Assembly (NCBI GenBank): GCA_949751835.1
Contig: CATKHK010000109.1
Coordinates: forward strand, 62,001-126,000
Length of the DNA: 64,000 nt
Direction: 5' to 3'
Origin: Blepharisma japonicum
Taxonomy: Eukaryota; Ciliophora; Heterotrichea; Heterotrichida; Blepharismidae
This document shows, one piece after another, positions 1 to 64,000 of the stretch. A model generated the notes under the pieces. The model worked only from the letters and a program-made list of their open reading frames with translations. It was not told where the DNA came from and searched no databases. The position numbers and the translations under genes are program-made. Every line of letters begins with the position of its first letter. The first letter of the stretch is position 1.

Positions 1-230
1 TATATAATTAAAATAGCATAAATAAGAAGGAAAAATTATATGGAAATTTGATATTATAGATTATTAGATATTTTTGGGTAAATTTTCGAGAGCTATTCTT
101 TCTTTTCATAACTAAAAGCTATTTTTTAAATATAACTATTAATATCTTTTTGATATTTCTTGAGAAATTTCATAAAAATATGGAAAATTATAGATAATTC
201 AACTAAATTATAACCTATAACTCTATTAAC

Positions 231-851
231 TTAGCCCTTTACCACGAATTTTCTAAATTCGTCCACATTCATTGATTGCTCTTCTTGAACCTTATTAACT
301 GCAAAAGTTGGTATTGATCCTCTAGGATCAACATTTACAACATATGTCAAAGTGCATGAATTATCGTCTAATGGATGTATCAAGAACCCTGAGCTCTTCA
401 TTTCGCCTCTGACGTGTGAACTTTTCTCAGGACACAAAGGAGTCACTACATTTGCGCTTGACATCAAAATGTCAGAGCCTAAAATGACCTTTCTTGAGGC
501 ATAAACAAAGTCTCTATCTGTAACAGGCCATGGAGACTTAAAGCTATTGTACATAATTCTGATTCCTGAAGGGAATTCTTGGACAAGTCTTACTTCTGTG
601 CAGCCTTTATCCCATTCCCTCTTTCTTGAATAATCCCATAGGGCATCACACACTATTTGTGCAGATCTTGGGATTGTGCCGGAAGATTTGACAATATTTA
701 TACCAGACTCGGTGTAAATTTTATGGCGAGTGAGGTTGTTTTTTGCTTTTAGAGTTTCCCATTGTCTTTGAGGGTTATTTATCAAATCTAAAAGTTCGGC
801 TTCTGCTCTCTCAAGACCTGTTGTAGAAATGGCTTCAATATCTGATTCCAT
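231..851 (-). CDS. START-domain lipid-binding protein (copy A)
   Basis: The 206-residue product looks like a stand-alone START domain (StAR-related lipid transfer) of the PCTP/STARD type, a cytosolic fold that carries one lipid in a hydrophobic pocket. Visible hallmarks are the PWPVTDRDFVY segment near residue 110 and the late DPRGSIP stretch near residue 175, both typical of the START beta-sheet. There is no signal peptide or membrane segment, so the whole protein is one domain. A paralogue of nearly equal length lies at 2702-3325 beyond an MFS transporter gene, suggesting local duplication. It stops at TAA. The lipid ligand cannot be told from the sequence. The family call is fairly secure. 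Confidence 0.8.
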   Translation of the reverse strand: MESDIEAISTTGLERAEAELLDLINNPQRQWETLKAKNNLTRHKIYTESGINIVKSSGTIPRSAQIVCDALWDYSRKREWDKGCTEVRLVQEFPSGIRIMYNSFKSPWPVTDRDFVYASRKVILGSDILMSSANVVTPLCPEKSSHVRGEMKSSGFLIHPLDDNSCTLTYVVNVDPRGSIPTFAVNKVQEEQSMNVDEFRKFVVKG

Positions 852-1164
852 TTATTATGTGATATCATGGGAAATTGGATTTTTATGGAATTTTCTAAGT
901 CAAAGACTTTGAGAATTGCTCCTTATGTTTTGATTTTCTCTAAAAGATTATTTATTTTTTATTGGAAATTCCCAATTTTTATTTAGAAAATTTCTAAATA
1001 TTTCAAGAAAATTTTCTTAAGCTTCTTGGCAATCAAAAATCTTCCAAATCTTATGATTATCTATCTTTTGAAAATTAATTAGATATTTTACTTACGTCCT
1101 TTGCCATCCATATTTTGATGGTTTCGGTAAATTATCTTTCCACACAATGGATTCGTAATAAAAA

Positions 1165-2529
1165 ATGAAGAGAACTTCCGTTGTAGAGAGAGCATTGGAG
1201 GACATTGGCTGGGGCAAATATCACAACTTTCTATTCCTCAACTGCTGCTGCGGCTGGCTTACAGCTCTTATGTGGCAATCTGCTGTTGCAAATGTAATGG
1301 CTGAAATTCCAGACCTAAGTCTGTTTGAGTATACAATGCTAGGGATTTCTGTAAGCGCTGGGTCAGCAGCTGGGGCTGTGTTGTTTTCTAGTTTAAGTGA
1401 TCGGTATGGCCGAGGCTATATCTTTAAAAAAATCATAATTCTTACGTCAATTAGTGCTCTCGCGCTGATATTATCCGCGAACTATGTGATGATTTTTATT
1501 TCCGTCTTTTTTGTTGGGCTAGGTACTGGAGGTGATGTTGTGTGTCCACCTCCTGTAATGATAGAAAGTACCCCACCTAGCAAAAGGGGCATTGTAGCTG
1601 TCATGAATATAGGATACTGTATAGGACCTTTACTTGCCCAAATTTCATCACTTTTGCTGACATTATACTGGGACACCTCCATAATGGCCAGATGGAGAAT
1701 TTTGTCGATTTGTATATTTGTAATTACAGTTGGCTTTATGGTAATGCGGCAATATATATACGAAAGCCCGATTTTCCTATATGGACATGACAATGAAGAA
1801 TTTCTCAAAGTCATTGGAAAAATCGCAAAAGAAAATGAAAGATTTAGCTTCGAGACAAGGGCACCTTTGCTTGTAAATAAAGAGGCAACGACTGAAGAAA
1901 ATCGTGTAAAAACGCACTTGCCGTTTATCGAAATTTTTAAAGGCAAAAACCTAAAGCCTACCCTTTTGTTGACAACATCGATTAGTCTTTTTAATTTTTC
2001 TTTTAATGGGATCATGCTATTTTTGCCAGCGTTTTTACAAGTAGACAGCATGGGGTTAAGATATACCATTATTGGTTTACAGCAGTTTGCTGGCATGATT
2101 GGACTTTTTGTGGCAATGAAGACTGTTGATAGCTCTATAGGCAGAAGATTTACGATGGGCGGAGGCTATTTGATAGGAGGAATCTTACTACTTATGTTTT
2201 TGTTCTCTACTGAACTGAATTTCGTAAGAAATATTTAGATTATTATTTTGGCGGTGGCGTATTATTTCTTCCAATTGATGGGAATAGCCGGCAAAAACCT
2301 TATTGGGGCTGAAAGCTTTGGGCCTCAAATTAGAGGGAAAGCACTAGGATTTATTTATATGTCAGCAAGGGTTGCTGCTGTGCTTTCGCCAATCGTTTCA
2401 GGGATTTTGCTAGATATTTCAGATGGTAATAAATTGCTACCACTGGCTTCATTTGCTATTACGCTAATGTTGAGTGGAATCACTGCTTCGTTTCTTGATG
2501 AAACAAGGCCAAATTTAGTGAAAAAATAA
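1165..2529 (+). CDS. MFS transporter, SLC22/SV2-like, one 15-nt intron
   Basis: This is a polytopic major facilitator superfamily carrier of 449 residues after removal of the intron at 2224-2238. The loop between TM2 and TM3 carries the MFS motif A (DRYGRG), and an ESP motif follows the N-terminal half as in SLC22/SV2-type carriers. The reading frame meets TAG at 2236-2238, which is the 3' end of the intron; splicing joins Phe353 to an Ile-rich TM segment and the C-terminal half then continues to TAA. The substrate is unknown; organic ions or sugars are typical of the family. Its neighbours on both sides are START-domain genes, which gives no functional link I can defend. Confidence 0.8.
2224..2238 (+). 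other. 15-nt intron in MFS gene
   Basis: The sequence GTAAGAAATATTTAG is GT-AG and 15 nt long. It lies at a codon boundary after codon 353 and ends in an in-frame TAG. Removing it joins two halves of one MFS protein. Confidence 0.9.
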
Positions 2530-2701
2530 AATTCATTAAATTTAACTTAATAATCATTCGTTAATAATTGTGCGAGATTATATAGAAATATATTGTATAA
2601 TAAATGAAATATTAAAATAAACTTAATTATTAAAAATCGACTTGAAAATATTGAATTTTATTAAAAATTAAAAATCTCTGAAATTTTTAATACCTAATTA
2701 T

Positions 2702-3325
2702 TTATTTATCCCCAAGCCTGGCTCTCAGCTTTTGAATAAAGATCCCACGTTTCCCTGAAATTTTATTAGAAAGGCTCAATGGGATGCTTCCTTTAAAGTC
2801 AATGCCAACATAATAAGTTAATCTTGATACATTATCCTCAACTTTTTCTAAGTGAAATCCAGTCAAGTCAACATTAGCTCGTACAATGCCACGCTTTTCT
2901 GGGATTTTTTCAGTAGCTACACTAGTCGATGAAATCAGCAAGTCTTCTCCTATAAAGGTTCTTTTTTGCACAAAAATGAAATCTCTATTGCTAATTGGCC
3001 AAGGGCACTTAAAAATTTGATAAAGAACTCTATAGTCTGGGTCAAAACTTTCAACAAGAGAGCTTTCAATACATGCATCATCTCATTCAATCTTATGCTG
3101 GTAATCCCAGAGCTCATCGTGGACCCTTTGGAATGGTTGATTAATCAAGCCAGTAGCTTTAATTAACTGTAAGCCTGAATCAGTTAAAATTCCTTTGGTT
3201 TCAACTCCTTTGTCTACTCCAAGGTCTCTCCAATTTCTACTTGCAGTCATAAGATCTAGGAGCCTTGGCTGCAAGGTTTTTACTGCTTGATTGCAAACTC
3301 TTAATAAAGTTGATCCTCCTTCCAT
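2702..3325 (-). CDS. START-domain lipid-binding protein (copy B), TGA read as Trp
   Basis: This 207-residue paralogue of the 231-851 gene is continuous only if TGA is Trp. The TGA at 3083-3085 falls exactly where copy A has TGG: IEW-DDAC here against REW-DKGC there. Both proteins then continue with the PWP..RDF motif and a late D-x-KGSIP segment. It is a single START domain with no targeting signal, probably a soluble lipid carrier or sensor. The start ATG is the first after AT-rich DNA, and the stop is TAA. The pair is one of the clearest proofs of the genetic code in this window. Confidence 0.8.
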
Positions 3326-4215
3326 TATATTAGAAATAAATAAGCTAGATGAATTTTAAAACGACTACTGCTGTGAATAATAGGGAAATAAAAGTACAAG
3401 GCTTTAGTGATAAATAAAATGGAAGATTATATCAGAAATTGGGACTTTTTGCCTTCTTCTTGACTCATAGCATTGATCACCCACTTGTGAAGATACATGC
3501 TATGCTATCAGTTAGTCATTCCACATTAAGCTACTACAGTATATACTAGCTCTCTTGAGCGCAGTATTCATATTATGCCAAAGAAAAAATTATGATTATT
3601 TTCTTTTCCAGCCTGCAGGCAATTTTTTATCGAATATTGATTTTATTGCAAAAATCCTAGTCTCTAGACTTAAGATCTATGCATTTGCTGACTGGAAAAT
3701 TATCCCTCAGTTTATCATGATGTATTATTTAAAAAATTACTCAAATATAAAAATAATCCTTAACTTAGTCCTTCTAAATAAAGCTCCCAATAAATAGCAT
3801 AATTGAATAATATAAAAGAAAATTCTATAGAAAATTTTTGCTTATTTTAGAATGCAAATATTGCTATCTCAAATGAATTTCATAAAACAAATTGTAATAA
3901 TTCTTGATGCTCTTATATCCCCATAATAAATCCCTCATATTGTACCTAGCTCGAATATTAGCCGAAGTATAAAGACGTCTATAAAAATATAACAAAATGA
4001 AGAATTAAGATCATTCTTGAATAAGTAATAAAAGGAGGTATCTAAAGAACATACAATAATCTTCTAATTTTTTTAAGCACTTTAGTATGATTCAATCTCT
4101 TTTTTGTAAAAATTCTCCCTAGTACAACCATAAATTTTTATCTATTGCTAGCAATCTTTATAAATGCAAAAAATGTTTATTTCATCTTTTTATAAATAAT
4201 CCTAATAAATTTATC
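3326..4215. other. gene-poor AT-rich interval
   Basis: I see no convincing gene here on either strand, even with TGA as Trp. The open stretches are short, low-complexity and show no recognisable domain. A short reverse-strand open stretch near 3425-3510 (about 22 residues) might be a decayed C-terminus but cannot be assigned. Confidence 0.4.
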
Positions 4216-6093
4216 TTAACGTTTAACCCAAGGATAAGACTTTCTTGCCTTATAATGACTCGTCTTCTTCTGCTCTACATTTCTAATATCTTGCTTCAGC
4301 AGTCCAAACTTTCTCAAAAATGGCTTTAATGCAGGATATTGTTTGGCAACAGCATGTGCAATTGCCAGCATTGCCGCATCACTTTTTCCCATAATTCCGC
4401 CACCCCTAACAAATACATCTGCATCAAGCTCACACATAGTGTCAGTCACTTTAAAAGGCCTTACGAGCCTATCTCTGCTAACCATATCATAAAAGTACTC
4501 AGTCATATTCATTCCATTTACAGTAATTCTACCAGTCCCAGGGTACACATTGCACTGTGCAAAAGCTTTTTTTCTTTTTCCTGTAGCCATAGATCTGCCA
4601 CCTTTATCTACTATAGGATCATTATCCCTTATGTCTTCTTTTGGCCTAAAAGTTTCAGTAATCATATATTCCCATGGTAGCAATGCTTTAACTCTCGCAG
4701 GTTTTAAACTTTCGTTAGCTGATCCTACTTGATTCATTCCTACGAAAAATTCTCCCCAATAGGTTATTTGATTGTCCAAAAAATGGTCAAAAAATCCATC
4801 AGTTTTTACCATTGCATGGATTCTTGCAATTACTTTATTTTTCCTTCTCGGCTCAAAGGATGTTTGTGCTAAGGCATCATGCCCTAGATCTGACCATTCA
4901 ATAGCTAATTTTGGTTCCTCTCTTGGGTTCATTTCTCCATAATAAGCTTGAGGGATAATAGAATCTTTTACTTTGTCTGTGAATCCCCAGTCAAAATCTT
5001 CCTGAGTATGATCTTTGTGCATATACCGAGGGACAAAGTGTTCGTTGCCTTCATAATTGTCTCTTTGCAATTGGTATTCCAGGTCTGGGTAGTGCAGGGA
5101 AATTTGTTCTTCTGATTTCTGCATAAGCTGTTTAAAAGAAAGGACTCTTGGCTTGATCTCGTCTTCTTGAAGCTTGTAATCTTTAGTTTGAATCCTTCCT
5201 TTGACGTCAAATAGCTTAAATGGAGTTTTTTGGCTTTCAAAGTACTCATTGGCGACGTCAAGATGGGTCCTTGAATATGTGTGGCGCTGGAGCTTTAGTT
5301 TGAGCTCACGAAACTCAGTTTTAAGCCATTGAGGGATTAGATGAGTTCCTGGGGTATAGATGATAGCATTTTCTTCCCAGTCACTGTCATCTGGCCCATT
5401 TGCTATCGGTTCAGGTGTTAAGCCAGTTTCTTCGAAAATTTTTTCATTTCTTAATAGTGCTTTTCTATTCATAGCAGCTTCTTCTTTGCTGTCAACATCA
5501 GACCAATCTTCTGAAAAATACCCAATAGGCTCTGGGTGTTGTTTGCTTTGTGGATAATCTTCATATTCTATCCCATGATATGGAGGGTTTCCTTTGTTTG
5601 ATTGCTTAAATATCTTGCTATGAATTCTGTCTTTTTCTTGACTAATATCCGCTTTTGGAATTGTTGAGTACAGACTATCTAAATCATTGAATCCTAATTT
5701 ACTGAGGGCTGCCCTAACATTGGCGCCTCCAGTGTCTTGCTGGTGCTCTCTTCCTTCTTTTAAATCATTATACCAGCCTGAAGCTTTGATGCTATCTTCT
5801 ATATCTTTTTTATGCTCTTCGATGCTTTGGGCCTTAATCCTTACTATATTTTTATGCAAATTCCATTCTTTATCTTTAACTCCTAAGTAAGCTTTAACAT
5901 TGTTCTTGAATTTGTCATTTTTTAAGGTGTCCCACATACGCTTGGTGCCTTGGATTTCGATTCCTTTAACTTTGCCTAAGTTTCGATACTTTGTTAAGTC
6001 ACCATGAGGGTAAATTACAGTATTCTTTGTATAGTTTCGATATTCACTGAAATTTCGTGACAAGACCAAATGCTTATGTCTAAGCATTGCCAT
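4216..6093 (-). CDS. MRPS9: mitochondrial small-subunit ribosomal protein uS9m
   Basis: The C-terminal ~130 of 625 residues form a clear S9 domain. They show the ATGKRKKAFA start, the GxGxITVNG strand, a GGG loop, the helix with AIAHAVA, and the very basic end KARKSYPWVKR that reaches into the decoding region in bacterial S9. Roughly 490 residues precede it with no recognisable domain; long extensions are common in ciliate mitoribosomal proteins. The N-terminus (short, with several Arg/Lys/His and few acidic residues) fits a mitochondrial presequence. Its start lies 16 nt after the stop of the upstream cyclase gene on the same strand. The uS9 assignment is strong; mitochondrial location is inferred. 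Confidence 0.88.
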   Translation of the reverse strand: MAMLRHKHLVLSRNFSEYRNYTKNTVIYPHGDLTKYRNLGKVKGIEIQGTKRMWDTLKNDKFKNNVKAYLGVKDKEWNLHKNIVRIKAQSIEEHKKDIEDSIKASGWYNDLKEGREHQQDTGGANVRAALSKLGFNDLDSLYSTIPKADISQEKDRIHSKIFKQSNKGNPPYHGIEYEDYPQSKQHPEPIGYFSEDWSDVDSKEEAAMNRKALLRNEKIFEETGLTPEPIANGPDDSDWEENAIIYTPGTHLIPQWLKTEFRELKLKLQRHTYSRTHLDVANEYFESQKTPFKLFDVKGRIQTKDYKLQEDEIKPRVLSFKQLMQKSEEQISLHYPDLEYQLQRDNYEGNEHFVPRYMHKDHTQEDFDWGFTDKVKDSIIPQAYYGEMNPREEPKLAIEWSDLGHDALAQTSFEPRRKNKVIARIHAMVKTDGFFDHFLDNQITYWGEFFVGMNQVGSANESLKPARVKALLPWEYMITETFRPKEDIRDNDPIVDKGGRSMATGKRKKAFAQCNVYPGTGRITVNGMNMTEYFYDMVSRDRLVRPFKVTDTMCELDADVFVRGGGIMGKSDAAMLAIAHAVAKQYPALKPFLRKFGLLKQDIRNVEQKKTSHYKARKSYPWVKR

Positions 6094-6109
6094 TTATTAA
6101 GCTTAAAAA

Positions 6110-8761
6110 TTATTTATCATGCAATATACGATAGCCAGGCCAATCTTTTGGAGCATTATAGTCGTACTCTTTCATAAACTCAAGTATCACATCAGTAGGG
6201 CCATCCTTGCCATTTTTATGAGCGAGCGCTTTTACAAACCCAACTTGAGCTTCAAGCCAGTTTCCTTTTAAGTAGTCTTCAAGAGCTAGCGAAAATAAAT
6301 GCTGGAAGTTCTTGGAAATTGTTTTTTTCATATTCCTGAGGTCTTTATCATCCACAAATAGCCTATGCGCCCTGTAGTTTTTATTCTTTATGGCATCATT
6401 AAGTTTCTCCCTCTTCAGGTATGCATACGCTCTTGCCTGTTTTAAATCAGAAAATTCATCATCAGCATCAGCGGACAGTTCAAGTCCTGTTAAGTCTAAG
6501 TCTACTGTATAAAGCTCAATTGGGACTTTGCTGCCTTTGACTGTAACTTTGTCGATTTTTCTGAAATTTTTCTTGGCTTGGTGCGAACAAATTTTATATA
6601 AAGCGTCGCTCACTAAAATATGGACTCCAAACTGCCTAGTTGCAGCTTCTAATCTGGATGCCAAATTCACATTTGGCGACAAATAAGAAGCATCAATTTT
6701 AAACTCACTGCCAATGGCTCCTTCAATTGCCCAGCCTTGATGAAGGCCGAATCCCATTTTTACACAAAATCCTGGCAGTCTGGAAATTAATTCAGGATGA
6801 TTTTGATAAGCAAGAGTTTTTGGGCTTTTATTTATGGCTGCAATTGTTTTTAAATAAGCAATAACAGCTAAATCTGCCAAATCATTGGTATGGTGATTGT
6901 CAATTAGCCTAACTTCTCCAGTCAAAAAATCTTCTAGTACCGACTCTTTCCCAAATTTCCAAACGATTAAAAATGCTTCACCAATATTTTTATTCGCTGA
7001 CCCAGAATAATAATTCACAGTAGAATGGACTATTTTGGCAATTTCATTGACAAAAATCATGACATCTTTCTGCAAGACCTCAGTTACATCAGAAAACTGA
7101 CGAATGTCGCAAAATCCAAAGATACAGAACCTTTTTTTGCCTGGAATTAATGGATCGACCTCTCCACCACTTCTATTTACATTTTTTGCGATAACTTCGG
7201 AGCCTGCTTCTCCGAAGCCTAAGGCAAGTAAAGCGCCGATTTTAACCAGGGTTTCTTCTAACACTTTTGTTTCCAAAGGAGCATTTTTGTCTTTTTTTTG
7301 TTTAAGTAAGGCACTTTGAGTTAATGTCATATTTCTTGTGACTTCCTCGATTTCCTGCTCTTGTGCAGCCTTTACTGGATTTTCCGAAATTTTCGAAACC
7401 TTATAAATCATAGACTCAAGTGGCCCTATAATCAAATCCTGAGTATCTTTCGAAAATAAAAGCGAAAAAAGTGTTAGCACAATACAAATAAATAAAGTAA
7501 GCCCTATATCTAAAGCTGATTGTTTTTTTGTTTTTCATCTTAAATCAAACATAGAAGCTGCATTATAAGTAGTATTTAAATAGTCTTTTGTGGTCGCATA
7601 AACCCCTACTTCATCTGGTCTTAAATCATTTGGATCTGTGTCTGAGCTTCAGTCATAATACATATCAACATGGACATAAATGATTGGTGTATCAATATCT
7701 TTATGCTCTTTAATGAAATAATCCCCAGCTCTATTCAGAGCATTCTGATCTGGGATTTCTTCTAGCATTGCACTCAGTCCATAACTATAGGAAACATTTG
7801 TATCATAATACAGTGTGCTATCAAATAATGGTAAAAATATCACCATTACTAACGATATTGAAATTACCCTTTTTGTGGTCAAGTCTGACAACTTTTTTCC
7901 AACCCTGCTTTCTTTTGGGACATCAAGGGCTTTGTCTTTTAGGGTGGATTTTGGGGCCACTGAAGATTTTCTTGTGCTTCGCCGCTTGGAGCTAGTAGCC
8001 TCATTTGACATAGAAAAATTCTGAGACATGGAGTTTAGCTCTGATTCTTCGTTTATACCAAGATCTGACTCTATTATTTCTACTTCTCCTATTGGATCTT
8101 CATTTCCTCTATACGCAACTCTCGCCCTTTTGAGCAGAATTTCATCCTTTTTCAGCAGTTTTTCTTTAGCTGCCTGTGACAATTTATATAGCTTTGTAAT
8201 TCTAACCAGCCTAATAACCCTAACAAGCCTCACAATTCTTGCTGCTCTTGTCCCAGCCCTTGATGCTCTGCTTGCTTTAGTAAAATGACTAGATTTGCTT
8301 GACGCTTTATTTGTGGAATCCTGTCCTGTCATTTCGTCCCATGCCCAGCCAATATCAGTGATTAAAGATATGGTCGAAATAACATCAAGCCAAAAGAAAA
8401 ACGACAGTCAATACCCTTCTTTTACAAAAGACGCTACAATAATTTCTATTGAAAAAAAAAACATACAAATGATAGTCAAAATGTAAAAAACATCGTCTGT
8501 ATCTTTTGATGTTAAAAGGGTCCGAAAACTGTCACCGAATAATGCATAAATTGTCAAAGCCATCATAAAAACTGTTGTACACCAATGATCTAAAATAAAT
8601 AAGGCTTGCTTTTTTAGGGTTAAAACTTGAGACTGGCTCTCAGGAAGCTTATCTTCTTCTGGATTTATTGTAGGATTAATTGTAGGCTGTGCTCCATCTT
8701 CATATGAATTCAAGGCTTTAAAATCGAGACTTGTACGTCGAGTTGAATCTATTGAAACCAT
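6110..8761 (-). CDS. Voltage-sensor domain fused to class III nucleotide (adenylyl) cyclase
   Basis: With TGA as Trp this is one 883-residue membrane protein. S1-S3 span roughly 52-77, 90-111 and 119-138. S4 (about 168-193) has seven basic residues at every third position (RAARIVRLVRVIRLVRITK). No S5-pore-S6 or GYG filter follows. Instead a helix near 300-320, a ~95-residue probably extracellular region and a helix near 414-435 lead to the cyclase domain at about 540-740. The first metal Asp is present (FGFCDIRQF); the second is Glu (NIGEAF). KIDASYLSPNVNLASRLE (residues near 690-710) holds the Asp typical of adenylyl cyclases plus the transition-state Asn and Arg. The C-terminus matches the tail seen after protist cyclases (DWPGYR). 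An upstream in-frame ATG at 8869 would add 36 residues. Confidence 0.8.
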
Positions 8762-9119
8762 TTTTGCATATATATTTTTAAGGTTTAAAGATTTCCACAC
8801 AGAATAAGCAAAAATCTGGGCATGATAATGAAAAGAAACATTAAGAATTTTTGGTAGATAAAAATGCAACTGCCAATGGAAGATTTTTTAAATAAAATAG
8901 GAAGCCAGAATAATAAATTTATTATGGCTAAAAAAATAAGTTTTAAACATAGAATAAATTGCTTTAAAAATAATATTTATTTGAAATGAGACTTATATTT
9001 AATGTAAAGCTTGAATAATTACACAAATTATAATTTTTATTCAATTTTGGTAATTTCTGTAATGCAAAATTATTATGCCTTTTTTAGTATGTTCAGTAAT
9101 CTCATAATAAAATTTCAAA

Positions 9120-9488
9120 ATGGAACCAAATTTATGCAGAATTTGTCAACAGTTTTATGGAAGCCAGGAAGGACTCTGTTCAAAATGCTATCAAGTAGAA
9201 AAACTTAAGCAGTCAGCTAGTGAAACTTTGCCATCACTGGTGGATTCATTGTCAGTGATATCTGAAGAATCCAAAAATTCACATTCACAGTCAAATCCTG
9301 AAATTTGTTATTTTTGCCACAAAAGGACTGGACCTTTGTCATTTAAATGCCGATGCGATAACTTTTTCTGCTCAAGACACCGACTTCCTGAAGAGCATTT
9401 ATGTTCTTATGACCATAAGACTCAAGGTATCAGAAAGCTCTCTGAAGAAAATCCACTCATAAGGGCTGAGAAATTTACTCGACTATAA
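9120..9488 (+). CDS. A20/AN1-type zinc finger protein
   Basis: This 122-residue protein has an A20-like finger at residues 6-23 (CRICQQFYGSQEGLCSKC) and an AN1 finger at about 63-100 with the ordered Cys/His pattern CYFCHKRTG, CRCDNFFC, H and C. The two-finger layout is that of the stress-associated proteins (plants) and ZFAND5/6 (animals). Those are small cytosolic proteins that bind ubiquitin through A20 and link to the proteasome or stress signalling. The length and spacing are close to the family norm. It is a single exon with no TGA codon. The function is inferred from the family only. Confidence 0.82.
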   Translation: MEPNLCRICQQFYGSQEGLCSKCYQVEKLKQSASETLPSLVDSLSVISEESKNSHSQSNPEICYFCHKRTGPLSFKCRCDNFFCSRHRLPEEHLCSYDHKTQGIRKLSEENPLIRAEKFTRL

Positions 9489-9944
9489 AGATCTATTAAA
9501 TAGCTATATAAATATTTATATGTAAATTAGCTTTTTTAAATAATCTGGAGATAATTTATAAAATTTATAATCTCTTGCTTTGTGGTTTAGATTTTGAAGG
9601 ATATTAGAAATTTTATGGAAATAAAAGATTCATTATCCAAAAATCAATGTATAATAAGGAAAAGAGTCTAAATTTGTCAGCATTAAATAAAAGGAAATAA
9701 TTTATTATTTGTCCAGCATTTTTTAAAAATGATTTTGTAATAAATTTATTTTGGCATTAATATTGATCCTAGTATATGTACACAATGGTAGGAGTTAAAC
9801 GCTAATATTCATCAATAATATAAGATAAACATAGTAAATATATTTGATATTCTCCATCTATGGTTCTAAAATTGACGTAATCCTTAATATTAGTATTTTT
9901 AAAGCTCAATTTTCACGATTATTGACCCTCTTCTTTATATTAAT
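9489..9944. other. intergenic, no gene seen
   Basis: About 450 nt of AT-rich DNA separate the zinc finger gene from the Bms1 gene. No open frame, tRNA or repeat stands out. It should hold the Bms1 promoter and the 3' end of the upstream gene. Confidence 0.4.
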
Positions 9945-12437
9945 ATGGAAGCTCCCTATGTTATTGTGGTTCAAGGACCACGAAACTCAGGGAAAACCAC
10001 CGTCATAAAATCGCTTGTAAGACACTACACACGTCAAAAACTCACCGATGTCCGCGGTCCAATAACTCTCAGAGCAAATCGGTCATTACGTTTATGTTTC
10101 TATGAATGTCCTACCGAGATGTCAGCTATGATTGATCTAGCCAAAATCGCTGACCTTGCCTTGATTATTATTGACGCCAGCGTCGGTTTTGAGCTCGAAA
10201 CATTCGAGTTTATCTCGATTTTACAAAACCATGGGATGCCCTGTGTAATGGGGATTCTCACACATCTTGACCAATTTAAAGAAGCCAGCACGCTCCGAAA
10301 AATAAAAAAAGTCATGAAAAAGCGGTTCTGGGCTGAAGTTTATAATGGAGCGAAGCTGTTTTATTTGTCAGGGCTGAAAAATGACCTGTATACGGACAGA
10401 GAAATACACAATTTCACAAGGTTTATTTCAGTACTGAAATGGAAAGATATGACCTGGAGACAGGAACATTCGTATATTTTGGCTGATAGGTTTGAAATGA
10501 AGCGAGATACAGGGGAATCAGCATTTTATGGGTATATAAGAGGATGTCCTAGTAACGAAAATAATTTTTTTATCCCTGGATATGGAGAATTCGAAATGAC
10601 CAACATTTCAGAAATTCAAGACCCTGTTCCTCAAATAGAAGCACAAAAAAAGAAAAAAACACACAGAACCCTAAAACAAAAAGAAAGAGCTTTGTACGCC
10701 CCATCTTCCAATGTTGGGATGCTTAAGTATGACAATAATACTGGCTATATAAACTTGCCAGACCAGTATGTCATGTTTACAAAGCACCAGGGCGAAAATA
10801 TTGAAGAATTCACCCCAGGCCAAAAAATGGTGAGACAGCTCCAAGAGGCTGACAAAACCCTTGAAGACAAGCTAGCCCAAAGGGAAGATTTAGCATTAGT
10901 TGATGATATACAAGTAAGAGCAGAGTCAAGTGAAAGTGAAATTGAAGAAGAAAACCATTTAAAAGAGCTTGCAGAAGAAATTAAGACAAAATTGCCCAAA
11001 AAAGAAGTCCAAGAGTATACGATTAATGATACGGTGGTCACTGATTTGACGACTTTAGTTTATGGAAAGAAAAGCCAGGGTGCTAAAAAAGTGATGGAGA
11101 AGGACACCCTAGATAGCTTCAAAGAAAGATATAAGCCAAGATTTGATAGCTTGGATAGCTATATTAAAGCAGTTAAAAATAGATTTATGGCTGGAAGCGA
11201 TTATAAAGAAGAAATAGAAAAAGAAGCTGCGGATGATATGGACGGAGAAGATATTGAAAAGGAAATCGAAGATGCCCCGAAAAGTGCAAAAAATGGTATT
11301 CCTAAAGGAACTTATGTGAAAATTGAAATCAAAGGAATGAGTGAAGAACTTTTCGAAAAAATTGTGCCTGAGTGCCCAATTTTACTATGTGGGCTAAAAC
11401 CCCTTGAAAATTCATTAGGCTATATTCGAGCAAGATTTAAAAAACATCGCTGGGCTAAAAAAATTTTGAAAAATAATGACCCGTTAGTAGTATCAATGGG
11501 CTGGAGAAGATTTCAGACTATCCCTATCTATTGCACAGAAGATTCTGGGACAGACAGGCTTAGAATGGTAAAATACACACCAAAATTCGGTTTTTGCATG
11601 ATGGTTTTTTACGGGCCTTTATCTGCAGTAAATACTCCTATTATGGCAATCCAAGACCTAGAAGGCAAAGAATTTAGGATTTCAGGTTCAGGAATTATTC
11701 TAGAGCTAAACAGCCAATTTGCAATCATGAAAAAGCTTAAATTAATAGGCGAGCCCTACAAAGTGTTTAAAAATACTGCCTTTGTCAAAGGAATGTTCAA
11801 TTCACAGCTAGAAGTCACCAGATTTGAGGGTGCAAAAATAAAAACTGTATCAGGAATCAGAGGAATGATTAAAAAGTCTGCAAGAGATGGAATTGGGCCT
11901 CCAGGAACATATAGGGCTACTTTTGAAGACAAAATTCTGATGAGCGATATCATATTTTTAAGGACTTATTATGAAATAAAGCCTGAAAAATTTTATAATC
12001 CAATTATTAATTACGCAAAACAAAGACTTCTCAAAACCACAAGCCAAATTAGAACAGAAAGAGGCATTGTGGCTCCAGATAATGAAGATTCCCATTATAA
12101 CCCTGTCATAAGAGAAAAAAAAGAATTCACTCCTTTCAAGGTTCCTAAGAAACTAGAAGAAGAGCTTCCATTTAAATCCAAACAAAAACTTACACAGCCA
12201 AAACAAAGAGACGAAACAGATGTCAAAATCATGCTGAATGACAGAGAAAAGAAAATCGCATTTTTCTTGCAAAGGCTTGGAACAGTCAAAAATATGAGGG
12301 TTAAGCATGAAAAAGAGAAAAAAGAAAAATACGACGAAGAAATTGCTAAAAAACAGAAAAAAGAAGATGATGCGAAGAGAGAAGCACTTTCGAGGAAAAT
12401 TAAAGAAAGGAAAAAGAAGAAAAATTTTCACAAATAA
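9945..12437 (+). CDS. BMS1: Ribosome biogenesis GTPase Bms1
   Basis: The 830-residue product is Bms1, the nucleolar GTPase of the small-subunit processome that recruits Rcl1 to pre-40S particles. The G domain starts almost at residue 1: the P-loop GPRNSGKTT is at 10-18, followed by the family-specific LTDVRGPIT, IECP-like CFYECPTE, IADLALIIIDAS, GILTHLDQF and KLFYLSG segments. An acidic/basic linker and the C-terminal Bms1/Tsr1 domain (about 450-720) follow, then a Lys-rich coiled tail. It is shorter than yeast or human Bms1, mainly because the basic N-terminal extension before the G domain is absent; a TAA lies in frame upstream at 9900-9902. An intact P-loop separates it from Tsr1. Confidence 0.92.
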   Translation: MEAPYVIVVQGPRNSGKTTVIKSLVRHYTRQKLTDVRGPITLRANRSLRLCFYECPTEMSAMIDLAKIADLALIIIDASVGFELETFEFISILQNHGMPCVMGILTHLDQFKEASTLRKIKKVMKKRFWAEVYNGAKLFYLSGLKNDLYTDREIHNFTRFISVLKWKDMTWRQEHSYILADRFEMKRDTGESAFYGYIRGCPSNENNFFIPGYGEFEMTNISEIQDPVPQIEAQKKKKTHRTLKQKERALYAPSSNVGMLKYDNNTGYINLPDQYVMFTKHQGENIEEFTPGQKMVRQLQEADKTLEDKLAQREDLALVDDIQVRAESSESEIEEENHLKELAEEIKTKLPKKEVQEYTINDTVVTDLTTLVYGKKSQGAKKVMEKDTLDSFKERYKPRFDSLDSYIKAVKNRFMAGSDYKEEIEKEAADDMDGEDIEKEIEDAPKSAKNGIPKGTYVKIEIKGMSEELFEKIVPECPILLCGLKPLENSLGYIRARFKKHRWAKKILKNNDPLVVSMGWRRFQTIPIYCTEDSGTDRLRMVKYTPKFGFCMMVFYGPLSAVNTPIMAIQDLEGKEFRISGSGIILELNSQFAIMKKLKLIGEPYKVFKNTAFVKGMFNSQLEVTRFEGAKIKTVSGIRGMIKKSARDGIGPPGTYRATFEDKILMSDIIFLRTYYEIKPEKFYNPIINYAKQRLLKTTSQIRTERGIVAPDNEDSHYNPVIREKKEFTPFKVPKKLEEELPFKSKQKLTQPKQRDETDVKIMLNDREKKIAFFLQRLGTVKNMRVKHEKEKKEKYDEEIAKKQKKEDDAKREALSRKIKERKKKKNFHK

Positions 12438-12486
12438 ATAGAAATTTACATGAATAAATCTATTTTTTAAATAATTATGCTTATAG

Positions 12487-13095
12487 TTAAGCTTCGTTAA
12501 AGTTTGTTGCGACTTCACGCGCTCTTTCTCTTGCATAAGACAGCTCGCTTTCTCTTTCTTCTGCAGTCAAAGTGTTCACTGAAGTGATAATTATTAAAGG
12601 CAGGATTTCTCCGCCCATAAATTCTATAGGGTGTGTAAACACCTTTAAGACCCTTTCAAGCTCTTCTTTTGGATTATTTCCAGCTGTGCATGAAACTAAT
12701 ATTTTTTTCCCATTTAAAACAGGATCAGGCCACCCAAATCCTATTGGGAAATTCCTCTGCATCCATCCTGTCAGAATTGCAGGTGTTGTTTGCCACCAAA
12801 CAGGGAATTGGAATGCAATGACATTTGCTGCACGAATTTTATCCATTTCTATCTCAATTTCTCTGTCATAAGTATGATCGTTAAGAGCCTTTAAAGATGC
12901 TTTATCAATACTAAATGCATCTTCTGTAAATGTAGGATAATCATGTCTATCTAAGCAAGGCTTATACCCCATTTTATATAAATCACTTTCAATAACCTCC
13001 CAACCTGCATCGAGAAACCCTAGTTTCAATGATTCTTTAACAGCGTAGTTAAGACTTGTTGGACTTGGATGCGCATAGACTATTAAAGCTTTCAT
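12487..13095 (-). CDS. NAD(P)H quinone oxidoreductase, flavodoxin-like fold (copy A)
   Basis: This 202-residue flavoprotein belongs to the NQO1/NQO2/KefF family. The N-terminus MKALIVYAHPSPTSLNYAVK is the first beta strand and phosphate-binding turn. FQFPVWWQTTPAILTGWMQR is the FMN/FAD isoalloxazine loop and CTAGN the second flavin loop. Such enzymes reduce quinones by two-electron transfer from NAD(P)H, usually as cytosolic dimers. A paralogue follows upstream on the same strand at 13256-13861, so the pair is a tandem duplicate. Here the Trp of the ILTGW segment is TGG, while the paralogue uses TGA. It converges with the Bms1 gene, whose stop is about 50 nt away. Confidence 0.82.
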   Translation of the reverse strand: MKALIVYAHPSPTSLNYAVKESLKLGFLDAGWEVIESDLYKMGYKPCLDRHDYPTFTEDAFSIDKASLKALNDHTYDREIEIEMDKIRAANVIAFQFPVWWQTTPAILTGWMQRNFPIGFGWPDPVLNGKKILVSCTAGNNPKEELERVLKVFTHPIEFMGGEILPLIIITSVNTLTAEERESELSYARERAREVATNFNEA

Positions 13096-13255
13096 ATTTA
13101 ATTATGGAGTAAAAATAATGAGCATACAAATTTCATTTAAATACTAATTAGAGATTTATCATATATTATGCTAAGCCTATATTTTTAACTTGAATACTAA
13201 TTAATATCCTTTAAATATTAAAAAACTTACCATATTCATTTGAAAGGCATATTAA

Positions 13256-13861
13256 TTATGCCGATAAATTACCTGCAGCGCCTTTAGCTTCAATATAAGC
13301 ATCTGCTATAAATTGCTTTCTTTCAGCTTCTGTAAGGGTATTATTTGGACATACAGCTATTATAGGAAGAATTTCAGCTCCCATATAAGAAAGCGAGGAA
13401 AGCTGACTTCTTATTCTGACATCTATATCTACAGCTGAATAATTCCCAGCTGTGCATGAAATTAGAATTTTTTTATTCTGGAGGACTGGGTTTGGGTACC
13501 CAAAACCATACCCAAAAACTCTTTGAATTCATCCTATTAAGATTGCAGGGCAATTAGACCACCAGATAGGGAATTGGAAAACAATTATGCTTGATTCAAT
13601 GATTTTCTGTCTTTCAACGTTAATATCTTCTGCGTGAGAATTGTCCTCAGCAGCTTTTATAGCTGCTTCATCTGGGCGGAAAATTTCTTTATCTCAGCTT
13701 GGGTAATCTTGACGGTCCAGATGTGATTTAAAATTCATGCGATATAGATCACTTTCTATTACTTCACAGCCACTGTCAGTAAAGCCAAGCTTTATAGACT
13801 CTTTTAAAGCATGATTAAAGCTGTTTGTATCAGGATGAGCAAAGACTATTAAAACTTTCAT
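13256..13861 (-). CDS. NAD(P)H quinone oxidoreductase, flavodoxin-like fold (copy B)
   Basis: This 201-residue paralogue of the 12487-13095 gene appears only when TGA is read as Trp. At least two TGA codons fall at Trp positions, one in the AILIGWIQR flavin loop where copy A has TGG and one in a YPSWDKE segment. The first strand (MKVLIVFAHPDTNSFNHALK), the WW loop and the SCTAGN loop are all conserved, so it should be a working enzyme. The order on the minus strand is copy B then copy A, separated by about 160 nt. Quinone specificity cannot be read from the sequence. Confidence 0.8.
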
Positions 13862-14011
13862 TTACCAATTATAGCTTATAGATATAAAGCTATTTGAAAG
13901 GTTAATTACTTAGCTATTTCTTAGAATTTAAAATTGCTCTTCTTGTTATATAATTTTTTAAGTACTTTCATTCAAAACAAACTAATTTTCACACAAATTA
14001 TAATAAAGAAT

Positions 14012-14278
14012 TTAGCCTTTAAGTTTTCCAACGATATGAAGGATAACTACCACAGCAATATATGATAGAGATAGCAGCAGAACTGTACTAGGACCAATTT
14101 GTAAGCCAGGCGCGTCTTCTGTGTACAATTTTAGTTCCCCAGCATTCCCATCACCTCTTCCAGACGATTTCGCTTCTAATTATATTTTACTAGTGTTTGC
14201 GCCTCTTTTTCTCATGGCTGCTTGGACAGCACTTGCGGTTTGGCCACTTGAGCTTTCTGAATGAGTTCCTTTTGCCAT
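14012..14278 (-). CDS. SEC61B: Sec61 beta subunit of the ER translocon, one 15-nt intron
   Basis: After removal of the 15-nt intron at 14176-14190 the gene encodes 83 residues. The N-terminal half is hydrophilic and Ser/Gly-rich, as in Sec61-beta. It is followed by the signature LKLYTEDAPGLQIGPSTVL (canonical form FYTEDSPGLKVGPVPVL) and a single C-terminal TM helix ending in HIVGKLKG. This is a tail-anchored subunit of the protein-conducting channel of the endoplasmic reticulum. Without splicing the frame meets TAA within the intron, so the gene is invisible to simple scanning. The match to the family motif is very strong. Confidence 0.93.
14176..14190 (-). other. 15-nt intron in SEC61B
   Basis: On the minus strand the sequence is GTAAAATATAATTAG. 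It is phase 1 (after the first base of a Lys codon) and contains an in-frame TAA. Removal restores the Sec61-beta frame. Confidence 0.9.
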
Positions 14279-14516
14279 GTTTCCACGTATATTGTTATAA
14301 ATGCAAAATTTTGTAAAAATTAATCTCAATTGTGATCAGATATTTTTAATGAAAAATTTAAATAATCATAGAAAACCCTTATGTAGCAGGCATATTTCAG
14401 AAAATTTTGCATTAATTAAATGAATAACATAATAAAATCTAATAACTCATAAGGAAATTAATTAATTTTACAATAATAAAATACTGTTATATTTTTACGA
14501 GACTAATGCTTAATAA

Positions 14517-15344
14517 CTAGGCATCTTTAAATTCTGGGTCTCTTTTATTAAGAAAAGACTTCATCCCTTCTTCTCTATCATAAAACGCAAAAGTGGACTG
14601 AAACATTCTTCTCTCAAATTCTAATCCTTCTTGCAATGTACTTTCATATGCTTGATTTATACACTCTTTCGCCATTATTGCTATTGGCTGAGATTTTGCA
14701 GCAATTTTTGCTGCGATTTTTATAGCTATATCAACTACATCATGATCAGGAACAATTCTTGAGACTAGACCCCATTGGCAAGCTTCTCTTGCAGAAATCA
14801 GTTCCCCAGTAAGTAGCATTTCCATAGCTTTTGCTTTTCCTACAGCTTTAGTTAATCTCTGTGTCCCTCCAGCTCCTGAAAAAGTCCCAAGCTTTATTTC
14901 AGGATGTCCGAATTTTGAATTTTCCCCTGCAATTATAATGTCACACATCATAGCAATTTCGCAACCTCCACCCAATGCAAGACCATTTACAGCAGCTATA
15001 AGGGGTTTTCTGGTTTTTGCGATTTCGTCTCATTCTGATGAAAAATTTGTTGAGAAATTTCCTTGGAATGTCCTTGGCTCCATTTCTTTGACGTCAGCAC
15101 CAGCTGCAAAAACCTTGTGAAGCCCTGTAAGTACGATTGCATTGGTTTCTGGGTTTTTGTCACATTTTTTAAGCTGGGTTACTATTTCATGGACTAGTCT
15201 GTCACATAAAGCATTTGATGCTTTTGGACGATTCATAGTGATTATAAATACTTTTTCTTCTTTTTTTACATCAATAAACTGATATTTTGTATTAAAATTT
15301 CTTCAAGCGCTCTTTGCTTTTATAAATCTTGACAGAGAAAACAT
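14517..15344 (-). CDS. ECHS1: Mitochondrial enoyl-CoA hydratase (crotonase family)
   Basis: The 275-residue protein is a short-chain enoyl-CoA hydratase, which adds water to trans-2-enoyl-CoA in beta-oxidation. The oxyanion-hole segment (AAGADVKEM) and both catalytic Glu residues are visible: one in GGGCEIAMMCD, the other in GHPEIKLG before GAGGTQRL. I chose the ATG at 15342-15344 rather than the internal one at 15236. It adds MFSLSRFIKAKSAWRNF, an amphipathic basic segment typical of a mitochondrial presequence, followed by the normal first strand. Two TGA codons are read as Trp, one in the presequence and one in SSEWDEIAKT. The length fits the mammalian enzyme. Confidence 0.9.
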
Positions 15345-15505
15345 TTCTCCGAAAAATATGGAATTAAAAATTTTTTAATACAAAAAATCTATCTGTTTGG
15401 TAAACCAAATACAATCGGATTAACTTAAACTGATATAAAATCAAAATAATTTGTCTAAGTTTTACTGGAATATTTTAATTCATTAAAAGGATTAATAAAT
15501 AAGGT

Positions 15506-15958
15506 ATGAAAACTTTGATAAAAAGAATTTTAAAAGAAATAAACGACGAAAAAAATTTGTCTAAGAAAGAAATCAGCTTCTGACAATGTGATGAAGATAC
15601 TTATATCAATTTTATAGGAGCTGTTTCTGGAGCAAAAGCTTCACCTTATGAAGGTGGGATATTTTATTTAGAAATTGTAATTCCTGAATATTATCCTTTT
15701 AGACCACCAAAGATAAAATTTATAACGAAAATTTATCATCCTTGAGTAAACTCTAGTGGCGCAATATGCTTAGATATTCTACAAGATCAATGATCTCCTG
15801 CTTATACAATTCGAAACGCTTTAATTGAAATTCAGAACTTGATGATACATTCTGACATAAGAGATCCATTAAATGTTGAAAGTTTCTGTCTTTATCGAGG
15901 AGATAGGGCCAAATATGAAAGCACAGTTAGAGAATGAACTAAGGCTTATGCAATGTAG
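15506..15958 (+). CDS. Ubiquitin-conjugating enzyme E2 (HPN motif altered to HPW)
   Basis: This 150-residue UBC domain has the standard order: an N-terminal helix, SPYEGGIFYL, the YPFRPPKIKF strand, the active-site segment GAICLDILQDQWSP with Cys88, and a C-terminal REWTKAYAM helix. At least four TGA codons are read as Trp; one is the invariant Trp of the QWSPA motif. The HPN motif that supports catalysis reads His78-Pro79-Trp80, with Trp from TGA, so the Asn is lost although the Cys is kept. It may be a UbcH5/Ubc4-like enzyme with altered chemistry. A related gene of the same length but without the Cys lies at 17853-18305, with one gene between them. Confidence 0.85.
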
Positions 15959-16367
15959 CATATAAATCAATAATTAAAATGATTTCTTGTTATTTAAATA
16001 TAATTTATATAAAATTGATATTTGATAATATAAAAATATAAACCGACAAAAAGAATTAATTCATTTATTACAATTTTTAAGAATATAATAGTAATCGAAA
16101 TGATTAGATCTTTAATCGGTTCTTAAGGAAAGCATATAAAAATAGAAGGGTAAATTCTATTAAGAGTTGGGATATAGTTATTTAATTTTAAAACTATAAT
16201 AGATTCAATGTACAAATAAATCTTTGGCTTTATCTAAATAAATTTAAATACTTGTGGAAAAGAGGTATGAACTTTAATATTAAAATTACTAAAATGAGTT
16301 TTCAAAAAGTTGATACTAACTGAAAAGACCGAGAAATAAGCTATTATTATATTTACTTTATAAAATT
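15959..16367. other. intergenic, no gene seen
   Basis: Roughly 400 nt of AT-rich sequence lie between the E2 gene and the next gene. No open frame longer than a few dozen codons, no tRNA and no repeat were seen. Confidence 0.4.
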
Positions 16368-17662
16368 ATGAATACTTGTTTAATGGATTGCAGTAGGGAA
16401 GCAAAATTTCTTTATTCTAGCCAAGATCAGCAGTATTATTGCACTAAGCACTTTTTGGATCATTTAAAGTCAAATTTAAATCTGCCTGACACATTTCAAT
16501 ATTACTGCTTCATTTCCAAAGAAGAAATAAAAAAGATTGTTATCAATTTCATTAAGGAAAATATTAAAGAGCTGATAAAAACTAAACTCAAATTATTAAA
16601 AGATGCGCAAAAAGAAGTCACAGAAATAATTACAAAGAAAAAAGATAATAAAAATTTTCATATTAATATTTCAGAAGTAGGAGAAAGCATCTATAAAATC
16701 CAGCACAAACTTATGGAAAATTTAGAAAATATTAAGGTGCAGATGAAACTTTGTGAAAAATATATCAAAGTGTTATTACTAATTAAAAATAGTGATCAAT
16801 TTTTTCTGAAAAAGTCGTTTTTAGCAAAATCTGGAAATAGAGCAATTGATTTAATTGCTAAGTATTTGCTTCGGGAGGCTTTTGATATTATGGCAGCTGA
16901 ATCTAAAAATACAATTGAAAATACATATTTGTCATTTCATAAAGAGATAGATAAAAATTGAAATTTGCCTTTAAGTAGAAGAAAATCTGTTAATGGCTAC
17001 CCAGAATGCTTTGATAATAAGTATTTAAATACAATAAAATATATTAGAGATTGAGATTGAAATTTATATAGATGGGTGAGTTATAACATAGAAACAAAAG
17101 ATTACAAGGTATCTTGATGAATCCGTGATAAATTTCTTTCTAATCTTGATTTCTCAGTTAGGATCCCAAATGGATTTTTCTGGCTTTATAGTGATCCAAA
17201 TAAAGAATCATATCAATGATATAAATCTATATACAAAGAAAATCAAAACTCAGTCGACTCTGAATATATTTCTCCTCAAAATTTCCCTGTTTATGGAACC
17301 GGAACTTATTATAAAAATTGTGTATATTTTTTGCAGCTGATGAAGAAGAAACAACCCAATTTAATAAAAAATATACCTTAAATGAGCATAAATGATACTC
17401 CTTATCTTCTCCTCCAAAGAAAGACTGAAAAATAAAATGTTCCTCTTCTTGCATTCCATTTAAGCAATTTATTTTATTTTCCAATGATTATTATGAAAGC
17501 TTATTCCAATATGATATTGATTTAGACTGCTACTCAGGCTTTTATATTTTACTATCTACAGGAAAATCCATATAAAATTATTGAGGAAAATGAGATATAT
17601 TAAGAAATGATGAAATTGAAAGAACGTTAGTGAATTTAGCATGTTTTGAATCTAATATATAA
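16368..17662 (+). CDS. B-box-like zinc finger, coiled coil and Kelch-like repeat protein; probable 17-nt intron
   Basis: This protein is not firmly recognised. The first ~35 residues carry C-x3-C...YYC-x2-H-x3-H, resembling the degenerate B-box at the start of many ciliate proteins. Residues ~50-195 are Lys/Glu-rich and helical, probably a coiled coil. The C-terminal ~200 residues are rich in aromatic residues with Kelch-like spacing (for example EHKWYSLSSPP), many Trp coming from TGA. The frame breaks near 17320. Removing GTGTATATTTTTTGCAG (17320-17336, 17 nt) joins the two halves into 425 residues ending at TAA. Using the nested 15-nt GTATAT...CAG keeps the first frame and ends early. It sits between two E2-type genes, so a role with ubiquitin is possible but unproven. 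Confidence 0.5.
17320..17336 (+). other. probable 17-nt intron (alternative 15 nt at 17322-17336)
   Basis: The 17-nt GT-AG sequence is the shortest removal that connects the two open frames, since they differ by one position. The nested 15-nt version has the usual length for this genome but leads to a TAA about 40 nt later. Confidence 0.5.
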
Positions 17663-17852
17663 AAATAATTTATTTATTGAATTATTTTGTGATTTTCCTT
17701 AAAGAGAATTAAAAAATATACTTTCATATTAAAAAATTAAATACTATAAACGCTATTAGAATCTAAATTTTTCATTAAATCTTTTAATATTTTGAGATTA
17801 AATACTCAAAATGATAAATTTAAGCTTATGAAATATAGCTATTTTCTGAAAA

Positions 17853-18305
17853 ATGGCAGGCTCATTATGTCGAATTAACAAAGAGGCCAGAACAATTGAT
17901 AAATCTACACTTTTATATAGCATGTGACCAATTGAGGAGCAAAATATGTATGATTTTATAGGAGTTATAATAGGTCCTCAAGAAACTTCTTATGAAGGTG
18001 GAATATTCTTTTTAAAAATTCAATTTTCAGCTAGCTATCCATTTCAACCTCCAATTATTAGATTTTTGACTCCAATATTTAACCCATGCGTAGATGCCAA
18101 TGGAAATATAACTCTAGAAATATTAACACATATGTGAACTCCTGCAATGACAATTGAAAAACTTTTGCTGACAATAATGGGCACATTGAATAGTTTTGAT
18201 ATAGAATATTCGTCTAACAAAAGTATTTTAGAAATATATAAAAATAATCCTACACAATATGAGATAATGGCTAGAGAGTGGACAAGGAAATACGCAATAG
18301 GTTAA
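17853..18305 (+). CDS. E2-fold protein without active-site Cys (UEV-like)
   Basis: This 150-residue UBC-fold protein is the same length as the E2 at 15506. It keeps SYEGGIFFLKI, YPFQPPIIRF, the TGA-encoded Trp in MWTPAMTIEK, and the C-terminal REWTRKYAI helix. The HPN motif reads Asn77-Pro78-Cys79. The active-site position in GNITLEIL is Thr87 instead of Cys, so it should not form a ubiquitin thioester in the normal way. By analogy with Uev1/Mms2 and Tsg101 it may be a non-catalytic partner or a ubiquitin binder. Cys79 is only a few residues away from the usual site, but nothing shows that it acts. Confidence 0.75.
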
Positions 18306-18501
18306 ACTTAAAATTTATTTTTAATTAAGAATGTATTTTATAGTTATAGCGATGCATGCATTTTTAAAAGGTGTAAACATAGCTACAAATAACTATATAT
18401 TAAAAAATTAAACGTTTTTAGAAATATCATGATATAAAAAACCCTTTTTTTTAGAGATTTATAATTAAAAAAAATTATAATCAATTTATATCATATCTAA
18501 A

Positions 18502-21500
18502 TTAACTTCTATTTATTATATCAAGCGCAGAAGCTTTTATCAATTCATTTGTTCTTTTTTCAGTTCTTTTTTTAGTCTCTTCTTTGAATTCTGGAGCTTC
18601 AATAATCATATTTTGAATTTCACCTTCCTCTTCTTCTATTTCCATCTTAACGCTTTCTATTTCTATCACATCTTGTATAGCATTACAAGGAATTAACGCT
18701 CTTTCCACCTCTCCAAAATTATTACATTCCACACATCTGTCTTTTCTAAGTGAGTCTAAAAATTTACCCCAAAATTCATTTCGTTTTAAACAATCAGCTT
18801 TCCCCACAATCCACAGCCCAAACTTTGCTCTTGTAATAGCCACATTCATTCTTCTATAATCAGCTAAAAATCCTACACTATCTCCTGATCTGACTGATGA
18901 GAACAGAATTAAATCTTTTTCTCTTCCTTGAAACCCATCCACAGTATTAACTTCTATATCTTTTCTCCACAGTCCTTGGTATTTTTTATAAAGAATTTCT
19001 CTTATAAGCTTTACTTGTCGTCTATAAGGTGTAATTATTCCAATATTGAGCCTTGACTGATGCCAATTTGAAAATTTCTCATATATTTGTACAATAAATT
19101 CAGCCTCTGGTTTATTAAATAAGCTTGTTTCTTCTTGCGACTTAGACTCACTACTAGTTTTTAAGTCAAAAAACATCACATCAATATGGGGCATCCAATG
19201 TGGTCTTGACCTTGTAAGCACTTCATTGGCATTCTGAAGTCTTGATTCATAGAAAAATTCTGAAGAAAACCAACAAATTTCTGGGGTCATCCTATATTGG
19301 ATTTCGAGCATAATAACTTCTGTGCCGCCTTCCATAAGTCTTTCAAATAGTGATCTGTTATAAAGGATTTTAGGAGAATGCTTATTAAATGTAGTGCTAG
19401 GCAGCTGTCTTGGGTCTCCAACTAAAACTACATGTTTAGCTCCATATTGCAAGGGGATTAAAGTGCTTAATTCTACGCTTTGGCAAGCTTCATCTATTAA
19501 GACACAGCTAAATTTATTCTTAAGTCCTTGCATTTCTTTACTCCCTGCAGTACTTAAAGTGCAAAAAATTATATCAGCTTTTTCCAACAAATCCATTTCA
19601 TATTCTTTTTTCCTATCCTTAAATTTTGCTTTAACACCTTTTTCTCTAAACAAATTATTTTGGACTTCTCGTCTTTTTTCTTCAAGCTGCACGATGACCG
19701 ATTTATCACCTTTTGTTTTCGCTTTGACTAATGCTGCATCTACTTTATCTAATTCTTTTTTCCACTGGTCAATATTTACTTGTGGAGCAGTTAGTCCTTG
19801 CTTTTTAAATTTTTCTGATAGTAAATATTCGACTGTAATTTTTTTTACTTCTTTTGGAGTTTCTCTGGTATCATTTGGATTTTTTTGTCGGAGTTCTAAA
19901 TGCTGGAGATTTACATGGCCAAGTCTGACGAATAATAAATCATTTCGTTTTTTGCCATCGTCTCCAAATAGTCCTTGCTTTACAGTTCTGCAGGCAAGCT
20001 CATCAATTGCAGCATTACTAGGAGCGCATACAAGAAGGCGAGGTCTTTCGTTTTTTGGGGTTGTTATAAGTAAAAATGATGACATTATGCCAAGTAAGGT
20101 ATGAGTTTTTCCAGTCCCAGGAGGGCCTTGAAGTAGTGTAATTCCTGTGCTCTGCGAGCATACTTTTTGAATTGCTTCACTCTGTGAGGAGTTGTAGCGG
20201 TCCTCTATCATTTTTATATACCCGTTTGTCAAATCTGGTGCAAATCATATCCCTTTCATGCAAGGATTCATAATAAATTCCCCAATATCCAAAAATTCAG
20301 CTAATTTGATCATTTTGAACTCCCTCATTAAGCTGGTGAGAGATTCTGCATAAATTACGATAAAAATTTCAGGTCTTTCTAATTTTTGTGCAAAATCGTT
20401 TTTTACTTTCAACAACCAGCTACAGCCTCTGTTTTCTCTTTCACATACTCCTAAATAATATTCTGGTACTTTTTCTGAATTTCATTCAGAAAATCTTGAT
20501 GGTATGTCAACTTTTGTAGAGCAAGGGATTATGATAACCAAATCATCTTGTTTGATTGACTTGTAAAATGAGACATTTCCTGATTTCTCGTCTCCAGGGA
20601 CAATAATTGCATATTCTTGTTGTAGGCTATGTAATCTTAATTCTATGACAGATTGCGAAGACATATCATTCTGGCTTAACGCACAAAAAATATCAGCCCT
20701 TAGCTCATCAAAAAACGCTGGCAAAAAAAATTCTCTGTAGTATTTCCCATTTTTAAATCCAATTGGTATCGCTTTTCTAGCTAAAGGTGGAGGATCTGGA
20801 TTCGTCAAGTCTAAATTAAGCACAAAATTATAAAATTCACTTGTAACTAGCCGACTATGATACCTAGCAGTTCTAGCCTGAGCTTCTATTTCTTCCTGCG
20901 TCATATTTTGCGATTTTTGAAGATATTTCATTGCATTGTTAAAATCTTTATCTTTTTGGCTCAATCTTGCGTTTTCAGCGTCTTCAGCTTCTTTTGCTTG
21001 TTCTTGGATTTTTCTTTCAGTTTCCTCCTTTACGAAATCGTTTACCTTGAACGCAACCTTTTTATCCTGTTTAGAAATTTTACGTGGTTCTGGCGTATCA
21101 GTTTTTTCTCGCTTTTTAGGGATTTCTGGGAGAGTTTTAGAGCTAGAAAGCTGGTTTTTTCACTGACGTAATTTGTTGAGAGATATATCTTCATCGTCTT
21201 TTTTTGCTTTTTGGAAAACAGAAAAGGAGTCTGGGAGAATTCTTTTAGCGGGCTCTACAGCCTGATGTTTTACAGTAAGAACTAATTCTCGAGAAACTGG
21301 AGGAGGCTTGGCATTTAGTCATGGTTTTTTTGAGTCTGAGTCGTAAGAGTCATCAAGAGAAATGCTTTCTTGGCCTTTGTATGTTTCTTTAAGTTTATCA
21401 GATATGATTTTATCAGAGCCCATAGCTTTTTTAACAATATCTGGCGCATTGTCTAGATTGAGTACAGGGTCCTTTTTTAAATATGATTTTACTATATCAG

Positions 21501-21555
21501 GCTTTGGTTTTTTGTTCTTACTGAGATTTTCTGAGCTCCTTTTCATATTTTGCAT
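18502..21555 (-). CDS. SEN1: Sen1/senataxin-type superfamily 1 RNA/DNA helicase
   Basis: With TGA as Trp the gene encodes 1017 residues. The C-terminal half is a complete SF1B helicase of the Upf1/Sen1 group: Walker A GPPGTGKTH near 475, Walker B IDEACQS near 685, VGDPRQLPST, the QYRMTPEI motif, VDGFQGREKD, and NVAITRAKFGLWIVG. The order and wording are closest to Sen1/senataxin, which unwinds R-loops and helps terminate RNA polymerase II transcription. The N-terminal ~430 residues are charged and partly coiled with no clear domain. A Glu-rich, basic tail follows the helicase and could contain a nuclear signal. The gene diverges from an MFS transporter gene, with 107 nt between the starts. 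Confidence 0.85.
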
Positions 21556-21662
21556 TTCACCAAGATACTTATTTATGGGGTCTTAGAATTTTAAAAACTT
21601 ATTTGATTATTTTTTCTTGAAAGCCTGGCCCAATCATTACTGATAAATATATTAACTTTCAA

Positions 21663-22952
21663 ATGGCAGATTTTACAATTTTTGGGCTAATTATAACACA
21701 GCTGCTTTCTTTATCAATTTATTCTCTATTAGCACCGTTTTATCCGTCAGAGGCAAGGCACAAAGGAATACATGGGGGCATGATTGGCCTAGTGTTTAGC
21801 TGCTACCCAATTGCAGCTTCAATTTCATCTCCTCTAATAGGAAAATATTTAGGGTACTTAGGACGTAAAAGAATGCTTTTTGTGGGCTGCTGTTGCAATA
21901 CATTAGCTATGATAGGCTTTGGATGTATCCCGTATATGAATAAGCACGGATTTTTAAGTATTAGCATATTAGCTAGATTATTACAAGGTTTTGGGGCTGG
22001 ATGTATAGGGACTTCTTCATTTGCAATTGTAGCTGCAAGGTACCCTGATAAAATGGAAACAATGATGGGCTTTATGCAAACGGCAAGTGCTGTGGGATTT
22101 ATGTTAGGCCCTTTGTTTGGGTCTGTGCTATATTCAATAGGTGGTTTTAGTTTTTTATTTTTTACTTATAGCTTGATATTTCTATTATTTTTACCTTTTT
22201 TCTGTGTAATGATACAAAAGGATGAAAAATATTTCAAGCCTGACAATAATATTAAAACTATGGACTTTATCAAGGTATATCCTGCAATTTTAGACTTGAT
22301 TTTGGTTGTTTTAGCAGCAGCTTGTTTAAGCTTTCTAAACCCAACTTTAGCTGACCATTTAGAGACTTATAATATTCATATCGTTGTAGCTGGGATAATT
22401 TTTACATTGCCAACTCTTAGCTATATTGTTGTAGTTATTGCAATTAAATATATTCATATTGAGAGAAAAGCTATTATGGCTTTAGGACTATTTACAATTG
22501 GACTTGCATGCATAGAAATCGGGCCTTGGAAATATTCAGGACTTCCTCATAATTTGGGGATTGTTATTGTAGCATCAATTACTTTTGGTATTGGATACGC
22601 ATCCTCTATTATTCCATCCCTTCCAGATATGATTGACAGTTCTCAGACCTTGCTATCTCAATACGAGCATCAACAAGTATCTGATTTTATATCTGGAATC
22701 CTTAATTTCGGATTTTTTGCCGGAGAAATGATTGGACCGCCACTTGCAGGGGTTTTAAGAGATAATATAGGGTTTGAAAATTCAGAAGCGGCAATATCGT
22801 TGGTGTTGTTTTTGTATATTGGAATTTTTGTATATTTTACGAAATCTTTCAAGTGCAAAGTATATGAAGAAAGTGTCAGCCCGATTATGAAAAGCAAGGT
22901 GGATGTTCCTTATGACACCGTAGCATTGGAAGATAATTCTGTAAATCCTTAA
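21663..22952 (+). CDS. MFS transporter, SLC18/TetA-like
   Basis: This single-exon gene encodes a 429-residue, 12-TM major facilitator. It has the loop 2-3 motif GKYLGYLGRKR, the TM4-5 region GFGAGCIGTSSFAIVAARYP, and TM5 motif C-like GFMLGPLFGS (antiporter signature). These features favour the drug/H+ or vesicular amine (SLC18B1-like) antiporter group over SLC22. It ends with a soluble acidic tail. It is unrelated at close range to the MFS gene at 1165. The substrate is unknown. Confidence 0.78.
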   Translation: MADFTIFGLIITQLLSLSIYSLLAPFYPSEARHKGIHGGMIGLVFSCYPIAASISSPLIGKYLGYLGRKRMLFVGCCCNTLAMIGFGCIPYMNKHGFLSISILARLLQGFGAGCIGTSSFAIVAARYPDKMETMMGFMQTASAVGFMLGPLFGSVLYSIGGFSFLFFTYSLIFLLFLPFFCVMIQKDEKYFKPDNNIKTMDFIKVYPAILDLILVVLAAACLSFLNPTLADHLETYNIHIVVAGIIFTLPTLSYIVVVIAIKYIHIERKAIMALGLFTIGLACIEIGPWKYSGLPHNLGIVIVASITFGIGYASSIIPSLPDMIDSSQTLLSQYEHQQVSDFISGILNFGFFAGEMIGPPLAGVLRDNIGFENSEAAISLVLFLYIGIFVYFTKSFKCKVYEESVSPIMKSKVDVPYDTVALEDNSVNP

Positions 22953-23857
22953 AAATTATTTATATGAATTTGATTAATATATATTTTAATGGATTGTACA
23001 ATTCTTTTTCTATTATTATTCTCGGTTTTTAAGGTAGTCTTAGATAATTAATATAGAAAACTTCAAATATTTTCTAAAAAGAATATAATTGTTTTAAATA
23101 TTTAATATATGATTTACATAATCCATTATTATCATTTAAAATAATAAACTTCTTCATGAATCCTTTTATTGGCTTTTTAATAGCCTTGTGCATCATTATA
23201 TAATTATTGACAGTGTATTTTTTATATTAACTAACAATCACTAGTTAAAAATTAATCATTTTAATATATTAAACAACACAATCTAATCATTTTAATTAAT
23301 TTTTGAAATATTAATTGATTTATTTCGATTAAAAGTTTGAAAAACATTCGTTTAATTCATTTAGAAGCATTCTGCATCTACTCTTGAAGTGCCTGTGAAA
23401 TTAAAAAAATCCCTTCTCGGACCTGCCTTGTAGAAAAAAATATGATTTTCTTACTACTTTAATTAACGATTTAAAATAAAGTTATTTGCTTTCTTAAGGC
23501 TTTGTAACCATTTCTAAAGTTTGGGAAAATAAAGCAATTTTTAATGATGCCTAAAAACCTTTTCTATAAATAAGAGTTATCACATTGAAATTAATTAATA
23601 ATCTGTAGTCAACATGAAAATTATAAAGCCAAAGCTATAAAAATGATTAACAAAACTATCATTAATTTTAGCTCTAATGATATTAAAATGAAATAATTCA
23701 ACCTTATTTGTGTAGTTATCAAACGTAATGAGTCATAATGGAAAAATAAGACCTGATATAAGAATTCATCCTATTCTAAGTAATTATATAAACTTATAAG
23801 ACTACTATATGATGAAATATTCAATTATTCAAAAATTCAATTATTTTCTTTGATAAA
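22953..23857. other. gene-poor AT-rich interval
   Basis: About 900 nt of strongly AT-rich DNA. A slightly more GC-rich patch around 23385-23440 has no recognisable RNA fold or open frame. I see no gene here. Confidence 0.4.
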
Positions 23858-25180
23858 ATGATGGGTGATGAGATGCTTAAAAAAAGATTATTACTGATAC
23901 CAATAGCTTTATTCTTTTTCTGCTTATTTTTGATGTTTTTTTCCTTTATAGACACCAATTGAGCGAAAATTCAAGCAGGAGAAGATATTTATGAAATAGG
24001 CCTTTTTAGTTGTTCAAATTGCCAAAATCAATATAAAAGTTGAGATTGAAAATGCTTTTCTGATTTTGCTTGTATTTCCCCACAAAATTTAAAAAACTGT
24101 TTAGACTTTACAGCAGCTACAAAGGCTTCAACAGTCTATATTTGTCTGGAATTTTTTGCATTGATTTCAGGATTATTATTAATTGACAAACTTGTGATTG
24201 CTTATTATAATAAACACCATGTATCAATAAGCGTTTATTTGCTGAGTTCTCTTATGAGCATATCGCATTTAATCAGCTATTTAAGCTGGCTTTATCTCAT
24301 AAATCAAGAGGTCATTTCCAGTAGATCAGTCGTTTCAGAAAGTGGCCCAAGAGTATACTCTAAAGAAGGATCTTCCAAATCAATGCTTTCCTGTGTTTTA
24401 TCCTTTATTGCGATAATTATATTGCATTTGGTGATGAAAACTTATGAAGGAAAAGACTTAATTATTTTTGACGATACAATTTCTCTTGACACCCTTATAA
24501 AGAGGTTCACATTGCGACGATGGATGTTTAGATGTGGCTTATTATTAGCATCTGCTTTCTCCATGATTTCTTTTATCCTTTATAACGGAAGATGGGTTCT
24601 TCGGTTTACCCGAAACTCTTATTGGCAAGGAGGTTTGCTAGCATGCCAAGATTGCAATGAAGATATCAAAAATTTGCATTGAAATTGCTTACAATCACTA
24701 AACTGTGCAAGTGAATTTACCAAAGGAAGCTGTGAACTATATTCAGATCTTGCATCAGCATCCAAAGGCTTTATTGTATTTGAAGCAATTGCTTTTATAT
24801 TTTTTATTTTCTTTTTACAAACTTACATTAAGATCTTGGCAGGGAAACACTATGGTTTTCCTATCATGAATTATTTGTACGCTATCGGTGTCTCACTTTT
24901 TAATTTTTTAGCAACAATTGCTTGGTTTTATTTAAGCAGGGCTAGTCTTACTTTTGATTGTCAAAGAGAGCCTCTTGAAGATGAGCGTCCGCCAGCGTGC
25001 TCGACAGTAGGACCATTTGGTTTGATGTTTTCAAACGTTTTTTTGATTCCTATGTCACTTATGTTTTGTTTTGCGTATTATCATAGAGAAATTAGAATAG
25101 ATTTAATTGTTCCGCAAAATAAAGAGCTGGATTCAGAGCAAAGTGAAGTGAGTTTTGATCAGTCTAACTTAGAAAATTAA
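23858..25180 (+). CDS. Eight-TM membrane protein with internal duplication (claudin/PMP22-like halves)
   Basis: With TGA as Trp the protein has 440 residues and about eight TM helices in two similar halves of four. In each half the first TM is followed by a loop with a Gly-Leu/aromatic-Cys-x2-Cys motif (GLFSCSNC and GLLACQDC), then a Trp-x-Cys, further Cys residues, and the next TM. Claudin/PMP22 families have a W...GLW-C-C first loop and four TMs, so each half could be a distant relative, but the match is only by pattern. The C-terminal tail is acidic. The start is the ATG at 23858 (another ATG follows directly). The function is unknown. Confidence 0.6.
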
Positions 25181-25284
25181 TTATTATGAAAATTTAGGGT
25201 CATAAATTATAAAATTTTGTTTCTTAATCTGGTATTTAATTATAATAAAGTGAGTTTTAAAATATTATTTGAATTTTTTAATTA

Positions 25285-27954
25285 TTAAGCATCTTGTGAT
25301 TCGTTATTTTTTTCAATCTTTGAGTTAAAAATAGATGTACTTCCACACCAAGATGACCATAGCAGCCTATATTTATTTCTTTCACAAATTTCTTCCTTTA
25401 ATTCACTTTTTTCCCCTTTGTTATTATAACTCTCATCATTCCATATTTTAATCGTTTTATCCCGGCTTCCTGACAATATGAATCTTCCACATGGCGAATA
25501 ACATAGAGAAGTCACTGCATCAAGATGCCCAAGAAGTTGATTTAAAATTGTTCTGCTTTCTATATCCCATACAATAATACTTTTATCGCAGCTTCCAGAT
25601 GCAAGGCACTTCCCACAAGGTGAAAACGCAAGAGCTGAAATATTCCCTCCATGCCCTTGGAAATGTTTTATTGCTTTTCCAGACTCCAAAGAATAAATTT
25701 CAATAGTTTTTTCATTCCCACCAGAAGCTAAAAATTCATCACAAGGTGAAAATGCGGTTACTAAAATAGAGGCCTGAAAAGTGTATAGTTTTTTTACCCT
25801 TTTTAGGGTTTTTGATGCCCATAAAGCGATATAATCTCCAGCTAAAGCTATAGCTAAATATTTTCCTGTATTTGATATAGAAATTGAGTTTATAGCTTCA
25901 GTGGAATTTTCTGAGTGCTGGATTTTGGAGTCAGAGAAAAATTGTTTATGATAAATAAATGACCAATCTCTTGTCAAACAAGAAATCACATGTTTTCCGC
26001 AAGGAGAAAATGCAACAAAAATTACACCTAGCCTTTCTTGATGGGATCTTATAAGTTGCCCAGATTTTAAGTCTCATAGTTTTACATCGCTATCAACCCC
26101 TCCTGAAACTAAATAATTATTGCATGGGGATATAGCAATACTGCTTACAGAATGGATATGGCTTTTTAATTTTTTTATAATTTTAAATGTTTTTGCACAT
26201 CATACAAAAATTGCCCCGCTGCTATCACAAGTAATAAAAAAATTTCCGCATGATGATCAAACTACAGCATTAATAGAACCCAAAATTTCTTTTTCTTTTT
26301 GCTGAAGTGACTGCATTTTTCAGATTTTTATTGTTTTGTCCCAGCTTCCAGAAGCCAGAAATTTACCACATGGTGAAAACGCTATCGTGCTGACTATTTC
26401 ACTATGATTTAGTAATAAATGAGTTTGGCGCTTTAAATCGAGATCATAAAGATATATGCCACTTAAGCTGCAAGAAGCCATTTTATTTTCACATGAAAGA
26501 ACAACTGCGTTAACTATATTAGGATAATTTTCAAATTTCACCGTTTCAGAGTCTTTAAAAAGATTTCAAATTTTAACACCTTTATTTCCACAGGCTGCCA
26601 TAAACTTTTTATGAGCAACACAAGATAATGATCGAACTCCATATAAACTTGAAAATTTTTTGATTTTTGTTAGTTTTTCTAATTCCCAAATACTGACTCA
26701 GCTGCTTTCATATCCAACAATCAGATATCTACCGCAATTTGTAAATAAAAGTTTATTAATTATATCTTCATTTTCGAGCTTTATCGATTTAGTCTTCTTG
26801 GCATTAATATTCAATATTTTTATATCTCTTCTCTCATGACTATACGCTAAATAGCCTCCACATGGCGAAAATGCGACTGTAGTAGGTATTAAATATCGAT
26901 TTGCCAATAATAAAAGCTCGTTACAAGTTTCTATATCTCATAGTCTCACCGTTCGGTCCATACCTGCAGATGCAAGAATATTTCCATTTGGAGAGTAAGC
27001 GACACATTTAATAGTTTGCTGATGGCCTTTAAATACTTTAATTTCTTGTAATGTTTTAAGGCACCAAAGCTTTATAGTAGTGTCTGCACTTCCAGATGCC
27101 AAATACTGCCCACAGGGAGAATAGCATATTGAGGTTACTCAATTTTTGTGAGCATTTATAGTAATTTCGCTAAAATTATTGGAATTTAATTTGCAATTTT
27201 TGAAATTCGAGGAATAAATATTTGAGTAAGAAAAATTTGCATTGGTAAGGTCGCTGCCTTTGAAATTCGTATAAATTCAGTTTCCACATGATAAATCGGC
27301 TTCGGGTATTTTAATATTTTCTAAATTTTTGTTGGTAAATGAAAACTCAGCTAAATTTAATAGTGAAATAGCATTACTTGCTGCTATTGAAATTTCTTCT
27401 GAATCTTTGGAATAAATTATGAATTGGTAAAGCTTTTCTTTTAATTCGTCTGATAGAGAGTCTTTTATTGATGAAAAAGTTTGGATATTTTGGGAAAATT
27501 TTATTTTATTGAAAAATGATTTTTTCAGAGAATCTATGTCAGATAAAAGTAATATTTCTAGGAAAATTCTCTCTGATAGTATTTTATTAAGATTTATTGG
27601 GCAATTTTTTCAGAAAATTTTATACATGGTAACTTTTGCTTGCTCCTTTAAGCTGAAACGCGTTGGTAACAGTTTAGATTGAGGTTCTAAAGTATAGAAA
27701 GCATATCTCTTATTTTTTAGTTGATTTTTGTAAGAGTTTATATTAGAATGCAAGTCTGTCTCATATGAATTATAATTTTTTGTATTTCTATAAAAAATCT
27801 GATCTAGTGAGCTAATTTCTGTCAGCAATTCTTGCCAAAATATAATTTGACTATCAATTCCTAACAAACTGAAATTTAAGCAATTTTTTCCTTCATGCTC
27901 TCAATAATATCTTCCTATTGCATAATTAAAAATAATTCCCTTATTTGATTCCAT
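25285..27954 (-). CDS. WD40 repeat protein with two predicted propellers and a pentapeptide-like segment
   Basis: The 889-residue protein begins with about 240 residues of helical, unrecognised sequence. A short pentapeptide-type stretch follows (ANFSYSNIYSSNFKNC; A/x-D/N-L/F pattern). Then come fourteen WD40 units, many with FSPCGKFLASGS followed by DKTIKIW. Fourteen units fit two seven-bladed propellers. The gene is continuous only with TGA as Trp; several TGA codons supply the IW/LW Trp of the blades. Such proteins are scaffolds; WD40 plus pentapeptide-like architectures are common in ciliates and cyanobacteria. The gene diverges from an aspartic protease gene, with 103 nt between the starts. 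No specific orthologue is recognised. Confidence 0.75.
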
Positions 27955-28057
27955 TTTCTTATAGTTTGTACATGTGGCTGAAACCTAAATAATTCAGCTA
28001 ATGTTTTTATTGATTAAAAAGAAATATATCTTTGTATCCATATTACTGGAGAAATAA

Positions 28058-29143
28058 ATGAAAACTCTTTTATTAGCAGTTCTCATAGGAAGCGTCCTTT
28101 CCATGGTTACAATCCCACTCCACCCCGTTCATGAAACCCCTGAAGAAAAAGCCAATTTTATTAAGTCCCTCAAATATTTCCGAAGTGGAGCTGGCCCTAC
28201 AGGAATTCCTTTAACTTTTAACTATGAGTATTATGGGTTGGTACAGATCGGAACTCCTCCACAAAATTTCCAAGTAGTTTTTGACACTGGCTCTGGAAAC
28301 TTGTGGGTGCCTAGCAGCAGCTGTTACTCAGTTTCTTGTACACTCCATAATACCTACAACCATTCCAAGTCCTCAACTTATGTGGCTGATGGAAAAAAAA
28401 TCTATATTGGATATGCAGCAGCTTCTGTGGCAGGATTTTTATCTAAAGATACAGTAACTTGGGCCGGAATACCAATTCCTAACATAACATTTGGAGAAAT
28501 GACTAGCTTTGGTGGGACTTATTGGACTACTAAAAGGTTTGATGGGGTGCTAGGAATGGGGTGGATTGCAGCAGAAAAAATACCACCTGTTTATATGACG
28601 ATGTATAGCTTGGGGCTGATTAACGCTTATAATTTTGCTATTTATTTAGTCCCTGGAACTGGTGTTGGGAGTGCTATTACCTTAGGAGGCTACAATCCAA
28701 GTTACTCCAAAAATGATTGAAATTACATCCCATTGCTCAATACCGAAAACTGGCAAATTCCAATAGACCAAATCACTATTGGTGGCCAAAAAGTCCCAAT
28801 TAACAACATGAAAGCATGGATTGACTCAGGAACTCCTCACCTTGTAGGAGACAACCCAATTATAGCTCAATTTAATAAAATGATGCCAACAGTTTTCGCA
28901 AATTGCTCAAATATTGCTACACTTCCTACTGTTGTGATAACAATGCATGGGGTTGATTATCCATTAAATTCCTCAAATTACGTCTATACTGTAGTTAATG
29001 ATGGAATAACTACATGTGAGACAGGCTGGATTGGAAACTCAGGACTTGATAATTTCATTGTGTTGGGAGATCTGTTTATCCAAGTTTATTATACTTTGTT
29101 TGACATGGGAAATAAGCAGATTGGATTTGCAACAAGGGTATAA
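28058..29143 (+). CDS. Pepsin/cathepsin D-like aspartic protease (tandem copy 1)
   Basis: The 361-residue protein has an N-terminal signal peptide (MKTLLLAVLIGSVLS), a short propeptide and an A1-family protease domain. The first catalytic motif is VFDTGSGNLWVPSS (about residue 90); the second is IDSGTPHLVGD in place of the usual DTGTS. The GMGWIA segment and the LGDLFIQVYYTLFD C-terminal motif are also typical. One TGA is read as Trp (KNDWNYIP). It is probably a lysosomal, food-vacuole or secreted enzyme. A second copy follows at 29312; the two are close paralogues over their full length. Confidence 0.9.
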
Positions 29144-29311
29144 TAAGCATTTACTTAATTTTATTAGGTTAATTTTTCTTATCATAATAAAAAACTAATT
29201 CTTTAGATTATTTTCAAAAAATATATAATAATTTAGAAAATAAAATTATTTTATATTTAATTACATTTAACAAAAACTTAATAATTCAGAATAAATTATT
29301 TCACCTTATAA

Positions 29312-30412
29312 ATGAAAGGATATTTAATTCTCCTTTTTATTCAAATTGGTTTCGGTGCATTCACCATCCCTCTCTACCCAATTCATAAAACTCCTGAAGA
29401 AAAAGCTTCATTTTATAAATCTCTTAAAACCCTCAAAGCAGGGGCAGGCCCTACCAATGTTCCATTAACCTATAACTACGAGTATTACGGCTTAGTCCAA
29501 ATCGGCACTCCTCCTCAGAATTTTCAGGTGGTTTTTGATACTGGCTCCTCAAATTTATGGATCCCTAGCAGTAGCTGCTATGCAGTTTCTTGCTCCCTTC
29601 ATCATACTTATAACCATTCCAAATCATCAACATACATCCCAAATGGCAAAAAAATCGGAATTGGCTATGAAGCTGGCTCTGTGACTGGATTTTTATCTAA
29701 AGATACAGTCACATGGGGTGGAATTCAGATCCCGAACATCACTTTTGCAGAAATGACCAATTTTCCAGGCACTTATTGGAGCTCCAAAACATTTGATGGA
29801 ATTATGGGGATGGCATGGGTTGCTGAATCTGAAGACAAAATAACCCCTGTTTATCAGACTATGTATAGCTTAGGACTTATAAACGCAGACAGTTTTGCTA
29901 TTTATTTAGTCCCAGGAAATGGAATTGGAAGCGCTTTAACATTGGGAGGCTATAATTCAAGCTGCAGTAAAAATGACTGAAATTGGATCCCACTGCTTGA
30001 TGAAGGGTTCTGGGAAATAAAAATTGACGCAATTACTGTGAATGGAAAAGCTATACAAGTGACTGGGATGAAAGCTGTTATTGACTCAGGAACGCCTCAT
30101 CTGGTAGGAGATAGCACAATTGTTAACCCAATAAATGCAATAATTCCTACTGTGGCTTCTGATTGTTCTAATATTGGGAGTCTTCCAAATGTTGTAATTA
30201 CTATGAATGGCGTCAATTATACTTTGACAGGCCAGGATTACGTGGTTCAGCTGAATTCAGAAGGGTTGACTTCATGCCAAACTGGCTGGACTCCTGAGAA
30301 TTTCCCATCTTCTCTTAGAAATGTTTTGATTCTAGGAGATTTATTTATGCATGTCTATTATACACAGTTTGATTATGGAGGTAAACGAATTGGATTTGCG
30401 ACTGCAATCTAA
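29312..30412 (+). CDS. Pepsin/cathepsin D-like aspartic protease (tandem copy 2)
   Basis: The 366-residue protein is a tandem paralogue of the 28058-29143 gene. It shares a signal peptide (MKGYLILLFIQIGFGAF), FDTGSSNLWIPSS and IDSGTPHLVGD catalytic motifs, and the ILGDLFMHVYYTQFDYGG end. A TGA Trp lies in KNDWNWIP at the same place as in copy 1. The first active site is closer to the consensus (DTGSSN) than that of copy 1 (DTGSGN). About 170 nt of AT-rich DNA separate the copies. Both look functional. Confidence 0.9.
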
Positions 30413-30664
30413 AATAAATATTTTTTAAAAATCAATATTAAAATAAGGTATAACTAAGAATTTTAAATAGCTAATAAAATCATAAAACTTTAGGCTACTT
30501 TCTTATTATTTAATAATTTAGATCTTTATCTGGCATCTCCTTATCTTTAAGTGGCGAAGTAAAATTTTATCATACTTTTTGCAATAAATTATCCACCTTG
30601 CAACAAAAAATTAGAATAATATTAAGAAGAATTTATGGACCAATAATATTTTATTTTATTTTAA

Positions 30665-33600
30665 TTATGATGATAGAAAAAGATTTTTATAGTGCCCATT
30701 TTCAATATTCATCAGCAAATTATGACTTCCCATTTCAACAATAGTCCCCATCTCCAACAGAATTATTAAATCATAATTTTGAATAGTTTTCAATTTGTGT
30801 GCAACTGCTACAATAGTGAATTTTTCTTTTTTTAAATTCTCTTGGAGGTTTGATTCAGTGACACTGTCAAGTGCGCTTGTTGCTTCATCTAAAATTAAAA
30901 TTTTTGGTTTTCTTAATAACGCTCTTGCTATAGCAATTCTTTGTTTTTCACCTCCGCTCAGTTTATTTCCTCTTAAACCTACATCTGAGTCAAGGCTATA
31001 TTTTTTTACTATATTAATTGCTTGTGATTTGAAAATAGCCTCATTTATTTCATTTAATGTTGCATTTTCTCTTGCAATTTTCATGTTATATAATATAGAG
31101 CCTTTGAATAAAATAGGTTCTTGGCCGACTCAGCAGATACAGTCTCTTAGATATGTTATATTATAATCTTTTATTGGTCTATCATCAATTTCAATGCTCC
31201 CAGAAACAGGGTCATAAAATCTCATAATCAGCTGAGCTATTGTTGATTTTCCAGACCCAGTCGTTCCAGTAATTCCTACTCTTTTTCCTGCTTTTATTTC
31301 AAAATTCACATTATTCAATACTACATTATTTCTGTTTTCATAATTAAAACAGACATTTCTGAAAATAATATTCCCAAAAATAGGTAAAAAACTCCCCGCC
31401 TCAGACTCAGCATTAATTTCTGGCTTGTAATCAATGATTCTGAACATATGTTTAGCGCTTTCAATTCCTCCACTAATATCAGGTGCTAATGCTCCAACTA
31501 TCATTAAACCCCATGAAGAAAATAGAATGCAAAAAAACACTGTAAACATGTCCTTAATTTCTAATTTTCCTTCCTTTATTCTATACGTCCCAAACCAGCC
31601 TATGATTCCTCATAAAAAAAATATAGCCATATATCTAATGCTAAACATAACTCCGCTACAATATGACGATTTTAGCACTCTGTTGTTTTCAGCTTCAGTA
31701 GCTGATATATATTCTCTATAAAAATACTCTTGTCTATTGAAGGAGTGGACTGTTTTTATATTAGTCAGAGAATCAGAAGCGATTTCTGTCGTGTTTTTTA
31801 GATCACTGTGACTTATTCCTTTTAACTGCATAAATTCGCCTTTGCCACCTGTTATCATAACAATAGGGAGTAAGATAAGAACGAGTATAGATAAAGGTAT
31901 ATCATGCATACTAGCTATAATAATTCCTCCAATTATAGCTGTTAATACTAAAGACTGAAGCCCTAATATAGGACCACCAATACTAGATATTTTTTCACAG
32001 TCTGTTGCAAGCCTATATGACAATGTAGAAGGGTTGCTTGATGGCTTATCAAAATATTTTTGGTCATAATATAGCAGCGATTTAAGTCCTTGATAGCGTA
32101 AATCATAAGTATAAAGTGCAGTGACCCTAGAAAGAGCTGCACATAGAATTGTTAATGAAAAAATAATGATGGAGGCTTCTATAAATAAGTAATACATATT
32201 AGTTTTCGTGGAATCTGTCATATCAGATCCTGTTTTTTCTATCAAAATAAAGACATTATCAGCAAATATATACCCGAAAATAGGAAATAAAAATCCAGTA
32301 ATTATTGCACATAAAGATGCTAATACAAGTCAGTATCAGTATTTTTTAGCAAATCATAAAATTCTTCCAAATGTTTTTGATGTTTTTTCTTGCTGTATTA
32401 TGTTTTCTTCGATTTTTAATTCTAAATTTTCATTTTCTTCGATTTTTAAACTTTTAAATGAGCTTTCTTTTTCTATATTTTCCTGGACAGCTTGAAGCTT
32501 TGCATAAAACCCCTTTTCTTCTATCAAAGAGTCATGAGTCCCTGATTCAACAATTTTTCCATGATCCAATACAATGATTTTTTCAGCATTTTTAATGGTG
32601 CTCAGCCTTTGTGCCACTATAATTGTTGTCCTTCCTTTCATAATTTTATCAAAAGTTTTTTGAATTTTCTTTTCTGTATTTACATCTAAAGCGCTTGTGG
32701 CTTCATCTAATAATAAAATTTTGGGTTTTTTAATCATCGCTCTTGCTATAGCAATTCTTTGTTTTTGGCCTCCAGATAATTGTGATCCTTTGATTCCTAC
32801 ATAAGTTTCATATTTATTTTCAAGATTTTCGATAAAATTGTTTGCTTCAGCTTCCACAGCAGCATTGTAAATTTCTGAATCTGATGATAGCAATTTCCCA
32901 ATTTTAATATTTTCCTTTATAGTTGTATTGAATAAAATAGGCTCTTGGCTTACCAATCCAATGCTTTCTCTTAAGCTTGATAAATCGAATTCCTTTATAT
33001 TGATCCCATCAATTAATACAAGCCCAGCATTGCAATAATAAAAACCTTCAATTAGTTGTACTATAGTGCTTTTCCCAGACCCAGTTTCCCCAACAATTGC
33101 TAAAGACTCTCCTTTTTGTACTTTAAATGATACCCCTTCTAGCACTTTATTAGAAGAATAGCTGAAATGAACATTATTAAACTCAATTTCTCCTTTTAAA
33201 TCATCTGCTCTTCTATATCCGTCATATTTTTTTGTTTTTACTATTATTTTCATCACTCTTCCAGCAGCAATTTTTCCGTTTTGAATAAATTGCAATAGTG
33301 GAACTGCAGTTCCCAAGTAAAAAGCTGACATTGCAGTCGCAAAAAAAATCATGACGACATGCTTAGCCTCACATTTTTCTCCATCACTCCAATTATCGAC
33401 CTCATTTTCAAAAAATAAAGACCCAAAATAAAAAATAGTCCCAGAAAATGTGAATAAAATTACAAAAAAAATTGCCCAGCCGAGACCATGAAGAGTCCCC
33501 ATTAATGTTGTAAATTTTTTTAAGGGCTCGAGCTCTTTTTGGTATGATTTAGCAAGAAAGTCTTGAGAGTTACAAGAGGAGACGGTTTTTACTCCTTCAA

Positions 33601-34312
33601 GGCTTTCTTCAGCTATTCCTCCTGCTGTTTTGTATTTTTCTTGGGTTATTACTGTGCTTTGGTAGGCTGCTTTGTCAATGCTGTAGGCTGTTATCATTTG
33701 GATAGGGAGCATGACGAGGGCGATTAATGTGAGTTGGAGGTTGATGAAAAATGCAATCATTCAGGTCGCAATAAATAGGACGATTGAAGAAAGTAAAAGC
33801 ATGAGTTTTTCTCCTGAAGCTTGCTCAATTGTGTTGCAATCTAAGTCAATTGAGCTGCCAAATTCAGCTGGATTGTGCTTATCAAATCATTTTATTGGTT
33901 TATTTATTATAGCTTTGAAATATACATTTTTTCATTTTAATCCTGTATTATTTCCAAGCCGTATAAATGAAACAACAGCAACTCATCCTGCAATTACTGT
34001 GGTTGGTCCTAGAATAAATTGGACATACGCAATTGATGTTCCTTCCTCATATAACTCATCAAGATTATCTCTATTCTTATACATTGCATCTATAAGGTCT
34101 CCGATTTTTATTACCAAAAATAAAGGTAAGACAGAAAATATAACAGTAAATATCAGTCCCAGTCCCAAGAGGATATAATCTGATCATATTGAAAACCTAT
34201 ACAGATCTATAAAAGACATTTCTAGGGTAGCATTATTTTTAACCTTCTTTCTTAAAGGCTCTTTTTCGTCTTCCCCATCATTTTCTTCATTGAGTAGTAA
34301 TTCTTTCTTCAT
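30665..34312 (-). CDS. ABC transporter, B family (MDR/P-glycoprotein type, full-length)
   Basis: The gene encodes 1215 residues in the order TMD1-NBD1-TMD2-NBD2, continuous with TGA as Trp. NBD1 has GETGSGKST near 415, LSGGQKQRIAIARAM and LLLDEATSALD. NBD2 has GTTGSGKST near 1018, LSGGEKQRIAIARAL and LILDEATSALD. Both signature and Walker B sites look intact. The H-loop of NBD1, however, reads VAQRLST with Gln568 (CAA, 32609-32611) instead of the switch His, while NBD2 keeps VAHKLKT. The two ATP sites may therefore be unequal. It is a probable plasma membrane or vacuolar exporter of hydrophobic compounds; the substrate is unknown. Confidence 0.9.
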
Positions 34313-35221
34313 TTATAAATATCTTTATAAATTAATAGAAATACTTGTAAATATTAAACCAATATTGAATTCTTAATTATAAGAACCTTGATAACTATTG
34401 CTTTGCAGAAATTTTCACGGCTATATTCCAGATAATTCAGCGCCTTGTTTAACGAACATTATAACGGAATTAATCCTCCATTTTTAAACTGAAAATTTTC
34501 CAATCTAGTAATTCTCAAAATAGATAAAAGTATTTAGTCAGATTGCTAAGATTAATATAATTTTTTAAGATTCTTTAACATTGAAAATAAGAAATAATTG
34601 ACTAGGTAAATATGCATAGCTTAGATTCAAAAGAAAATAAATCCAATATGCAGACACTCTCAAATAAAATTTTTGTATATAAATTAGCTTTTTTTAGAGA
34701 CTTCTTTAGAGCAAGCCTATTTTTATAAAAAATTTCAATTTCAACACTTTTCATGATATAGAATTTGTATCTTCTTTTTAAATTTAAGTTCATTGAAGCA
34801 AACACAACCTTATTTTAACTTTAGTTTTGGAATAGGCTAATTCGAATTTCTATTTGCAAAATGTATTAATAAAACTTTATGCAATATTCATTTTACACCC
34901 TTTTTGTGTAATGATTTAAAATGTCAAAAATTTCAGTGCACGCTAAAAGCATCCATTACGTTAAACCATGCGCTCTATTTTTTCACATTACTCAGAGTTT
35001 ATTTTCATTTTGTGGCCTCTTTTATCTCTCAGATATTCAGATTTTTTCTATCCTTGAAAACATTAGTTACAATCTGTCTGCTTAAACAAAACAACTTAAT
35101 TAATTTTCTTTAAAAAGTAGAATTTACTTCAAAATATATAGTGGAATAGCTAAGATTTTCACTTCATGCATTTTATAAGATTGAAGATTGATATAATCGA
35201 CTCTATTTTTCAATAAAATTA
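34313..35221. other. gene-poor AT-rich interval
   Basis: About 900 nt separate the ABC transporter start from the next gene. The short open stretches are low-complexity and hydrophobic without a recognisable motif. I see no gene. Confidence 0.4.
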
Positions 35222-36105
35222 ATGGGAGTAACTGATTGAGTGGTAAGTTCCTATCATTGCACGATAAACACTGTTGCTAAATTAAAAAAATCTGGGCCAG
35301 AGCCTTCAAAAGAAGAAATTGATGAAGTTTCAATCAAAGTTCAAAAAGTAACTGAACCCTTATGCGATTCTTCTATAGAAAAACTAAAAGAAATTAAATC
35401 TAAAATACCTGGCAGCATAGCTTATTTATGAATTAAGCTGAACCCATTCTATAAAAGAGAAATAATAAAAGCAATGATAAACCAAGTGAAAACCTAAAAA
35501 CAGCTGAGAACAGTAATAAAAATGAAGAGCAGAGAACCTGAGCTGAAAAAATTCCTTACAATGCAAGAAAATATGTACTTTGGGGATCAACAGCTTTAAT
35601 TGCATATTTTATAGGAGGATTTAGCAGAGAAGTAAAAGAAATTGGAAGCTATTTTTTGACTCCTGAAGATCATAAAATTGATAAAAGTTTAATAGAAAAT
35701 GAGGAAGCTATCAAAAATCCTGAAAATATCAAGGAAAATGAAAAAAATGGATGACTAAGCCAAATCCCTTATTGTGCAAGAAAATGCACACTTTTATTTT
35801 CAACAATTGGAATTTCTTACTATATTGGAGGATTTACAAGAGAAATTAAAGAAATAGGCAGCCGATTACTGGTACCAGAAAGTCTTGTGGATTTAAAGAA
35901 AGTTCCTGAACCCAAAGAAGTTAAGGACTCTGGGAATCAGAACGAAAATCAAAAAAATTGGATCTGTACTGTCCCTTATAATGTAAGAAAATGTGCACTT
36001 TTAGGATCAACTGTAGTGATTGCTTATTTCCTAGGAGGGTTTAGCAAAGAAATTAAGGATTTTGGCAGTATTATTTTAACTCCAGAAGATCAGAAAGATC
36101 AATAA
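35222..36105 (+). CDS. Unknown protein: N-terminal helical domain plus three ~55-residue hydrophobic repeats; frame break
   Basis: The first frame (ATG 35222) encodes about 92 residues (MGVTDWVVSSY...) and ends in TAA near 35500. A second frame, open from about 35475 to the TAA at 36103-36105, encodes three repeats. Each repeat has Trp, I/V-PY-x-ARK, a short hydrophobic stretch with GGF, then REIKEIGS and a Leu/Thr-PE segment. The paralogue at 36210 has both parts in one frame, so this should be one protein. The join needs either one extra base in the A-run near 35497 or a 23-nt GT-AG intron, longer than the others here. A sequencing indel or a decaying copy are also possible. No family is recognised. 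Confidence 0.5.
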
Positions 36106-36209
36106 AATAATTATTGATTATTTATTCCGTATAAAATAATTTTCAATTTTATTAATTTTAATTCTGATATAAGAAAAATGCTTAATTATAAATTTAATAA
36201 TAAAAAAAT

Positions 36210-36719
36210 ATGGGCTTTATGGAATGGATTGACACTTCTCTTACATCATATGGGATTTTATCAGTAATTCAGAAATCTCAAGATAAAATGAGCTCAGAAA
36301 GCAACGATAAGAGAGTTCAAGAGATTTCAGATAAGATCAGAAGTGCTATGACTCCTGTGGTACATAAAGCAATAGATGGGCTTAACTATGTGAAAGAGAA
36401 TGGACCTGATGCTATTGCTAAAGCAGCTGTAAAATTAGATCCTGTTTATGAAAGCGTTAAAAAAAATTCTAAAGAAATATTATTTAATGAAAACTATCAG
36501 CGAGCAATTGAATTATACAATGATATAAAAGAGAAAAGAAGAAAGTATATTGAGGAAACTCCTTATGAAACTAGGAAAAATATTGTCTTAGGCTCTTCAG
36601 CAGCAACTTTTCTGTTTTCTCATGGACTTATGAACAGTTTAAAAAAATCCTTATTTGTCGGTACAGTTGGGAGTTTAGTCTTTACTCCAGAAGAATTTGA
36701 AAAGTTTAAAAAGAATTAA
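36210..36719 (+). CDS. Unknown protein, paralogue of the 35222 gene with one hydrophobic repeat
   Basis: The 169-residue protein starts MGFMEWIDTSL and shares the N-terminal helical region with the preceding gene (SDKIRSAM, KLDPVYESVKK). It ends with one copy of the repeat: TPYETRKNIVLGSSAATFLFS followed by VGTVGSLVFTPEE. It lies about 100 nt after its neighbour on the same strand, so the two form a tandem pair that differ in repeat number. The central helices could coat a membrane or lipid surface, but this is only a guess. Single exon. Confidence 0.6.
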   Translation: MGFMEWIDTSLTSYGILSVIQKSQDKMSSESNDKRVQEISDKIRSAMTPVVHKAIDGLNYVKENGPDAIAKAAVKLDPVYESVKKNSKEILFNENYQRAIELYNDIKEKRRKYIEETPYETRKNIVLGSSAATFLFSHGLMNSLKKSLFVGTVGSLVFTPEEFEKFKKN

Positions 36720-36954
36720 ATTTATTAATTAATATTTCGTAAAAATCGTAGATTCTTTTTGTTGAAATTATTTTTGTATATATGACCTTTAATCAAGCAT
36801 TCTTTTGCTAAAAGGTTAATTTAAATAATTTTTTCATATCCTGAATGCATAATAAAATCCTTGAAAATTATAACTTAATCAGAAAGAGAATATTACTCGT
36901 AAATAAAAAATCTATTTATATAATAGCAACTAAAAGAGAACTTTTATGTAATTA

Positions 36955-39354
36955 TTAAGAATGCTCAGCTAAAAACTTTCTAACTTTTTCTGCCTTATTA
37001 TTTGCTCCTACTTGCTCAAGTAAGGGTAAAGCTTCTTCCATCAGCTGTATAGCTCCCATCAAATTAAACCCTTCCACCAATAAAAACGACTTCAAATACA
37101 GCGCTTTTGCTCTCTGAAACTGCTTTTGTTTTTTTCTCTGATTAAATTTCAGCAGCAACAAATAATCTTCAATTGCGCACAGTCCATCATCAATATGCAC
37201 ATGATGTTTAACTGATAATTTTGCTATTTTATATAAAAAGTCAGGCTCTGAGCACACCAAAAATGCATCATTTGATAGCTGCTGAGCCTGCACAGGCAAT
37301 TTTTTACTTTTTTTATCTTCCAGCCCTTTAAACTTATATTCAACATTGTTTTTCGATAAATAAGACTCAAAATAATCCTCAGATAAAATATTGGCTTGAG
37401 TATTTCTATAATTTGTATAGCTATAAGACTTAGTTGACTCTATTGCCTTATTACAAGCTGCTTCTAGCTCATCTAAATTTTTGGCTCTTTTTAGGGTTTT
37501 TGTATATGGGATTTCTGCAAATGGAAGAGGTGGGAAAACCTTTGCTAAACATTTTAATAAGATAATCGCATCAGCAGGGGTTGCTGTTATAGATAGAACG
37601 TCAGCGTATAGGATATGCATTTTCATTCATACAGATACAGGAAATTTCACGACTTTGCAACGTGAAATCATCGCTTTGCCAATTTTTCTGAGAAGTTTGG
37701 TATTATTTTGGATTTTTAGGTATTTGAAGACTTCGTCATAAGCTTTTAGATATAAAATATCAGAGCTAGAAACTTCGTCAAGCAGCTCAATGGCTTCTTC
37801 CTCTTCTCCTTTCATTCACAACAATCTTGCATCATAGCATTCTCCTATTTCTCTACTAAAAACTTTTACTTGGTCACAAAGGTTTTTACAGTTTGCCTGC
37901 TCTTCTTCAGTCATATTTGGTTTAAAACTGTTTTTCAGGGTATCAATAAGCTCGATTTTAGGCCTAATATCTTCATATAGCTGCTTAATTTCATTTAATT
38001 TAGGAACTTCAGTGCTTGGCAGCAATTTTCTTGCTTTCTTGATAGCTTTTGAAGCTTCATATATCTGTTTGTCCTCTACGAGGACTTTAGCAAGCCAATA
38101 ATAAATCTTTCCAAACCTCGTTTTATTACAAAGCCTCAGACTTTCTTCAAGAGCTGCAATTGCTGACCCTCTATAGCTTGGGTCTGCAGATTTGGCACAG
38201 ATTCTGCCATAATGATATAAAAACACTGTATATGTAGGATGCTCATTGAATTTTTGCATTAAAAGTTCTAGACAATTTGGGAGTTTTCCGTTCTGAAAAT
38301 ATGATTTTGCATAAATTATGCAGAAAAGGATATAGTACTGATGGTTTTCATAGTCTGTGATCCTTAAAAATGCTTCAGCTGCCAAATCTTCTGATTTGAG
38401 ATATTCATGCTGTTTATAATAATAATGTTCCCATAACACAATATAAGCTTCTGGGATATCAGGATTTGATTTAATTAACTCTTGGAGGATATCTAGTCCT
38501 TTTTCTTCTTGGTCTTGCTTTAGAAATAGTGTGCTCCATGCCAAATATCCATAATAAGTATCAATTTCTTTTATATTACTTGCGTAGTATTGAGGAACTT
38601 CTATTTCTGAGCCACATTCAAGCTGTTTTGATAGAGAAATTTCCATTAGCCCCCAGAGTACTTCTATTTGTTTTTTATTCTCTCTTAGTACAGTAACCAT
38701 TGCTTCTTTTAAATTTAATAGATCGTGTCTATTCCCTGCAAGTTTAAATTGGACAAATTGGTACCAGGTTAAAAAAAGGACGTCTTTTGGCTTGTTTCGT
38801 AAGGCTACTCTTAGGTGTTTTATTGATTCTTCGTATTTTTCTTCATAAGCTAGAACTCTCCCTAGTCCGAAATTTGCTTCATTAGATTGTGGGAGTTTTT
38901 GCAACATTTCTTCAAAAACTTGCTTACATGTCGATAATTCATAGTCAGGGATTAAATCATGCAAAGATTTATTTTTCACAATATAGCACATGAAACATGA
39001 GCCATTGTCAATGTGCAGTTTTCGAGTTGATGGCTTCAATAATGATTCACCAGGGCTCATATTTTGTTGCTGTCCTGTATATTTTCTTCTGTTTCTAACT
39101 TCTTCTTGGACCATTTCTTCAACTTTTTCTGGAGAATATTGAGTCATTGCCTGAGCATCATTTTCTTCGTGCCCCAGCTTTTCTTTGATTATCCTATTTC
39201 TCTTAGAAACTTTTATTTTTGACAGCACAGATTCTGAAAACTCGTCCTTAATCATGCTGGCTTCATCCACTTCTGGAATCGTAAGATTTAAATCTTGATG
39301 TGCCTGCTGCCTATTAGTAAAGCCAGCATTAGATGAATCTTGTGTGCTCATCAA
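36955..39354 (-). CDS. Large TPR (tetratricopeptide-like) helical repeat protein
   Basis: With TGA as Trp the gene encodes 799 residues. After a charged N-terminal region of about 130 residues, helix pairs with TPR spacing follow, for example NEANFGLGRVLAYEEKYEES and IKHLRVALRNKPKDVLFLTW at about 160-200, and SYRGSAIAALEESLRLCNK near 390. The C-terminal part is also helical and ends with another TPR-like pair (GFNLMGAIQLMEEALPLLEQ). TPR proteins are scaffolds for complexes such as APC/C, cilia or RNA-processing machines. I cannot name an orthologue. It lies 60 nt from the upstream coiled-coil gene on the same strand. Confidence 0.65.
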
Positions 39355-39414
39355 AAATCAAAGAAATTATAAAAATGAAATTAAAAATCCACAATTTTCC
39401 TTATCAAAATTAAA

Positions 39415-40032
39415 TTATTGCCCTGACCTTCTTAGCCTAATGAGTTCTTGCTTTATCAGGTCGAGCTGATCCATGCTTCTTTTATATTTATTTTGAAGCT
39501 CCCCTATAATTGTCTGCAAAACCTGTGCTTCTTTTTCTAAATTTTCTGAAATTTCTTTGTTTTCTTCAATTCTGCTTTTGGTTTCTTGAGCTTTGAGGCC
39601 TTCAAGCTGAAGAATCAAGTGGTAGTCTTGGACTTTTCCTTCAGCAAATTCTTTAAATCCTGTATATGCTTCATCTGTGAGCTGTTGCCATTTTGACTGT
39701 AGTTTCCCTCCTTTTATAAAAGGTTTACCTATAAATTCCTGATTTTGAGATTCCAAACCCTTAAACTCGGTTTTTTTACTTTCCAATAAATTTCTTAAAT
39801 CAGTAAACTCATGGTTTATTGATGGATCTGCTAAAATTGGCTTTCTCATAGCCTTGATTGTGTGTAGTTGCAAGCTGAAATTTTCTTTTTTTGTATTAAT
39901 TAAACTTTTCAGCTTGTCGATTTCTTGGTTTTTAAGCTGCAGTCTGATGTTCATTGCTTCGTTGGATTTTTTATGTTTTTCTATTTCTGAGATGACTGTG
40001 AGATATCGCTCATCAGACTGAGCCATTTCCAT
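39415..40032 (-). CDS. WTAP/Mum2/FIP37-like coiled-coil protein
   Basis: The 205-residue product is almost entirely coiled coil. The middle resembles the WTAP core: FIKGGKLQSKWQQLTDEAY, a FKEFAEGKVQDYHLILQLE helix (compare LGRQLSQGRIAQLEAELAL in WTAP), and a C-terminal stretch ending in VLQTIIGELQNKYK (compare GMQSTILVLQQQLK). WTAP-type proteins are the non-catalytic scaffold of the nuclear mRNA m6A writer and also link to splicing. The resemblance is by eye over low-complexity coiled coil, so it could be another coiled-coil protein. There is no TM segment or signal. Confidence 0.45.
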   Translation of the reverse strand: MEMAQSDERYLTVISEIEKHKKSNEAMNIRLQLKNQEIDKLKSLINTKKENFSLQLHTIKAMRKPILADPSINHEFTDLRNLLESKKTEFKGLESQNQEFIGKPFIKGGKLQSKWQQLTDEAYTGFKEFAEGKVQDYHLILQLEGLKAQETKSRIEENKEISENLEKEAQVLQTIIGELQNKYKRSMDQLDLIKQELIRLRRSGQ

Positions 40033-40158
40033 ATTATCAATTTAGAATACAAAATAGATGACTAAATTTAAAGTATTTTTAAAAATTGCCAGGAAGAACT
40101 ATAGAATTAAGAAAATTTATAGGCAATTCATAAATATTTAATATAGCCTAAATTAAGA

Positions 40159-42397
40159 TTATTCATCTAAGCTTTCAACATCCTCATCCTGTGGCATCTC
40201 CACTTCTACGTCTGGCTCTTTATAAGGAGCTTTAGCGTCAATTCCAATATCTTGAGCAATCATCCATTGGACTTTTTGGTAGAAATCTCTTGGATCAGAA
40301 ACGAAAAATCCTGACTGTATCAACGAAATATCATACATCATGGCGGCTAGGTCTCTCAACTCCATATCATTTGGCAAAAGCTAAATAGTCCTTACATTTG
40401 CCCATTCGTTCATTTTTTTGACCATTGGGTGTGCTGGGTTAAGTTCCCAAATTTTCTTCATTGGCTCATAACTATATAAAATCTTACGCTGACTGATCTT
40501 TTTTGCCAAAAGCTTGGTGCTTGCTGATTCTTTCCATATTTGCAGACTGTCCAGAGTCTCCAGTTGTCACAATGCTTGGCTCGTCTTCTAGCTTACTGCT
40601 GATAGTGACAGTGTTTACTTTATTAGGGATTAGTCCTCTCAGCCAATCTGTAAGTACAAAGTAATATTTTTTAAGCTTTTTTTCCTTTTTCTTGGCGTCG
40701 TCGTCATTTTCTTCAGGGAGACTCCATTCGTCAATGCCTACATTCTGTAAATGCATTTTTTCGTACTCATGTAATGAGTTTACAGTGTATTCGTCAATAG
40801 GGTCATCTAAAATTAAAACTTCATAGCCACGCTTTTTAAGTTTCTGGATAAGTGGTGACTGGTCAAGCTTGACTTTGTCATCTCCTGCAATGAAAAAGAT
40901 ATCTTCTTGTCCTTCTTTCATTCTGCCAATATAATCATCAAGACTTGTCAGCTCATTAATATTATAAGTGCTGTAGAACCTTAAAAGCTTAGAAAGTCTG
41001 GCTTTGTTTTTGCCGTCTTCCATAAGTCCAAGCTTAATATGTTTGCCGAATTCCTTGAAAAATTCTATATATTCATTGAAGCCATCTTCATCTGCACCTT
41101 CATCAGCCATTTCTTGTAGCTCTTGCAAGATTTTTCTGGTTATTTTAGTGTTAAGAAGTTTCAATATTTTTGTATGCTGGATATTTTCTCTGGCTACATT
41201 TAGAGGTAAATCATCAGAATCGACGACTCCTCTAATGAAACTTAGATATCTGGGGACTAATTCTTGGAAATCTTCAGTAATCATAACTCTTTTCACATAC
41301 AGCTTGATTGGTGCTGCCTGTGAATAGTAATTTCTAAATAAATCTGAGCTGGAAGTCTTAGGAATATATAGCAGAGCTCTGAATTCCACTTCTCCTTCTG
41401 CTGTAAAATGAATCCAGCTCATTGGATCTTTAGAATCTTTAGTTAAGCTTTTATAAAAGCTAGCGTATTCTTCGTCAGAAACGTCATCTCTCAGCCAAAT
41501 CGGCTTGTTTTCGTTAACTCTTTCCCATTGCCAGACTTTTTCTCTGACGATTTTTGATTTTTCTTCATCTTGTGAGTCTTCGTCTTCGACTTCTTTAGAG
41601 ACGTCTTTTTTCACTCTTAAATAAATAGGGTATTGGACGAATTCAGAGTATTTTCTGACTGTTTTTCTTAAGATTTCTTCATCGACAAAGTCAAGAGCGT
41701 CTTGTTTTAGCTTGATTGTGACTCTGGTTCCTCTTCCAAGGGTATTTCCACGAGGGTCTTCGATTACGCTAAAGGTGTTTCCTGCTCTGGACATCCAAAT
41801 GTGCTGGGAATCGTCGTTATGCTTGCTTGTCACAATAATTTGTTCGGCTACTAAGAAATTGCTATAAAAACCGACACCGAATTGGCCGATCAAGTTTATA
41901 TCAGTGCCTGCTGAGAGTGCTTCTACGAATTGGGTGGTGCCGGACTTGGCGATGGTTCCGAGATGCTTTATGAGATCGTCTTTGGTCATCCCGATTCCTG
42001 TGTCGGTGACACTTACAGTTCTGGCTTCTTTATCGTATTCTATGAAAAGTTCAAGGTCTTTTTTATCTCCAAGAACTGTGTCATCAGTAATTGAAAGATA
42101 TCTTATCTTGTCTAATGCATCTGAGCCATTTGAAATGGTTTCTCTGAGGAAAATATCTTTATGAGTGTATAGAGAGTGGATGAAAATGTCCATGACTCTA
42201 GAAACATCTGCTTGAAATTCATGTTTTTCTGCATCAGTCTCATCGAATCCTTCTATATCCACATCAGAAGCTTCTGAAGACTCAGTTGGAGGAAGAGGCA
42301 CTTCTTCATCAAGGATTTCTTGTGATTGTGTAGGTTCTTCAGTTGCTTCTTGGGCAAAGCAAGATAGAGCTAAAAATAGCAAGAAGTATCTAACCAT
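40159..42397 (-). CDS. HSP90B1: ER-type HSP90 (Grp94/endoplasmin), two short introns
   Basis: Splicing of introns at 40472-40487 and 40381-40395 gives 735 residues. A signal peptide (MVRYFLLFLALSCFAQE) and acidic segment precede the HSP90 ATPase domain (ETISNGSDALDKIRYLS, DTGIGMT, GQFGVGFYS). The middle domain follows with TAEGEVEFRALLYIP, GVVDSDDLPLNVARE and FGKHIKLGLMED, and then a C-terminal dimerisation domain. The VVDSDDLPLNV wording and signal peptide fit Grp94, the ER lumen chaperone. The C-terminus ends in an acidic ESLDE rather than KDEL/HDEL, so ER retention is not explained by the usual signal. A third hidden intron near the end could change this, but I see none. Confidence 0.9.
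40381..40395 (-). other. 15-nt intron 2 in Grp94 gene
   Basis: On the minus strand the sequence is GTAAGGACTATTTAG at a codon boundary. It ends in an in-frame TAG and separates the exon ending NEWAN from the exon starting LLPNDMEL, which are adjacent in the HSP90 C-terminal domain. Confidence 0.9.
40472..40487 (-). other. 16-nt intron 1 in Grp94 gene
   Basis: On the minus strand the sequence is GTAAGATTTTATATAG, phase 2. Unspliced, the frame meets TAA at once. Spliced, it continues with YEPMKKIWELNPAHP, the expected HSP90 segment. At 16 nt it is one base longer than the other clear introns here. Confidence 0.9.
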
Positions 42398-42671
42398 TTT
42401 TTATACACGTGTTAAATTTCCAATATTTAATGCAATATTCTTAGATCGATAATTTGTTAGCTAAGCTTTATCGCTTTAAAGTTTGGCCTTCTTTGAATAG
42501 CCTTGCTTATCTAATATGCATTTAAATTCATAAATTAAATATCAATAAAAGTAAGAATTCTTAACTTTTTCGATAGTAAAACTAAGAAACTAAAATATAA
42601 AAAATGATATATAAATTCACATTTAAAAATACTTAATAAAACCTTGACAGTTATATTACGAGTGCTATAAA

Positions 42672-42884
42672 ATGGCTTCACAAAAACAATCCCAGCAAAT
42701 CCCACAAGAAAGTGTTGCACGCAAGCCAGAACCATCATTGCAATCCCTCCCTATTCGTGCTTACTTAGATCAATCAGTAGTTCCTATACTATTACAAGGA
42801 CTAGCAGAGCTCGCCAAAGAGCGTCCTTCAAACCCAGTTGAATGGCTTGGGCAATATTTGTTAAAGAATTCCGAAAGAAGTTAA
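42672..42884 (+). CDS. DPY30: DPY30 homologue, core subunit of SET1/MLL histone methyltransferase complexes
   Basis: The 70-residue protein ends with a textbook Dpy-30 motif: [20 protein letters not shown] (residues ~27-46), then [21 protein letters not shown]. This two-helix bundle dimerises and binds the Ash2L subunit of H3K4 methyltransferase complexes; it also appears in some ciliary and radial-spoke proteins. The N-terminal 25 residues are polar and unstructured, as in nuclear DPY30. It is a single exon convergent with the importin gene, 81 nt away. Confidence 0.93.
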
Positions 42885-42965
42885 ACTAACCCTAATACTC
42901 TCATCATTTTCCTTCTAAATCTCTATCATATAAAAATTTACAAACCCTCTATATCACTAATGTAA

Positions 42966-45900
42966 TTAATTTGAAATTAATTTGGTTAATTTTGATTTTT
43001 GCGTCACCGTCAAGTTTTCCCATATTTCTGGAAGTCCTGGATAATAAGAAGATTGTAGCATCGCTATAAAAGTTTTTACTTTAGGTACTGTGTGCTGGTC
43101 AATTAATTTTGTTTCTAATACATCAGCAAACAGCACAATAATTTTCCCAAGCCTCTCATGTGAACTGCCAACTGTTAATTGTGTGTTACTTATAGCGATA
43201 TCTACTAATAAATCATGCATAATCCTAGCTTCAGTTTTATCATGCTTTAGTGGCAATAAATCGACCCAGCTTGGGACAAGTGGGTTTAGGTCTACACACA
43301 TAGGCTGATATCTGATTATTTTGCCGACTGCTGATATAGCATTATCTCTGGCGTGTTCATATGTTTTTTTAGATCTTCCTACAGGTAATGCAATTGCTTT
43401 ATTTAAAGAGTCAAGAATCTGCTGAGCCATCCCTTGAAATACTTGTGAGTTACTATGAGTTGCTAACATCCCTAAGCCATATACAGCGGCTTGTCTTACA
43501 CTGTCATTTTTATCACAAGAATATCTTAGTAGTGCTTCTGCGAGCGCACTTCATTTGCTTACAGCCAAGTCTTGTCCTACAAATTCTACAATGTCATCTA
43601 TTACAAAAATCGCGAATTTATGATCTTCATCAGTTGACCCTGGAGCTAAAAATTTGCTCAATACATTTGTATATAAAAATTCGACAATATTTAAAGACTG
43701 TGTTCTATGAGTTTTAAAAAGTACTCCAAGTACTTCAGAAACTGCAGATTGAAGGGAGTCTTCTTCATGTTTATTTGGCTCTTCAACACCTTCTTCATTG
43801 TCACTGTCTTCAGCTTGTAAAAATTGGTGCCTTGATCTTCTCTGTAAGCTATCTTCTAATAATTTTAATACTCTTTCCCCAACATTATTGACTTCTTCAG
43901 CAGAAAGGTAAACAGTTTTGGGGGTTTCTATAAGCATTTTAATAGCTTCAAGCTGGGCTACTAAGGTTTCTATTTCGAATTCTTGGCTTGCTGCAATCCA
44001 AAGAGCACTTAAAAATCTTCTAGCCAGAGGGACAACAAAGGAAAGGGAATTGGGGTGGCCTGATTCTTTGAGGGAAACTATGAGGGAGGAACAGATACTG
44101 GCAGCAGCTGAACGGATACTTTCGTTAACTGGATATCCGACTAAGGGTAAAATTATGGTAGCTGTGCGGTCTACATATGGAGAATAAGCACCTTTTAGGA
44201 CGTCAATAATGGTGAGCAGGGTTTGCAAAGCGACTTCTTTATCTTCAATGTCAGAAGTGGTCACGCTGAGTTTTTTCTTGGTGTCTGATTTCATTAAGGA
44301 CTCGATATCGATTTGAAGCTCGGGCTCAGTGCTGATGGAAACTTCAGCTTGGAGATTTGCAGCTTTAAGGAGGCCAGGAATCACATCACCAAGATAAGGA
44401 GCGAAATCTGATTTTAGGGTAGCACTAATTCTTTGCCATGCACTGAGGAGGTAAGCTTTGAGAGGATCACTTTCTTCAAGCTGATGGTCTTGAATGTCTT
44501 TTAAGAGAGCTATAACTTGAGAAGCATTGCGAGAAAAAACGTTTCTGCCCACAGCGTTACACATAAGTGTTAAGCATTCAATTGCTTTTCCTCTTAGCAA
44601 TTTGTAAATCGAGCTTTTATAATTCCTAATTATCTCAAAAAGATACGGCGCCATCTGTGGATAATACACTGCAAACTCTTCTTTGCAAGCTTCAGCCAAT
44701 GAAGCAAGTGCCGATAGTGCAATTTCAATAATAAACGAACAATTTTGTGAAGAAATCCTATCAATTAATTTCGGAATAATTAAAGGAGTATATTGGTTCG
44801 CTATAGTATGACCTGAGTTTTCCATAAACTTATTTAAAGCCGCACATGCGCACGCAGCCACTCTTGGAACAGAATCAGTTGTCCCTTCTAATAAAAGCGG
44901 AACAATAATTGCATGGTGGCCTCTTTGGAATTCTTCTTCATAGTCTTCACTTAATTTTTGTATACAATGATAAGCAGCCCATCTAATTTTTGAGTGAAAT
45001 TCCTGCCCAACACTGCTTTGCAATATAGGTATAAGGGTAGCTATTCTAGAGTCGTCATCTATATATTGGGCTATTTCGGCAACTGTCATCAGCCCTGCAT
45101 ATCTAATTCTTCAGTCTTTATTAGAGCTGTTTAAAGACTGCTGAATTAAAGTTAACACATATGGCATTAATTGAGTATCCCCTACACCTTCAAGAAGTCT
45201 GCTGAGAAGTTTTCGGCCACGCTTAGCATAATCAATATCAATGCTGCCTTCTTCGTCTTCTTGTTCTTGGTATCCTTCAGGTGGGACAAATCATGATTCT
45301 TCAATTTCTGAGTCTATTGTGAGCATAACTTTAAAAATCATATTACAAATAGCTTCTGCAAAGGCTTTAGTATTTTCCATTTCTATTGAAAGTCTTTCAG
45401 CGATACACACTAAAAACTCAATAGCTAAATACTTAAGTCCTGAGTTTTCTATATTTAGCTGGCATATATTTGTAACGAAGTTATAAGAAAGCTGCAGCTG
45501 TGGCTTAAAAAATTTTGGTTCTGATTCCGTAAGATCCCTCAGTGCTATTAATGCTTCTTCTCCACTAGCTTCATTTTTTTCTATTATCCACGTTATAGCT
45601 TTAAATATCGGACTTAAAAGCTCTCCAAAATACATAGCATCAGGAGTATCAATAATCCCTATCATATTACAACAAGCCTGCACACAAGACAATTTTACAT
45701 CAGCATCACTGCTCTCCATTTGTCGTCTAAATACCTGAAATAAGCTTTCTTTATGCTTTAGCATTTCTTCATGGAAAAATGGAAATAACTCGTTTAAAGT
45801 ATGAAATCCTGACGAAATTGTTCTATTAGTATTTCCCATCACACATTCAAATAGAAAAGGCACTAATTGGTCCCATGAGCCTTGTTCATCACCTGTAAAA

Positions 45901-46277
45901 ATAGCGACTGCAAGCTCTGATATAACGTCTCCAAGCCTCTTGCATAATGCTAACATATTTTCTTTTTTCATAATTTCTAGCAGTTCTGATTTACAAATTT
46001 CTTGAGATTCAGGGGTCAGCCTTTTCCAAACTTGGATCCTTGATGGTGATAAGTTCGAAAACATCTGCCTCAATATAACAGCCCCAAGCATTTTGACCAT
46101 CCCATCTTGGCTTTGTCTAAACACTCTTAAAATACAAATCACAAACTCATTGGGATGTTCAACTCTGAGTGTCTGCAATTGATTTTCTGCTCTTTTTCTA
46201 ATACCATTATCAGGAGATAAAATCGAGGTCAAAATTCCTATGACGCCTTGAACCTGCTGTTCAGTCACTATATCCAT
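42966..46277 (-). CDS. IPO5: Importin-5/Kap121-type nuclear import receptor
   Basis: The gene encodes 1103 residues of HEAT repeats, continuous with TGA as Trp. The N-terminus (RKRAENQLQTLRVEHPNEFV) matches the first importin-beta HEAT repeat that meets RanGTP. The WRIRYAGLMTVAEIAQYID and GHPNSLSFVVPLARRFLSAL segments, the acidic DSDNEEGVEEPNKHEED loop (~690) and the C-terminal DLAVSKWSALAEALL repeat are characteristic of Kap121/IPO5. The family carries ribosomal proteins, histones and other cargoes through nuclear pores. The length equals the family norm (about 1,090-1,100). It diverges from the Utp12-domain gene with only 14 nt between the start codons. Confidence 0.9.
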
Positions 46278-46291
46278 TTTATGGTTATAAA

Positions 46292-46768
46292 ATGCAAAGT
46301 GTTAGCGATGGGAGGATCCATGTGTATAAACCAGGCACTTTGGAGAGAAATGAAGACAGAAATTCAATTGTGCTGCAAGCTTTGGAGACTGGGGATGGAG
46401 AATTGCTGGATTGGTGCATTGAAAATATGCAGGCACCGATAGATGTGCCTGATAGCTTGATTGCTCATTTGATTTATTTTTTAGCTGGAAGATTTTGGGT
46501 GCATTCAGACCCAAAAGCTTTAGGGTGGATAAGAAGCACAATTGTGAATAATAAAGAAAAAATCAAAGGAAACCAAGAAATAAGGCTGGTATTAGACGAA
46601 GTTAATGGGAAATTGAAAGCAAAAGCTGAAGGAATAGAAGAAGTGGGAAAGCTGAAAAATAAGCTTGATAGAATTTTTACACAAAATAAGGCTGCTCAAG
46701 ATTTTGCTATTATTGAACAGCCGCAAATAATAATCAATGAAGAAAACGATATGGATGTGGAAGAGTAA
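46292..46768 (+). CDS. Stand-alone Utp12-domain protein (WDR43/Utp5 C-terminal-like)
   Basis: The 158-residue protein has a Utp12-type helical domain at about 25-95: SIVLQALETGDGELLDWCIE, then PDSLIAHLIYFLAGRFW and ALGWIRSTIV. In the small-subunit processome this domain lies at the C-terminus of WD40 proteins such as Utp4, Utp5/WDR43, Utp12 and Utp13. Here no WD40 part is present; the remainder is a Lys/Glu-rich helix and an acidic tail ending MDVEE. The gene may encode a split or minimal processome subunit. Its start is 14 nt from that of importin-5 on the other strand. Its 3' part was duplicated to 53028-53256. Confidence 0.6.
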   Translation: MQSVSDGRIHVYKPGTLERNEDRNSIVLQALETGDGELLDWCIENMQAPIDVPDSLIAHLIYFLAGRFWVHSDPKALGWIRSTIVNNKEKIKGNQEIRLVLDEVNGKLKAKAEGIEEVGKLKNKLDRIFTQNKAAQDFAIIEQPQIIINEENDMDVEE

Positions 46769-46834
46769 GTCTATTAATTTTACATAAAATTATAAAGATT
46801 AAATGGTTTTTATGGACATATTTATAGAAATATA

Positions 46835-48826
46835 ATGCAAGTCATTGATAGAATTCGTATTAAGTCGAGAAATGATTCACTCAATTCAGAGATTTCTGGT
46901 GAATTAGAGAATTTCCTCAGACAAAACAGCTTCTTAGCAAGCTTTTATCAGATGAAAAAGATCCCAAATAATCAAGATCTTAAGAAGAGATTTGTTGTTT
47001 CAGCACTTTATGAATATATATTCTTTTATAATCAAAATTGATTTCATGATTTTGGAAATCGCTTACAAGCAATCAAAATGGACACTTCTTATTTGGAATG
47101 GCTTATAGTCCAGCAAAATGAAAAAGGTATGGAATTTCTTGATGAAGAATTTAATACAGAAAATTTCAAATTTCATGCAATTGGGTTAGTTGATCATATT
47201 TGTGAGTTCAGTTATCCAGTGGAAGACTTTGATCATGTGCTCTTTAAAAAATTAACTCAATCTTTGCAATTTACAGCTATTTTGTTTGAAAAAGACTGAA
47301 AGGTTATATACAGAAGCCCATTAGACCAAATTTCATTAATTTTATATCTTTGAGATGGTAATTACTATATTTTTTATCCAAAAACAAATTTTGGTTGAAA
47401 CAATATATTTGATGATGTTCCGCGGCGAGTTCCCACTTTACGAGAAAACCAAATTAAGTTGGGCTGTCTTGATGTAGTGGATCTTCCAATTCATCAACTC
47501 GGAATAACTTCATGAGAAAAATTTACAAAACTTATAGAAGAATGCCCTAATTGCAGCTTAAAACCCACAAAGATTGATATTGAAATAATCAATGAAAAGA
47601 AAATAAATTGATTTATTAATAGATGTTTTTATTGCAGAGGGACTGAAGATTTGATCAGTGTCAAAAATATTGACTACTCTTTTTGCCAATCTTGCATTTA
47701 CAAGTATAAAAATTTTATTAATGAGCATATAAATAGCATTGCTAGCAAGGAAGGACCTAATGTAAAAAGATTATTTCTTAAAATCCAAAATTGTATTGAT
47801 AAAATTGCAGAAAATTACTTTAAATGTGGAATTTGCCGCTGTGATGATATCGACAAAAATGATAGATATCGTCACTGCTTTTCTTTTTCAGGAAATAGAA
47901 ATATCTGCAGACAATGTGTAAAGAACTTGATTTATCAAGTGGGAAATCTTAATGAATTCTCTTATAAGAACTGAAAAGATCTATTAGCTAATCCAGATGA
48001 TATTAAAGTTATCTTAAAAGATAAAGAGTTTTTAGAACTTTTTTGTATTAATTGCATGAAGGAATTAGCAGGAATAGAAAATAGTGGCATTTTAGGTCAT
48101 GAGAACTGCTTAAAAAAATATTGCCAAGAATGCTTTAATAAAATAGATATTGGAAATTGCAGCAATTGTGGAAATCCTCTTATCAATATTTTTTATATAA
48201 CTCCTTATGAGAGATGTAATATGTGCAATAATGTTTTTCCAAAATCAGCACTAAAAGATGGAAAATGCTATATTTGTGAAATTGATAATAGAAATTATAT
48301 GCAAATTGATGAAGAGTCTAAACCAAATGAGCCATCTAACAGTCTATATCTGAATTCGACTAAAAGATATGAAAGTAGCAGCGATAAATTTGATTTGCAA
48401 CTCGAAATATCCAAAATAGAAAGAAATTTTGACTTTCCATTAAACTGCAAGCCAGTTGATGATAATACAATTGAACTTTCTCCAAAATTTCCAGATAGTT
48501 ATGAGATATATGCAGGGGAATGCTTAAAATTTGCAATTTATTTTGCTGACAGGAATGTTAATGCTGTAAAAGTGACGCCAATAATTGGATCTTCAAACAT
48601 TTTCCATCCAAATTTTTCTAATGAAGGAAACTTATCTCAAACATATATTAAAGAAAAATTAAAAGGACTTGATTTTTTGAGTTTAATATCTCTCATATTT
48701 TCTGTTCTTTTTAATCCTCAAGAATCGTTTGTGGAAAATGCTACTGCATATAACAAATGAAAACAGCTCAATGATTGCTATTGGAAATTAGCAAGAAGAT
48801 ACCTTATGACTAGTGGTCTTAGTTAA
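46835..48826 (+). CDS. Otubain-like / multi-zinc / E2-fold fusion protein, copy 1 (intact)
   Basis: The 663-residue protein is read with TGA as Trp. Residues ~20-180 resemble the C-terminal half of otubains: DFDHVLFKKLTQSLQFTAIL, then LILYLWDGNYYIFYPK where active OTUB1 has LLYRPGHYDILY. No DGNC Cys motif is seen and the His is replaced. Residues ~235-485 hold at least five C-x2-C units, including a RING-like array (FCINCMKEL...HENC...YCQEC...NCSNC at ~403-445). Residues ~520-663 fit a UBC fold: PLNCKPVDDNTIELSPKFP, then HPN at 591-593 followed by GNLS with Ser601 in place of the active Cys. The combination is unknown to me. Its role is probably binding of ubiquitin or a like protein. Confidence 0.6.
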
Positions 48827-49632
48827 TATATTCAAAATAAAAATAATAAGAATAATTGTGACTTAGAATTAATTTATTTAAATATATATGATAATCTAAA
48901 TTTAATCTCTGCTTGAAAAAGCCCTAAAATATTTTTATCTTTACACAATCACACAGTGTTTTATTAATAGCTCTAAACAATATTACGTGTTCCACCTTAT
49001 CCTTCTTAATTATAGCAAGCAAAGTCCATTTGAGATACAAGATCATTGCATCCTATAAAACTTTTCTCATCTTCATTATTGTCGATAGTATAAAGAGATT
49101 AAATTTTATAATATAGATGCATTGTTAATTGGTTTAATGAATTTGGAATAGTATCAGATTCTAATACAATAAAAAAGTTTAGTTCTTCTAAATTTTCGTG
49201 TTTTTGGGTTATCACTGGCTCTCTTTAAACTAAAGAATTTTAGATTTTAGATCTTGAGAGGTAAATAGTTTCCTTATATAATTATTTTAAGTTGAGTTCA
49301 TATATTACACTTGATTTTCTTAAAAATTAATTTATATAGTGTCAAAGATTTGATTATTTTATCAGTTTAAAGCTTAAATCTGAGAATTCGAGCCTTAGTT
49401 TTTGTATTTATAGCAATATAAAACAGACTTTTTTAGTATTACATAATCAAGTCTAAACGATCGTAAATGAAATAAACACCACACAGGTAGCTATTTGATG
49501 CACATCTGTAGTGTTAGTCTATAGAAATTGCCTGAGCTCCACATGTGAACTATCTTTCACATGTGAAGCCCTTTTTGGAATTGCCTGACAATGGCCCATT
49601 CCACATCATTCTCAGGTAATTGCAATATAGGT
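48827..49632. other. 3' flank of copy 1 (inverted-repeat arm to 49119) and part of the spacer
   Basis: Positions 48827-49119 belong to the left arm of the inverted repeat and match the reverse complement of 50458-50706. From 49120 the sequence is unique AT-rich spacer without a gene. Around 49540-49570 the word CACATGTGAA occurs twice in inverted fashion, giving a short possible hairpin. Confidence 0.6.
49617..49632 (+). repeat. 16-bp direct repeat, left copy
   Basis: TAATTGCAATATAGGT occurs here and, identically, at 50144-50159. The two copies closely flank the MOB4 pseudogene fragment and resemble a target-site duplication. Confidence 0.8.
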
Positions 49633-50143
49633 GTGTATGTAAAAAGTCTATACAGCCTTCTTACGATACTCATAAGATATTTTATTGAAGTTGGTGGGAT
49701 GCTAACTCGGCTGTTAAAATTTTTATTAATTTGCATAAGAGAGGTAGCATAGTCTAGTGTATGGTTAATATAGTCTGTTGCTGTACATTCTTAGGGGTCT
49801 TGTGAGATGTGCAAAGGTAAAGCCAGTCATCGGTTACCTTCATTTTGAGGCATGCTGTTGGTCTACAGATTCCTTGGAGAGAGAGAGACTGCGAGAAGGT
49901 TAAGCTCAAGGATGAACTGCCTCATATGCTCGTATTGCCAAACTCCAATATCTACATCGGCTGGAGGCTCACAAATACGCTTCACATTATCTGGGCAGAT
50001 TCGGATTAGTTCTTGAATATATTCTTGGATTGCAAATAGACCAGGCATGTTTGGGTAATCTTCAAAATTCCAGACCAAAGGTCAGCTGGCCTGGTGCCAA
50101 GTCTATTTCGTCTGACTTTAAACATTATTGAATTTTATTTTTT
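49633..50143 (-). pseudogene. MOB4: MOB4/phocein pseudogene fragment between direct repeats
   Basis: On the minus strand a decayed MOB4 (phocein, a STRIPAK subunit) can be read in pieces. From the ATG at 50125 it gives MFKVRRNRLGTRPAD, then in a second frame EPPADVDIGVWQYEHMRQFI (human: [20 protein letters not shown]), then in further frames CTSHKTPKN and DYINHTLD. At least three frame changes are present and similarity stops near 49640, so the C-terminal third is missing. The fragment is bounded by exact 16-bp direct repeats. It is a dead gene piece, and no poly(A) tract that would mark a retrocopy is seen. Assignment to MOB4 rather than MOB1 is strong from the WQYEHMRQF wording. Confidence 0.85.
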
Positions 50144-50159
50144 TAATTGCAATATAGGT
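50144..50159 (+). repeat. 16-bp direct repeat, right copy
   Basis: Identical to 49617-49632 (TAATTGCAATATAGGT). The starts of the copies are 527 bp apart. Confidence 0.8.
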
Positions 50160-50706
50160 AAGTGTCCGCTATATTAATGGAAAATTGCTAATATATAGTG
50201 GCTAAAAATGTGTGCATAATCTTAGACAATATGCCATATATCTTGTGCCTCTCTAAATTTGAAAATAAATATTGTCCTGACTAGCAGTAGAAGTTGTGCA
50301 CAATAAATATCTATCTCAAGCAGAATCTAATTTCTCTGCAGTTTTTTCAATCCTAGAGCATACTGATACAGTTAACTTTCTAAATTAAAAATTAGACTCA
50401 AATTCGATCATCCTATTCGAATATTTTTTCTTTTAACGCATTATCATTATATTTTTACATCTATACTATAAAATTTAATCTCTTTACACCATCGACAATG
50501 ATAAAGATGAGAAAAGTTTTATAGCATGCAAAGATCTTGTATCCCAAATGAATTCTGCTTTTAGTTTTATTAATAAAACACTGTGGATTGTGTAAAGATA
50601 AAAACATTTTGGGCTTTTTCAAGCAGAGATTAAATTTAGATTATATATATATTAAATAAATTAATTCTAAGTCACAATTATTCTTATTAATTTTATTTTG
50701 AATATA
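50160..50706. other. right part of spacer and 3' flank of copy 2
   Basis: Positions 50160-50457 are AT-rich unique sequence with no gene seen. Positions 50458-50706 are the right arm flank of the inverted repeat and lie downstream of copy 2. Confidence 0.5.
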
Positions 50707-52704
50707 TTAATTAAGACCACTTGTCATAAGGTATCTTCTTGCTAATCTCAAATAGCAATCATTGGAGTTTTTTCATTCTTTATATGCAGTAACATTTTCC
50801 ATAAATGATTCTTGAGGATTAAGAAGAACAGAAAATATGAGAGATATTAAACTCAAAAAATCAAGTCCTTTTAATTTTTCCTTAATAAATGCTTGAGATA
50901 AGTTTCCTTCATCAGAAAAATTTGGATGGAAAATGTTTGAAGATCCAATGATTGGTGCCGCTTTTACGGCATTAACATCTCTGCCAACAAAACAAATTGT
51001 AAATTTTAAGCATTCCCCTGCATATATCTCATGACTATGTGGAAATTTTGGAGAAAGTTCAATTGTATTATCATCAACTTGCTTGCAGTTTAATGGGAAG
51101 TCAAATTGTCTTTCTATTTCTGATATTTTTAGTTGCAAATTAAATTTATCGCTGCTACTTTCGTATCTTTGAATTGAATTCGGATATAGACTCTTAGGTG
51201 GCTCATTTGATATAGGTTCTTCATCAACTTGCATATATATTTTGGTATCAGCTTCGCAAATATAGCATGTTCCATCATTTAGAGCTGATTTTGGGTAGAC
51301 GACACTGCATACATTACATTTCTCATAAAGAGTATTATAATAAATATTGATAAGAGGATTTCCACAATTGCTGCAATTTCCAGCATCTATTTTATTTAAG
51401 CATTCTTGGCAATATTTTTTTAAGCAGTTCTCATGACCTAAAATGCCGCTATTTCCTTTGTCTGCTAGTTCCTTCATGCAATTTACACAAAAAAGTTCTA
51501 AAAACTCTTTATCTTTTAAGATAACTTTAATATCATCTGAATCAGCTAATAGATCTTTTCAGTTCTTATAAGAGAATTCATTAAGATTTTCCACTTGATA
51601 AATCAAGTTCTTTACACATTGTCTGCATATATTTCTATTGCCTGAAAAAGAAAAGCAGCGACGATCTTTATCATTTTTGTAGAGATCATCACAGCCGCAA
51701 TTTCCACATTTAAAGTAATTTTCTTCAATTTTTTTAAAACACTTTTCAATTATAAGAAATAATGTTTTTGCATTAAATCCTTCCTTGCTAGCAATGCTTT
51801 TTATATGCTCATAAATATAATTTTTATACTTATAAATGCAAGAGCGGCAAAAAGAGTAGTCAATATTTTTGACACTGATCAAATCTTCAGTCCCTCTGCA
51901 ATAAAAACATCTATTAATAAATCAATTTATTTTCTTTTCATTGATTATTTTAATATCAATCTTTGTGGGTTTTAAGTTACAATTAGGACATTCTTCTATA
52001 AGTTTTGTAAATTTTTCTCATGAAGTTATTCCTATTTCATGAATTGGAAGATCCACTAAACAAAGACAGCCCAACATAATTTTGTCTTCTTGTAAAATAG
52101 ATATTTGCCCTGGAATATAGTTGATTATAGAATTCCAATCAAAGCTCTTTTTTGGGTAGAAAATAAAATATTCATCACTTTGAATGTATATTATCAAAAA
52201 TATTCAACTTCCTGGACCTTTATATATAACTTTTGAGCCTTTTTTAATCAAAATAGCTGTAAAATTAAGACATCCAGTTAATCTGCTAAACAATTGATGA
52301 TCGAAATCTGTTTTTTCTGGACTAGTGAATTCACAAACCTGATTGACTAATCAAATTGAGTGTTCTCTGAAGGCATCTGTATTAAATACTTTATCAAGCA
52401 TTTGCATCTTTTCTTCAAATTGGCGATTTATAAGCCATGTGAAATAAGAAGTGTCAGCATTGATTGCTTGTAGATGTGCCGAAAATTTATGAAACCAATT
52501 TGGCTGATAAAAGAAAGTGTATTCAAAAATTGCTGAAATAATGAACTGCTTTTTAAGGTCTTGATTATTTGGGATTTCTTTAATCTGGTAAAATCAAGAG
52601 TTATAATTATTTTGATATATAAAAGCTGCTACATCTTTTGAAATGCCTGGAATGAGAGATCGATCAGAATTCTGAATGCGAACTCTATTAATTGTGGTAT
52701 TCAT
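50707..52704 (-). CDS. Otubain-like / multi-zinc / E2-fold fusion protein, copy 2 (intact)
   Basis: This copy encodes 665 residues with TGA as Trp and has the same architecture as the gene at 46835. Its first ~180 residues (MNTTINRVRIQNSDRS..., FDHQLFSRLTGCLNFTAILI, YIQSDEYFIFYPK) are clearly diverged from copy 1. From LPIHEIGITSWEKFTKLIEE on, the two are nearly the same, including the Cys-rich middle and the E2-fold end with FHPNFSDEGNLSQ. The active-site Cys position is again Ser. Where copy 1 has TGA in NQN-W-FHDF, this copy has TGG in QPN-W-FHKF. Both copies being open over 2 kb argues that they are maintained. Confidence 0.6.
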
Positions 52705-52779
52705 TATAATTCTATAAATATGTCAGTGGTGATAATGATAATCATCATTGTCCGTTAATCCATATCGATTTTATTTAGT

Positions 52780-52920
52780 AAAAATATTTTATACATAATC
52801 AATATTATTTTATCATTAGCACTAAGCAATATTTCCCATTCCGCCTTGCCCTTCTTAATTCTAGCACACATAGTCCATTTTGCAATATAAAGACTTTCAC
52901 ATTCTATAATTTACTTTCCA
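52780..52920 (+). repeat. Partial copy of the 3' flank of copy 1
   Basis: This segment (for example CCCTTCTTAATTCTAGCA and AGTCCATTTT) aligns in the same direction with about 48955-49085, the downstream flank of copy 1, with many mismatches. It is an older duplicate of that flank. Confidence 0.6.
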
Positions 52921-52921
52921 T

Positions 52922-53027
52922 CAGAACCTAAATAAAACATCATATCAATACTTCTTAATTAATATATTAAAAATTTCATTACCCGAAAGCTTTCAAAGAT
53001 AAATCTGAATAAAACTTGACATCGACA
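52922..53027 (-). pseudogene. Duplicated 3' end of the PP2A-A gene
   Basis: The sequence repeats about 55018-55115: the last ~49 coding bases of the PP2A scaffold gene (including its stop, here at about 52979) and its 3' flank, with a short extra stretch near 52930. Identity is near complete from 52951 on. It ends abruptly at 53027, where a piece of another gene begins. Confidence 0.85.
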
Positions 53028-53256
53028 ACAATTGTGAATAATAAAGAAAAAATCAAAGGAAGCCAAAAATAAAGCTGGTGTTAAACGGAGTTAATGGTAA
53101 ATTGAAAGCAAAAGCTGAAGGAATAAAAGAAGTGGGAAAGCTGAAAATTAAGCTTGATAGAATTTTTACACAAAATAAGGCTACTCAAGATTTTGCTATT
53201 ATTGAACAGCTGCAAATAATAATCAATGAAGAAAACGATATGGATGTGGAAGAGTA
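53028..53256 (+). pseudogene. Duplicated 3' part of the Utp12-domain gene
   Basis: From ACAATTGTGAATAATAAAG on, this repeats 46538-46768 with a few per cent differences, including the acidic end and the stop. It lacks the first half of the gene and has frame-disturbing small changes, so it is a non-functional 5'-truncated copy. It continues collinearly into copy 3 with the same spacing (6,490 bp) as the original does into copy 1. Confidence 0.88.
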
Positions 53257-53324
53257 AGTCTATCAATTTACATAAAATTATAAAGATTAAAAATGGTTTT
53301 TATGGACATATTTATAGAAATATA

Positions 53325-54737
53325 ATGCAAGTCATTGGCAGAATTCGTATTAAGCCGAGAAATGACTCACTCAATTCAGAGATTTCTGGTGAATTGGAGA
53401 ATTTTCTCAGCCAAAACAACTACTTAACAAGCTTTTATCAGATGAAAAAGATCCCAAATAATCAAGATCGTAAGAAGCAATTCATTGTTTCAGCACTTTA
53501 TGAATATATATTCTTTTATAACCAAAATTGGTTTCAGTATTTTGGATATTGCATGCAAACAATCAATATTGACACTTTTTATTTCCAAGGACTTATAGCC
53601 GAGCAAAATGAAAAAGGTATGGAATATCTTGATGAAGTATTTAATACAGAAGATTTCAAATTTCATGCAATTGGGTTAGTTGATAATATTTGTGAGTTCA
53701 GTCGTTCAGTAGAAGACTTTGATCATGTGCTCTTTAAAAAATTTACTCAATCTTTGCAATTTACAGCTATTTTGATTCAAAAAGACTCAAAGGTTATATA
53801 CAGAAGCCCATTAGACCAAATTTTCTTAATTTTATATCTTTGAAATGATAATTACTATATTTTTTATCCAAAAACAAATTTTAATTGGAGCGATATATTG
53901 AATTATGTTCCGCAGCAAGTTTTTCCTTTGCAAGGAGACAAAATTATGTTGGGCTGTCTTTGTTTAGTGGATCTTCCAATTCATCAACTAGGAATGACTT
54001 TATGAGAACAAATTACAAACCTTATAGAAAAATGCCCTAATTGTAGCTTAAAACCCACAAAGATTGATATTAAAATAATCGAGGAAAAGAAACGGGAATG
54101 CTTTATTAATAAATGTTTCTATTGCAGAGGGACTAAAGATTTGATCAGTGTCAAAAATATTGACTATTCTTTTTGCCAATCTTGCACTTACCAGTATAAA
54201 AATTTTATTTATGAGCATATAAACATCATTGCTAGCAAGGAAGGATTTAATGTAAAAAGAATAAAAAAATTATCTCTTAGAATTGAAAATTGTATTGCAG
54301 AAAATTACTTTAAATGTGAAAATTGCGACCGTGATGATATTGACAAAAATGATAGATATTGTGGCTGCTTTTCTTTTTCAGAAAATAGAAATATCTCAGA
54401 AAATGTGTAAAGAACTTGATTTATCAAGTGGGAAATCTATCTGAATTCCCTTATAAACTATTAATTAATCCAGATGATATTAAAGTTATCTTAAAAGATA
54501 AGAGTTTTTTAGAACTTTTTTGTGTAAATTGCATAAAGAAATGAGCAGAAAAAGGAAATAGCGGCATTTTAGGTAATGAGCTGTGCAAAAAAAAATATTG
54601 CCAAGAATGCTTAAATAAAAATAGATATTGAAAAATGCATCAATTGTGGAAATCCTCTTATCAATGCTTTTTATAATACTTCTTATGAGAGATGTAATAT
54701 ATGCAGTGTCTTCTACCCAAAATTAGCTATAAATGAT
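53325..54737 (+). pseudogene. Otubain-like / zinc / E2-fold gene, copy 3 (truncated, decayed)
   Basis: This copy is close to copy 1 from the ATG at 53325 onward (MQVIGRIRIKPRNDSLNSEI) and reads with TGA as Trp for about 360 codons. Near 54391 a single base present in copy 1 is missing, so the frame ends at TAA 54408-54410 in the second zinc unit. Similarity continues in pieces to about 54737 and then stops before the E2-fold part. Here TGG stands in NQN-W-FQYF where copy 1 has TGA. The N-terminal part might still yield a short protein of about 361 residues, but the copy looks like a decaying duplicate. Confidence 0.8.
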
Positions 54738-54742
54738 TAGCA

Positions 54743-54753
54743 GAATTAGCTGC
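54743..54753 (+). repeat. 11-bp direct repeat, left copy
   Basis: GAATTAGCTGC occurs here and at 54978-54988. The two copies enclose the segment described next. Confidence 0.6.
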
Positions 54754-54977
54754 GAGGCTTAATCAAGACCAATTAAGCTGGTGATAAAACCCCAGACTTT
54801 CTAGTAATGGCATTTCTCTCTTAATCCGGATCATGCTGATTTGCTGAGCACCACTTCTACCCAAGTGCCAGTACTATCTAACCTTGATTATTAAAGTCAA
54901 TCCCCCTTAATGCAGACCTTTCAACTGGAGTTTCTTTAGCCCTAGAGATCTTCGTCGACTTCATTATCTTTTCCCTG
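54754..54977. other. 224-bp GC-richer foreign-looking segment between 11-bp direct repeats
   Basis: This segment interrupts the copy 3 remnant and is visibly richer in G and C than its surroundings. On the minus strand, pieces look like decayed coding sequence: one frame reads MKSTKISRAKETPVERSALR and onward to NNQG, and a second frame just after it reads DSTGTWVEVVLSKSAWSG (TGA as Trp). No family is recognised. It looks like a second gene-fragment insertion of the same kind as the MOB4 piece. Confidence 0.5.
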
Positions 54978-54988
54978 GAATTAGCTGC
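54978..54988 (+). repeat. 11-bp direct repeat, right copy
   Basis: GAATTAGCTGC, identical to 54743-54753. Confidence 0.6.
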
Positions 54989-55066
54989 AAAATTAAAACT
55001 CTAAAAATATTTTTGTAATTTAGAACCTATATCAATACTTCTTAAATTAATATATTAAAAATTTCA

Positions 55067-56803
55067 TTACCCGAAAGCTTTCAAAGATAAATCTGAATAA
55101 AACTTGACATCGACATCATCATCTCTGCTCATTGTCTTCAAAATAACTTTTATCTGATCTTTTGTCGATGCATCAGTAATTAGAGGGAAAACTTCTTTGA
55201 TAAGCCTCGCAATGTTTAGCCTTATATTAGGAACTGCATCTGATGAGAGCGAAACTATCATTGGGACTACAATGGCTAATAGTTTCTCTTCCGACATTTT
55301 CGATAAAAACGCTTTTACCATGAAAATCATTGTCATTCGTCTTAGATAGCTTTCGCTTGCTTGGAATTCAGCTATTTCTTCGCTGATTTTGGCTTCTGCC
55401 CAAGTAGAGCCATATAGCTCAGAAAGTTCTTTGTAGCCTTTTATAATAGATTCTCTGACAGAGAACACAGAGTCGTTCAGCAGTTTTTTCATGATTGAGT
55501 CTAAATGCATGCTGAAAAATTCTAGGCCAAGTTGTCTGCCAAGTATAGGAATAGTATCAGCTGCCCTTATTCTTATCCTTCACTGTTTATCTTCACTTAG
55601 TTCTTGGAGAGCTGGTATAATATGTTTTCCAATAATTTCAAACCCAACTACAGATCCTAAGCTTTCTAAGTCAGAAAACAAACACATACGTAAATCTGGA
55701 GAAGGATCCTTAGACAAGCCATTCAGGATTTTTACAATATGCATCTCAGTGTTCGCTTTGCCTATTATTGGAGAAACTTTATTTATATTAGATGCCAAGG
55801 CAATTTTTACTGAGTCTACATCTGTTGTTAAAGGTAACAAAATTTGTAAAATAATTATCATTTGGTCAATTGGCAAAAGATTCCCAAAATCAGCCAATCT
55901 TGTACAAGCCATTGTTCTTACTTCTGCTTCTGGATCCTGCAAAAATTTAATGTAATAAGGACACAGTAAATTAGTCCTATGCTCATTCGACAAGCACTCT
56001 CCAAGCTCAGCTATTTTATCACATAGCATATATCTAATTTTTCAGCTTTTATCCTCTAAAATTACTCTTAGCATCGGAATTATGCTAGTATTTACAATAT
56101 TTTCAGGGTAAAATTTACAAAATTCTATAAGATTTTCAACAGTCAACAACCTAACTGTATCTTCTTTATCATTCGTTATTAGCCTCAAACACTCAATCAG
56201 CACATTTTCATGTGAAATACACACACTCGGCAAAAACTTCAAATTTTCAGCAGCCGACTTTCTAACTTGTGGCTGGTTATTTTCCAAAATTCCTTTAAAA
56301 ATCTCAAGAACTGCCGTTTTTCCTTCATTTGACATACTTCCTATACATACCGAAATAACCATAGCAGCTCCACTTTTGGACGTAAAATAGTCTCCATCAT
56401 TCATTCTTTTAATCATATCAAGCAGTGCTGGCTCTAATAAAGGCATATCCAGCTGATTAAAAATTGTTTTAAAACTTTGAACAGCTGATGCACGTACTGA
56501 GGAGTCTTCTACTTGGCAAAGCAATTCTAAAGGGTCAAATAGGACATGCGCGAAATATTTTCCACCTACACAATCCATCATAGTAGGTAAAATCTCTGAG
56601 AGTGACAACAAAACTTGTTCTTCATCATCTATTAGTTCAGATAAATAAGGAATCAGCTCAGTTCTAGTTCTTTCATAGCCTAAAGCAGTTGCTATTGTGC
56701 GGAGATTTTTGATGGAGTTTATCCTTCGTGAAATTTCGTCACTTCTGAGTTCGTCTATGAGGACTGCGATGGGATATAAAGAACTTTCTTCAGAATTAGA
56801 CAT
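55067..56803 (-). CDS. PPP2R1A: PP2A scaffold subunit A (PR65)
   Basis: With TGA as Trp the gene encodes 578 residues, close to the 589 of human PR65. It consists of about fifteen HEAT repeats from the N-terminal [20 protein letters not shown] (human: [20 protein letters not shown]) to the C-terminal RDDDVDVKFYSDLSLKAFG. This horseshoe scaffold holds the catalytic C subunit and a variable B subunit of protein phosphatase 2A. Trp of repeat inner helices (DKSWKIRYMLCDKI) is encoded by TGA. The last coding bases and 3' flank were duplicated to 52922-53027. Confidence 0.93.
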
Positions 56804-56866
56804 AAATTTATTTTAACTAAAAATAAACCAATATGAAAATAGTTTATTTAATGATTGAAAAAAGAA

Positions 56867-56938
56867 GCCTCCATCCGGGTTTGAACCGGAGACCTTTTGC
56901 TTACTAAGCAAATGCTCTGCCGACTGAGCTATAGAGGC
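56867..56938 (-). tRNA. tRNA-Thr (anticodon AGT)
   Basis: The minus strand folds into a full 72-nt cloverleaf. The acceptor stem GCCTCTA pairs with TGGAGGC (one G-T pair). The D arm is GCTC...GAGC, the anticodon arm TTTGC-TTAGTAA-GCAAA with anticodon AGT, and the T arm TCCGG-TTCAAAC-CCGGA. There is no intron and no encoded CCA. AGT (read AGU, with A34 normally modified to inosine) decodes Thr ACN codons. It lies 60 nt upstream of the PP2A-A start on the same strand. Confidence 0.96.
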
Positions 56939-57049
56939 AGTAAACAAACTATGCAAGAATAATATTTATACAAAAAAGTTTTTGTAGCAGAACTGTATTA
57001 TAAATTAGTTAAAATATGATTTTTATATAAATTAGCCGCACTATTCAAA

Positions 57050-57628
57050 ATGGACTCTGTTTTTCGTACTCCTCAAGTGCATGTGATTGGTGAAATCATA
57101 GGTGCAAGTGGCTTTGCTTCTACTAAAGTATATGCAAGAGTATCAATAATATAGTGGCGTATGAATGCTGGCCATGATTGAAGGCTTCTTTCAGGGATTG
57201 ATAATGGTGAAACTTTCTATGATTGTACAGAAGTAATTTTCAATTAGCACGTAGAAGATATCTCTGTATTTGAGCATCCTATTGATTTACATTATGCTTG
57301 TAAAACCATTTCGGGCTGGCCAAAATTTGACGTAGAAGTATGAACAGTTGATACACATGGGCGACATTCAATTGCGGGCTATGGCTGTCTAACACTCCCA
57401 ATGGCCCCTGGTCAATATGAACTCGACGTCTTATTATGACGACCAGAAGGAGGAATTTATGAAAAACTCACAAGTTTCTTTTTATCTGCAAACCCTGAGC
57501 TTGTACACAAAAACATGGTAATCTCAGGCAATGACAGGTTTTGCCTGCAAACAATATCAACTGGAAAAGTAATGCTGAGGGTAGGAGTCATTGTAAAAGA
57601 TTTTAATTTGCATGGAGTTTTAATGTAA
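57050..57628 (+). CDS. B9D2: B9D2, transition-zone (MKS complex) protein, two 15-nt introns
   Basis: Three exons (57050-57139, 57155-57232, 57248-57628) give 182 residues forming a single B9 (C2-like) domain. VHVIGEIIGASGF matches human B9D2 VHVIGQIIGASGF. WRLLSGI, HPIDLHYACKTISGWPKF and AGYGCLTLPMAPGQYELD also match, ending in VMLRVGVIVKDF. B9D2 acts with B9D1 and MKS1 at the ciliary transition zone to gate membrane proteins, which fits a ciliate. The intron positions coincide with in-frame TAG codons, and splicing restores exact family alignment. The next gene starts 12 nt after the stop, in the same frame. Confidence 0.94.
57140..57154 (+). other. 15-nt intron 1 in B9D2
   Basis: GTATCAATAATATAG at a codon boundary, ending in an in-frame TAG. 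Removal joins VYAR to WRMNAG, matching human FCK-WGIHTG. Confidence 0.93.
57233..57247 (+). other. 15-nt intron 2 in B9D2
   Basis: GTAATTTTCAATTAG at a codon boundary, ending in an in-frame TAG. Removal joins DCTE to HVEDISVFEHPIDLH. Confidence 0.92.
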
Positions 57629-57640
57629 TGCATAATTAAT

Positions 57641-58852
57641 ATGAGAAGAGTTGTAGTGACTGGGATTGGAATGGTCACTCCTTTAGGAAACTCAGCAATT
57701 TCTACTTTTCAAGCACTTTGCAATGGTGAATGTGGGATTAGTAGGATTAATAATGACCAATTTAGAACTCTCCCTGTACAAATAGGCGGAATACCTAAAT
57801 TTCAGCCTGATTCTTGGCTCTCAAAATTATCAATAAAATCTCTTTGCAATGCATATGCCTTGGCAGCGTGCACAGAAGCGTTAGATCAAGCTAATTATAA
57901 GAAAATAAACAAAAATGATATAGGAATAATTGTGGATTCCTGTTCAAGTGATATAGTGTCAGCTAATAAAAAGATAAAAGACAGTGAAAATTCTCAAGAA
58001 AGCGCATTAGGGCCCTCCTTATTTATGGACTCAAGATCTCAAGTTTTAGCTGAATATTTTGATATTTTGGGGTACAATAATACTGTAGTCACACCATTAG
58101 GAGCTTTAGCATCAGTAGGGCATGGATTTAATACAATTCAAGACGGAAATTCTAAAGCTGTCTTAGTAATAGGATCCCAGCACTGTGTAGAGCCTATTCA
58201 TATACAAGCTTTAGACAATTTAGGCTTATTGAATAGAGATGATAACGGAACTCCTGATAATTCAATGAGACCATATGATAAAAATGCTAAAGGAATTGTT
58301 TTAGGTGAAGGTGCTGCAGCATTAGTATTAGAAGATTTCGAGCATGCAAAAAATAGAGGCGCTGACATAATTGCAGAAATATTAAGCTTTGCGAGGACAA
58401 ATGACGCAAAATATATATTAAAAGCAGATGAAGAAGGGAGTATGATGGATAAAGCTATTAGTTTAAGCTTAGAAAGAGCAAATGTAAAGAAAAAAGATAT
58501 TAGCTGTGTCATTGGAGAAGGGTCAGGATTGCACGAAAAAGATAGGGTGGAAATACAAGCATTATCAAAATCGCTTATTTATCCATCAGTTACTACATGT
58601 AGAGCTGGATTAGGAAATATGATGGCAGCTTCAGGGCCAGTCCAAGCAGCACTTGGAGCTATTTCTATAAAAGAAGGCAAAGTATTTCCGATACACAATT
58701 TTAGCTCTTCTTTTAGGATCAAGGGAAGCATACCTGATGCAGATTTTGTTAAAAAATGCAGCAATTTGGCACTTAAAAATGTACTGCTTACAGGAATTAG
58801 TATTGGTGGGAATAACTACTCTATGGTTTTGAGTAAAGCCAATAGGAATTAA
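57641..58852 (+). CDS. Beta-ketoacyl-ACP synthase homologue lacking the catalytic triad
   Basis: The 403-residue protein has the thiolase fold of FabF/KAS II, beginning RRVVVTGIGMVTPLGN and continuing with DNSMRPYDKNAKGIVLGEGAA. The Cys that carries the acyl chain is replaced by Leu153 (TPLGALASVGHG against TACATSAH). The first His (HGTST) becomes Glu293 in EGSG, and the second His (GHxxGA) becomes Asn326 in GNMMAASG. All three catalytic residues are thus lost while the fold seems kept. It may be a partner subunit, like the chain-length factors of type II polyketide systems, or a binding protein. There is no clear targeting signal. It starts 12 nt after the B9D2 stop. Confidence 0.75.
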   Translation: MRRVVVTGIGMVTPLGNSAISTFQALCNGECGISRINNDQFRTLPVQIGGIPKFQPDSWLSKLSIKSLCNAYALAACTEALDQANYKKINKNDIGIIVDSCSSDIVSANKKIKDSENSQESALGPSLFMDSRSQVLAEYFDILGYNNTVVTPLGALASVGHGFNTIQDGNSKAVLVIGSQHCVEPIHIQALDNLGLLNRDDNGTPDNSMRPYDKNAKGIVLGEGAAALVLEDFEHAKNRGADIIAEILSFARTNDAKYILKADEEGSMMDKAISLSLERANVKKKDISCVIGEGSGLHEKDRVEIQALSKSLIYPSVTTCRAGLGNMMAASGPVQAALGAISIKEGKVFPIHNFSSSFRIKGSIPDADFVKKCSNLALKNVLLTGISIGGNNYSMVLSKANRN

Positions 58853-58926
58853 TTTAGGCTTGATTAAATTTTAAAAAGTCTGGTTATCGAAAAATTATGA
58901 TAATAAAGACAAGTCTTAACTAATAA

Positions 58927-60285
58927 TTATACATTAGCACTTGCAAACTTCTCAGTTTTTATAATCTTTAAATCTGCAAACTGTCTATCTTGAGTCAATT
59001 TAATATACCCTTTATTAGCAATAATCAATAGCTCGTAAAAGCCTCCAGCAACAACTTTTCTATCTTTGTTTTTAGCTAAGCTGTTATACCCAATCATGTT
59101 ATTTTTTTTCATATTTTGCTTTAAAAGTGCTAGCATTTTGGCTGATCTTTGACTTCAATCTTCTCTTGTGTCTACTACAGGAGGAGATGGAGGAATTGCA
59201 GGCTCAAATTCTTCAATTGGCTCATTTATTGGAAAATTTTCTTCTATAGGCTCAATAGGTGATGATGGGTTAAATTGGTTTTGATCAAAATCATCAGGCT
59301 CATACAGAACAGGCTGCTCTTCTTTCTTTTTCATCGGAAACTTTCCAGTTCCATCATAAAATTCTTTAAGTTCAGTAGGAAGATCAGGTATTATTGATCT
59401 TTGAAATAAGCTGATAGCATCTAGCCTATACTCTTTTACAGTGAACATACTATGCATTTTCAATATTTCCCCTTCACCTGTATATAAATTGTCATATTCT
59501 TGTGTCATTATCGTCTCTTTATCATCAATCCAATACTTTTTCATGCTCCTATGCTTTTCTATTTTTTCTGTTTTTTTCCGTTTTTTTATTGCAATTTTAG
59601 GAGTTGCCAAGCTAATTTTGTCAGCATTATCTTCAGCCCTTTCCAAAACTGGCTGCGGCATTTGAAAATCATTCATCTCTACGTCTATGTCAGGCCCTAC
59701 CATACTTGTATCTAGCTGCATTCCGTCATCAAATTTCATACTTGAAGCTACATCAAATAGAAAATTATCAGTGATATCCAATTCCCCAACACTTTTCATA
59801 CCAGTTGAATATCTTGAGTATCTTGGCGTATATTCAATTTCTTTTAATGTAATTTCATCTTTTGAAGCTCGATTTCTAGCAATTTCAACGCTGGATCTGG
59901 CACTTTGAAGTAAAGAAGAAGACGATAAAGAGTTTTCAAAGTATGTTAAAGGCTTGGGCTTTTTACTAGACATAGTTATATCGGTTGAGGTAGCTTTTGT
60001 GTTGGCGTTTTTGGATTTTTCTTTACCTGTAGTAACGTCATCGATTAAGGATTCGACTTCAGAGAGGATTAGGAGAGCCTTACGATAAAAAAGCTTGATT
60101 ATTCCGATGAGAAGATAACCAGAGACTCGAAGACGAATTTGAGTTTGAGGAGATTTTATTACTTCTACGGATTCTGTGATACTGTGATTTTTTATGATGT
60201 TCTTGGTAAGCTTTTTTTCCCAGTGAGCAGCAAGTCAGACTTGGGATAAAGCTGCATTGTCACTGATTACGAGCTGTGTATTCAT
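58927..60285 (-). CDS. RAD21: RAD21/SCC1-type cohesin kleisin
   Basis: The 452-residue protein has both kleisin ends. At the N-terminus, AALSQVWLAAHWEKKLTKN and the RVSGYLLIGIIKLFYRKALL helix form the SMC3-binding domain; the first Trp is encoded by TGA, the second by TGG. At the C-terminus, a winged helix with AGGFYELLIIANKGYIKLTQ binds the SMC1 head. The middle is acidic, Pro/Glu-rich and poorly conserved, as expected for the region that binds SA/Scc3 and separase. It is shorter than human RAD21 (631). It could be mitotic RAD21 or the meiotic REC8 form; I cannot separate these. Confidence 0.88.
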
Positions 60286-60327
60286 TATGGCGGGCTAAAT
60301 AAGTATAGCTAAAAATGGTTATATAAA

Positions 60328-62464
60328 ATGCTTACTTACAAAGTTATAATTGGATTTTTTCTCATCTGTCTCTCTGGATACTTCTATTATGATTTCTCCA
60401 GCATCCGTAAACCTTTTTCTAACAAGCGAAATCCTTGAACCCACCAATATTCTTCCAACAAAGATGTAAATATCAGTGACTATGACTGCCCAAGCTGTTC
60501 CTGGAATCTCTATACCCCTAACCCCTCATTCACTAAATTTGAATCTATATATGAGTTCAATGACGAAGCTATTTCTCCTGAAACTCCTCCAATCCTTTGT
60601 ATCCCTGACAGTTTTGGTTACACTCATGAAGAAGCTGATCGAATTTTCCCAAAAATAGATTTTCCTGACTGTGTTGATAAGCTCCCTCATAAATACCCAT
60701 TTCTTGATTTAGACGTAGAAAACAATATACTTACGATGAATTGTAGTAAAGTTTCGAAATATCCTGGAAGATATGTCCTTGGGATGAGCCAAGATGATGA
60801 AGAGCTGGGGGTTAAAGAATATACAATACCATTTGAGGAATATCCGGGGAAACCAGTTAAATTAAAAAATAAAGAAGAATGGGCATATGCTACTTGTTAT
60901 GAGGATAGAGATGAGTATTTAGAAGAAGCTACATATCATCATAGACCAAAACAAGAAATATTAGATAGACCTCCTCAAGAAAGCCCAATTGTCTTTATAA
61001 GCTTGACGCTTGATTCTGTATCAAGAAGGAATTTTTATAGAAAATTGCCAAAAACAATTGAATTTCTACAGTCTCTTGAGGATGATTATAAAATATTTGA
61101 CTTTAAAATCCACAACGTAATGGGTGAATACTCAGCGAATAATTTAGCACCTCAGTTTTTCGGTGACATTGAATATAAAACATATAAAGACAAAGTGTAT
61201 AAAGATATTTTCTGGGAAAAAAGCATATGGAAATACGCCAAAATGGCTGGATTTGTAACTTTATTTATAGAAGATGGCTGCACCAATGATCTTGCCAGAT
61301 ACTTTGGAAGATCCATCAAAGTGGACCACATCGGTACCTATTTTTGGTGTGGTGCTAAAAGATTTAATAACTACGAAAACAATATGGAATCACAGCGTTG
61401 TATCGGCCGAAAAAATTCCCATGTTTACATATATGACTATATTTCTGAATTTTCTAAAAATTACAGACAGCAAAGTCAATGGATTTTTACCCATATAAAT
61501 ACTGCTCATGAAAATTCAGGCAAAATTATATCGACACTTGATATAGATACAAGGGATTTTTTAAAGGCATATCTTACTCAGCAAAAAGGTGTAAAAACTG
61601 TTTTATTTATTAATGGAGACCATGGGATGAGATATGGAGAATGGTTCAAAAAAATTGATGGGTCTCATGAGCACAGGCTGCCTCTATGTATGTTTATTGC
61701 GTCAAAATCACTATTAGATATGATTCCTAATAGTTATGATATTTTGACTCATAATTCTAATAGATTAACCACAAAGCTAGATCTTTATACAACCCAGTTA
61801 CATATTTTTTCATTGCTTAGCCAGAATATTACAAGAGATTCAGAAGAGTATAAACGTAATTTGTAACTAGGGGTATAAACAAATGACTACTGAGAGATTC
61901 CAGCCTATTAGTTATTTTCTTGAAAAAGCAGCGAATAATAGAACTTGTGAGTCCATTGGAGTCCCTGCATTTTGGTGCTCATGCTTAAAATTCACAGAAA
62001 TCACAAACAGTACCTACCCAAATTTTGTAAGAAAGCTTGCTGATGAAGTTATTTATCAAATTAACGAAGAGACGAATTCTCCACGACAAGCGCCTTATGA
62101 CCATATTTGCCAAAAAGTTACCTTAAAAGAAATAAAAAAACTATGGGTATTAAGCATTTCTGAGGATTTTTATAAATTCCATATTGTGACTCATGAATCT
62201 GATAAGGCGCTTTATGAAGCTGTGGTTCTTGTCACTACTGCTCCTTTAAGGGCAAGAAGCATGCTGGATGCTTTTACAATTAATCCTTATTTTGAGACAG
62301 GGAAAAAAAGAATATGGATCGCTTATATCAGAAGAGTTGATTCATATGCAGGGATTTGTGAAACTATTACAAAGGCTAGGAAAATTTCTTCTGAGTTATG
62401 TATATGTAAAAACACAGATGAAATTGTGAAAAATGAGCCAAATCTTTCTCGTTTAATTAAGTAG
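60328..62464 (+). CDS. DUF229 family, alkaline phosphatase/sulfatase-fold membrane protein; frame break near 61870
   Basis: A signal anchor (YKVIIGFFLICLSGYFYYDF) starts the protein. A Cys-rich region and the DUF229 fold follow: FISLTLDSVSRRNFYRKLP, HNVMGEYSANN, HINTAHENSG and FINGDHGMRYGEW hold the metal-site residues of this superfamily. The typical end, NRTCESIGVPAFWCSC, lies in another frame from 61883. Between the two is GTAATTTGTAACTAG (61856-61870), a perfect 15-nt intron with an in-frame TAA. Its removal alone leaves the frame one base out; the join works only if the following GGG were GG. A one-base assembly error, an unusual 16-nt intron or a real mutation would explain this. The substrate of DUF229 proteins is unknown. 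Confidence 0.72.
61856..61870 (+). other. 15-nt intron candidate in DUF229 gene
   Basis: GTAATTTGTAACTAG matches the other introns here in length and ends. It removes the TAA that closes the first part of the gene, but by itself does not give the frame of the second part. Confidence 0.55.
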
Positions 62465-62481
62465 CATAAATTACTATTAAT

Positions 62482-63912
62482 TTATTTCTTTGTAGCACGA
62501 GGTGCACTCGCAGGTCGCAGTAATGATTTTTTCTGCTCCAGCTCTTCAATCATACTTAAAATCCCTCCTCCATCGTTTTCTTCTCTTTTAAATGTATATC
62601 CAATGAAATGGTTATCTCTTATATGCTTTTTTCTCTTCGGTGGAATTACAGGGTAAAACGGCTCAGTTTCTTCAATATTATCAAAATTACTCGTATCAAT
62701 TTCATGTTTTATATCAGGAATTATAGGCGCCCTGGTATTTCTTATATTATCTCAATCAATTCCTTCAAAAAAAGGATGGGTTTTTATCTCTTCTATGCCA
62801 TTTTTTCCTAATCTTTTATCTGCTGGAGCAATAAGCCTTCTGAGGAGATCAGTTGCACTTTCTGATAGTCTGGATTCTCGAGGAATTCTAAAATGTTTTT
62901 GCCAGGCTACAATTTTATAACAAGTTTCAGCTGGCTTATCTGAGAAAAAAGGAGGGTAACCGACAAGCATTTCAAATAAAATTACACCAATGGACCATCA
63001 GTCGACAGTTTCACAGTATCCTTGTTTACTAAAAACTTCAGGAGCTATATAATCAGGTGTCCCAACAGTAGAAAAGGCAAGATTTCTGTTCCTTCGAACC
63101 TCCGCGCGCTTTTCAAGAGTTTGTCGATAGTTTTCTTCGTCTTCTAGCTTTAATAGAGTTTCATTATTTTTATTTACATTCATATCAAAATGTTTGGAAA
63201 GGCCAAAATCTGTCAGTTTTATATGTCCATTCGCGTCCATAAGCAAATTGTCTGGCTTTAAATCTCTGTGTATATAGTTTAATTTGTGTGTAGAATCAAC
63301 AGCTAATATAGCTTCTGCAATATAAAATCTTGCTTCAGCCTCTGTCAAAACATCTTTTCTTACAAGCAAAGTCATTAAATCGCCTCCAGGCAGATATTCC
63401 ATAACCAAATACAGATATTTCTCATCTTGAAATGAAAATTTCAAACCTACAACCCATGGATTATCTGCGTTAGCTAAAACATCTCTTTCAGCCTTTACAT
63501 GCCGCATTTGATTTTTAAAAATCATTTCAGTTTTATCTAGCTTTTTCATTGCCAAAATTTCGCCAGTCGTTTTTCTTCGAACTAATCTTACCTGTCCAAA
63601 TGCACCTTTTCCAATTAATTTTATAGGCTCAAAGTCATAAATATTGATTCTCTGTCGGCTTCTCCTTAAGTTTTCAGCTTCTCTATGGAGTATCTCTTGT
63701 TTGATATTTTGCTGCTCAGCATGGGTTAGCTTCATTTCTCTCATTTTATTATGTAATTCATTTCATTCGATTTTTTTCCGCTCTTCTATTTGTCGAAGCC
63801 GTAGGTATTTTCTTTCAATGAAATCTTTGGCTGCTTGAGCTTTTTCACGGGTATTTGAAGAAATTTGGTCTTCTTGCTGCTTACTTTGAGAAGGAGGCTT
63901 TTGACTTGCCAT
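62482..63912 (-). CDS. NDR/LATS-family AGC protein kinase
   Basis: With TGA as Trp the gene encodes 476 residues. The N-terminal helical region (KDFIERKYLRLRQIEERKKI, about 29-48) is the MOB-binding segment. The kinase domain follows with GKGAFGQVRLV, HRDLKPDN near 196 and DFGLSKHF. Between DFG and the activation loop lies the basic insert typical of NDR kinases (about 225-258), then AFSTVGTPDYIAPEVF with the autophosphorylated Ser. The hydrophobic motif FIGYTFKRE carries the Thr that Ste20-type kinases phosphorylate. NDR kinases act with MOB proteins in the Hippo/MEN-like pathway controlling cell shape, division and, in ciliates, cortical patterning. The tail is basic and Pro/Ala-rich. Confidence 0.92.
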
Positions 63913-64000
63913 GATATTTAGAAATAATTGTGAATATTTCTTGCTATTCTGTTTTTTTTAGTATATACCAACTTTAATATGGTTTTCAAAGCAATTATAA

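Follow-up and report, generated by a model that had tools for sequence, protein, structure and literature searches.

Does a single protein that carries an otubain-like fold, an array of CxxC motifs and an E2-like fold still carry out ubiquitin chemistry, or has it become something else? This three-part order belongs to one chain encoded at a locus of Blepharisma japonicum, within a 64,000-nucleotide stretch of DNA analysed as a whole (the window). Reading UGA as tryptophan opened the frames of two copies, bearing out a preliminary description that had listed two intact genes of about 665 residues. Copy 1 (46835..48826, + strand) is a single-frame gene of 663 aa whose intact frame contains 8 TGA codons read as Trp, and copy 2 (50707..52704, - strand) is an inverted single-frame gene of 665 aa with 7 such codons. 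The two proteins are 71% identical, and their alignment contains just two one-residue gaps.

A third copy, absent from the preliminary description, lies at 53325..54737 (+ strand) and is a truncated pseudogene with frameshifts; it keeps the otubain-like part and some of the zinc array but has no E2. The stretch co-duplicated with it (53028..53324, + strand) contains the tail end of the neighbouring gene (46292-46768), as seen when 46538-48259 was aligned to 53028-54737 with blastn (88%). Searching the genome with the whole protein gave matches for four of seven candidates, every one at the 46835-54737 locus, and the N-terminal module alone as query added a single locus, C29. This is a Blepharisma gene that has been duplicated locally. 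A mobile element origin of the family was considered and rejected, local segmental duplication alone being seen.

The N-terminal part probably has an otubain fold, judging from structure searches with predicted models and, less firmly, from profile comparison. Structure prediction of this part had been proposed as a check in the preliminary description, and a template-free model of copy 1 residues 1-232 returned otubains as its 14 best matches among 105 in the PDB (Foldseek E 4.1e-4 to 0.12). Twelve of these rows are named as OTUB1, OTUB2, rice OTUB or C. elegans OTUB1; the other two, both 3von, are labelled merely 'ubiquitin protease' and are presumably OTUB1. Ranks 15-18 went to further deubiquitinases, of which three carry the name OTU, and a model of the whole chain also gave otubains at ranks 1-4 (E 0.012-0.042). 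TM-scores between the N-terminal model and otubains reached just 0.30-0.45, and the quality of the model, built from 3 sequences, is modest (pLDDT 57, pTM 0.60), with pLDDT below 50 at 90 of 232 residues, residues 7-40 and 192-232 among them. The helices and strands of the model place the fold at residues 22-194 of copy 1 (46898..47416, + strand), and alignment with copy 1 places it at about residues 22-196 of copy 2 (52117..52641, - strand).

Otubain identity rests on the structure searches and, with less weight, on the later profile comparison; sequence routes largely failed. Pfam PF10275 (peptidase C65) did not match the N-terminal part up to E 10; NCBIfam, phmmer against the PDB and a profile search against the PDB largely failed to identify it as an otubain; and a HMMER profile of otubains from the same genome did not recognise it as one (copy 1, -0.9 bits). 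Pairwise shuffle z-scores against otubains peaked at 2.2, and one unrelated control reached 3.7. When the N-terminal profile was compared with otubains by hhalign, the local score of 23.6 was reached by 0/100 column-shuffled nulls and the observed global score by 2/100, at an hhalign probability of just 2.9%. In a first hhalign comparison, which did not include the C29 relative, E was 0.04, and 0.75 when a smaller family profile was used. Both the own-genome HMM and the later hhalign profile used seven of nine otubain rows, leaving out L013 and L021, and the hhalign profile added C97; the first hhalign profile had left out L021 alone, and L022 and L023, which are weak short C65 matches, entered none of the otubain profiles.

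The catalytic Cys and His are missing from the best-aligned otubain columns, as the preliminary description had claimed for the DGNC and GHY motifs of an otubain-like part whose fold has support from the structure search and weaker support from the profile. In the later local hhalign alignment, the otubain GDGNC motif falls on NNQDL in copy 1 (residues 45-49; 46967..46981, + strand), with Leu49 in the catalytic Cys column; copy 2 also reads NNQDL there and copy 3 NNQDR, and global alignment puts the stretch elsewhere. The GHYD motif falls on GNYY in copy 1 (residues 175-178; 47357..47368, + strand), DEYF in copy 2 and DNYY in copy 3, giving Asn, Glu and Asn in the His column, in the earlier local and the later global alignments; the later local alignment disagrees. 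The two sites are thus never in register within one alignment, the local one being off at the GHYD-like site and the global one at the GDGNC-like site, and this disagreement lowers our confidence in the otubain fold. Whatever the register, no Cys lies near the GDGNC-like site in any of the three copies.

The middle of the chain is an array of 24 Cys, including ten CxxC motifs, at residues 237-481 of copy 1 (47543..48277, + strand). Copy 2 (residues 239-483; 51256..51990, - strand) keeps 24/24 of these Cys, a putative set of zinc ligands, and two of the three array His of copy 1. The preliminary description had read this region as RING-like and the whole chain as a combination of three enzyme classes. 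Pfam RING and IBR models went unmatched at E values as high as 10, both in the two whole copies and in the copy 1 middle taken alone. With just 2/3 His kept, C3HC4 cannot be taken as established, and assignment to the E3 class is not supported. Since no RING was detected in the middle, the 'three enzyme classes' were an overstatement.

Could the array nevertheless be an active multi-RING-type E3, with the end domains merely holding ubiquitin and the E2? Its nearest pairwise matches are the multi-RING arrays of two other proteins of this genome, C97 and C37 (z 3.2-6.5), and in C97 and the related C90 such arrays follow an otubain-like part and precede an RBR. However, with Cys held fixed the z-scores fell to 1.2-3.0 (C97/C37) and -0.2 to 0.5 (C90), while 13 control sequences reached 4.7, or 1.8 with Cys fixed. 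These controls were the Cys-rich frames of 12 loci and of L021, L049 having been dropped for want of such a frame. With a multi-RING HMM, the window proteins did not outscore shuffled sequences, which together with the missing Pfam matches and the two conserved His makes an active E3 very improbable. Homology of the window array to those of C90 and C97 is suggested by the pairwise comparisons but not proven.

The C-terminal part carries a Cys-less E2-like domain, in agreement with the preliminary description, on the evidence of a weak Pfam match, an own-genome HMM and sequence matches in the PDB. In copy 1 (residues 521-655; 48395..48799, + strand) Pfam UQ_con matches over its full profile, at E 3.4e-4 for the part alone and 0.006 for the whole protein; in copy 2 (residues about 524-657; 50734..51135, - strand) it matches at 3.8e-4 for the part alone, over profile positions 60-138. 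The scores, 20.7 and 20.5 bits, lie under the 27-bit cut-off. An HMM of seven E2s from the same genome gave 2.8e-5 for copy 1 and 5e-4 for copy 2 (aligned 561-657, envelope 523-657), whereas 300 shuffles gave 0.46 at best, and 16 of 17 weak PDB sequence matches were E2s (best E 0.025). No E2 appeared among the best 50 of 156 Foldseek matches of the whole-chain model, the E2 part being modelled at low confidence. The E2 fold, like the otubain fold, is best described as supported but not proven.

Within this domain HPN is kept (residues 591-593 of copy 1), and 8 residues past its Asn the E2 active-site Cys column holds Ser601 in copy 1 (48635..48637, + strand) and Ser603 in copy 2 (50896..50898, - strand). 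A proline-rich loop before HPN and a Trp after the active site mark active E2s, and alignment to E2s of the same genome indicates that both are lost here. The preliminary description had taken a Ser shared by both copies as a sign of a scaffold. The shared Ser stands, but the argument is weak: dS between the copies is just about 0.14 over the 3' two-thirds, so that Ser601 and Ser603 amount to nearly one observation, and the genome holds a second Cys-to-Ser E2. That gene, C32:376618, is the closest E2 in the genome (E 0.00125) and reads Ser in the same column, so uniqueness of the change was rejected.

A Ser placed exactly in the Cys column following a kept HPN raises the alternative that Ser601 is live and that E1 loads it with ubiquitin in the form of a slow, stable oxyester, making the protein a natural E2~Ub trap held by its own otubain-like domain. 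Engineered Cys-to-Ser E2s are described in one study as forming stable ubiquitin oxyesters (PMC11727022), and OTUB1 is described in another as binding E2~Ub (PMC6254341). However, without the proline-rich loop and the following Trp, E1 charging may fail, and we regard such a trap as distinctly unlikely.

Loss of catalytic residues could also mean that the gene is simply dying. When the 337 substitutions were placed neutrally, 0/2000 simulated genes were stop-free (mean 13.6 stops), although for the E2 part alone 280/2000 runs had no stops, so that the lack of stops there is uninformative. The array lost a mean of 5.5 Cys in the neutral runs, and just 2/2000 runs lost none, as compared with the observed loss of 0/24. 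Substitutions are nearly flat by codon position (75/58/82, 21/29/25 and 18/13/16), the synonymous excess between copies 1 and 2 is not significant in any part of the gene, and the 3' parts have an NG86 dN/dS of 0.62-0.71. The reading frame and the zinc ligands thus look constrained and the remaining residues weakly so.

Because constraint is weak outside the frame and the zinc ligands, decay is the main rival: the fusion gene would be functionless, and its open copies would be young duplicates still unbroken, unlike copy 3. This reading accounts for a copy 3 that is already broken, for the flat substitution pattern and the 3' dN/dS, and for the loss of aligned catalytic residues from both end domains. 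The absence of stop-free genes after 337 neutral changes, the retention of all array Cys and the nearly gap-free protein alignment argue against it, and we consider decay unlikely, while giving it serious weight.

The missing catalytic residues at both ends suggest instead a non-catalytic regulator of ubiquitin. We put at roughly one in two the probability that the protein is a catalytically dead otubain, a zinc array and a dead E2 that together affect ubiquitin transfer without catalysing it. In two studies OTUB1 is described as binding E2~Ub without catalysis (PMC6254341; PMC10919355), and by analogy the most likely role is that of a fast-evolving, non-catalytic ubiquitin or E2 binder in the OTUB1 style. 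The dead otubain would keep an OTUB1-like surface for ubiquitin, an E2 or both; the zinc array would serve as a rigid linker or a platform for partner binding; and the dead E2 would either sit in cis in the E2 site of the otubain or compete with real E2s for E1 and E3 surfaces, making the whole chain an inhibitor, adaptor or decoy. We infer that the protein is expressed and functional and binds ubiquitin and E2s. A more specific version, clearly improbable in our estimate, is a natural single-chain OTUB1-E2~ubiquitin inhibitory complex, in which a ciliate would have evolved a covalent link between the dead otubain and an E2, the active-site Ser of that E2 bearing a locked ubiquitin or standing in for one, as a self-contained brake or decoy in ubiquitin transfer. 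If the non-catalytic reading is true, a gene that fused both folds and dropped both catalytic residues would be evolution's test that the non-catalytic OTUB1-E2 contact is useful alone.

Several other genes of the same genome carry parts of this architecture. C90:75068-78115 encodes an otubain, multi-RING and RBR protein with intact otubain motifs and an RBR above Pfam cut-offs; it is present in two copies, one carrying an in-frame stop. C97:34041 is a Cys-to-Ser version of this type (site RLDINSFYR) whose RBR, being under Pfam cut-offs, was assigned by identity to C90. C29 combines a pseudo-otubain module with a membrane-like segment, and C68:102642 encodes a VWA-E2-U-box protein with its E2 Cys present. 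An apparent RBR-E2 fusion at C24 was rejected, stops separating the E2-like frame from the RBR frame. Comparing match places by eye, we found no C65 match beside an E2 match in this genome, so the statement in the preliminary description that no family has this order stands as far as the search extended. There were 127 E2 matches; fused domains were looked for in just a few of them, so the genome may hold further E2 fusions, and frames were read for 6 of 14 genome regions (L062, L064, L066-L071 and likewise L027 were left out). Viral and prokaryotic contig collections held no relatives, which says little about other ciliates, and no otubain-zinc-E2 protein was found among the literature matches listed, in their titles and the openings of their abstracts.

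Compared with known systems, the window protein resembles the C65 otubains OTUB1 and OTUB2 in its predicted fold and 14 best PDB matches, and OTUB1 is described in the sources cited above as having non-catalytic E2-binding activity; it differs in lacking the catalytic-column Cys and His and a Pfam C65 match, and in the zinc array and E2-like domain fused to it. With the E2/UBC fold, pseudo-E2s (UEV) included, it shares the weak UQ_con match and the kept HPN, and with UEVs the lack of an active Cys, whereas Ser in place of Cys, the lost proline-rich loop and Trp, a score under the Pfam cut-off and a longer chain set it apart. The C90 and C97 proteins likewise begin with an otubain fold followed by Cys-rich arrays, and C97 also lacks the catalytic Cys, but their chains end in an RBR rather than an E2-like domain; C90, with intact motifs, and its Cys-to-Ser relative C97 form an enzyme-to-pseudoenzyme series within one organism. 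UBE2O and BIRC6 are E2-E3 fusions, and the C68 VWA-E2-U-box protein similarly joins an E2 fold to other ubiquitin-system domains in one chain; unlike the window protein, C68 retains its E2 Cys and has no otubain part.

Two intact genes of one family lie in the window, copy 1 at 46835-48826 on the plus strand (663 aa) and copy 2 at 50707-52704 on the minus strand (665 aa), and their products are 71% identical, each with an otubain-like N-terminal part, a cysteine-rich middle array and an E2-like C-terminal part. Reading TGA as Trp keeps the long frames of the AT-rich window open, and the related B. stoltei genome is described as 41 Mbp with 66% AT and UGA encoding Trp (PMC9942806). A whole-protein search of the 45.2 Mb genome (224 contigs, including the one containing the window) returned 4 matches from 7 candidates, every one at this locus. 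Copy 3 (53325-54737, plus strand) is truncated and frameshifted, and its duplication included the adjacent gene's tail. It and its surroundings are flanked by a 74-nt direct repeat (52957-53030 and 55045-55118, 99% identical), a possible footprint of segmental duplication. Elsewhere in the window, E2 genes exceed the cut-off of the Pfam E2 family UQ_con at 15524-15937 and 17871-18281.

Direct sequence searches with the N-terminal part gave no match to the Pfam otubain family C65 and, as a profile against the PDB, no match up to E 10. An HMM built from seven otubain rows of the same genome scored copy 1 at -0.9 bits, and pairwise z values against otubains did not exceed 2.2, below the 3.7 of one unrelated control. 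AlphaFold2 modeling of residues 1-232 with the three copies as input gave pLDDT 57 and pTM 0.60, with 90 residues below pLDDT 50. When this model was compared with 350,542 PDB chains using Foldseek, otubains occupied ranks 1-14 of 105 matches (E 4.1e-4 to 0.12, TM 0.30-0.45), including two 3von rows labeled just 'ubiquitin protease' that we take to be OTUB1, and ranks 15-18 were deubiquitinases of other kinds, three carrying the name OTU. A model of the whole chain, although its confidence was very low (pLDDT 35), also had otubains at ranks 1-4 (E 0.012-0.042).

A relative of the N-terminal module was found on another contig (31% identity, E 3.5e-5), in a 458-aa pseudo-otubain frame at C29:199337-200710 (L076 1038-2411) that also carries a short Cys cluster and, by eye, a hydrophobic, membrane-like stretch; neither a Pfam match (E up to 1) nor an E2 was seen in this frame. 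With this relative included, the profile scored 23.6 when compared locally with eight otubain rows (maximum of 100 column-shuffled nulls, 22.4), and in global comparison the observed score was reached by 2 of 100 nulls; the HH-suite probability was 2.9%. The local alignment places NNQDL on GDGNC, with Leu49 at the catalytic Cys position, the subsequent Glu-Tyr being conserved in all three copies and the Arg in copy 1 only. GNYY/DEYF/DNYY falls at the GHYD position in an earlier local and a later global alignment, the later local alignment being out of register at this site and the global one at GDGNC. Since no Cys lies near the first catalytic site, its loss holds whatever the register. Taking model and sequence comparisons together, we judge with a probability of about 0.8 that the N-terminal part is a catalytically dead otubain fold.

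The E2-like part alone matched UQ_con at E 3.4e-4 in copy 1 (profile 3-138 of 140) and 3.8e-4 in copy 2 (profile 60-138), both under the 27-bit cut-off, and within the whole proteins at E 0.006 and 0.0042. An HMM of seven E2s from the same genome gave 2.8e-5 and 5e-4, against a best of 0.46 from 300 shuffles, and 16 of 17 weak matches in a PDB sequence search were E2s (top E 0.025). The whole-chain model gave no confident E2, and none was among the matches listed (50 of 156). HPN is retained and the active-site Cys position reads Ser601 in copy 1 and Ser603 in copy 2; with two intact genes and no Cys near the otubain site, the sequence observations of the preliminary description are confirmed. 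The top PDB match, 1i7k, also shows Ser at this column in the printed alignment. The nearest E2 elsewhere in the genome, on contig C32 (E 0.00125), reads Ser as well, and the Cys-to-Ser change is therefore not unique to the fusion. A tandem E2 cluster at C32:374771-376824 (with locus L074) has a canonical E2 beside a Ser-for-Cys member, and another member lacks Cys at the active-site column and has a one-residue insertion.

Within residues 237-481 of copy 1, 24 Cys form ten CxxC pairs and a few singles, and copy 2 has Cys at all 24 positions. Neutral placement of the 75 array changes lost 5.5 Cys on average and none in only 2 of 2000 runs, so the putative zinc ligands are probably constrained. 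The same description had read the array as RING-like and the chain as combining three classes of ubiquitin enzyme; the otubain fold and E2 appear likely, and the RING/E3 class was not supported, as a Pfam search of the window proteins detected neither RING nor IBR. Pairwise z values were 3.2-6.5 against multi-RING arrays on contigs C97 and C37 and 2.2-2.9 against those on C90 (13 control sequences, 0.4-4.7), falling with Cys positions fixed to 1.2-3.0 and -0.2 to 0.5, respectively (controls at most 1.8). With a multi-RING HMM, the scores of the window proteins did not exceed those of shuffled sequences. Common descent of these arrays is possible from the sequence.

Divergence between copies 1 and 2 is uneven, with dS 0.79 over the first ~220 aligned residues and about 0.14 over the remainder, a pattern suggesting later homogenisation of the 3' two-thirds, possibly by gene conversion. 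The preliminary description had argued for a scaffold because the Ser is kept in both copies; the role is plausible, and the low dS makes such retention weak evidence for residues of the zinc and E2 parts. Neither gene has stops. In sets of 2000 neutral runs, placing all 337 changes never left a gene free of stops; such genes arose in 7 runs when the 122 changes after residue 232 were placed and in 280 when the E2 part was taken by itself. Changes are nearly even across codon positions in the three parts (75/58/82, 21/29/25 and 18/13/16), and synonymous excess is not significant in any (61, 625 and 258 of 1000 neutral runs have at least as many as observed). NG86 dN/dS is 0.56 for the whole gene and 0.45, 0.62 and 0.71 by part. 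The lack of stops and Cys retention favour function, whereas the flat codon-position pattern and the non-significant synonymous excess speak against strong constraint, and the gene looks fast-evolving or partly relaxed rather than highly conserved.

Genome-wide, UQ_con gave at least 127 matches (138 candidates scored) and C65 at least 11 (14 candidates). Protein P0003 (1016 aa, C90:75068-78115, L024 2069-5116) has an otubain with GDGNC and GHYD (C65 1.6e-28), several RING-like motifs and an RBR (IBR_1 1e-7), by sequence a putative deubiquitinase plus ligase on one chain; an adjoining copy is 88% identical with one in-frame stop. The protein at C97:34041 (L031 1501-4380, minus strand) begins with a degenerate otubain-like part (HMM E 6.6e-5, best shuffle 0.14) in which DINS replaces DGNC and Ser the catalytic Cys, continues with the RING/RBR order of P0003, assigned by 31% identity to it and below Pfam cut-offs, and is a possible intermediate from enzyme to pseudoenzyme. 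At C97:25764 a different N-terminus precedes the RING/RBR part. The C68:102642 protein (L075 3-2129) joins VWA, an E2 with its Cys and a U-box in a single frame, each over cut-off. Fusions and catalytic-residue losses thus recur in this genome's ubiquitin system. A 699-aa frame on contig C99 (L059 2637-4733, minus strand) appears to combine a pepsin-like protease (by eye), a hydrophobic segment and an RBR matching P0003. Comparing UQ_con and C65 match places by eye, with few E2 matches read for fused domains, gave no second locus with an otubain beside an E2.

Engineered Cys-to-Ser E2s are described as accepting ubiquitin as an oxyester (PMC11727022), a precedent for a bolder reading in which Ser601 might carry ubiquitin in this way. 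Most likely, by analogy with OTUB1, the fusion protein would act on ubiquitin and E2s without catalysis, as a binder, an inhibitor or an adaptor. OTUB1 is reported to bind charged E2s and block transfer without its catalytic activity, and to be bound and stimulated by uncharged E2s (PMC6254341, PMC10919355); joining such a fold and an E2, both dead, in one chain would recreate this contact in cis. No protein joining an otubain, a zinc array and an E2 appeared in the titles and abstract openings of the literature matches listed, and the protein belongs with already known pseudoenzyme fusions of ubiquitin-system folds.
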